Source of the DNA: Erysipelotrichia bacterium
GTDB lineage: Bacteria; Bacillota_I; Bacilli_A; Erysipelotrichales; Erysipelotrichaceae
Reading direction: 5' to 3'
NCBI GenBank assembly: GCA_030525245.1
Contig: JAUNFB010000005.1
Span: 26,452 to 64,460, forward strand
Length of the DNA stretch: 38,009 nt
Positions 1 through 38,009 of the stretch are shown here, one piece after another. The stretch's first letter is position 1, and every line of letters starts with the position of its first letter. Under the pieces are notes generated by a model, which had not been told where the DNA came from, did no database searches, and saw only the letters and a program-made list of their open reading frames with translations. The translations under genes and the position numbers were made by a program.

Positions 1-1241
1 CCGAAGGCAATACCATAAGAAATACTGTAACACAGACCCATAAAGATGCCGGCAAAGAAAGCCGGAATGGCTTCTGCCAAATCGTCCCAATCAATTTCTT
101 TAAATGCTGAAAGCATCATCACACCGACAACGACCAATGCCGGAGCAGTAGCAGCCATCGGGATAGCGGAAATAATCGGTGCCGCAAAAGCACTCAAGCC
201 AAATAACAATGCTACAACACAGCTTGTCAAACCGGTTTTGCCACCTACACCGATGCCGGCAGCACTCTCCACGAAAGTAGTCGTGTTGCTTGTACCGAAA
301 ATTGCTCCGACAGAGGTTGCGATACTGTCCGCAAACAAAGCCTTATCCATTTTAGACTTAAATCCGTTAGAATCTTGCATAGCTTTTTCATCTTCAGCCG
401 AGAATATACCGCTCTTTCTTCCTGTACCGATAAATGTTCCCAATGTATCAAAAGTATCCGATAATGAGAAAGACAGAATCGTAATAAATACTAAAGGAAG
501 TTTAGCAGGATCATTGAACAAAGAAACAATTCCTTCACTTGTAAAGATAACACCGAATGTTGTCGGCAATTCTTTACAAGCATCAACGAAGCTTACCGAA
601 CTGCTGATAGAAGTTACACCGAAAGGAATGCCTACTAAAGTAGCTACCAAAATACCGATTAAAATTGCTCCTTTGACTTTCAAAAGTACCAAAACTACCG
701 TTACCAATAAACCGATAATAAAGACAAATAATGTCGGTTGATTAAATGTCGCAATTGACGGAACACCGGAAGAGAAATTGATAAAGCCCACATTCAATAA
801 TCCCAAATAAGCCACAAATACACCGATACCGCCACCGATAGCGTTCTGTAAACTTTGCGGAATTGATTTAACAATGTGTTTTCTCAATTTAGTTACCGTA
901 ATAACAATATTGATAACTCCGCATAAAAATACCATTGATAATGCTTGTTGCCAAGTAAAACCCAAAGTAAAACATACGGTGTAAACAAAGAAAGCATTCA
1001 AGCCCATTCCCGGAGCCTGAGCATAAGGTACATTGGCAACTAACCCCATTACCAAAGTCCCGATAATTGAAGCAATGATAGTTGCTAAAAAGACTGCTCC
1101 CCATTCCATTCCTGACTGAGATAATAATGATGGATTAACCGCAATAATATAAGCCATCGCAAAGAAAGTGGTCAATCCGGCCATTACTTCCGTCGAAAAA
1201 GTCGTTTTATTCTCTTTCAACTTAAAAAACTTTTCGAACAT
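1..1241 (-). CDS. NCS2/AzgA-type purine (hypoxanthine/guanine) permease, C-terminus cut by window edge
   Basis: This is a multi-spanning membrane permease predicted to import guanine or hypoxanthine by proton symport. The reading frame is open from the ATG at 1241 to the left edge, giving about 413 residues without the C-terminus. The start is fixed by an AGGAGGAAC ribosome site at 1251-1259. The N-terminus reads MFEKFFKLKEN and is followed by the AzgA/PbuG-like segment AGLTTFFAMAYII. Other family marks are APGMGLNAFF, DTFDTLGT and ESAAGIGVGGKTGLT, which are typical of the adenine/guanine/hypoxanthine branch of NCS2. A guanine-type purine riboswitch lies directly upstream, which supports the substrate class independently. 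Guanine versus hypoxanthine cannot be told apart from this sequence. Confidence 0.93.
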   Translation of the reverse strand, partial: MFEKFFKLKENKTTFSTEVMAGLTTFFAMAYIIAVNPSLLSQSGMEWGAVFLATIIASIIGTLVMGLVANVPYAQAPGMGLNAFFVYTVCFTLGFTWQQALSMVFLCGVINIVITVTKLRKHIVKSIPQSLQNAIGGGIGVFVAYLGLLNVGFINFSSGVPSIATFNQPTLFVFIIGLLVTVVLVLLKVKGAILIGILVATLVGIPFGVTSISSSVSFVDACKELPTTFGVIFTSEGIVSLFNDPAKLPLVFITILSFSLSDTFDTLGTFIGTGRKSGIFSAEDEKAMQDSNGFKSKMDKALFADSIATSVGAIFGTSNTTTFVESAAGIGVGGKTGLTSCVVALLFGLSAFAAPIISAIPMAATAPALVVVGVMMLSAFKEIDWDDLAEAIPAFFAGIFMGLCYSISYGIAF

Positions 1242-1310
1242 TATATATGTTCCTCCTATTTCTAGTAATTCTATCGCCTCAGACAGAACCACTAAAAAAA
1301 GCAGATTCCA

Positions 1311-1376
1311 TCGTAGTCTTGATAATTTACGGTTTCAAGGTAGAGACTTTCGCACCATATTAGCGAGATTATACGA
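1311..1376 (-). promoter_or_regulatory. Purine riboswitch aptamer, guanine type
   Basis: The minus strand matches the purine aptamer core. P1 is formed by TCGTA (1376-1372) and TACGA (1315-1311). In between are the conserved TATAATCTCG, the AGTCTCTACC segment and the L3 loop ACCGTAAAT. The junction that reads the ligand is GACTACG. The C in GAC aligns with C74 of the xpt guanine aptamer, where adenine aptamers have U, so guanine or hypoxanthine is the predicted ligand. A T7 tract follows at 1300-1294, but I could not draw a convincing terminator stem, so the expression platform is unresolved. It lies 70 nt upstream of the permease start. Confidence 0.93.
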
Positions 1377-1391
1377 ATGAATTACTTTAAG

Positions 1392-1419
1392 AGTATAACA
1401 CATAATATTTTATCAACAA
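1392..1419 (-). promoter_or_regulatory. Putative promoter for the riboswitch-permease transcript
   Basis: On the minus strand a TTGTTG box (1419-1414) and a TATACT box (1397-1392) are separated by 16 nt. They lie just upstream of the riboswitch aptamer, as expected for its sigma-A promoter. The assignment rests on motif and spacing only. Confidence 0.5.
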
Positions 1420-1468
1420 GATGATAACGTTTTCCCAAAAGAAAGAATTTACACTGTTCTCAAGCAAG

Positions 1469-1497
1469 TAGAAAATATCAAATATTTTTCCTATAAT
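1469..1497 (+). promoter_or_regulatory. Putative promoter for the glycosyltransferase unit
   Basis: A TAGAAA box (1469-1474) and a perfect TATAAT (1492-1497) are separated by 17 nt. Transcription would start only about 10-15 nt before the coding sequence. It is divergent from the permease promoter. Confidence 0.55.
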
Positions 1498-1516
1498 AGT
1501 AAGTGTGAGGTTATTT

Positions 1517-2959
1517 ATGAGCAAAAAATTAAATGTATGTTTACTTAACGATTCCTTCCCACCGATAATAGACGGCGTTGCCAATGCCGTAGTCAACTAC
1601 AGTAAAATAATTCAAAAATATTACGGTAATGTAATTGTTGCCACACCGGAATATCCTAATGTAAAAGATAATTATGATTTTCAAGTTTTAAGATATCCGA
1701 GTGTAGACACAACAAAAATGGTCGGTTATCGAGCTGGTTTACCTTTTGATTTAAACTATCTGAATAAATTCAACAATGAAAATACCGATATTTTACACAG
1801 CCATTGTCCGGTAGCTTCAACATTTTTAGCCCGAATATTAAGAGATAAAATCCATAAACCGATTGTCTTCACTTATCACACCAAATTCGATATCGACATC
1901 GCCCGAGCAGTAAATTCTAAATTGATTCAGGAAGCCGCAATAAAATTGCTGATAGAAAATATTGAAGCCTGCGATGATATTTGGGTAGTATCTCAAGGAG
2001 CCGGAGAAAACTTGAAATCTTTGGGTTTCAAAGGTGAGTATACCGTCATGCATAACGGCGTCGATTTTACCAAAGGAAAATCTTCTTCCGAAGATATCGA
2101 GGCTATAAAGAAAAAATACGATTTACCTAATGATCTGCCGATTTATCTTTTTGTCGGTCGAATGATGTGGTATAAAGGATTAAAAATTATCATTGATGCT
2201 CTAAGACAAAAGAAAAATGCCAATCAAGATTTTCGAATGCTCTTTGTCGGTGACGGCGGTGATATTAAAGAAGTACAACAATATGTGATCGATCAGGATT
2301 TAACTGATAAATGCATTTTTGCCGGTGCTGTTTCAGACAGAAAAATTCTCAAAGACATCTTTTCTTCCTGCGATGTTTTCTTGTTTCCTTCCACTTTTGA
2401 TACTAACGGTATTGTTGTAAGAGAGGCCGCCGCAGCCGGTTTAGGAACAATTTTAATTAAAGGAAGTTGTGCTGCCGAAGACACGATTGATAATCAAAAT
2501 GTTATTCAAATAGAAGAGAATGCCGACAGCTTAGCAAAAGTACTAATTCAAAACAATAGTAATGTCAACTTCTATCATCAAATAGGAGAACATGCACAAC
2601 AACAATTATATTTATCTTGGGAAGATGCTGTTAAAAAAGCGGTTGAAAGATATCAAGAAATATTAAAAAATTACCATTATGAAGAAAAAGGTCGAAAATC
2701 AATGGATTTACAAGATAATTTCTTTGCGATGTGGGCTCAATTGGCTAACGGATTAGAAAAAGCACAGGAAAATCGTCTATTGTTTGAAATCAAATATAAC
2801 GAACAGCTAAAAAAAGTCGAAAGCAATCCTTTTAATCAGAAGTTAAATAATTTTATCGAAGAACAACGACAAAAATCGCTCGACAGCTTGAATAAATTCA
2901 ATGCCAATAAAGAAGAATTAAGGAAGTTAATCTCCGATTACTTCGATCACTATCTATAG
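1517..2959 (+). CDS. GT4-family glycosyltransferase
   Basis: This is a GT-B fold glycosyltransferase of family GT4, predicted to transfer a sugar from a nucleotide sugar to an unknown acceptor, possibly a glycolipid or wall glycan. I chose the ATG at 1517 because GTGAGG lies 6 nt before it; an in-frame GTG at 1505 overlaps that ribosome site. The N-terminal domain has DSFPPIIDGVANAV, typical of GT4 enzymes acting on lipid acceptors, and HSHCPVASTFLAR. The C-terminal nucleotide-sugar domain has LFVGRMMWYKGL and the EX7E-like region DTNGIVVREAAAAG. An extra 80-90 residue tail, charged and helical, follows the catalytic core and may be a coiled coil or membrane-association element. The dehydrogenase gene follows after 9 nt. 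Donor and acceptor are unknown. Confidence 0.85.
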   Translation: MSKKLNVCLLNDSFPPIIDGVANAVVNYSKIIQKYYGNVIVATPEYPNVKDNYDFQVLRYPSVDTTKMVGYRAGLPFDLNYLNKFNNENTDILHSHCPVASTFLARILRDKIHKPIVFTYHTKFDIDIARAVNSKLIQEAAIKLLIENIEACDDIWVVSQGAGENLKSLGFKGEYTVMHNGVDFTKGKSSSEDIEAIKKKYDLPNDLPIYLFVGRMMWYKGLKIIIDALRQKKNANQDFRMLFVGDGGDIKEVQQYVIDQDLTDKCIFAGAVSDRKILKDIFSSCDVFLFPSTFDTNGIVVREAAAAGLGTILIKGSCAAEDTIDNQNVIQIEENADSLAKVLIQNNSNVNFYHQIGEHAQQQLYLSWEDAVKKAVERYQEILKNYHYEEKGRKSMDLQDNFFAMWAQLANGLEKAQENRLLFEIKYNEQLKKVESNPFNQKLNNFIEEQRQKSLDSLNKFNANKEELRKLISDYFDHYL

Positions 2960-2968
2960 AGAAAACTT

Positions 2969-4177
2969 ATGAATAAACTTAAAAAAATATATTGCCGAAT
3001 ATATCAACAAATATTTCGGATCATATTACCGCTTATGCCTTACCGGCAACCGAAAATATTAAATTCCATGGAACAAATACCGACAGCCATACAGGCAGGC
3101 AATTGTCACAATTGCCTGCTGGTTACCGGCAAAACTTCCGTCAAATTAGGTTTAACCGACAAATTAGCACAGATACTGAAAGAAAAAGATATCGCCTGTG
3201 TAATCTACGATCAAACCGTTCCCAATCCGACAACCGCAAATGTTATCCAAGCAAAAGATCTCTATCAACAAAAAAAGTGTGACTGTATCATCGGCTTAGG
3301 TGGCGGTTCAGCCATGGATTGTGCCAAAGCAGTCGGAGCCATGGTTGTTCAACCGCATAAAACTCTTAATCGGATGCAAGGCATCTTGAAAGTACATAAA
3401 TCATTACCTCTGTTAATTGCCATACCGACAACTGCCGGTACCGGCAGTGAAACAACTGTAGCCTCTGTTATCGTTGACAGTGATACCAGACATAAATACG
3501 CGATAAATGATTTTTGTTTAATTCCGCAATATGCTGTTTTAGACCCGAAAATGACATTGAGCTTGCCACCGAAACTTACTTCCACAACCGGTTTAGATGC
3601 TTTAACTCATGCTGTTGAAGCCTATATCGGTCAATCAACGACCGCCTATACAAGAAAAGAAGCAGAAAGTGCAGTCAAATTGATTTTTGAAAATCTTCCC
3701 AAGGCTTATCAAAACGGCGATGATATCGCCGCAAGAAAAAACTTGTTATTGGCTTCCTACCAAGCCGGTTGTGCATTTACCCGCTCTTATGTCGGATATG
3801 TCCATGCTATCGCCCATTCACTCGGCGGTAAATATGACATCTCCCACGGTTTAGCTAATGCTGTCATTCTCCCCTATGTATTAGAGGCTTACGGCAATAC
3901 CTGCCAAAAGCAATTAGCTCAATTAGCTGTCATTTGTCAGATGTGTCCGCAAAATACACCTCAAAAGCAAGCACAACAAATATTTCTACAAAACTTAAAT
4001 AATCTGAACGCTCAATTAAATATTCCGCATAAAATAAAAGAATTAAAAGCGGAAGATATCCCTTATTTAGCTAGACAGGCAGATAAAGAGGCCAATCCTC
4101 TTTATCCGGTACCTTTACTGTTGGATAATAAGGAATTAGAAAAAATATATCACCGATTATTAGAAAAAGAATGCTGA
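2969..4177 (+). CDS. Iron-containing alcohol dehydrogenase
   Basis: This is a 402-residue member of the group III metal-dependent alcohol dehydrogenases, which reduce aldehydes or ketones with NAD(P)H, or the reverse. The dinucleotide-binding loop GLGGGSAMDCAK is at about 109-120 and IPTTAGTGSE at 152-161. The metal ligands expected from FucO are present as D210 and H214 (GLDALTHAVEAY), H279 (VHAIAH) and H293 (SHGLANA). The N-terminus includes a short hydrophobic stretch before the usual LMPYRQP start of the family fold. The gene follows the glycosyltransferase by 9 nt and is the last gene before a strong terminator, so the two are probably cotranscribed. The substrate cannot be deduced, and no pathway link to the glycosyltransferase is evident. 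Confidence 0.92.
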   Translation: MNKLKKIYCRIYQQIFRIILPLMPYRQPKILNSMEQIPTAIQAGNCHNCLLVTGKTSVKLGLTDKLAQILKEKDIACVIYDQTVPNPTTANVIQAKDLYQQKKCDCIIGLGGGSAMDCAKAVGAMVVQPHKTLNRMQGILKVHKSLPLLIAIPTTAGTGSETTVASVIVDSDTRHKYAINDFCLIPQYAVLDPKMTLSLPPKLTSTTGLDALTHAVEAYIGQSTTAYTRKEAESAVKLIFENLPKAYQNGDDIAARKNLLLASYQAGCAFTRSYVGYVHAIAHSLGGKYDISHGLANAVILPYVLEAYGNTCQKQLAQLAVICQMCPQNTPQKQAQQIFLQNLNNLNAQLNIPHKIKELKAEDIPYLARQADKEANPLYPVPLLLDNKELEKIYHRLLEKEC

Positions 4178-4218
4178 CGAGTCTGCTGAAATTTCAGTAG
4201 ACTCGTTTATTTACTTTT
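4177..4218 (+). terminator. Rho-independent terminator after the alcohol dehydrogenase
   Basis: The stem ACGAGTCT-x-CTGAAA pairs with TTTCAG-x-AGACTCGT (4177-4206), and a T-rich stretch follows. It begins at the last base of the stop codon. Confidence 0.85.
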
Positions 4219-4345
4219 CCTGCTTTCGGTATTCCGTTTTATCTTGCGTATAACTTTTTCCCGAAATGATCTGTTTCTATAAAATCGTTATAACCACCTT
4301 CATCATTACTTTCAGCATTTTTGATACTGCTCTATTTCCAAAAAT

Positions 4346-4371
4346 AAAATCGATACATATGTATCGATTTT
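4346..4371 (-). terminator. Terminator of the metG-DUF362 operon (26-bp perfect palindrome)
   Basis: A perfect 26-bp inverted repeat centred on ACATATGT lies 13 nt beyond the DUF362 stop. On the minus strand the hairpin runs into TTTTATTTTT, as expected for an intrinsic terminator. Because it is symmetric, it may also stop readthrough from the plus strand. Confidence 0.8.
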
Positions 4372-4384
4372 ACTCTATTAAGTA

Positions 4385-5263
4385 TTATTGCAATTCAATT
4401 AATTCGTATTGACGACTTCCGACATTATGCTTTGCGGCAGCCTCTAATGTATGCAAACCATTTCTGGTTTCAATTCTTTCCACAAAATGATCTCTTCCCG
4501 GATCTTTACTGCTGTATATCAAATCCACACAAGCTTGATCGATTGCTACGGGATCGTCGGAAGCTAAAATACCGATGTCTTTCATACAAGGATCTTCGGC
4601 AATTGCGCAGCAATCACAATCGACAGATAAATTTGCCATAACATTAATATAGGCAATATTTCCATGGAAATATTTTACTACACTGCCGGCAGCATCGGCC
4701 ATTGCTTCTAAAAAATCATCCTGCGGTGTATTTAATGCCCAACATTTATCCGGATCAGTAGTTTTACCGGCAGAATGAATATAAGCCTTACCGGCTGATG
4801 ACGCACACCCGATTGACAATTGTTTCAACGCACCGCCAAAGCCACCCATCGGATGACCTTTGAAATGAGACAATACTAACATCGAATCATATTTCACAAT
4901 ATCTTTTCCTACATAATTTTTATCCAATTGCCATCCGTTTTCAATGGACAACTGCAAATCAGGTCCACTGTGATCCAATAAGTCGACATTGAAATACTCA
5001 CTCCATCCATGATCTTTCAGCAACTTGATGTGTTTTTCCGAAGTGTTTCTAGCTCCGCCATAAGCGGTGTTACACTCAATTACAGTCCCATTAAAATACT
5101 CAATCGTCGGTTTAAAAAATTGAGGATGTAAAAAATTTTGGTTTCCCGCTTCACCCGAATGAACTTTAACCGCAATCCTGCCGTTTAAATTGTTTTTAAC
5201 CAATTCTGCCATCTGTAAAACTTTCTCGGCACTAATTTCTTTACTGAAATAAACTTTACTCAT
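4385..5263 (-). CDS. DUF362-domain protein without a ferredoxin module
   Basis: This is a 292-residue member of the DUF362 family, whose biochemical role is not established. Recognisable segments are GRIAVKVHSGE near the N-terminus, LVLSHFKGHPMGGFGGALKQLSIGC in the middle (as LSHFKGHPMGGFGG then ALKQLSIGC), and DCDCCAIAEDPCMKDIGILAS near the C-terminus. Longer relatives carry a 4Fe-4S ferredoxin domain. No CxxCxxCxxxC cluster is present here, so this is the short form, although CDCC could still bind metal. The ATG at 5263 is preferred over the TTG at 5266 because GGAGG lies 7 nt upstream of it. The start overlaps the HAD stop by one base (TGATG), which implies translational coupling as the last gene of the operon. 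Confidence 0.8.
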   Translation of the reverse strand: MSKVYFSKEISAEKVLQMAELVKNNLNGRIAVKVHSGEAGNQNFLHPQFFKPTIEYFNGTVIECNTAYGGARNTSEKHIKLLKDHGWSEYFNVDLLDHSGPDLQLSIENGWQLDKNYVGKDIVKYDSMLVLSHFKGHPMGGFGGALKQLSIGCASSAGKAYIHSAGKTTDPDKCWALNTPQDDFLEAMADAAGSVVKYFHGNIAYINVMANLSVDCDCCAIAEDPCMKDIGILASDDPVAIDQACVDLIYSSKDPGRDHFVERIETRNGLHTLEAAAKHNVGSRQYELIELQ

Positions 5264-5886
5264 CAAAAATCCTCCTCAAGCAATTCCTCTAAATTATCTA
5301 TATACTCATCAGCTAATGACTGATCAATATTATACCGTTGTTCTCTTTTAGCAATTACTTTAACCATCGCCGCCTTAGCCGCCATTAAACCATTTGTGCT
5401 GTCTTCTACAACCACACACTCATCACTTTTCACCTTTAACAATTGCATAGCTTGCAAATATACCTCAGGATTCGGTTTTGCGGGCAGTTTACTGTCTGCA
5501 TCGACAACAACATCAAAAATATTTTCCCAATGCAATTGAGCAAATACTTGCTTCAATTTTTCTTTATCACTGGCCGTAACCAAAGCTAAACGATATTTCT
5601 TATGCAACTGCTTTAGAACACTTGTAGCCTTAGGCATCTCCAACAAGGAATAATCAATATTATCATATGCCCGATGCTGATATTGCAACAACAATTGTTC
5701 CGTTTTATCAAAATCAGGAAATAATTGCGGCAAGATATTATTCAGTTTTTTTCCTGCCAACTTCTGTATTAATTGATCATCAACCGTAAATCCGTACTCT
5801 TCCAACAATCTTTTCTTAATGGAAATCGTTCGATATTCACTGTCGATAAGCACGCCGTCCAAATCAAATAATATCGCTTTTATCAT
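5263..5886 (-). CDS. HAD-superfamily phosphatase, beta-phosphoglucomutase-like
   Basis: This 207-residue haloacid-dehalogenase hydrolase probably dephosphorylates a small phosphorylated metabolite. Motif I, DLDGVLIDSE, is at about residues 8-17, with both aspartates and an all-helical cap following. Motif II falls in ALVTASD, and motif III/IV in the KPNPEVYLQA and VEDSTNGLMAAKAA region. The pattern is that of the beta-phosphoglucomutase/phosphatase subgroup, but mutase and phosphatase activity cannot be separated by sequence. The start overlaps the stop of the peptidase gene by ATGA, and the stop overlaps the DUF362 start. It is therefore the fourth gene of a tightly coupled operon that begins with metG. 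Confidence 0.88.
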   Translation of the reverse strand: MIKAILFDLDGVLIDSEYRTISIKKRLLEEYGFTVDDQLIQKLAGKKLNNILPQLFPDFDKTEQLLLQYQHRAYDNIDYSLLEMPKATSVLKQLHKKYRLALVTASDKEKLKQVFAQLHWENIFDVVVDADSKLPAKPNPEVYLQAMQLLKVKSDECVVVEDSTNGLMAAKAAMVKVIAKREQRYNIDQSLADEYIDNLEELLEEDF

Positions 5887-6905
5887 TGTTTTAATTCAAA
5901 TTCAATTTGTGCTCTATCCTCTTGTAGAGTAAAATGAGCAACCGACCCGGCAATTAATGTCCAACTTGGAGGAATATGGCCGAAATCACAGCCATATACA
6001 ATCGGAATATTTAAATCTGCTAAATTGTCTTTTAAGGCATCAACCAATGTGTATCCGAAACAATCATCACTGTGGACAGCCCGCCCATATAAAATTCCTT
6101 TGCAGTATTTAAACCACCCGGCTTGTCTTAATTGCCACAAAGCTCTGCTCTGAGCTAAAACATTCAGATCGCAGGCCTCCAAAAACCAAATGAAACCATC
6201 ATCCTGATATTTATCGATGAATTTCTCCACTTGTCCGTATTTAGTGCCACATAAAGAAACCAATATGTCCAAGCATCCGCCGACAAGTCTTCCCTTGATA
6301 TCAACATCTTTTCCGTCTAAAGTTTTGTATTCAACTTTTGCCTCCAAATTATAACCACATAAGGCTTTACCTTCCTGATGCGACAAATCATTGATTTCAT
6401 ATTGTTCATAAGAAGAAAATTCTTTTCGTTTACCGGTAATCAAATCATAACATTCCTGCAAGGACTTATCCCAATTAGCCATACCGAAACTTCCGAAATT
6501 ACTACCGTAAATAGCAGCAGTATCGGTCAATATAGGCAAAGTAAATACCAAATTGGTATTATCGGAATAACCCATAAAATACTTTGGCTTAGCATACTTT
6601 AAAGTATCAAAATCAATATAAGTAAGTATCGACATCATCAACTCTCCTCCGGCAACCGAAATGATAAAATCCGTATCCAAATCCAAATACATCTGCATAA
6701 ACTGTTCAGCTCTGACTTTACTCGGAGCACTTGCCGCTTTATCAATACCATAAAGACATTCACTCTGCTTGATCTTATAGCCCAAGTTAGTGAATTTTTT
6801 ACAAGCATGTTCAAATCTTTCTTGATATGGATAACCGCTGACGCCAAAAGAAGGAGCGACAAGACCGATCGTGTCCTGCTTCTTCAAAAATGAAGCGTAG
6901 CGCAT
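5883..6905 (-). CDS. S66-family serine peptidase (LD-carboxypeptidase / MccF-like)
   Basis: This is a cytoplasmic serine carboxypeptidase of family S66. The catalytic Ser114 is in FMGYSDNTNL, Glu243 in WFLEACDL and His310 in FGHIPPSW, matching the Ser-Glu-His triad of the family. Length (340 residues) and the N-terminal segment TIGLVAPSFGVSG are typical. S66 has two known roles: LdcA trims L,D-bonds in recycled muropeptides, and MccF cleaves the amide bond of microcin C-type aminoacyl nucleotides that poison aminoacyl-tRNA synthetases. The gene sits 1 nt after gltX and two genes after metG, a setting that makes the MccF-like role worth considering. The sequence alone does not decide between them. 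Confidence 0.87.
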   Translation of the reverse strand: MRYASFLKKQDTIGLVAPSFGVSGYPYQERFEHACKKFTNLGYKIKQSECLYGIDKAASAPSKVRAEQFMQMYLDLDTDFIISVAGGELMMSILTYIDFDTLKYAKPKYFMGYSDNTNLVFTLPILTDTAAIYGSNFGSFGMANWDKSLQECYDLITGKRKEFSSYEQYEINDLSHQEGKALCGYNLEAKVEYKTLDGKDVDIKGRLVGGCLDILVSLCGTKYGQVEKFIDKYQDDGFIWFLEACDLNVLAQSRALWQLRQAGWFKYCKGILYGRAVHSDDCFGYTLVDALKDNLADLNIPIVYGCDFGHIPPSWTLIAGSVAHFTLQEDRAQIEFELKQ

Positions 6906-6906
6906 C

Positions 6907-8550
6907 TTAGTCCAACTCCTTTAAAACCTTTTCGATTCTGGTGATTGTTTCTTGTTTACCCAATATCTGCATAATCGTCCATAAATCAGGCGTATTTTTT
7001 TGTCCCGTTGCAGCAATACGGACAATTTCCGATACATCGGCAATACTGCCCTTATATCCGTCAGGATTTTCTTTATAAGCCTTCATATCAGTCTGATAAT
7101 CATTATCTGAAGCAATTTTCTTTAGCTTTTCAAACCAAGCATTATTATCATCATTGTAATCATAACTTGCCAAGAATGCCGTTAAAATATTTTTAACTTC
7201 CTGTTTATCTTGCTTAAACTCATCAATCAGTTTGTGATGATAATACAAATCAATGGACTGTAAAATCTGTGAAGCATAATCATAATCTTTTCTTCTCTTT
7301 TTAAGATTTAAACCCATACCTAAAGTCAAAATTTTATCTAGATATTCCTCGTTACCGAAATATAAAGCATAATCATCTTGATGATAAGTCTGGACAAAAG
7401 TACGCAAATAATCTTTCATCTGTTCCAAAGTAAATTTAGACAAATAAGTTTTAGATATATTGTTCAATTTATCCAAATCAAACAATGCTCCCGACTGTCC
7501 CATTTTATCCAAAGAGAACTTAAATTCGTTTAAATCCGTATCCGGATTTTTCAAATACCATTGTTCAAAATTCCAGTTCAATAAAGTCATCAAATATAAT
7601 TTAACTGCGTAAGGATGATAACCCAATTGACGATAATAATCCAAAGACAATTCCGGATCCTTACGCTTAGAAAGCTTCCTCTTTGTTCCGGTTTCATCTA
7701 TTTTCATCAAAACCGTTGTATGAGCATATTTAAGTTGTGGGAATCCCAACATCTTGAACAACTCCAAATGTACCGGCAAAGTACCTAACCATTCCTCACC
7801 GCGCATAACAATCGTAGTATGCATCAATGTATCATCAATAGCGTGAGCAAAATGATATGTAGGAATACCGTCGGCTTTCAATAATACAACATCTTGGTCA
7901 TTTTCGTGAACCGTAATATCACCTTTAATCTCATCATGGAAAATATGTTGTACTTCGGCATTACCGGTCGAACGCATTCTGATGACATAACTATCTCCGT
8001 TTTCCAAATGCTTTTTAACTTCTTCCAAAGTTAAATTACGACATTTAGCCCATTTACCGTAATAACCGGTTGCTTCGTTTAAATCACTCTGTTGTTGACG
8101 CAATTTATTTAAATCTTCTTCCGAACAGAAACAAGGATAAGCCTTGCCCTCAGCAACCAACTTTTTGGCGAAAGCATGATAAATTTCAGCTCTCTGTCTC
8201 TGATAATACGGCCCGTAATTGCCCTCCGGTTGATGGTTGGCTCCCTCATCAAAATATATTTGGAAATAGTCAAAACAAGAAATGACAGTTTCTACCGCAC
8301 CTTCGACTTTTCTCTTTAAATCCGTATCCTCAATACGCAAATAGAAAACACCGTTGCTTTGGTGAGCCACTCTTTCATCGGCCAATGCACCATATAAATT
8401 ACCCAAATGAATAAACCCGGTCGGTGAAGGAGCCATTCGCAATACCTCTGCTCCCTTAGGCAAATTTCTTTGCGGGTATTTATCCATATAGTATTGCCAA
8501 TCGTGTTCCAAATCAGGAAATAACAAATTCGCTAATTGTTGATAATCCAT
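6907..8550 (-). CDS. gltX: Glutamyl-tRNA synthetase (non-canonical, 547 residues)
   Basis: This class I synthetase charges tRNA-Glu (or also tRNA-Gln) with glutamate. The HIGH-type motif is HLGN at residues 48-51, inside MAPSPTGFIHLGN. The KMSKS-type loop is KLSKR at 292-296. The glutamate site GVFYLRIEDTD and the zinc-site-like CFC (140-142) with C170 are present. An N-terminal stretch of about 35 residues precedes the catalytic fold, and the total length exceeds the usual bacterial enzyme of about 480. The ATG at 8550 is chosen because GGGAGGAC lies just upstream; an upstream ATG at 8589 would overlap the metG 3' end. It lies 10 nt after metG, and the S66 peptidase follows after 1 nt. His-to-Asn at the last HIGH position is tolerated in some class I enzymes, so activity is likely. 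Confidence 0.92.
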   Translation of the reverse strand: MDYQQLANLLFPDLEHDWQYYMDKYPQRNLPKGAEVLRMAPSPTGFIHLGNLYGALADERVAHQSNGVFYLRIEDTDLKRKVEGAVETVISCFDYFQIYFDEGANHQPEGNYGPYYQRQRAEIYHAFAKKLVAEGKAYPCFCSEEDLNKLRQQQSDLNEATGYYGKWAKCRNLTLEEVKKHLENGDSYVIRMRSTGNAEVQHIFHDEIKGDITVHENDQDVVLLKADGIPTYHFAHAIDDTLMHTTIVMRGEEWLGTLPVHLELFKMLGFPQLKYAHTTVLMKIDETGTKRKLSKRKDPELSLDYYRQLGYHPYAVKLYLMTLLNWNFEQWYLKNPDTDLNEFKFSLDKMGQSGALFDLDKLNNISKTYLSKFTLEQMKDYLRTFVQTYHQDDYALYFGNEEYLDKILTLGMGLNLKKRRKDYDYASQILQSIDLYYHHKLIDEFKQDKQEVKNILTAFLASYDYNDDNNAWFEKLKKIASDNDYQTDMKAYKENPDGYKGSIADVSEIVRIAATGQKNTPDLWTIMQILGKQETITRIEKVLKELD

Positions 8551-8560
8551 AAGTCCTCCC

Positions 8561-10543
8561 TTACATAAATTGACTTGGATGTTTAACATAGAAGTCTTCT
8601 TTTTCAGCCAATTGTTTTAAGCTGTGATTCTGCTTATCATCATCAATAAAATAATATAAATCCTCAAAAATATAATCCCAATTAAAGAATTTTTCTTTGT
8701 TCACTCTCAAATACTCAACAGTTTTTTCACATCCCGACGGCATAATCGGATGAGATAATACTGTTGCGACTCTCAACATGTAGAAGCAATCAATTAATGT
8801 TTGTTTGCGTAATTGTTCATCATTATTCTTGTCGGCAGCATTGGAATTCTTTGCCCAATACTTATTCGCCTGACGAATATATGTATCCAAAACATTATAT
8901 ATTTGATGCAGTTCAAAGCGATACATCATCTGTTCATAATCCAAAATTGCTTTTTGAGCAATTTGTTTGACCTCCGGACTTACTTCACCATACGGAAGTA
9001 TACCGTCATAATATTTCTGCGTCGAATAGAAACAACTGCGGGCAAGTCTGTTTAAAACATTGGTAAATAAATTACCTTGAGCCAATACCGGATCGGCTTC
9101 ATTCTCTTTAGCGTTCGGATTCAATACCTTCGGCATAAAACTTACCGATTTATTGGCTAACGCCAAAGAAAGGAAATGCGCCCGTAATTGTTCGGCAGTA
9201 TAGTACTGCAACAAATCTTCTGCCATCGGCGGTTTAACTGCCGATGAACTGCTGGCTTTTTTATCTAAGAACAAAATATGATGGTTGGCAACCAAAGTCG
9301 GCAACTGCAATTGTCCTTTTGCCGGATGAATGGACAAATCATCTTTTCCCTGCTGAGCCATAAACATCGGCATCTGTGCAACACCATAGAAATAAATATT
9401 ATCCTGTCCGATGAATTGATATACTTCTGCTTGCGGATCGCACCAATAATCTTTCCATTTATTTTCATCAAAACCTTTTCTCTTCAAATAAGCCTTAGTG
9501 AAAGAAATAGGAGCCCACAAGCTTTCCGGCCATACCCAAACCGTCAATCCTTGCTCACCTTCAAGAGAAGGAGCTTTAACACCCCATTCGATATTACCGG
9601 TAAGTCTTAAAGGCACCAATGTTTTCCCTGTACGATATCTTATACCGTTTTCGGTCAAGACAGTGCAAGCATTTTCTCTGTCCTTTAAAGTTTTAAATTC
9701 AACAGTAAAACTGTCTTTAACATTTTCCAAAGATGAACAAATGTGTTCAGGAAGTTCATCTTTTATTTCCTTATAAGTTTCAATGCCTTCCTTACGAATA
9801 TAGATAATCGGTTTAGCCAATGATTCCTTCATTGTTTCCCAAACGATCCTGCGCACATTCGGTTTAGTCGCGATATCATCAACATATTTCTCCAACAAAT
9901 CGTAACATTCCGTCAACTTGAAATACCAGTTGACAACATCACGCATTTCCGGAGTTTCTCCGCTCAATGTACTCTTCGGATTGATTAAATCCTCCGGCAT
10001 ATACTGATGACCCAATTCGCACTCATCGGCATAACCCTTCTCCGATTGGCAACCCTTAATCGGACATTTACCGACAACTTGCCGTCCGTTCAAAAAACAC
10101 TTAGCTTTCGGATCATAGAACTGTTTGGTAACCATTTTCTCCAACCAACCGTTTTTATATAAAGTAGTGATAAACTCATTGGTTTCTTCCTGATGAATTT
10201 CCTTTGTATCTCCCAATCCGCTGGCACCGAAAATATCCAAAGATATTTCATAGTCTTCCAAAGTATTCTTTTGCTGCAAATGATTAGCCATTACATAATC
10301 TTCAATAGTACCTGTAAAACCGGCTTCACATTTCTTGCGATAACCCTCCGCAATAGGTGAACCGTAACAATCCGTACCGCTAACAAAAATAACATTATCT
10401 TTTCCGATTCTGTCTCTTAAAAAACGAGCATAAACATCTGCATGAACAAACATACCGCCGACATGACCGAAATGCAGTGTCTTATTACCGTAAGGCATAC
10501 CGCCGGTTACAATTGCCCTTTTAGGAAAATTTGGACGCGCCAT
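8561..10543 (-). CDS. metG: Methionyl-tRNA synthetase, divergent, lacking a KMSKS motif
   Basis: This class I synthetase is expected to charge tRNA-Met. HIGH is represented by HFGH (24-27) after GGMPYGNKTL. VSGTDCYGSPI and the metal-knuckle region with C160, C165 and C175 follow the MetRS pattern, as do INPKSTLSGE, YVWFDAP-like VWVWPESLWAP and YQFIGQDNI. The KMSKS position near residue 425-437 instead reads FLDKKASSSSAVKPP, so the catalytic loop is replaced by a serine-rich sequence. An insertion of about 60 residues (roughly 242-305) separates the connective-peptide region from NIEWGV. There is no C-terminal EMAP/tRNA-binding domain. GGAGG lies 7 nt before the ATG. It is the first gene of a five-gene operon. 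It may be a real but modified MetRS or a MetRS-derived paralogue. Confidence 0.85.
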   Translation of the reverse strand: MARPNFPKRAIVTGGMPYGNKTLHFGHVGGMFVHADVYARFLRDRIGKDNVIFVSGTDCYGSPIAEGYRKKCEAGFTGTIEDYVMANHLQQKNTLEDYEISLDIFGASGLGDTKEIHQEETNEFITTLYKNGWLEKMVTKQFYDPKAKCFLNGRQVVGKCPIKGCQSEKGYADECELGHQYMPEDLINPKSTLSGETPEMRDVVNWYFKLTECYDLLEKYVDDIATKPNVRRIVWETMKESLAKPIIYIRKEGIETYKEIKDELPEHICSSLENVKDSFTVEFKTLKDRENACTVLTENGIRYRTGKTLVPLRLTGNIEWGVKAPSLEGEQGLTVWVWPESLWAPISFTKAYLKRKGFDENKWKDYWCDPQAEVYQFIGQDNIYFYGVAQMPMFMAQQGKDDLSIHPAKGQLQLPTLVANHHILFLDKKASSSSAVKPPMAEDLLQYYTAEQLRAHFLSLALANKSVSFMPKVLNPNAKENEADPVLAQGNLFTNVLNRLARSCFYSTQKYYDGILPYGEVSPEVKQIAQKAILDYEQMMYRFELHQIYNVLDTYIRQANKYWAKNSNAADKNNDEQLRKQTLIDCFYMLRVATVLSHPIMPSGCEKTVEYLRVNKEKFFNWDYIFEDLYYFIDDDKQNHSLKQLAEKEDFYVKHPSQFM

Positions 10544-10580
10544 AAAAATACCTCCACAACATCAATAAATAATCACAAAA

Positions 10581-10589
10581 ATTATAGCA
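10581..10589 (-). promoter_or_regulatory. Extended -10 promoter of the metG operon
   Basis: The minus strand reads TGCTATAAT, an extended -10 element, with no clear -35 box. It lies about 40 nt before the metG start. The leader is too short to hold a T-box. Confidence 0.6.
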
Positions 10590-10618
10590 CATTTAAATGC
10601 TTTTTTATGATATATTCA

Positions 10619-10646
10619 CAAAAGGAACCGCACAAGCAGTTCCTTT
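10619..10646 (-). terminator. Terminator of the lipoprotein gene
   Basis: On the minus strand AAAGGAAC-x-GC pairs with GC-x-GTTCCTTT and is followed by a short T run. It overlaps the stop codon of the lipoprotein gene and separates it from the metG promoter. Confidence 0.8.
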
Positions 10647-11214
10647 ATTCCATCCATGTTGCTTCGGTAACGACTGTATCTTCCGCAGACAAATTATATT
10701 TCAAATAAACATTTATCGATGATAAAGATTTATCCAATTCCTCTTCCGTTAGATTATATTCCACCAACAAATCATCATAAATACTTACAGAAAATGTAAC
10801 TTTCTGACAGGTATAATCTTCTAATTTGGTTTCTTCTTTGGCTGCTTGGAAATAAGGTAGATCATAATTAGGCAACAGTATTCCGTTATCTTTCAATAAC
10901 TTTGTAACCTTATCATTGCCAACGGTAATTTTAATATCCTTTAAATGTATACTCTCTTCATATATCGGCAAAATATAAAGAGTGTAATAATAATTATGCA
11001 CAGTTCTCTCTTTTTCCACAGTTGCTTCCTTATCATCGCTTTTCTCTATTTCCGCTTTTATCTGAAAATGTTCACCGTAACTTGTCTCATCATTTAAAGA
11101 AAAGAACTGCTTTGATTGGTCATTCAATTTATCAACATTATCCTCTAATTTGATATTGTTATTTGTACAACCGCACAGCATAAATAATAAAATCACAAAT
11201 AATATTTTTTTCAT
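10645..11214 (-). CDS. Predicted lipoprotein of unknown function
   Basis: This 189-residue protein starts with a lipoprotein signal, [16 protein letters not shown]. The lipobox LCGC puts the acylated cysteine at residue 16, so it should be anchored on the outer face of the membrane. The mature part is acidic and lysine-rich. Its pattern of alternating beta strands ([42 protein letters not shown]) suggests a small extracytoplasmic beta domain. I recognise no family. It forms a monocistronic unit: a TATAAT element precedes it at 11237-11232, AAAGGTG serves as ribosome site, and a terminator overlaps its stop. It is divergent from fhs, with no evident functional link. Confidence 0.8.
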
Positions 11215-11330
11215 TACTCTTGCACCTTTCTATTATATAAAGTTATCTTTATACATTTTTAATTATAAAGAAAACGCTTTACTTTTTCAATCTACTTTTC
11301 GTAGACTTTTCAAGCAGTCAAACAACATTA

Positions 11331-11358
11331 TTTTCATTCTTGCTTACTATCCTATAAA
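11331..11358 (+). promoter_or_regulatory. Candidate promoter of the folate one-carbon operon
   Basis: A TTTTCA box (11331-11336) and a TATAAA box (11353-11358) are 16 nt apart, about 40 nt before the fhs ATG. The AT-rich surroundings make the assignment tentative. No known riboswitch fits in the leader. Confidence 0.4.
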
Positions 11359-11398
11359 ATTATACAATTTAAATAATATACAGAAAGGAATGATTCCT

Positions 11399-13066
11399 AT
11401 GACAGATATTGAAATTGCTCAAAGTTGCTCTATGCAACCTATTGCCGAAATTGCCGCAAAAGCGGAAATAGAAAACAAATATTTGGAAATGTACGGTCAA
11501 TACAAAGCCAAAATCAACAATCAGTTGTTAAAAGACTTAGAAAATAAACCTGACGGAAAACTTATTTTAGTTACTGCGATTACCCCTACCCCGGCCGGAG
11601 AAGGCAAAACCACAACTTCCATCGGTTTAGCCGACGCTCTGTCTTCTTTAGGCAAGAAAACAATCGCTGCTTTACGTGAGCCTTCTTTAGGACCGGTATT
11701 CGGATTAAAAGGAGGAGCTGCCGGAGGAGGTTATGCCCAAGTCGTTCCGATGGAAGACATCAATTTACACTTTACCGGTGACTTCCACGCTATAAGTGCC
11801 GCCTGTAATTTATTAAGTGCAATGATCGATAACCATCTGCAACAAGGAAATGCCCTAAACATTGATCCGCGCAGAATTACTTTTAAAAGAGTAGTGGATA
11901 TGAATGATCGCGCATTAAGAGAAATTATTATCGGTTTAGGAGGTAAAGCCAACGGAATCGTTCGCCAAGCCGGTTTTGAAATAACCGTTGCCAGTGAAGT
12001 TATGGCTGTTCTATGTTTGGCAGAAGACCTGCAAGATCTAAAAAGTCGTTTAGGAAAAATAATCATCGGTTATACTTATGACAATAAAGAGGTTACGGCA
12101 GCTCAACTAAAAGCCAACGGAGCAATGACCGTTCTTTTAAAAGATGCTATAAAACCGAATTTGGTACAAACATTAGAAGGTACACCGGTAATAATTCACG
12201 GTGGACCGTTTGCGAATATCGCTCACGGCTGCAATTCCGTTATTGCGACAAAAACCGCTTTGAAATTAGCCGACTACACCGTAACCGAAGCCGGATTCGC
12301 TGCCGATCTCGGTGCCGAGAAGTTTTTCGACATCAAATGTCGCAGTGCCGGTTTAAAACCGGATGCTGTTGTCTTAGTTGCCACCGTCAGAGCCTTAAAA
12401 TTCCATGGCGGAATAAAAAAAGATGAATTAAGTAAAAAGAATTTAATTGCTTTAGAAAAAGGCTTACCGAATTTGTTAGCTCATTTAAATAATATCCGCA
12501 ATGTTTATCATCTGCCGGTAGTTGTCGCTATCAATGCTTTTAAGGATGACAGTCCGGAAGAAATTCAATTTATAATCGATAAATGTCAACAATTAAACAC
12601 AAGAGTTGTTCTATCCGATGTTTGGGCAAATGGCTCAAAAGGCGGTTTGGATTTAGCTGAGGAAGTAATAAAACTCTGTCAACAAGACAACAATTTTGCT
12701 TTCCTTTATGATTGCCAGGAAACCGTTGAAAACAAATTAAATGCACTATGTCAAAAAATTTATCACGGTGATAAGGTGCTTTACAGTGATGAAGCCAAGA
12801 AACAATTAAAACAAATTAAAGAAAACGGTTATGATAATTTACCGATATGTATTGCCAAAACGCAATATTCCCTTTCCGATAATCCGAAACTGTTAGCCGC
12901 ACCGACCGGTTTTTCAATCACCGTAAAAAACTTTAAAGTGTCTGCCGGAGCCGGATTTATCGTTGCTTACTGCGGAGATATTATGACAATGCCGGGATTG
13001 CCGAAAGTACCGGCCGCCGAAAATATCGATATCGATACCGAAGGAAGAATAATGGGGTTATTTTAA
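11399..13066 (+). CDS. fhs: Formate-tetrahydrofolate ligase
   Basis: The enzyme joins formate and tetrahydrofolate at the cost of ATP to give 10-formyl-THF in the cytoplasm. The product of 555 residues has the family length. The ATP-binding segment [20 protein letters not shown] is at about 62-81, followed by [19 protein letters not shown] and [11 protein letters not shown], all hallmarks of the ligase. The start is the ATG at 11399, with AAAGGAA about 9 nt upstream; the frame is open well upstream, but those codons cross the promoter and lack family similarity. It is the first gene of the fhs-fchA-folD-folT operon, with 3 nt to fchA. The operon would let the cell feed formate into the C1 pool, or in reverse recover ATP from formyl-THF. 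Confidence 0.97.
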
Positions 13067-13069
13067 AAT

Positions 13070-13684
13070 ATGTGTGAACAAACAATTAGAGATTTTGTTA
13101 ATGATTTATCTTCCGACAAGCCCTTGGGAGGAGGTTCAGCCTGTGCTTTAGTAGCCGCTTTAGCCTCCGCTTTAGGTCAAATGGTCGGTTCATTAACCGT
13201 AAATAAAAAGAAATATGCTCAAAATAAAGAACAATTAGCAGAATTGATGACTGAAACCGAAACATTAACCGCCAAACTTTTAAAAGGTATCGAAGATGAT
13301 CAAAAAGCTTTTTATCCTCTTTCGCAAGCTTATAAACTAAACAAAGATGTTTGCGACAGGGAACAACTCCTGCAAGAAGGATACAAGCAAGCTGCCTTAT
13401 CTCCGTTCAGCCTGTTATCAAACACCGCTAAAGTCATTGATCTGTTGGAAAAATATGCTCAATTAGGCAGCATCATCGTATTATCCGACGCTGCTACCGG
13501 AGCAATGTTAGCACACGGCGCTTTATATGGCGAATTCATCAACATTATGGTCAATACTGTTAAAATTAAAGATCTCAATTTTAAAAATGAAATTGAAAAT
13601 CAAGCCGAATTGCTGTTACATACTTACAGTCAAAAAGCAATGGACATATATATTAAAGTATGCGAAAGGATAAAAAATGACTAA
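13070..13684 (+). CDS. fchA: Methenyl-THF cyclohydrolase / formiminoTHF cyclodeaminase (FchA family)
   Basis: This 204-residue helical protein of the FTCD_C/FchA family is expected to interconvert 5,10-methenyl-THF and 10-formyl-THF, or to deaminate formimino-THF. The glycine-rich signature LGGGSACALVAALASALG is at about 19-36, and SDAATGAMLAHGAL is near the C-terminus, as in the family. It stands alone rather than being fused to a formiminotransferase. There is no histidine-degradation gene nearby, and fhs and folD flank it. The cyclohydrolase role is therefore more likely than the deaminase role. It starts 3 nt after fhs with a weak ribosome site, so it probably depends on translational coupling. 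Its end overlaps folD by 8 nt. Confidence 0.88.
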   Translation: MCEQTIRDFVNDLSSDKPLGGGSACALVAALASALGQMVGSLTVNKKKYAQNKEQLAELMTETETLTAKLLKGIEDDQKAFYPLSQAYKLNKDVCDREQLLQEGYKQAALSPFSLLSNTAKVIDLLEKYAQLGSIIVLSDAATGAMLAHGALYGEFINIMVNTVKIKDLNFKNEIENQAELLLHTYSQKAMDIYIKVCERIKND

Positions 13685-14516
13685 TATCTTAAAAGGAAAA
13701 GCTGTTGCCGATAAAATCAACGACAGAACAAATGAAATATTAAAAAAATTATCCCTAAAACCTCATCTGGCCATTCTGCGCTGTGGGAACAAAAGCGATG
13801 ATATCGCCTATGAAAAAAAAATCTACAAAAGATGTGCAGACTTTAATATTTCCTGTAATACTATTATTATTAATGAGGATACAAATATAAATAATTACCT
13901 GCAAGAAATAGATAAGTGCAATAAAAACAAAAACATTGACGGCATTATCTTGCTCAATCAATTGTATCCACACGAAAGTTCGTCAATCATTGACATCAAT
14001 AAAGATATTGACGGCACTAATCCGTTAAATGTTACTGCCGCCTTTTTAAATAAAGAAGACTGTTTTATTCCCTGCACTGCTCAAGCCGTAATAGAACTGT
14101 TGGATTATTATAACATTGATGTCACCGGAAAAAATGTGACGATTATCGGCAGAAGTATGACCGTAGGTAAACCGCTAAGCATGCTATTGCTTAATCGTAA
14201 TGCCACAATCACTGTTTGCCACTCTCACAGCCAAAATATTCGCGAACATACTCTTAACAGCGACATAGTCATTGCCGCTGTAGGGCAAGCGGAAGTCTTT
14301 GACAAGTCTTATTTTCGACAAGGACAGACAGTCATTGATGTCGGAATCAATTACAGCGAACAAAAACAAAAAATGTGCGGTGATGTTTTGTTTGATGAAG
14401 TTAAAGACTTAGTTGAGAATATCACTCCCGTTCCTTTTGGTGTTGGAACAATCACCAATGCCGTTTTAATTAATCATTTAGCTCTTGCCGCAAAAAGAAG
14501 AAATTATGAAAACTAA
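13677..14516 (+). CDS. folD: Methylenetetrahydrofolate dehydrogenase (FolD family), cyclohydrolase site altered
   Basis: FolD enzymes oxidise 5,10-methylene-THF with NAD(P) and usually also hydrolyse methenyl-THF. This 279-residue protein has the dinucleotide signature GRSMTVGKPLSMLL, the NKDIDGTNPLN segment with the folate-site aspartate, and the C-terminal ITPVPFGVGTITNAVL. The cyclohydrolase motif YxxxK should lie in AYEKKIYKRC. With Tyr45 and Cys53 anchored to E. coli FolD, position 49 is Ile where E. coli has the catalytic Lys54. The LVQLPLP loop is also changed (ILLNQLYP). This suggests a dehydrogenase-only enzyme that relies on the adjacent FchA. A one-residue alignment shift would place Lys48 close to the site, so this needs a structure-based check. 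AAGGA precedes the start. Confidence 0.9.
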   Translation: MTNILKGKAVADKINDRTNEILKKLSLKPHLAILRCGNKSDDIAYEKKIYKRCADFNISCNTIIINEDTNINNYLQEIDKCNKNKNIDGIILLNQLYPHESSSIIDINKDIDGTNPLNVTAAFLNKEDCFIPCTAQAVIELLDYYNIDVTGKNVTIIGRSMTVGKPLSMLLLNRNATITVCHSHSQNIREHTLNSDIVIAAVGQAEVFDKSYFRQGQTVIDVGINYSEQKQKMCGDVLFDEVKDLVENITPVPFGVGTITNAVLINHLALAAKRRNYEN

Positions 14517-15024
14517 AAGAATTACTACCATAGCCATGCTTACAGCCCTATATGTTGTACTGGCCATATTAACACCCGTAAAAATCCAATACTTCAAATT
14601 TACTTTTGAAGCATTGCCTATTTTGGTCGCCGGTTTTCTCTTCGGCAGTAAAGTAGGTTTTACTGTCGCAACTTTAGGAAGTTGTATCTATCAATTATTC
14701 TTTTCACAATACGGATTTACCGCCACCACTGTTTTATGGATATTGCCTCACAGCATCTCCGGACTGTTGATTGGTTATCTCAGTGAAAAGAAAGAATTTA
14801 TTTTAAACAAAAAAGACATATTATTGATTTCGATTGTCGGTTGTTTGACCGTTACGGCTCTTAATACTTTGGCCTTATTTATCGACAGTAAAATATATGG
14901 TTATTACAATTCGGCTTTATTATTCTCCGCTTTGCCCTTGAAAATTTTAAGCGGCATCATCTTATCTGTTCTCTTTACTGCTATCATTATTCCTTTATTA
15001 AAAGCTGTAAATAAGCAATTATAG
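14506..15024 (+). CDS. folT: ECF transporter substrate-binding protein for folate (FolT)
   Basis: This 172-residue integral membrane protein is an S component of an energy-coupling-factor transporter, likely specific for folate. It needs the EcfA1-EcfA2-EcfT module, which is not in this window. Six hydrophobic segments are visible, starting with TIAMLTALYVVLAIL. The early segment ITTIAMLTALYV carries the small-residue pattern by which S components dock to EcfT. ILPHSISGLLIGYLSEK resembles the FolT core. The ATG at 14506 is preferred to an in-frame upstream start at 14485 because KTKRITTIAMLTA is the normal N-terminus. It overlaps the folD end by 11 nt, and its operon partners are all folate enzymes. 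Confidence 0.85.
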   Translation: MKTKRITTIAMLTALYVVLAILTPVKIQYFKFTFEALPILVAGFLFGSKVGFTVATLGSCIYQLFFSQYGFTATTVLWILPHSISGLLIGYLSEKKEFILNKKDILLISIVGCLTVTALNTLALFIDSKIYGYYNSALLFSALPLKILSGIILSVLFTAIIIPLLKAVNKQL

Positions 15025-15043
15025 TAAATACCAGATAATAAAA

Positions 15044-15074
15044 TGCGTATTTTTTACAGAAATACGCACTTTTT
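15044..15074 (+). terminator. Bidirectional terminator between folT and the surface protein
   Basis: TGCGTATTT (15044-15052) pairs with AAATACGCA (15060-15068) around a TTTACAG loop and is followed by a T run on the plus strand. The minus strand also runs into a T-rich tract (TTTTATT). It serves the two convergent genes. Confidence 0.85.
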
Positions 15075-15090
15075 ATTTACTTAATTTTTT

Positions 15091-18000
15091 TTACTCAAAA
15101 TGTTTCTTTAAGCAGAAAAGAATAGCAGCTAAAGAAACAGAAATAACACTTACAGAACAGATTAACCAAATATTCCCGTCACCGGTATCCGGCGCAACAG
15201 GAGAATCAATAGCATAGTTTACTATCATTAACGGATCGGATGAAGTTCCCGTTTCTGTATTTTCCCCGAATGCAACAGTATATTCCCCGGTCAGAGAATT
15301 CTGAGTAATTGTTATCGTGATCGGTTCAGCATTAATCTTGTATCCTTCCGGAGCTTTTGTTTCTTTGAGAATGTAAGTTCCTTCAATTAACTCATCAAAA
15401 TGAATCATTCCTTGCTCATCGCTGACAGCAGTGAAACTGTAATTGTTCTCTTTACATTCTAATGTAAATTCAGCACCGGCAAGCAGCTTACCGTTATTTC
15501 CATCCGTTTTTTGCAGATAGAAACCGGCAAAAGGTATTCTGGCCCACACACTGTTAGATTCCTTTTCTTTACGCATTTGGTCGGCACTATAACCGAAAGA
15601 GTTGACTGCTTCTACATAAGTCATTGTACCCGTCTCTTGATCCGTATCAATCTTTTCTTCTAAGAAAGTTCTATCATATTCGGAAGCGGCTTTGACCGGA
15701 ATACGCACTTGAAAACTTGATTGTCCGGCTAAAACCGTATTTTTATCAGCTACCAACTTAAAAGCCGTAACCTTTGCCAAATCATCGATTGTTGTTGTCC
15801 ATATATCGGCATTTACCATATCATGCATTGATTCTTTATAAACCTCATCACTGGTAGTATAGAAAACCGTATATCCCGGTGCATTAATATAATCACGCAA
15901 ATAAACTCTGAATTCCGAATTTCGCGATGAGTTGCCAAAAATGTCCATATCCGAAATTTGCGGCAGAACATCGTAAACAGTTAAACCGGTATATTTAACA
16001 TTTGTTTCATTAGTTACCTTTAACAAATAATCAAAGTCTGTTCCCGCTTTAATTGAAAGACCATGCTTATTCCAGTGCTCTGATCCGGCCGGAGCAATAA
16101 ATTTCTCCGCAAAAACCGACTCCGAGGTAATAATCACAGCATCGGAGAAACTATAAGCAACTTTATCATCTGTTCTGCCGTTATTGTTCAAATCATAAAT
16201 ATCTTCCGTTGAACCGACAGATTCCTGATATTCATCCAAATTATCCCCTACTACATATACTTCATTGCGAATAGTTCCCGGATGAGCATCTTCATCAATT
16301 CTCACACCAAAATAGATATCAGTAGGCGGTGACTTTAATGCTTTTTGTAAATTTTCCGCATTGAGATGGAAAATAACGGCTGTACGACCGGAATTACGAT
16401 AGTTTTCAATAATTTCCGGCTGATAATTCTCTTTGCCGTCTAGTATCGAACCGACTGAATTGGCTTGTTGAATAAGGTAAATCTTTTCATAAGTAACTCC
16501 CTCCGGTAAAAGATCAACGATTCGAATATCTTGATATTCTTTTACATCAGATTCCAACAAAGTTCCGCTCAATTGAATAAGATAGAAATACACATCACCG
16601 ACATGATTTCCACCGCCGCCCCAAAGTTTTTGAGTCTCATTATTACAAAGAGTCAATTTATTAACCGCCAGTTTCTCTACACTCGGAAACATATCATAAT
16701 AATGTCCGGCTTTCAAATATTGATATATCGTTTTATTATCCTTTGTATAGGAGGTAACAAGACGAGAAATATTTTGATATGTTATCTTATCGGTATTATT
16801 CGGAACATGTGTATTTTTTGGATCTCGGTAAACAGTATAAGCGGTAAGATTTACTTTTTCGTCATAATAAAGTTTATAATCATCATGGAAAATAATGTCG
16901 TAACCCACACATTCTTTATCGACATCAAAAGTTACAATAAAATTACCATGATCATCAGCATTTGTTACATAGTAATTTTGAGTTGTCCCATCAGCGTAGT
17001 AAGCCACAACTCGATCTATTACATCAGCATAAGTTTGAGCATCTCTAAATTTAGAAAGACTCGTATTAAATTGCAGACTGACAAATTTAAGAGCCTCATC
17101 CATTCCTTCCAAAATTACTTTATCATCTTCAACAATTTTGCGATCTTGGATAATAATATGTTGTAAAGGCTGTATTTTATTATTCCCTAAATATATTCCC
17201 CAAGGATAAGGGTTGGTTTTATAAGACTCAACATCATAGATATTACCCTTTGTGGCAGCTTTAGTGAATATGCCATTTGTCGACAAATCATTAGTCATTC
17301 GAAAGCGCAAAGCATCTTCTGCCGTAGGATGGGTTTCCCCTTCGGATTCATTGCTTGGAACAGCTGTAAGCTGAACTTTGTTGTCCAAATCAGCAAACAA
17401 ATTACCATCATTATCTCTATTAAACGATAAACCCGGGAAACGCAGATGCAATTCATCGGCATATATTTGCAGAAGAATGTCCGCAGAATTCCTACCGTAA
17501 TAAGTTTTTGATACAGTCGTATTATCGCTGCTTAATTGCCATCCGGGATTCTTATCGGCATCGAATATCGCAACACGTTTTACACCATCTTTATCAATAT
17601 AATTAGGTAAAACATCCGTCAATGTTACCTGACAGGCATCACGAAAATCGTTTAATGAACAATTGACATTCGTATAGTTATTGACTACAAACGCAAAATC
17701 AACATAAGTCAAATCATCCAAATACGGATTACCGTTTTCCTCTAACGGAGTAACTACCACTTCCGCTCCATCGCGAGAGAATGCAGCCAAATTATTGGAA
17801 TTAACAAATTTTTCGATTCCCCACTGTTTATACAACGGTTTATAAATATTAGGTGTTGTAGACTCTGTGCTACAAGAGGTTGAAGCCGTTACCGGCAATT
17901 GATAATTATCGGGAACCACATCATCCGAAAAACTGAGCATAAACGGTAAAACCAATGTTTGTGTTTTGTCATATACATCGAAATGAATGCTGATACTGTA

Positions 18001-18459
18001 ATTATTCTCATCTTCCGTAACCGGTAAAATCTCATATTTGGTATTCGAAGAATCTATATTGAACTTAGGTATACTGACAGAATCCTTCTCCACATACTGC
18101 TTCGGCATCGACAGAGTAACCGTTATATCAGTCAAATCATGGTCCAAATCACTCGGCTCCAAGCGAATATATCCGGACATTGTACTGTGTGTATAATAAT
18201 GCACTCCATTAGGATATTCGCTTTGATTTTTTTCATCACCATAAAGCAAGGAAATATTCAATATACCCGGTTGTACATCGGAATTATTCTTTTTAACTGT
18301 TGATGATGCTTCAAAACTACTATCATATTTATTTTCTTTCATGAAAGCAACATTAGCAAAAGCACAATTCATAAAAAATGCAATTGCGACAAAAAGACAA
18401 ACAAACATTTTAAATGGATTGAACTCATTTACTTTTCTATCTTTTTTGTTCTTTTCCAT
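15091..18459 (-). CDS. Large cell-wall-anchored surface protein with Cna-B domain and APDTG sorting signal
   Basis: This 1122-residue secreted protein is probably an adhesin or pilin-like stalk. A basic N-terminus followed by a hydrophobic stretch (about residues 18-37) forms a signal peptide. The long middle is beta-rich, with repeated phrases such as VTLTDVLP, IVDLLPEGV and YDVLPQ that recall DUF11/isopeptide-forming fimbrial domains. Residues about 978-1084 are a Cna-B (prealbumin-like) domain: Lys984 in LQKTD, Glu1033 in LKETKAPEGY and Asn1081 in IVNYA fit an intramolecular isopeptide bond. The C-terminus is a sorting signal: APDTG (1089-1093), a hydrophobic helix and KKHFE. The motif departs from LPXTG, and no sortase gene is in the window. 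AAGGA lies 7 nt before the ATG. The ligand is unknown. Confidence 0.87.
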   Translation of the reverse strand: MEKNKKDRKVNEFNPFKMFVCLFVAIAFFMNCAFANVAFMKENKYDSSFEASSTVKKNNSDVQPGILNISLLYGDEKNQSEYPNGVHYYTHSTMSGYIRLEPSDLDHDLTDITVTLSMPKQYVEKDSVSIPKFNIDSSNTKYEILPVTEDENNYSISIHFDVYDKTQTLVLPFMLSFSDDVVPDNYQLPVTASTSCSTESTTPNIYKPLYKQWGIEKFVNSNNLAAFSRDGAEVVVTPLEENGNPYLDDLTYVDFAFVVNNYTNVNCSLNDFRDACQVTLTDVLPNYIDKDGVKRVAIFDADKNPGWQLSSDNTTVSKTYYGRNSADILLQIYADELHLRFPGLSFNRDNDGNLFADLDNKVQLTAVPSNESEGETHPTAEDALRFRMTNDLSTNGIFTKAATKGNIYDVESYKTNPYPWGIYLGNNKIQPLQHIIIQDRKIVEDDKVILEGMDEALKFVSLQFNTSLSKFRDAQTYADVIDRVVAYYADGTTQNYYVTNADDHGNFIVTFDVDKECVGYDIIFHDDYKLYYDEKVNLTAYTVYRDPKNTHVPNNTDKITYQNISRLVTSYTKDNKTIYQYLKAGHYYDMFPSVEKLAVNKLTLCNNETQKLWGGGGNHVGDVYFYLIQLSGTLLESDVKEYQDIRIVDLLPEGVTYEKIYLIQQANSVGSILDGKENYQPEIIENYRNSGRTAVIFHLNAENLQKALKSPPTDIYFGVRIDEDAHPGTIRNEVYVVGDNLDEYQESVGSTEDIYDLNNNGRTDDKVAYSFSDAVIITSESVFAEKFIAPAGSEHWNKHGLSIKAGTDFDYLLKVTNETNVKYTGLTVYDVLPQISDMDIFGNSSRNSEFRVYLRDYINAPGYTVFYTTSDEVYKESMHDMVNADIWTTTIDDLAKVTAFKLVADKNTVLAGQSSFQVRIPVKAASEYDRTFLEEKIDTDQETGTMTYVEAVNSFGYSADQMRKEKESNSVWARIPFAGFYLQKTDGNNGKLLAGAEFTLECKENNYSFTAVSDEQGMIHFDELIEGTYILKETKAPEGYKINAEPITITITQNSLTGEYTVAFGENTETGTSSDPLMIVNYAIDSPVAPDTGDGNIWLICSVSVISVSLAAILFCLKKHFE

Positions 18460-18474
18460 ACATAATTCCTTCTA

Positions 18475-18510
18475 AGCGATTAAATCTAAAAATCGCTACT
18501 CAAGATTATA
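18475..18510 (-). promoter_or_regulatory. -10 box and leader hairpin of the surface protein gene
   Basis: On the minus strand a perfect TATAAT (18510-18505) is followed by a 7-bp hairpin. AGCGATT and AATCGCT (18497-18475) flank a 9-nt loop just before the ribosome site. No good -35 box is visible, so an activator may be needed. Confidence 0.45.
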
Positions 18511-18573
18511 CTACAATATGCTCGGTAAAAAAGTAAATTGTATTCAAAATATAAAGAATATCAAAAATATTTC

Positions 18574-19257
18574 TCAAGTTATTTGAACATAAGCATCCGC
18601 AATAATATTCAACATATATTCTATATATTTATTCATATCAACGCTTTTTTTCGCTATAATGCTGTCTCCACATTCCGCAATCTTTCGTTCCAAAGAAACA
18701 TATTGACCGATATAAAAGTGGTTTTGACTCAGAAGTAACAACAATAATAAAAATGACATCAACTCATTATCTTCATAAAAAACATCTCCGACTAAAATTC
18801 GGTAACTGCAAGTTAAAGCCGCGATCAACGGAGATACTTTTTCTGCTAAAGCTCTATGATATTGAGCAATAGTTTCAGTTAACAATGCGGAATTATTCAA
18901 TTGTTTTTTCTTGTGTAATCTATAATATATGCGCGTCACATTATTAATGTTCAATTCCAATACTTCATAAGCGGTAAATATTGCTTCGCGACTCGCATAA
19001 AATTCAAATACTTTCCGATCATCTTTATTTAATAAATAAGGCTCGGAAGCAATAATTTTTTCAACACTTTCCTTACTGATATCTATCTTAAAAAAAGAAC
19101 ACCAAGTCTCAACAGCCTCAACAGAAGTCCTTTTTTCCGCTTGAGAAAATTTTTCCGGACTTTCAGCCAATTTTTTCAACATAAGATTATTTTTTGTATT
19201 TATAATATTTGTTATTGATGAAAAGTATAAATCTGCTTCTTTCATTTTTTCACCCAT
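18574..19257 (-). CDS. Degenerate Fic-fold-like protein (catalytic motif lost)
   Basis: I place this 227-residue protein near the Fic family by overall pattern only. TSVEAVETW (44-52) resembles the SSxIEGI entry of Fic proteins. NNVTRIYYRLHKKKQ (105-119) resembles the helix before the active site, and the leucine-rich helix followed by FYIGQYVSLERKIAE (181-195) resembles the segment after it. The catalytic motif HPFxxGNGR would fall at GDVFYEDNEL (157-166). His is replaced by Asp and Gly-Asn-Gly-Arg by DNEL, so AMP transfer is not expected. It could serve as a binding or regulatory protein. It is the only gene between a structured leader and the surface protein. The start could be residue 1 or residue 5 (Met), since SD signals are weak. 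It could also belong to an unrelated helical family. Confidence 0.45.
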   Translation of the reverse strand: MGEKMKEADLYFSSITNIINTKNNLMLKKLAESPEKFSQAEKRTSVEAVETWCSFFKIDISKESVEKIIASEPYLLNKDDRKVFEFYASREAIFTAYEVLELNINNVTRIYYRLHKKKQLNNSALLTETIAQYHRALAEKVSPLIAALTCSYRILVGDVFYEDNELMSFLLLLLLLSQNHFYIGQYVSLERKIAECGDSIIAKKSVDMNKYIEYMLNIIADAYVQIT

Positions 19258-19258
19258 T

Positions 19259-19307
19259 AAGGCGGCCTTTCTTACGCCTTCACAAACCGGTAATGAAAAA
19301 TACTGGT
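19259..19307 (-). promoter_or_regulatory. Two leader hairpins in front of the Fic-like gene
   Basis: ACCAGTA and TACCGGT (19307-19286) form a 7-bp stem with an 8-nt loop. AAGGCG and CGCCTT (19280-19259) form a 6-bp stem whose loop holds the AAAGG ribosome site and which ends one base before the ATG at 19257. This arrangement could control translation initiation. Confidence 0.4.
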
Positions 19308-19419
19308 CAAATCTGCCTCTTTCCTATATACTGTGCTTAGGAGATATAGATACACTACAGAGAACAGTGAGGTGAGTAGGCCATTTGTTGTTTACAAATA
19401 TCCTAAATTTTTATCAGTC

Positions 19420-19550
19420 GCCGTCATCCTTACAAGCACAAACAAGTAGAACTTAGAGCCTGAACACTTAGCATTGATTTAATCAATTGACTAAATAGCA
19501 CCGGATGATAGTCAATATCTATGCGGCTTTATACTTGTTTTTGTCGTGCT
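19420..19550. ncRNA. Candidate structured RNA with a pseudoknot pattern
   Basis: The 383-bp gap 19258-19640 has no gene. Within it, two sets of complementary arms interlock. Arm A is GCCG/CATCC (19420-19429), matching GGATG (19503-19507) plus CGGC (19524-19527). Arm B is AGCAC plus AAACAAGTA (19435-19448), matching TACTTGTTT plus GTGCT (19532-19550) with a 5-nt bulge. The order A-B-A'-B' is an H-type pseudoknot. Inside it, CTTAG-x-ATTGAT pairs with ATCAAT-x-CTAAA (19467-19495). The minus strand fits a leader for the Fic-like gene, but the strand is not proven. It does not match tmRNA, RNase P, 6S, glmS, T-box or purine/SAM/M-box cores that I know. Confidence 0.4.
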
Positions 19551-19600
19551 CTTTTACTCATCTTTTTTTCACACTTACCTCTTATTAATAATAGCATATC

Positions 19601-19632
19601 AAAAAAAGAGATACGAACAGTTTCGCATCTCT
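19601..19632 (-). terminator. Terminator of the PTS/SIS operon
   Basis: On the minus strand AGAGATGCGAA pairs with TTCGTATCTCT around ACTG, with one mismatch pair, and is followed by a run of T. It lies 8 nt after the SIS gene stop. Confidence 0.88.
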
Positions 19633-19640
19633 GATAAAAT

Positions 19641-20384
19641 TTAATACTTATAATGTATCGAACTCTTATATTTCTCAAACAATTGTTGATTCAATTGATC
19701 CCCGCCATCAATATTCGCACTGTAGAAAATCGGAGGATTTTCCATTCCATTATCTACCAATTTTTGCGTTAATGCCGCAATAATTGAATTAACCATAATA
19801 GCTCCGATAACGGTTGATGATGGTCCGACTTTTTGTTCAATACCGTCGATTTTCACACAAGCATCACCGACATCACCATGATTATCCAAAACAATATCAG
19901 CTAATTCAAACAGACGTTTACAGTTAACATGTCTGGATTTAACGGTTTTAGAGTATTCTACATTGGTAATGGCGATAACGATCACCTGATCTTTTTTAGC
20001 CTGTTCGGCTATTTCCAAAGCCACCGGATTTCTGCCGGAAACAGAATGAATGATAATTACATCATTCCGTTCAAATTTAACCTTCGAATTAATCAAAGCC
20101 GTTCCATAGCCTATCAAGCGTTCCATTTTGCTGGTCAAAGTAATCGGCTCATTGTCCAACATGATTTCCCGAGCAAATATCGGGTTGATCAACATCAAAC
20201 CTCCGGCACGATAATACATTTCTTCACTTAATATTCCAGCATGACTGGCTCCAAAAGTATAAATGGATTTATGATTTTGAATGCACTCAAATAAAACATT
20301 CACACACTTTTCCATATTGATACTTTCATTTTTTATCACCGTATCAATTAATTCATTAATACGAGAAATATATTTAAATTCCAT
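19641..20384 (-). CDS. SIS-domain sugar-phosphate isomerase-like protein
   Basis: This 247-residue protein has one SIS (sugar isomerase) fold of the UPF0309/AgaS-like type, which binds or isomerises phosphorylated (amino) sugars. IYTFGASHAGILSEEMYYRAGG at about 41-62 (the FGASHAG loop and the following helix) and HSVSGRNPVALEIA are the two phosphate-binding loops. GDVGDACVKIDG and QKVGPSSTVIGAIMVNSI are further conserved parts. It starts 3 nt after the EIIC stop with no clear ribosome site, so translation is probably coupled to EIIC. As last gene of the PTS operon it should act on the sugar phosphate delivered by the transporter. Whether it is an isomerase, a deaminase or an etherase cannot be told from the sequence. 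Confidence 0.82.
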   Translation of the reverse strand: MEFKYISRINELIDTVIKNESINMEKCVNVLFECIQNHKSIYTFGASHAGILSEEMYYRAGGLMLINPIFAREIMLDNEPITLTSKMERLIGYGTALINSKVKFERNDVIIIHSVSGRNPVALEIAEQAKKDQVIVIAITNVEYSKTVKSRHVNCKRLFELADIVLDNHGDVGDACVKIDGIEQKVGPSSTVIGAIMVNSIIAALTQKLVDNGMENPPIFYSANIDGGDQLNQQLFEKYKSSIHYKY

Positions 20385-20387
20385 AAA

Positions 20388-21659
20388 CTATGCAATTATT
20401 CTGGCAATTAGTCCTTCAATGATTCCCCACAATGAGAAGTCCTGACCACCGTATACTAACATCCAATCGTTGATTGTATTCATAAAGAAGTATGAACCGA
20501 AACCAACCAATAAAACAGCTAAAACACCGCATACTGCCGCACCGATGATACAACCGCGCAATCCGCCTGTAGCATTGCCGACAATAGCCGCACAACCGAT
20601 TTCAAAGAAACAAGTAGTTACTAAAGGTACAATAATTGTTGGGAATACGCCTAAACTATTAACAACAATTATAGTAATTGTTGAAGTAATCAAAGCAACA
20701 ATAAATCCGATGGTTAAAGAATTAGGGGCATAACCGAATAATACCGGGCAATCCAAAGCCGGGATGGCATCAGGAACAACCTTTTCCGCAATACCCTTAA
20801 ATGCCGGAACGATTTCACCGATCAACATACGAACACCCTGTAACATAATAGTCATACCTACACCAAAGTATACAGCGTGAGTGAAAATATAAGTGAATAG
20901 TGAGCTTGTTGACCAAACAGTATAAGGATCCAATCCTCTACCCTTTAATACAAATACCATTACGATATAAGTTAAAGCAATTGCCAATGAACCGGTAATA
21001 GAGATTTCTTTTAAGAAGCCCAATGATGCCGGTACTTGAATATCTTCTGCCGATTTAGATTTATCACCCAATGCTCTGCCCAATAAACCGGAAACAACCG
21101 ATAAGCAAGTTGTCGGATGTCCGATAGAAAAAGATGCTTCTTTTTCTCCGGTTACTTCTTTAACGAACGGTTTCATTAAAGCAGGTGATACAACCATGTA
21201 TACAGCGGTGAAAATTCCGGCCAAGATAATTAACGGTGCACCGCTCAACCCGGCATCAACACCGGCAGCAATAAATACATATGGGAACCAATACAACATA
21301 TGTCCGGTTAAGAATACGGTCTTAAATTTAGTAAAACGAGCAACTAATAAGTTGACACCAAAACCGATTAACATTACGATACCGATCTGTGTACCGAATT
21401 GTCCCATATCAATTTTAGCTCCTGCCGAAGCAGAACCCATCATTGTACCGAAAGCACCGGTAATACCGTCAATAGACGAACCGGTAATTAAACCTGTACC
21501 GGCATTCAAGACAAAGTAACCGATAGAAGTCATAATTGTTCCGCGTAATACTTCTGAGAATTTCTTCTTTTGCAGTATTAAACCCAAGCAAGCGATCAAA
21601 GCCAAAAATATAGCACCTTGACCAAATACATTACTGATAATCCAATTTAAAATAGCCAT
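20388..21659 (-). CDS. PTS EIIC permease, ascorbate (UlaA/SgaT) class
   Basis: This 423-residue membrane permease of the L-ascorbate PTS superfamily would carry the sugar across while EIIB phosphorylates it. Family segments include FVLNAGTGLITGSS, a glycine-rich NLLVARFTKFKTVFLTGH, SIGHPTTCLSVVSGLLG and VLFGYAPNSLTIGFI. About ten to twelve hydrophobic segments are visible. The class covers transporters for ascorbate and for other sugars and polyols. No ula catabolic genes (UlaD, UlaE, UlaF, UlaG) are present, and the SIS partner suggests a different substrate. GGAGAAATT precedes the ATG. It lies between EIIB (25 nt upstream) and the SIS gene. Confidence 0.92.
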   Translation of the reverse strand: MAILNWIISNVFGQGAIFLALIACLGLILQKKKFSEVLRGTIMTSIGYFVLNAGTGLITGSSIDGITGAFGTMMGSASAGAKIDMGQFGTQIGIVMLIGFGVNLLVARFTKFKTVFLTGHMLYWFPYVFIAAGVDAGLSGAPLIILAGIFTAVYMVVSPALMKPFVKEVTGEKEASFSIGHPTTCLSVVSGLLGRALGDKSKSAEDIQVPASLGFLKEISITGSLAIALTYIVMVFVLKGRGLDPYTVWSTSSLFTYIFTHAVYFGVGMTIMLQGVRMLIGEIVPAFKGIAEKVVPDAIPALDCPVLFGYAPNSLTIGFIVALITSTITIIVVNSLGVFPTIIVPLVTTCFFEIGCAAIVGNATGGLRGCIIGAAVCGVLAVLLVGFGSYFFMNTINDWMLVYGGQDFSLWGIIEGLIARIIA

Positions 21660-21684
21660 AATTTCTCCTTTTTATTATTTTTTT

Positions 21685-21972
21685 TTACTCTTTAACCGAA
21701 TTAAGATACTCCAGAACTTTTTCCTCAACTTCTGCTTTGTTCATGAAGTTTTTTAAAACGATTACTGGAACTTGTGCACGATCAATTATCCGCGGTGCCA
21801 ATTCTTTCGAAATAAAAATCACATCGCACGGATTAGACAAGCAAGTTCCCACATCTCCGCAAAATGCTTCGATCTTAATACCGTTTTTCTTCGCTATGTC
21901 TTCAATATTCATTCTCAACATCAGCGAAGAACCGCAGCCGAAACCGCAAACGGTTTGAATCTTTGGAACCAT
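21685..21972 (-). CDS. PTS EIIB component, ascorbate/galactitol type
   Basis: This 95-residue cytoplasmic phosphocarrier accepts phosphate from EIIA on a cysteine and passes it to the incoming sugar. The active Cys9 is in TVCGFGCGSSLMLRM, the usual CGxGxGSS loop of the family; the extra Cys13 replaces the common small or polar residue. VIFISKELA and VPVIVLKNFMN match the later strands. AAAGGAGGCGAGG provides a strong ribosome site. Its place between EIIA and EIIC gives a three-protein permease encoded in the order A-B-C. Confidence 0.92.
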   Translation of the reverse strand: MVPKIQTVCGFGCGSSLMLRMNIEDIAKKNGIKIEAFCGDVGTCLSNPCDVIFISKELAPRIIDRAQVPVIVLKNFMNKAEVEEKVLEYLNSVKE

Positions 21973-22015
21973 TGTCCTCGCCTCCTTTCTTTTTATCTTT
22001 TTGAATCGTTAATTA

Positions 22016-22456
22016 CTACTTATTTAACAATTCAAATATTTCCTCTCTGCTTTCTGCCTTCATCAAGCGATTTAACAAGTCGGCATCACTGTCCATCAAC
22101 TTTTTTGCTATTTTGGACAACTTCTCGACATGCTTTTTCCCATCGGTACAAGCCAAACACATTACAACTCTGACCGGATCATTATCACTGCCAAAATAAA
22201 TGTCATTGTCAAATACCGCTATGGACATATCATCTTTTAGTACATTCTTTGATGGAGCCGCATGAGCAAGAGCAAAATAAGGCATCAGCACAATATACGG
22301 TCCCATATCGATAACCGATCGAATCATACTTTCAATCTGTTCAGGTTTAACCGATTTCCCTCTAATCAACGGTTCACCGGCAATTCTGATTGCCTGTTGC
22401 CAATCGGCAGCATTCTGATGAACCTGAATATTTCCCAACGAAATAATTTCTTCCAT
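22016..22456 (-). CDS. PTS EIIA component (UlaC/mannitol-fructose type)
   Basis: This 146-residue phosphocarrier accepts phosphate from HPr. The phosphorylatable His65 lies in YFALAHAAPS, in the usual GIALPHA-type motif. The ATG at 22456 is used because AGGAGAGG lies 7-8 nt upstream; an ATG at 22477 overlaps the regulator stop. The domain is clearly similar to the C-terminal EIIA domain of the regulator encoded just upstream. Shared segments are DWQQAIRIAGEPLI versus SWQQAIKMASEPLI, and IESMIRSVIDMGPYIVLMP versus VEAMIEAVVEYGNYMVLVP. The two therefore look like an adjacent duplication. It probably phosphorylates EIIB and may also set the state of the regulator. Confidence 0.92.
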   Translation of the reverse strand: MEEIISLGNIQVHQNAADWQQAIRIAGEPLIRGKSVKPEQIESMIRSVIDMGPYIVLMPYFALAHAAPSKNVLKDDMSIAVFDNDIYFGSDNDPVRVVMCLACTDGKKHVEKLSKIAKKLMDSDADLLNRLMKAESREEIFELLNK

Positions 22457-22469
22457 TTCCGTACCTCTC

Positions 22470-24416
22470 CTATACATGCATCTTTAATACATCTTCAACT
22501 GTTAAATCTTCTTTTTCCAATAAACAGCGATTTTCTTTTTTTTCTAAAATATATACATTATTAAGCAAAGATGTGCTCTTTTTATCTTTTATACCCATTA
22601 CCACAATTACGCGGATCAATTTTGGATTCTTTACTCCAAAAAGAATAGGCGTTTTGGAAATAAGTATTGAGGAACATTCACGATTGATTCCGTCATTGAT
22701 ACCGGCATGGACAAAAGCAATTTCCGGTACCAATACCATATAATTACCATATTCGACAACTGCCTCAATCATCGCTTCAACATAACGCATTTCCAAACTT
22801 CCGTCGACAATCAATGGCTCAGAGGCCATCTTTATTGCCTGCTGCCAAGAGGAAACATTTTCCACAATGTTAATTCTGTTTCTATCAATTGTGTCGGATA
22901 TGTACAATTTTGTTTTCTGCTGCGTTTCTTTATAAGAATTCAAAAATTTGGAGCACATATGATCATAAGAAATTTGCAATAAGCGTTCTTTGATTAGACT
23001 GATATCTTCAATTGACAACAATGCTCCAACTACAATGGATTTAACCTCATCATCGTGGAAATCAACGGTTGAAACCACCAAATCCACTTTATGATTTTGT
23101 AAATACTCCTTTGCTTCCTTTATATTCAACGGACCGATCGCATTGCATTCGGGAACACCTTGCATAATTCTTGACTTCAGGATTGCTCCGGTTGTCACTC
23201 CAAAGGAACAAACCAACAGAACCTTAAAATTAAATTCTTCACGCAAATAATCTTCATAGGCACTGGTTAAATACATGGCAATATAGGCAATTTCATTTTC
23301 ATTAAACTCCAACCCGTAACACCCCTCGCACTGCAAAAGTTGTTTCTTAGTAAATTCATACATTAGCGGTATACGATATTTTATTTGTTCTATAAGTTCG
23401 TTATTTACCAAAATTCCGTTTTTCAATCGGCATATTGCACTGGCTAAATGCTTTCGTAAACCGGCTACAAATGCCTTTTTATTATGCATATCAACAAGTT
23501 GTGTCTCTTGAAGTTTATTCAATAAATATTCCGTAATTTCTTCCGCATCCTCAATATCTTTAGCCGAAACGATGGTATTTTCCGACAAATCAAACATACC
23601 GTCGGAAATAACCATTCCTGTAAAATATAACAAATCGCTTTCCGTCAAGTCGGCAAGTTCCTTGATGCCTTTCAAACAATCATAAATAGCTGTACCGGAA
23701 AATTTCCTTAAATTTTCTTTATTTTCCGCATGCTTTCCGCCGGCACAGCGAAAAATAATATAAGCGATAAGTATTAAAGTTTTATCCCTTTGAGTAAATT
23801 TAATGCCCTTATTCTCACTCAACAATTCCATTATGCGACCGGCTATACAACAATAATTTTCTAGACTATCCAATGTACGAATCTTATCCGTCAAAGTTGT
23901 ACCGACATATTCGGAATACAGCGTCGAACGAAAACAATCCCGAACACTATTTTCATTTCCTTCAATAATTATCCCCTTACCCGGTTTTTTAATTACTTTT
24001 ACACTGTTATTTTCTAAAACATCTTCAACTGCGGGAAAATGATTAACAACTGTTTGCTTGCTGACCTGCATTTCATCAGCCAATTGATTATAGGTTACTT
24101 CCGGACCGATTAGGCAACGCATGAGAACATAGAAAAATCGATCTTGATAATCAAAATCATTTTTCAAACCCTCTTTGAGTATAACTCTCAAGTCATCAAC
24201 ATTTTTCCCAACTCTGACGATCCTTATTCCATTATTGGTTTTGCTTTCCAACAAAAAATTATTCCTCCGTAAAAATTGTTCAATACAAGCTAAATCATTC
24301 CGAACGGTTCTGTTAGAAACATTGAATCGTTCGGCAATTGTACTTATAGTGACATAACCGGAGTTATTTAATAAAAACAAAATAATTTCTGTTTGTCTTT
24401 TGCTTATCCCATTCAT
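22470..24416 (-). CDS. BglG/MtlR-family PRD transcriptional activator with EIIB- and EIIA-like domains
   Basis: This 648-residue PTS-controlled regulator should activate the operon it heads. Two winged helices come first (residues about 5-60 and 100-150, with ISTIAERFNVSNRTV and LADEMQVSKQTVVNHF). PRD1 (about 185-295) and PRD2 (about 300-395) follow, then an EIIB-like domain with Cys403 in LLVCSFGVTTG, and an EIIA-like domain (about 505-648) with His570 in AFVHAGIN. PRD2 keeps His323 (RKHLASAI), but the second usual histidine is Tyr382 (IAMYLTSAYE). PRD1 lacks an obvious histidine in LILIAYIIFRCAGG. Regulation is thus probably reduced to few phospho-sites. It is a DNA-binding, not RNA-binding, member, because it has HTH domains and no CAT domain. 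The EIIA gene follows after 13 nt. Confidence 0.9.
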   Translation of the reverse strand: MNGISKRQTEIILFLLNNSGYVTISTIAERFNVSNRTVRNDLACIEQFLRRNNFLLESKTNNGIRIVRVGKNVDDLRVILKEGLKNDFDYQDRFFYVLMRCLIGPEVTYNQLADEMQVSKQTVVNHFPAVEDVLENNSVKVIKKPGKGIIIEGNENSVRDCFRSTLYSEYVGTTLTDKIRTLDSLENYCCIAGRIMELLSENKGIKFTQRDKTLILIAYIIFRCAGGKHAENKENLRKFSGTAIYDCLKGIKELADLTESDLLYFTGMVISDGMFDLSENTIVSAKDIEDAEEITEYLLNKLQETQLVDMHNKKAFVAGLRKHLASAICRLKNGILVNNELIEQIKYRIPLMYEFTKKQLLQCEGCYGLEFNENEIAYIAMYLTSAYEDYLREEFNFKVLLVCSFGVTTGAILKSRIMQGVPECNAIGPLNIKEAKEYLQNHKVDLVVSTVDFHDDEVKSIVVGALLSIEDISLIKERLLQISYDHMCSKFLNSYKETQQKTKLYISDTIDRNRINIVENVSSWQQAIKMASEPLIVDGSLEMRYVEAMIEAVVEYGNYMVLVPEIAFVHAGINDGINRECSSILISKTPILFGVKNPKLIRVIVVMGIKDKKSTSLLNNVYILEKKENRCLLEKEDLTVEDVLKMHV

Positions 24417-24907
24417 TTCATCTCTTTCTAATTTATAATTTACAACAACCGCTATCTATCTTCTATAATAAACCTTTTCCATAATTGTGGCATTTTTTAG
24501 TATAATCACTATACGCTTGTCATTGCCGCTGTTCCATGCTAAATACTCTCGTTCTCTCTGACGGTAAGTTATTCAAAGGAAATAACAGACGGATAAGACA
24601 CAGATTGAAATATCTGCTTATTCGACTTTCTTAATTTAGAAGGAATGTAAAAATGAATTTATTAAGCAATAAAAACTGTTCATTGTACCATGCGGTCAGT
24701 CACATTATCATCCGATTATTTTGCTAATTACGGAGCGATAAAACAGGGAAAATTAAAGATACACTGCATTTATCTCTCCAAACCGTTTCTGTATTCGCCA
24801 TATTTCAGACTTTTTTAAGTATGATTTTCATAATCTATATATTTATATTAGTCCAACCCAAAATATCTTACAAATCGCTTTTATAATTTAAGTTTTAATA
24901 TTATATA
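24417..24907. other. Gene-free gap upstream of the PTS operon
   Basis: No conserved gene is visible. The part next to 24416 must hold the minus-strand promoter of the PTS operon; TATACT (24505-24500 on the minus strand) and TATTAT near 24465 are weak candidates. On the plus strand TATAAT (24501-24506) precedes several short hairpins, including CAGAT/ATCTG (24601-24616) nested in a GGATAAG/CTTATTC stem. A well-spaced small open frame starts at 24653. Confidence 0.5.
24653..24727 (+). pseudogene. Small ORF or gene remnant with strong ribosome site
   Basis: AAGGAA sits 8 nt before an ATG that opens a 24-codon frame starting MNLLSNKNCSLYHAVSH and ended by TAA. The same frame then continues without stop for a further 50 or so codons, to about 24888. 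That part includes a hydrophobic stretch (VFAIFQTFLSMIFIIYIFI) that would be a membrane helix. This looks like either a short peptide gene or a membrane-protein gene broken by a nonsense codon. I recognise no family. A TATAAT and hairpins lie upstream on the same strand. Confidence 0.25.
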
Positions 24908-24940
24908 AAAGTGTGATTCAATCAAATTAAATCACACTTT
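24908..24940 (-). terminator. Terminator of the glgCDA operon
   Basis: On the minus strand AAAGTGTGATT pairs perfectly with AATCACACTTT around an 11-nt loop, and TTTTATATAAT follows. It lies about 30 nt after the stop of the GIY-YIG-like gene. Confidence 0.85.
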
Positions 24941-24968
24941 GTTTATTCTAATAATCATAAGTTTTACT

Positions 24969-25784
24969 TTATTCCTGCGGATAAAGTCCCAATTGTTCTC
25001 CCATCGTTTTACCATCATGAGTCTTCCATTCATACCAACCCTTAACGCTTCCGCCTAAAACAAACATCGCAGCTTCGTTAGGAGTGGAAAAAGAGATAGG
25101 AACAGTTGTAATATATTTGCCATCCTTTTTAATTATTTTTCCTGTTTCCAAAGCATTTTGACGTCGGTTAGTGACTGTATATGCAAAACATTTTCTGCCC
25201 ATATTTACTTGCGAACCGGCTAAAACAACAAATTCGTAACCGCTATAAATACCTGAAGCCTCTATTCCGTTTCCGATAATATGATAAGTTTCTCTTTGAC
25301 CGGTTTTTTTCTCAGATGTTTTTAAATCATACCCGCGCATCTTCATGATAAAAACAATATCCGCATACAACTTGCTTGCCGAAGTACTTTCTTCGGCTGT
25401 CGGTTCCGATATATCGGAATTATTAATAAGATCGTATTTCTCCGATTGTTCGCAATTATACAAAGCCAACTTCTCCAAATTACCAAACATCTCCACTGTA
25501 CATTTATTACCGGCAACAAAAAAGAACGCAATATCATCCCAAACAATATCCGAGCAATTAATATCATCAATAATATCAAAACCATTAATCGTATGACCGA
25601 GATATACTTTATTGCCGCTAAACAAATAATATATGCCAAATTGATTACCGACAACAGTATTTTTTAATTGCTCAAGCATAGAAAAAGGAGTAAAGAAAGA
25701 TGAAAGATAAGAATTTTTCTCTCTGATTGAACACATTCCTTCAGTTTTATTATTGTAATAAGTTACTTCAAATTTTCTTGTCAT
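24969..25784 (-). CDS. GIY-YIG-like (degenerate) protein with DUF4357 domain
   Basis: This 271-residue protein has two parts. Residues about 45-110 resemble a GIY-YIG nuclease module: FGIYYLF (49-55) and VYLGHT (60-65) give the two hallmark strands, and E104 in NLEKLA could be the metal-binding glutamate. The arginine expected shortly after YIG is not seen (HTINGFDIIDDI), so nuclease activity is doubtful. Residues about 168-265 carry a region typical of the GIY-YIG/DUF4357 architecture: ASGIYSGYEFVVLAGSQV and then FSTPNEAAMFVLGGSVKGWYEWK followed by DGKTMGE. A GGAGAGGG ribosome site precedes the ATG 18 nt after glgA, so it is cotranscribed as last gene of the glycogen operon. Its role there is unknown. 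Confidence 0.65.
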   Translation of the reverse strand: MTRKFEVTYYNNKTEGMCSIREKNSYLSSFFTPFSMLEQLKNTVVGNQFGIYYLFSGNKVYLGHTINGFDIIDDINCSDIVWDDIAFFFVAGNKCTVEMFGNLEKLALYNCEQSEKYDLINNSDISEPTAEESTSASKLYADIVFIMKMRGYDLKTSEKKTGQRETYHIIGNGIEASGIYSGYEFVVLAGSQVNMGRKCFAYTVTNRRQNALETGKIIKKDGKYITTVPISFSTPNEAAMFVLGGSVKGWYEWKTHDGKTMGEQLGLYPQE

Positions 25785-25802
25785 CTTATTTACCCTCTCC
25801 GA

Positions 25803-27227
25803 TTATCCTAATATTTCATCAAATAAAGCGATATATTGTTGAGCCGAACAATTCCAGCTCACATCGGTATTCATCGCATTTTTCATTAACATCTTCCATT
25901 CCTTTGGACGATAATAATAAACATTTAAAGCATACTTTAACACATTTAACAAATCATCCCCGCTAAAATTACGGAAGGAAAAACCGTTACCGGTATGCTC
26001 ATACTCGTTATACGGAATTACCGTATCCTTTAGCCCACCGACTTCTCTTACCAAAGGCAAAGAACCGTAGCGCATCGCGATCAATTGTGAAATTCCGCAA
26101 GGTTCAAACAAAGAAGGCATCAATAACATATCTATTCCGGCATAAACCTGATGAGACAATGCTTCATTATAACCGCAATAGAATACCGCTCTGTGCGGAT
26201 ATGTATATTCCAATTGTTTGAATTGGCTTTCAATATAATTATCTCCGGTTCCTAAAATTATCAATTGAATATCTTGATTCATCATCGCTGACAATTTTTC
26301 CAACAGTAAAGAAACTCCCTTTTGCCAAGTAAGGCGTGAAATCATACCTACAAGCAAAACATCATCGGCTACTCTTAGTCCTAACATTTCCTGCAAATGC
26401 TTCTTACATTTCTTCTTGCCGGATAATTTTGTGACACTGTAATCAGCAATTAAATTGGCGTCGGTTTTGCTGTCCCACATTCGAGTATCAATACCGTTAA
26501 CAATGCCACACAAATCATTTTCTCTGACCCGCAGCACCCCATCCATTCTTTCCGAATATTCTTCGGTCAAAATTTCTCGAGCATAACTTTGAGATACGGT
26601 TGTTACCTTATCCGCATATAAGATTCCGGCTTTCATAAAACTGATACCGTCATCAAAGCGAATATCACCATTTTCATAATACTTTCGATCCAAGTTAAAA
26701 TAATCCAACAAATTTTCCGGGAAATTGCCCTGAAACAATAAATTGTGGATAGTATAAGTAGTTTTTATATTTCTATGATATTCATCAGTATATTCCTTCT
26801 TGCACAGAATAGGAATCATACCGGTATGCCAATCATTGCATGCTAAAATATCAACTTTGAAAGGCAAAATATTTAACATTTCCAAAACGGCTTTATTGAA
26901 AAAGGCGAATCTCTCCCCATCATCAACATAGCCATACATACCATCACGGTAAAAATAGCGATCATTAGCGATAAAATAATATTCTACTTCGTTAAACTTT
27001 TGATAATATAAATCGGCAACAGTGTTTATTAATCCTGATTGCACATTAAAACTGTTGATTTTCTCCAAATTATATTTATCTTTAATTTTTTTATATAAAG
27101 GCAAAACCACCGCACAAGAATATTTTGCACAATTGATCGCTTGCGGCAAAGAACCGATAACATCAGCTAATCCGCCCGATTTAATATAGGGCAATCCTTC
27201 GGAAGCCACAAATAAAATTTTTCTCAA
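25803..27227 (-). CDS. glgA: Glycogen synthase
   Basis: GlgA (GT5) extends alpha-1,4-glucan chains from ADP-glucose. The ADP-glucose site KSGGLADV is at residues 16-23, and the usual N-terminus KILFVASEGLPY is present. NDWHTGMIP, the ISRLTWQKG loop and SLFEPCGISQLIAMRYGSLP are further signatures. At 474 residues it is of normal length. The start codon is TTG at 27227: GGAG lies 7 nt upstream and TTGA overlaps the glgD stop, so glgD and glgA are translationally coupled. It uses the product of GlgC/GlgD encoded just upstream and feeds GlgB. Confidence 0.96.
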   Translation of the reverse strand: MRKILFVASEGLPYIKSGGLADVIGSLPQAINCAKYSCAVVLPLYKKIKDKYNLEKINSFNVQSGLINTVADLYYQKFNEVEYYFIANDRYFYRDGMYGYVDDGERFAFFNKAVLEMLNILPFKVDILACNDWHTGMIPILCKKEYTDEYHRNIKTTYTIHNLLFQGNFPENLLDYFNLDRKYYENGDIRFDDGISFMKAGILYADKVTTVSQSYAREILTEEYSERMDGVLRVRENDLCGIVNGIDTRMWDSKTDANLIADYSVTKLSGKKKCKKHLQEMLGLRVADDVLLVGMISRLTWQKGVSLLLEKLSAMMNQDIQLIILGTGDNYIESQFKQLEYTYPHRAVFYCGYNEALSHQVYAGIDMLLMPSLFEPCGISQLIAMRYGSLPLVREVGGLKDTVIPYNEYEHTGNGFSFRNFSGDDLLNVLKYALNVYYYRPKEWKMLMKNAMNTDVSWNCSAQQYIALFDEILG

Positions 27228-28339
27228 ACCGTATCTCCTCTTTTAATATAAAGAATATTATCCGCATCACCGATGATTTCTTTAACATATTTCGTTTTGG
27301 CACTTTTATCTACCACTGTATATTCTATCACACTGTCTTCACCGATAATCGCATTCGGCAAAATAACACTGTTCTTTAATCTCGCGCCTTTTTTAATTTT
27401 AACACCGCGACCCAAAATACAATTTTCCAATTCTCCTTGGACCACACAACCATTAGCAATCAAACAGTTCTTAACATGAGCACTTTTAGAGTAAAATGCC
27501 GGAACGGAATCATTTGTTTTGGTATAAATCGGCCAATCCTGCGCAAATAATTCTTTAGCTTTCTGCTGATCAATCAACTCCATGCTGGTCTCGAAATAGC
27601 TGCGCAATGAATTGATACAAGATAAATAGCCCTCATATTTATATCCATACATCTTTATATTCTTAGCACTGTTCTCAAAATAAGTTTTGAACGAATAAAT
27701 TGAACTGTGTTCGGTCGCATTGTCAATTATTTTCAACAAAGTATCTTTAGAGAAAACATAGCTTTCCAGAGAAATATCTTTTTTCTTGATGCCGCCATGG
27801 TTTACTTTCACCTTGTCGATTTTTCCGTTGTCGGATAAGTATACTTCCTGACAACCGATAAAATTCACATCGGCATCATCTACACTTTTATAAACGCACG
27901 TCACTTCCGCATTATTCAATTTATGTTGATGAATAACATTTTGATAATCGATTTTACAAATCATATAACTTGGAGCAATCACCACATATTCAGCACTGTT
28001 ATTCTCAATATATTGTCTATATTGCTTAATCAAAGCAATATCGGTAAAGTACAAACGATTAACTATTTGATGATCGGAATATAATATCTGTAAAGAACCT
28101 GTCTTGGAATTAATATTATATTGCGTACCTCCGCCGATATGTTCAATCAAAGAACGCGGTTTATCTTTAATTAATATTTTTATTTGATTGATATGCGAAT
28201 TAACAAAATTACTTAAAACAAAATCGATAACTCTATATCTTCCTAAAAAAGATATAGCAGGAATAGTTCTGAATTTAGACAAGCCTTCAATAACTACACT
28301 GTTATTTTCAAAATTTACAATACCCAGTACATTTGCCAT
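27224..28339 (-). CDS. glgD: Glucose-1-phosphate adenylyltransferase subunit GlgD
   Basis: GlgD is the non-catalytic or weakly catalytic partner of GlgC found in Firmicutes; the pair forms the heteromeric ADP-glucose pyrophosphorylase. The protein has the nucleotidyltransferase outline (LGRYRVIDFVLSNFVNS), but the GGxGxRL nucleotide loop is missing and replaced by FENNSVVIEGLSKFR. Left-handed beta-helix repeats at the C-terminus (CLIANGCVVQGELENCILGRGVKIKKG, in hexapeptide steps) are intact. It has 371 residues, the same length as GlgC. AGGAA serves as ribosome site 5 nt after the glgC stop, and its end overlaps glgA. Confidence 0.95.
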   Translation of the reverse strand: MANVLGIVNFENNSVVIEGLSKFRTIPAISFLGRYRVIDFVLSNFVNSHINQIKILIKDKPRSLIEHIGGGTQYNINSKTGSLQILYSDHQIVNRLYFTDIALIKQYRQYIENNSAEYVVIAPSYMICKIDYQNVIHQHKLNNAEVTCVYKSVDDADVNFIGCQEVYLSDNGKIDKVKVNHGGIKKKDISLESYVFSKDTLLKIIDNATEHSSIYSFKTYFENSAKNIKMYGYKYEGYLSCINSLRSYFETSMELIDQQKAKELFAQDWPIYTKTNDSVPAFYSKSAHVKNCLIANGCVVQGELENCILGRGVKIKKGARLKNSVILPNAIIGEDSVIEYTVVDKSAKTKYVKEIIGDADNILYIKRGDTV

Positions 28340-28344
28340 TTTAT

Positions 28345-29460
28345 CTATTCCTCCGTCAAAGCAATCAAATCAACTTTATCATTGCTGCCGACATTATTGT
28401 CTTTTTTAATTGTTACACCCTCCGCAACGATACATTTTCTCACAACCGCACCTTTTTCGATTACAACATTCGGCATGATTACCGAATCGTACACCTCAGC
28501 GCCGGCTTGAACAGTCACATCACGAAATAAAACGCTGTTTTCTACTTTGCCATTGATAATACAACCCTGGTTTATGCAACAACAATTGATTTGTGCATCT
28601 TTACCGATAAATTGCGGACTGGTAGGAATATCTTCCGTAAAGATTTTCCACTTTTCATCGGCTAAATTCAAAGGATTATCCTCTGCCAACAGATCCATAT
28701 TGGCTTGCCATAAAGATTCAACCGTACCGACATCCTTCCAATAACCGCTAAAAGGATATGCAAATACTTTTTTTCCTTCTGCCAACAAATTAGGAATAAT
28801 ATTTTTCCCGAAATCATGAGCCGTATCTTTTTTGTTGTCAGCAATCAACGCTTTTTTCAAAGTATCAAAATTAAAGATATATATTCCCATGCTTGCTAAA
28901 TTGCTCTTCGGTTCCTTAGGCTTTTCTTCAAATTGGTATACTTCCTTATTATCATAGGCATTCATAATGCCGAATCTTTTGGCTTCTTCCAAAGTTACAG
29001 TCAAAGCCGCTACCGTAACATCGGCTTGATTTTCTTTATGAAATGCCAGCATTTCCGCATAATCCATTTTATATATATGATCTCCCGACAAAATTAAGAC
29101 ATATTGCGGATTATACTGCTCAATAAAATCCAAGTTTTGGTAAATAGCATCGGCTGTCCCACGATACAAACCGAATCCACTGTTTTTTTCCCGCGGAGAC
29201 AAGACAAAAGTACCGCTGTTTCGTCCCTCTAACCCCCATACGGATGCTTGGGAAACATAAGAATTCAATAAAATCGATTCATACTGTGTCAATATTCCAA
29301 CATAATTGATATTGGAATTAGCACAATTGCTTAAAGGAAAATCAATTATCCGATACTTTCCCCCATAATAGACTGCCGGTTTGGCTGATTTGTTGGTTAG
29401 CTCGTGCAATCTGCTTCCTCTGCCTCCGGCAAGAATCATCGCTAACATTTCTGTTTTCAT
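28345..29460 (-). CDS. glgC: Glucose-1-phosphate adenylyltransferase (ADP-glucose pyrophosphorylase)
   Basis: GlgC makes ADP-glucose from glucose-1-phosphate and ATP, the committed step of glycogen synthesis. The 371-residue protein has [15 protein letters not shown] (nucleotide loop), [39 protein letters not shown] and [10 protein letters not shown], all catalytic-family marks. A C-terminal hexapeptide beta-helix follows. GGTGGG precedes the ATG. It is the first gene after a promoter-operator site and begins the glgC-glgD-glgA unit. The allosteric effector cannot be predicted from the sequence. Confidence 0.97.
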
Positions 29461-29475
29461 AATTATCCCACCTTA

Positions 29476-29532
29476 TATAAATGTAAACGGTTTACTCATT
29501 TATATTATAAACGATTGCTATTCATTAATAAA
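29476..29532 (-). promoter_or_regulatory. glgC promoter with overlapping 29-bp palindromic operator
   Basis: On the minus strand a TTTATT box (29532-29527) and a perfect TATAAT (29509-29504) are 17 nt apart. The -35 lies inside the end of folC. Immediately downstream lies a palindrome (29504-29476) with inner half-sites GTAAAC and GTTTAC around one central base, and outer arms TATAAAT/ATTTATA. The size and symmetry fit a LacI/GalR-type repressor site placed on the transcription start. Confidence 0.6.
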
Positions 29533-30735
29533 GTAAAATCGCACAAGTGAAATAAAATAAAGCGACCCGGTAACAATCAATGTCTTGTTTTTGCTTAACG
29601 CATATTGCAGTGCCTCTTTATAATCGGCAATAATTTCAATATTCGGAAATCCGGCAGCCAAATCGACAGCCGAACTCATTCTTTTGTTTTCAAATTGCGT
29701 AACGATCACTTCACCTTTACTTAATAGTTTTTGTAACATGGAATGATAGTTTTTGTCTTTTAATGCAGAAAAAACAATCACGACTTCTTGTTTTAAATCA
29801 TCAATGCAACGGCATAAAGCATCAATCCCATTTTCATTATGTGCACCATCCAGAATGACCAAAGGATTTTGATGTATAATTTCAAATCTGCCTGCCCAAG
29901 TTGTCAATAAACCGGTTAAAAGTTGTTCTTCGTTAACCTTAATAATATTTTTCGCCTTTAAATACATTATGGTATCGATTGCCAATGATGAATTCAATAT
30001 TTGATAAGGAGCAACGGTATTCAGTGTTATCTGGTGATGACGATAATTATAATGCAATTGACCGTTAGCAATCGTATATTTTTTTACCGGTTCGGTTTGA
30101 AATAATTGGCTGTGATGTTCTTGACAACTGCCTTTAAATACATTTAACGCCTCTTCTTTTCTTTCAAAAGTTAATACATCGACATTGTCTTTTATGATTC
30201 CGGCTTTTTCCGCCGCAATTTCAGCAATAGTATTACCCAGTATCTGCATATGATCCATCTCAATATTAGTAATCACACACACTAACGGGTTAATAACATT
30301 GGTATTATCTAATCTTCCGCCCAATCCGACTTCGTACACAGCAAAATCAACCTTTTGAGTTATAAAATAACATACCGAGATATACATATCAATTTCAAAC
30401 ATCGATAATTCATATTCCTGCCATTGTTGATAATTGTCATTAACAATTTTTAAAAAATAATCCGCATCAATATTTTGATTATTCACTCTTATTCTATCCA
30501 AATGAGTCATCAAATGCGGAGAAGTAAAGCTTCCGACCTTATATCCCGCACATTGTAAGATACTGCGCAAATAATTTGTGGTGGAACCTTTACCATTAGT
30601 ACCCGCAACATGAATACATTTTAATTTATATTGCGGATTACCTTTCATCGCCATATATTGTTTGAATTCATTAAAAGTATGTTTTTTTCTTTGGGCCATT
30701 ACCCAATCCATAGCTTCCTGTACATTTGTGAACAT
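29518..30735 (-). CDS. folC: Folylpolyglutamate synthase / dihydrofolate synthase
   Basis: FolC adds glutamate residues to folates with ATP, retaining them in the cell and raising affinity for folate enzymes. The 405-residue protein has the P-loop HVAGTNGKGSTTNYL (GTNGKGST at 45-52) and FTSPHLMTHLDRIRVN. VYEVGLGGRLDNTNVI, EKAGIIKDNV and ILDGAHNENG complete the family pattern. It starts 4 nt after ung with little ribosome-site signal, so it is probably coupled. It is embedded between glycogen genes, while the other folate genes of this window lie 15 kb away. Dihydrofolate synthase activity is possible but cannot be judged from sequence, and the presence of FolT suggests that folate can be imported. 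Confidence 0.95.
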   Translation of the reverse strand: MFTNVQEAMDWVMAQRKKHTFNEFKQYMAMKGNPQYKLKCIHVAGTNGKGSTTNYLRSILQCAGYKVGSFTSPHLMTHLDRIRVNNQNIDADYFLKIVNDNYQQWQEYELSMFEIDMYISVCYFITQKVDFAVYEVGLGGRLDNTNVINPLVCVITNIEMDHMQILGNTIAEIAAEKAGIIKDNVDVLTFERKEEALNVFKGSCQEHHSQLFQTEPVKKYTIANGQLHYNYRHHQITLNTVAPYQILNSSLAIDTIMYLKAKNIIKVNEEQLLTGLLTTWAGRFEIIHQNPLVILDGAHNENGIDALCRCIDDLKQEVVIVFSALKDKNYHSMLQKLLSKGEVIVTQFENKRMSSAVDLAAGFPNIEIIADYKEALQYALSKNKTLIVTGSLYFISLVRFYFINE

Positions 30736-30739
30736 AAAT

Positions 30740-31402
30740 CTACATTTTCCAATCTATCGCGCTCAAATCATGAGCTTTCAAATAGGCATTAGCCTGAGAA
30801 AAATGTCGGCAACCGAAAAAACCGTGATAAGCGCTGAGCGGTGAAGGATGAGCACTTTTTAAAATCAAATGGTTTTTATTTGTTAACAGCTTTTCTTTGC
30901 TTTTCGCATTGTTGCCCCACAATAAGAATACCATCGGTTGATCCTGTTTATCTAAATAACTTATTGTATGATCGGTAAAAATTTCCCATCCTTTTCCCTG
31001 ATGAGAATTGGCTCTTCCTTTTTCCACCGTTAATACCGTATTAAGAAGCAAGACACCTTGCTGGGCCCATTTCAACAAAAAACCATTGGTATTACTCATA
31101 GAAATACCCAAATCGGAGGATATTTCTTTATAAATATTTATCAATGACGGCGGTAGAGGAACATGCGGTTTAACCGCAAAAGCCATACCGCATGCCTGAT
31201 TCGGCTGAAAATAGGGATCCTGTCCCAAAATCACCACTTTTACTTTATCCAAATCCGTATAATAAAATGCAGAAAAAACTTCCTGTTTAGGAGGATATAT
31301 AGTCTTACCGGCATACTCATCTTTTAAAAATTGCGACAAGTGCTGAAAATACGGCTGTTTGAATTCGTTATCTAAAAAACTGTCCCAACTCTTATTGATC
31401 AT
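30740..31402 (-). CDS. ung: Uracil-DNA glycosylase, family 1
   Basis: This enzyme removes uracil from DNA to start base-excision repair. The 220-residue protein has the water-activating loop as GQDPYF (60-65, Asp62), LLLNTVLTVE (118-127) for uracil binding, and HPSPLSAYHGFFGCRHF with His185. The usual GQDPYH histidine is Phe here, and the following AHG is ACG. These are uncommon substitutions, but the catalytic Asp and His remain. GCAGGAG gives a good ribosome site, and the ATG begins immediately after the pulA stop. It appears to be transcribed with the glycogen degradation genes. Confidence 0.95.
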   Translation of the reverse strand: MINKSWDSFLDNEFKQPYFQHLSQFLKDEYAGKTIYPPKQEVFSAFYYTDLDKVKVVILGQDPYFQPNQACGMAFAVKPHVPLPPSLINIYKEISSDLGISMSNTNGFLLKWAQQGVLLLNTVLTVEKGRANSHQGKGWEIFTDHTISYLDKQDQPMVFLLWGNNAKSKEKLLTNKNHLILKSAHPSPLSAYHGFFGCRHFSQANAYLKAHDLSAIDWKM

Positions 31403-33349
31403 CTAAATCTCCTGCAATATTACCAAGGATAAACCTTTAACCGCATATTCTTTCTCTATAATACCGTTAGTCTTTTTTTGCCCATCAAATACAACTCTTT
31501 TCTGCCCTGCAAAAGTATAATTATAATCATTGATATACGGATTAACAATAATCGTTAAATAATCGATATTAACAAATAACAAATTGTCCTGAACATAACC
31601 GGTACAATCTACATCACCGATATGATAATGCTTCTTCAATTCGATCAATTGAGCCGTATAATCGATTACATCCCGATATTTATCTTTATCATAATTGCTT
31701 AAATTGTTGATTTCATCGGAAACATTATAACAGCTCTCCAAGCCTTTTTTACTGATACAAAATTCTTGCCCGGCACCTAAAAAACCAAGTCCCCTGCTCA
31801 TCAATACACACCCAATTAACAGTTTTTGACGAGCAACCAATAGTTTTTCCTCTTCATTGGGGCAACAGCACTTCAGCTTATCAAAACAAGTCATATCGTC
31901 GTGACACTGCACATAATTAATTCTTTGATTTGCCGGCTTGATGAAATATTCCAAAGCTTTTGGAGCCAAATCAACATTACCGCTGATATACCCCTGTGCT
32001 TCCTTAATAAAAGTATTCCCCTTAAAACAATCGCGGAAACCATCATCAAAGAAAAAGTAATCAGGCAATTGTTTTTTATGTGCCATGTTGGCCATAGGAA
32101 CTTCTTTATCCGAAGTCTCCATCATCCATCCTTCCCCGTAAAGCAAAATATCCTGCCGAATATTTTTTAATACGCGAGCTATCTCTTGCATCGTTTTCAC
32201 ATCCAAAAAGCTCATCAGATCAAAGCGGAAACCATCAATATCATAAAACTTGACAAAATACACTAATGTATCCGTAAAGAACTTTTGACACATTAATTGT
32301 CGACTATCAAATTCGGCTCCGCAAAATGTTTTCTCACCGAAATTACCATCTTCATCATAGCGAAAATAATAGTATGGAACAAGACAGTTAAAACTGCTCA
32401 TTGCGGCATTATAATGATGGTTGAAAACCACATCCAAAACCACTTTCATACCATTTTGATGGATTGATTTAACCAATTGCTTAAATTCGGCAATTCCTAA
32501 CAATGGATTCTGTATATCACTGAAGTATGATGACTGCAACGCTTGATAGCTCACCGGATCATAGCCCCAATTGTAATACATTGCGGGAAAATAATCGTTA
32601 ACGCTGGCAAAATCGTTCACCGGCAGCAATTGCAGATGAGTGAATGACAAATCGCGCAAATAAGCCAAGTTTTCACTCATTGCTTTAAATGTTCCTTCTC
32701 TACTGTAATCCCTAACGCTTACTTCATAAATAACAATGCTGTCACTCTTATCCCGAACAGTAAAATCATCTTGCGAATAGTCTACTACCACACTCTTCTT
32801 ACTGTTAGGAGTCTGCCCTTTACCATATGGATCAATGGTCTTAAATGTCCTACCATTAACCTCAGCCAAATAATTATATGCCGTACCGTTTAAATTACCG
32901 TCAAAAGAAAGATGAAAAACCCCTCCATCGCCTTTGATCATCTTGTACATTCTATCCTCGATATTTAACCACAAATTCTTAGCAGTCGGTGCCCATACTT
33001 TAAAAGAAGTTACTCCGTTTTTAACAACTGCCCCCAAATCATCCGATCCGTAATAGAACTCTTGATTAAATCTGTCTGTTTTTACAATATAGCGATAGAT
33101 CAACGGTACACAATAATTATTATAAGTCATTAAATAATAATCATCTCCGATGGTTATTTCCGGTTCAAAAGTCAAAGTGTAGATAATTTTATCCCTTTTT
33201 GTCGCAATCTTTTCAATCTTTAAAGGTATTAATTCTTTCTCTTTAAACAAATGAAAGGTTTTTTCCTGATTAGGAAAAAATCTCTCACTCATTTCCACCG
33301 TTACGGTATGATAATTATCCAAATACGGATAAAGCATATATTCTTGCAT
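31403..33349 (-). CDS. pulA: Type I pullulanase (glycogen debranching)
   Basis: This 648-residue GH13 enzyme hydrolyses alpha-1,6 branch points. An N-terminal beta region and a CBM48-like module (SFKVWAPTAKNLWL) precede the barrel. The diagnostic type I pullulanase motif YNWGYDP is at 259-265. Catalytic regions are VVFNHHYN, GFRFDLMSF (nucleophile Asp), LYGEGW (acid Glu) and CHDDMT (third Asp). No signal peptide is visible, so the enzyme should be cytoplasmic and act on stored glycogen. I chose the ATG at 33349 because the TTG at 33379 lies inside glgP; the ribosome site is weak. The ATG lies 5 nt past the glgP stop. Confidence 0.93.
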   Translation of the reverse strand: MQEYMLYPYLDNYHTVTVEMSERFFPNQEKTFHLFKEKELIPLKIEKIATKRDKIIYTLTFEPEITIGDDYYLMTYNNYCVPLIYRYIVKTDRFNQEFYYGSDDLGAVVKNGVTSFKVWAPTAKNLWLNIEDRMYKMIKGDGGVFHLSFDGNLNGTAYNYLAEVNGRTFKTIDPYGKGQTPNSKKSVVVDYSQDDFTVRDKSDSIVIYEVSVRDYSREGTFKAMSENLAYLRDLSFTHLQLLPVNDFASVNDYFPAMYYNWGYDPVSYQALQSSYFSDIQNPLLGIAEFKQLVKSIHQNGMKVVLDVVFNHHYNAAMSSFNCLVPYYYFRYDEDGNFGEKTFCGAEFDSRQLMCQKFFTDTLVYFVKFYDIDGFRFDLMSFLDVKTMQEIARVLKNIRQDILLYGEGWMMETSDKEVPMANMAHKKQLPDYFFFDDGFRDCFKGNTFIKEAQGYISGNVDLAPKALEYFIKPANQRINYVQCHDDMTCFDKLKCCCPNEEEKLLVARQKLLIGCVLMSRGLGFLGAGQEFCISKKGLESCYNVSDEINNLSNYDKDKYRDVIDYTAQLIELKKHYHIGDVDCTGYVQDNLLFVNIDYLTIIVNPYINDYNYTFAGQKRVVFDGQKKTNGIIEKEYAVKGLSLVILQEI

Positions 33350-33354
33350 ATTTA

Positions 33355-35754
33355 TTAATCTACTTTCTGTAAGTGCCAAATATCACGATTATAGTCAGCA
33401 ATCGTTCTGTCACTGCTGAAATACGCACTGTTAGCAATGTTTACTAAGCATTTTTGCGTAAATAAATCGCGCTTATGCCAATATAAATCGTTTAAATTAC
33501 GATGAGCATCACAATATTGATGATAATCGGCCAATAAGAAGAACTCATCATTACGGTAAATTATCTCATCAAATATCTCTTTGAATGTATTTTTGTCATT
33601 CGCAATTGTACCGTCAATCAAAGCATCCATGACTTGACGGATTTCCCGATCATTCTGATAATAGCTCATTGCACTATAACCGGAAGCCTTTAATTGTCGC
33701 AATTGCTCCACAGTATGTCCGAAAATAACAATGTTGTCATCACCGACACAATCTCTTATTTCCACATTGGCTCCATCCAAAGTACCTAAGGTTATTGCCC
33801 CATTCATCATTAATTTCATATTCCCCGTTCCGCTGGCTTCTTTGCCGGCAGTTGATATCTGTTCGGAAATATCGGCACTGTTCATCAATATTTCCGCAAT
33901 GGAAACACAATAATTCGGAATAAAAACAATTTGCATATATTTATTGACTTCAGGATCATTATTTACCAGTTGTGCCAAAGTATTAATCAATTGAATGACT
34001 TTTTTCGCAAATACATAACTCGGAGCAGCCTTAGCGCCGAATAAGAAAGTCATCGGATACATAGAAAATGATTTATCTGCTTTGATTTTTTGATATAAAG
34101 AAATTATATGCATACAATTAAGCATCTGTCGCTTATAGGCATGTAATCTTTTAGCTTGCACATCAAAAATACTGTTAATATTTAGTTCAATATTCAGTTG
34201 TTTTTTGACATAAGCTGCCAATATTTCTTTTCGTTGTAATTTAACCTGTTGAAATCTGTGAATTATTTCAGGATCGCTGACAAACTGATTCAGTTTGCTC
34301 AATTGACTGATATCATCAATAAATCCATTGCCGATTATGCTCTTTAACAGCTCCGTCAATTGCGGATTGGAATATAAAAGCCAACGACGCGGAGTAATGC
34401 CATTAGTCTTATTATTAAATTTTTCCGGATACAAACCGTAAAAGTCCTTCATTACATCATTTTTCAAAATTTCCGTATGAATCTTAGCTACACCATTAAT
34501 TGAAAAAACCGTTGCCGCAGCCAAATGAGCCATATGTACCTGATTATCAATGATTATAGCGACACGATTAGCCAATTCATGATCATTGGTTTTCGCCACC
34601 ACTTCATTAATAAAGCGACGATTTATTTCCTGTATCAACAAATAAATTCGCGGCAACAATTTCGCAATCATATATACCGGCCATTTTTCCAAAGCTTCCT
34701 GCATAATCGTATGATTGGTATAAGCTACGGTATGAGTAACAATATTCCAAGCTTTATCCCAAGAATAATGATATTCATCAAGCAAGATGCGCATTAATTC
34801 CGGAATTATTAAGATCGGATGAGTATCATTCAATTGAATAACTACTTTATCGGCCAAATTATCCAAAGTATGATAGTTATCATAATGACAGCTTACAATT
34901 GTCTGTAATCCTGCCGATGAAAAGAAATACTCCTGTTTAATCCTTAACATTCTGCCTTCTTCGGTAGAATCATCGGGATAAACATTTTGACAGATTTTGT
35001 TGACATCTTGAATATAAGTAATGAAATCCTGACCGCTCGGTGCACTGTCCGATGCTTCCGGTTTCCATAAACGCAAAGTATTAACGCATTTGTTGTCCTT
35101 TCCTATAACCTGAACATCATAAGGAACTGCCCGAACAACTTGGGCATTGATATGCTTGACATCCATATTACCGTACTGATTCCAATAAGTCTCGATTTGA
35201 CCGTAGAACTTAACTTCCACAGCGTGATCAGCCTTTCTTACTTCCCAAGGATTACCATATTTCAGCCATATATCCGGAACCTCTAACTGTTGATTGTTTT
35301 CAATCTTTTGACGAAACAGTCCGTACTCGTAACGAATTGAATTTCCGTGTCCCGGTAATTTCATTGAAGCCAAGGAATCCAAAAAGCAAGCAGCTAAACG
35401 TCCTAATCCGCCATTTCCCAGACCGGCATCGGTTTCAATTTCCTCCAACTCATTCAAATCATAACCCAATTCATCCAAACCGTCTTTAACAGTATTATAA
35501 ATGCCTAAATTCATCATATTATTTGTTAAAAGTCTGCCAATCAAAAATTCCATAGAAAAATAAAATAATTGTTTCTCTTCTTTATTTCTGACCTTGTCTT
35601 TACTTTTCATCCAGCAATCGGCAGCATAATTCTTAACCATTTCTCCCAAAACAAGATATCTCTCCGAAGCATGTGAATATTTAACATCACGCCCGTACTT
35701 TTCAATCATTTTTTGACAAAATTCCGCTTTAAATTCCTCTTTATTACTAAACAT
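33355..35754 (-). CDS. glgP: Glycogen/maltodextrin phosphorylase
   Basis: This GT35 enzyme releases glucose-1-phosphate from glycogen ends using pyridoxal phosphate. The 799-residue protein has YFSMEFLIGRLL, ETDAGLGNGGLGRLAACFLDS, NDTHPILIIPELMRIL and EASGTGNMKLMMNGA, the last with the cofactor-binding lysine. GGAGGT precedes the ATG at 35754; an upstream start at 35784 would lie inside glgB. The end of glgB overlaps the start by 8 nt, so the two are coupled. Together with PulA it provides complete breakdown of branched glycogen. Confidence 0.97.
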   Translation of the reverse strand: MFSNKEEFKAEFCQKMIEKYGRDVKYSHASERYLVLGEMVKNYAADCWMKSKDKVRNKEEKQLFYFSMEFLIGRLLTNNMMNLGIYNTVKDGLDELGYDLNELEEIETDAGLGNGGLGRLAACFLDSLASMKLPGHGNSIRYEYGLFRQKIENNQQLEVPDIWLKYGNPWEVRKADHAVEVKFYGQIETYWNQYGNMDVKHINAQVVRAVPYDVQVIGKDNKCVNTLRLWKPEASDSAPSGQDFITYIQDVNKICQNVYPDDSTEEGRMLRIKQEYFFSSAGLQTIVSCHYDNYHTLDNLADKVVIQLNDTHPILIIPELMRILLDEYHYSWDKAWNIVTHTVAYTNHTIMQEALEKWPVYMIAKLLPRIYLLIQEINRRFINEVVAKTNDHELANRVAIIIDNQVHMAHLAAATVFSINGVAKIHTEILKNDVMKDFYGLYPEKFNNKTNGITPRRWLLYSNPQLTELLKSIIGNGFIDDISQLSKLNQFVSDPEIIHRFQQVKLQRKEILAAYVKKQLNIELNINSIFDVQAKRLHAYKRQMLNCMHIISLYQKIKADKSFSMYPMTFLFGAKAAPSYVFAKKVIQLINTLAQLVNNDPEVNKYMQIVFIPNYCVSIAEILMNSADISEQISTAGKEASGTGNMKLMMNGAITLGTLDGANVEIRDCVGDDNIVIFGHTVEQLRQLKASGYSAMSYYQNDREIRQVMDALIDGTIANDKNTFKEIFDEIIYRNDEFFLLADYHQYCDAHRNLNDLYWHKRDLFTQKCLVNIANSAYFSSDRTIADYNRDIWHLQKVD

Positions 35755-37567
35755 TTTTACCTCCGTTACGCATCTTCCCTTCAAAAATCATGGCACTGTA
35801 AGGAGCAATGCGAATATTGATTTTATATTTCATGCCATGTATATTTCCCTTCCTGGCAAGAACTTTCCGATAATTGCACATATTACAGCCCCCATAAATA
35901 TCTTTCTCCGTATTTATAATTTCCGTAAAATAACCATATGTCGGTACACCGATATCGTAATTTTCATAACTGACCGGAGCCATATTCAAAATAACCACAT
36001 AACATCTTTTTCCATCATCAAAGCGCAAATAAGAATATATTCTTTGAGCACTGTTATCGGCATCTATCCACTTAAAACCTTGCGGTTGATAATCATATTG
36101 CGAAAAAGCCGCACTGTAACGATAAATATTGTTTAAATCCTTAACCAATCTTTTAAAGCTGTCATGAAGAGGATATTTCAACAAAAACCAATCCAATTGC
36201 TTATTCTCATCAAATTCTCGGAAAGAAGCAATTTCATTACCCATAAAATTTAATTTCTTACCCGGATGAGTATACATGTAAACCATTAAATTACGGCATT
36301 GCGCAAATTTTTCTTCATAACTTCCCCACATTTTATCAATTATGGTCTTTTTGGAATGAACCACTTCATCATGCGACAGCGGACAAATAAATCTCTCACT
36401 GTAAAAATAAGCCATGGAGAAATTAATTAAATTATGATGATAATGGCGATATTCCGGATCCATACTGTAATACTTTAAAGTATCATTCATCCAACCTAAA
36501 TCCCACTTATAATCAAAATTTAAGCCCTCTGCCGAGGTGACATGCGGATAATCACTGCTATCCTCGGCAATTGTCATCACATTCGGATGCAACAAATGAA
36601 TATAATAATTAAACTTTTTAATAAAATCAATCGCATTGTTATTCTCACCCAATTGTTTATTCCCGTTATAATAAATCAAATTGCTGACAGCATCTAATCT
36701 CAATCCGTCAATATGGTACTTATCCAGCCATAATTCCGCGCTGCTCATTAAAAAACTGCGAACAGTATTTTTGGAAAAGTCAAAATACTTAGTACCCCAA
36801 CTGCTTTCCATCTGCATCTCATAGAGTTCGGTTCCGTCAAAATTAATCAAACCATAAGAATCTTTCACAAAATGAGCCAAAACAATATCCATAATCACTC
36901 CGATATTGCTGCGATGACAAGCATCGACAAACATCATAAGTTGATATGGTGAACCATAACGCGATGTCACGGAATGATAACCGAATTGTTGGTAACCCCA
37001 AGACTGATCCAAACCATATTCATTTAGCGGCATTAATTCCACATGAGTATAGCCCATCTCTTTAAGATAAAGAATCAATTCATCTATCATCTCATAATAG
37101 GTCAACCATTTATCCTCAGAATTATGCTTAAATCCACCCAAATGAACTTCATATATATTCATCGGTTTATCAAAATTGCGGTTTCTTCGTTCCATCCACT
37201 CATCATCATGCCATTTATAATTATCTAAAGACACAACTTTATTTGTCCAAGCCGGTCTTAATTCATTATAAAAACCATACGGATCAGCTTTTTCCGTCAA
37301 CTTACCGTCTTTTTGTTCAATGACATATTTATAACGGGCATATTCTTTTAATCCCTCAACAAACAATTCCCAATAACCCAATGGATTACAATTCATAAAA
37401 GTATCCTGATCGTTCCAATCATTAAAGTCTCCGGCTATACGCACACTTTTAGCATTAGGAGCATATAAACGAAACATCACACCATCGGAATTCAAATGAG
37501 CACCAAAAAAATTATAACTTCTTAATCCGTATCCGCTATAAAAACTATCCAAGTTACTGAAATCCAT
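35747..37567 (-). CDS. glgB: 1,4-alpha-glucan branching enzyme
   Basis: GlgB (GH13) cuts and re-attaches chains to make alpha-1,6 branches. The 606-residue protein has an N-terminal CBM48 domain (VMFRLYAPNAKSVRIAGDFNDW). The barrel contains ELMPLNEYGLDQSWGYQ, the nucleophile Asp292 in GLRLDAVSN, the acid Glu335 in IAEDSSD and Asp400 in LSHDEVVH. AGAGG lies 8 nt before the ATG at 37567. It is the first gene of the glgB-glgP-pulA-ung-folC series. Upstream is an intergenic region of under 200 bp and then an IS256-family element. Confidence 0.96.
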   Translation of the reverse strand: MDFSNLDSFYSGYGLRSYNFFGAHLNSDGVMFRLYAPNAKSVRIAGDFNDWNDQDTFMNCNPLGYWELFVEGLKEYARYKYVIEQKDGKLTEKADPYGFYNELRPAWTNKVVSLDNYKWHDDEWMERRNRNFDKPMNIYEVHLGGFKHNSEDKWLTYYEMIDELILYLKEMGYTHVELMPLNEYGLDQSWGYQQFGYHSVTSRYGSPYQLMMFVDACHRSNIGVIMDIVLAHFVKDSYGLINFDGTELYEMQMESSWGTKYFDFSKNTVRSFLMSSAELWLDKYHIDGLRLDAVSNLIYYNGNKQLGENNNAIDFIKKFNYYIHLLHPNVMTIAEDSSDYPHVTSAEGLNFDYKWDLGWMNDTLKYYSMDPEYRHYHHNLINFSMAYFYSERFICPLSHDEVVHSKKTIIDKMWGSYEEKFAQCRNLMVYMYTHPGKKLNFMGNEIASFREFDENKQLDWFLLKYPLHDSFKRLVKDLNNIYRYSAAFSQYDYQPQGFKWIDADNSAQRIYSYLRFDDGKRCYVVILNMAPVSYENYDIGVPTYGYFTEIINTEKDIYGGCNMCNYRKVLARKGNIHGMKYKINIRIAPYSAMIFEGKMRNGGKNV

Positions 37568-37587
37568 CGCATTAACCTCTGTTTATA

Positions 37588-37616
37588 TTGTACTACATTA
37601 TTTTCAATAGATAAAA
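37588..37616 (-). promoter_or_regulatory. Candidate glgB promoter
   Basis: On the minus strand TTTATC (37616-37611) and TACAAT (37593-37588) are separated by 17 nt, about 20 nt before the glgB ATG. The boxes are weak, and no palindrome like that before glgC is present. Confidence 0.35.
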
Positions 37617-37810
37617 TCAAAGGAAAATAATCACACTAAGAATTTCCGAAGTTTCCGCAAAAACATAGTGCTTTGAAATATTGAAACAAAGAATTATATT
37701 ACTTGCAAGAGTAATTTTTAAAAACAATTACTGCTTCACACGCAGAAATTTATCGAGAGAGTGTAAAAAACTTTGTGTAAAGATACCAATCTATGGTAAT
37801 AAGATTTTTT

Positions 37811-37838
37811 AGAGGTTGATAAATTCAATCTCTTTTTT
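37811..37838 (+). terminator. Terminator hairpin inside the IS end
   Basis: AGAGGTTGA (37811-37819) pairs with TCAATCTCT (37825-37833), with one G-T pair, and is followed by a T run on the plus strand. It would block transcription entering the element from outside. Confidence 0.6.
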
Positions 37839-37877
37839 ATAATCAAATATTATCATAATTTAATAAATTATCAAATA

Positions 37878-38009
37878 TCAAATTAAACGATCGGGATATA
37901 AAATATTAAGTTCATTATAAATCATATCCCAATTAGGGTATCTATTAGTCCATTTTTTCTCAATGTTTTTAGTAGATAAATATAAACATTTCATCAGAGA
38001 ATTGTCACT
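37878..38009 (-). CDS. IS256-family (Mutator type) transposase, C-terminal 43 residues
   Basis: The frame is open from the right edge to the TGA at 37880-37878. It encodes a C-terminus with DNSLMKCLYLSTKNIEKKW followed by TNRYPNWD and LNILYPDRLI. The pattern of a short helix, then KKWTxRxxNWxxxxxxLxIxxxDR, is that of the C-terminal tail of IS256-family transposases, which mobilise their element by a DDE mechanism. The catalytic residues lie outside the window, so intactness cannot be judged. It ends about 97 nt before the inferred end of the element. Confidence 0.75.
   Translation of the reverse strand, partial: SDNSLMKCLYLSTKNIEKKWTNRYPNWDMIYNELNILYPDRLI

What the first reader, a model, noticed from the sequence alone, without database searches (positions are those of the whole stretch)
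8561..10543. Methionyl-tRNA synthetase with the KMSKS loop replaced by a serine-rich sequence
The Rossmann halves and the HFGH motif are clear. At the KMSKS position, between the QLQLPTLVANHHILFL strand and the following helix, the sequence is DKKASSSSAVKPP. The second lysine of KMSKS stabilises the transition state in class I synthetases, so its loss suggests either a compensating residue (Lys428/429 or Lys437) or a changed function. A roughly 60-residue insertion at 242-305 adds to the departure. The gene is first in its operon and followed by gltX, so it does not look like a decayed copy.
Basis: partly seen in the sequence, partly recalled or inferred. Interest (0 to 1): 0.65.

Follow-up and report, generated by a model that had tools for sequence, protein, structure and literature searches.

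The report
Methionine-type enzyme probably charging glutamine tRNA
A gut bacterium's second, altered copy of the enzyme that normally loads methionine onto its transfer RNA sits next to the glutamate-loading enzyme, and it occurs in close relatives only where every known way of loading glutamine is missing, so it is probably a previously unrecognised, independently evolved glutamine-loading enzyme.

Summary
Window 8561-10543 (minus strand) encodes a 660-aa MetRS-fold protein (call it MetX) with HFGH intact and KASSS at the KMSKS site; the second lysine is lost. It is not a degenerate MetRS. The genome has a separate canonical metG with KISKS. KASSS is present in all 102 full-length orthologues aligned, and a distant Collinsella homologue has it too. 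Public records call the protein only 'class I tRNA ligase family protein'.

The decisive finding is phyletic. In 295 genomes of the order, 37 have MetX, 186 have GatB and 75 have GlnRS. No MetX genome has GatB or GlnRS, while only 15 of 258 MetX-negative genomes lack both (Fisher p = 2.7e-35). AsnRS is present in 35 of the 37. In a 99%-complete congener all 19 other synthetases and two tRNA-Gln genes were found, but no GlnRS, GatA or GatB. MetX lies beside gltX in 34 of 80 loci, in both gene orders. Met-pocket residues are replaced by an invariant new set. PyrN, a MetRS-like domain solved with a glutamyl-adenylate analogue, shows the fold can switch substrate.

Best explanation (0.78): MetX is a MetRS-derived glutaminyl-tRNA synthetase, a third route to Gln-tRNA. 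No biochemistry has been done, and most MetX-bearing Clostridia tested also keep GatCAB.

The parts
8561..10543 (-). MetX: divergent MetRS-fold class I aminoacyl-tRNA synthetase, 660 aa; proposed MetRS-derived glutaminyl-tRNA synthetase
9245..9259 (-). KASSS, the equivalent of KMSKS (residues 429-433); second lysine replaced by serine
   Evidence: invariant in all 103 aligned family members
9227..9265 (-). DKKASSSSAVKPP loop (residues 427-439)
   Evidence: K429-S433 and P438-P439 invariant in alignment A2
10463..10474 (-). HFGH, the HIGH motif (residues 24-27)
9500..9538 (-). WVWPESLWAPISF (residues 336-348), the Met-pocket strand/helix of MetRS (W253-Y260 region) in an altered, nearly invariant form
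9383..9418 (-). QFIGQDNIYFYG (residues 376-387); positions of E. coli I297 and H301 are N382 and Y386
9605..9820 (-). family-specific insertion, about residues 242-313
6907..8589 (-). gltX, the only GluRS/GlnRS-family (PF00749) gene detected in the genome; probable true start at 8550 (MDYQQL...)
5883..6905 (-). S66 (LD-carboxypeptidase-like) peptidase, downstream in the same run; conserved in 8 of the 80 fetched loci, all Erysipelotrichaceae-type
5263..5886 (-). HAD-family hydrolase downstream; conserved in some relatives
4385..5266 (-). DUF362 protein downstream; found in one other locus, so probably incidental

Best explanation
MetX is a class I aminoacyl-tRNA synthetase of MetRS descent that activates L-glutamine with ATP and charges tRNA-Gln directly. 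It replaces both known routes, GluRS-derived GlnRS and GluRS plus GatCAB. Shown here: the fold (predicted model), the motifs, family-wide conservation, coexistence with canonical metG, recurrent linkage to gltX, and mutual exclusion with GatB and GlnRS in the Erysipelotrichaceae order. Inferred: that the amino acid is glutamine (its side chain has nearly the length of methionine's), that I297->N382, H301->Y386 and the SLWAP(I/V)S segment turn the hydrophobic Met pocket into an amide pocket, that KASSS works like the KMSSS of human TyrRS, and that the partner GluRS discriminates against tRNA-Gln. The gene appears to have arisen in Clostridia and moved into Erysipelotrichaceae, where GatCAB was then lost.
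For: (1) 295-genome test: MetX 37, GatB 186, GlnRS 75; MetX overlaps neither; 15 of 258 MetX-negative genomes lack both; p = 2.7e-35. Within one genus (g3) the congeners carry MetX, or GlnRS, or GatB; some have GlnRS and GatB together, none has MetX with either. (2) Exactly one PF00749 protein in all 25 MetX-positive genomes of the order that were tested, so no GlnRS. (3) AsnRS in 35 of 37 MetX genomes, the two misses being 71-72% complete, so Asn is not the unmet need. (4) Congener G001 (99% complete): 19 synthetase specificities found, tRNA-Gln UUG and CUG present, no GlnRS, GatA or GatB hit. (5) CAA/CAG fall at conserved Gln positions in metG of MetX genomes, so the codons are still Gln. 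(6) Adjacency to gltX in 34 of 80 loci, in both orders and with two gltX lineages; gltX-MetX in Monoglobus pectinilyticus and, with one small ORF between, in Ruminococcus albus 7. (7) Confident MetRS-fold model, pLDDT 90.6; hits include PyrN bound to glutamyl-sulfamoyl-adenosine. (8) MetRS-like enzymes are known to take Glu, Gly, Ser, Ala or Tyr (PMC8664883).
Against: No biochemistry. Of 16 MetX-bearing Clostridia genomes tested for GatB, 15 keep it, so glutamine charging by MetX is not forced there; 8 of these 15 lack AsnRS and would need GatCAB for Asn, 7 do not. PMC4206432 (2014) states that no bacterium was then known to carry both Gln-tRNA routes. Fifteen genomes of the order show no route at all, so an undetected route is possible in this order. 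MetX keeps equivalents of MetRS anticodon residues N391/R395 (N495/R499) though tRNA-Gln has a different anticodon. No T-box leader lay near MetX in the 14 sources scanned, so there is no specifier codon to read. Pocket residues were assigned by sequence alignment only.
Confidence: 0.78

Rival explanations
1. MetX is a second methionyl-tRNA synthetase (for example a stress- or inhibitor-resistant isoform), and Gln-tRNA is made by something undetected.
For: MetRS fold and best HMM hits are MetRS; equivalents of N391/R395 are kept.
Against: Met-pocket segments are replaced by an invariant, different set; the score is far below the MetRS cut-offs; canonical metG is always present; it would not explain strict exclusion with GatB and GlnRS.
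Confidence: 0.06
2. MetX is an amino-acid adenylating enzyme outside translation, like the MetRS-like half of hydrazine synthetases, and its link with the loss of GatB and GlnRS is indirect.
For: Such MetRS-like enzymes exist with Glu, Gly, Ser, Ala or Tyr specificity and no tRNA (PMC8664883); PyrN is a structural neighbour.
Against: No cupin or N-hydroxylase family recurs beside MetX; the partner is gltX; the C-terminal helical, anticodon-domain-like region is kept; PyrN is only a weak sequence match (E 5e-7); complementation by phyletic pattern.
Confidence: 0.08
3. MetX acts with GluRS: it is a specificity or amidation partner that lets GluRS make Gln-tRNA, rather than a stand-alone GlnRS.
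For: Recurrent adjacency to gltX, the only GluRS gene detected.
Against: In genus g3 the GluRS is the ordinary type shared at 68-72% identity with a GatB-positive congener and the genes are not adjacent; MetX keeps HFGH, KASSS and a full class I catalytic core; no amidotransferase domain was found in it.
Confidence: 0.06
4. Decaying paralogue or assembly artefact.
For: Only the altered signature motif.
Against: More than 500 relatives in the collection, KASSS invariant in 103 aligned sequences, intact ORFs at 60-80% identity across unrelated assemblies.
Confidence: 0.01

Closest known systems
Methionyl-tRNA synthetase (MetRS/metG; best structural match P. abyssi 1rqg, TM 0.73/0.79)
   Same: Rossmann fold, HFGH, MetRS1-like connective peptide with Cys residues, stem-contact and helical anticodon domains, N391/R395 equivalents
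   Different: KASSS for KMSKS, rebuilt Met pocket, about 70-residue insertion, no W461 equivalent, no C-terminal Trbp111-like domain; coexists with true metG
Glutaminyl-tRNA synthetase (GlnRS, TIGR00440, GluRS-derived)
   Same: Predicted reaction and the same unmet need in the genome
   Different: No sequence relation (PF09334, not PF00749); mutually exclusive in the order tested
GatCAB glutamyl-tRNA amidotransferase plus non-discriminating GluRS
   Same: Same end product, Gln-tRNA-Gln; mutually exclusive with MetX in the order
   Different: Two-step indirect route; in GatB-negative MetX genomes there is no amidotransferase
MetRS-like domain of hydrazine synthetases (PyrN, 9l8v; Spb40, Tri28)
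   Same: MetRS fold re-purposed to another amino acid (Glu in PyrN)
   Different: tRNA-independent, partnered with a cupin; only a weak sequence match (E 5e-7)
Human cytosolic TyrRS
   Same: KMSSS loop, second lysine replaced by serine, yet active (PMC2813244, PMC7613620; the K+ role is from memory)
   Different: Class Ic, Tyr-specific

Membership tests
MetRS (methionine--tRNA ligase) | MetRS fold (PF09334) | tested here: met
MetRS (methionine--tRNA ligase) | Score above a curated MetRS equivalog cut-off | tested here: not met
   252 vs 587 bits and 202 vs 336 bits
MetRS (methionine--tRNA ligase) | KMSKS with second lysine | tested here: not met
   KASSS
MetRS (methionine--tRNA ligase) | Met-pocket residues (E. 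coli L13, W253, Y260, I297, H301) conserved | tested here: not met
   by alignment M16, W338, F348, N382, Y386
MetRS (methionine--tRNA ligase) | Charges tRNA-Met with Met | not testable with these tools
   needs an assay
GlnRS as a reaction (glutamine--tRNA ligase) | Present where GatCAB and canonical GlnRS are absent but tRNA-Gln exists | tested here: met
   37 of 37 genomes of the order lack both; tRNA-Gln shown in G001
GlnRS as a reaction (glutamine--tRNA ligase) | Activates Gln and charges tRNA-Gln | not testable with these tools
   needs an assay
Canonical GlnRS family (PF00749/TIGR00440) | Sequence membership | tested here: not met
   only PF09334 hit; E. coli GlnRS finds nothing in G001
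Hydrazine-synthetase MetRS-like | Linked or fused cupin and lysine N-hydroxylase | tested here: not met
   no such family recurs among the neighbours

The most novel reading that the evidence does not exclude
A second, independently evolved glutaminyl-tRNA synthetase, derived from MetRS rather than GluRS, is widespread in gut Clostridia, Erysipelotrichaceae and Collinsella. It is a third natural route to Gln-tRNA and was moved between phyla together with, or next to, gltX.
Probability: 0.75. Interest if true: 0.92.

Novelty: new variant of a known kind. Interest (0 to 1): 0.85.

Why it matters
Only two routes to Gln-tRNA are described in the papers read here: direct charging by GlnRS, which arose from GluRS, and amidation of Glu-tRNA-Gln by GatCAB. 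A MetRS-derived GlnRS would be a third. It would show that a synthetase can change its genetic-code assignment from Met to Gln in nature, give a function to a large family now annotated only as 'class I tRNA ligase family protein', explain how these gut bacteria live without GatCAB and GlnRS, and offer a possible orthogonal enzyme for genetic-code work. The prediction can be tested directly with one purified protein.

Tried and rejected
T-box specifier codon as a readout of amino-acid specificity: no T-box found near MetX in the 14 sources scanned. Neighbouring tRNA genes: none consistently linked. MetX as a replacement for AsnRS: rejected, AsnRS is present. MetX as the sole MetRS: rejected. 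Codon reassignment of CAA/CAG: not supported. GluRS discrimination residue (T. thermophilus R358): not resolved, because the PDB alignment stops short of it. Plasmid-collection searches for GatB and GlnRS in the named MetX species: uninformative. Phage origin: only ordinary phage MetRS hits. Literature: searches of open-access PMC found no report of a MetRS-type GlnRS; subscription journals and preprints were not searchable.

Full report
OBSERVATION. HFGH is at 24-27. The loop reads D427-K-K-A-S-S-S-S-A-V-K-P-P. Aligned with MetRS of the same genome and with E. coli MetRS, KISKS/KMSKS becomes K429-A-S-S-S: the first lysine stays, the second is serine. The insertion at about 242-313 is real. 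The C-terminal tRNA-binding domain of the genome's canonical MetRS is absent.

NOT THE METRS. PF09334 finds a separate 642-aa metG with KISKS in the same genome (sequence). All 28 other MetX-carrying genomes tested also have canonical metG. NCBIfam MetRS models match MetX far below their cut-offs. PLSDB/RefSeq annotates orthologues only as 'class I tRNA ligase family protein'.

A REAL FAMILY. At least 520 candidate stretches in GTDB genomes encode relatives. In 103 full-length sequences (the window included), HFGH, PESLWAP, DNIYFYG and KASSS are kept; Collinsella, an actinomycetote at 47% identity, has KASSS too. In a maximum-likelihood tree MetX is one group (100/100) on a very long stem, and the Erysipelotrichaceae copies nest among Clostridia copies, which suggests transfer. 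That tree holds few outgroups, so it does not place MetX among MetRS types.

LINK TO GLUTAMYL-tRNA SYNTHETASE. A gltX homologue lies within three genes in 34 of the 80 loci, mostly immediately adjacent and co-oriented: gltX-MetX in Clostridia, MetX-gltX in Erysipelotrichaceae, with two gltX lineages. Only one gltX was found in each genome tested. In the window the genes are separated by a stop codon, GGGAGG and the gltX start.

THE MISSING ENZYME. In 295 genomes of the order: MetX 37, GatB 186, GlnRS 75. MetX overlaps neither; GatB and GlnRS overlap each other in 18; 15 genomes show none. Of MetX-positive genomes 37/37 lack both known routes, against 15/258 of the rest (Fisher p = 2.7e-35; phylogenetic non-independence is not corrected for). 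Genus g3 contains MetX-positive, GlnRS-positive and GatB-positive members, with MetX never alongside the other two. Since GatCAB also serves Asn, AsnRS was checked: present in 35 of 37, the two misses being 71-72% complete.

INVENTORY OF ONE GENOME. G001, a 99%-complete congener, was read in stretches (about 1.42 Mb). Ala, Arg, Asn, Asp, Cys, Glu, Gly, His, Ile, Leu, Lys, Met, Phe, Pro, Ser, Thr, Trp, Tyr and Val synthetases were found (Gly by motif only). GlnRS, GatA and GatB gave no hit. tRNA-Gln UUG and CUG are present, with U1-A72 and G73. tRNA-Asn has G1-C72, not the U1-A72 that PMC4206432 treats as a requirement for the GatCAB route to Asn. CAA and CAG fall at conserved Gln positions in metG. 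MetX is the only synthetase-like protein found there without an assignment.

CLOSTRIDIA. Of 16 MetX-positive Clostridia genomes tested for both, 8 have GatB without AsnRS (GatCAB is needed for Asn), 7 have both and 1 (G644) has AsnRS only; none lacks both. Here MetX as GlnRS is compatible but not forced.

STRUCTURE AND MECHANISM. AlphaFold2 gives pLDDT 90.6. Foldseek finds MetRS first and, further down, PyrN bound to glutamyl-sulfamoyl-adenosine. PyrN's MetRS-like domain condenses glutamate with N6-hydroxylysine, probably through glutamyl-AMP, and homologues take Gly, Ser, Ala or Tyr (PMC8664883, PMC11705231). By alignment to E. coli MetRS, I297 and H301 become N382 and Y386, and a three-residue SLW insertion follows the W253-D255 equivalent. 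Inference: the amide of glutamine replaces the thioether of methionine in a pocket of similar length. KASSS matches the KMSSS of human TyrRS, so the missing lysine is tolerable. Shown: distribution, conservation, predicted fold. Inferred: substrate, tRNA and chemistry.

WEAK POINTS.

Noticed in passing
window 1294-1396 (-): Purine riboswitch aptamer above the gathering score (78.4 bits).
   Followed up: no
window 15091-18459 (-): 1122-aa predicted surface protein with SpaA/prealbumin-like repeats and a C-terminal hydrophobic anchor, as read from the sequence.
   Followed up: no
window 5883-6905 (-): S66 peptidase (LD-carboxypeptidase/MccF-like) conserved just after gltX in 8 MetX loci; MccF-type enzymes cleave aminoacyl nucleotides (from memory), so a role in adenylate clean-up or immunity is conceivable.
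   Followed up: partly
L262 (Ruminococcus albus 7 plasmid pRUMAL02, 131-4468): The MetX and gltX-like pair lies on a 353-kb plasmid typed as conjugative, with one small ORF between them: a possible vehicle for transfer.
   Followed up: partly
G639:C37, G654:C13, G656:C48: A second, weaker asnS-model match lies beside gatB, perhaps a non-discriminating AspRS for tRNA-dependent Asn synthesis.
   Followed up: no
G000:C124:16564-17857 (-): asnS of the window's own genome is split by a frameshift or stop in the assembly, while congeners have it intact.
   Followed up: no
G022, G061, G062, G072, G104 and ten others: Genomes of the order with no GatB, GlnRS or MetX detected; possibly incomplete, withheld, or carrying yet another route to Gln-tRNA.
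   Followed up: partly
plasmid collection, e.g. NZ_CP081308.1, NZ_CP058619.1: Many E. coli plasmids of about 90 kb carry a glnS gene.
   Followed up: no
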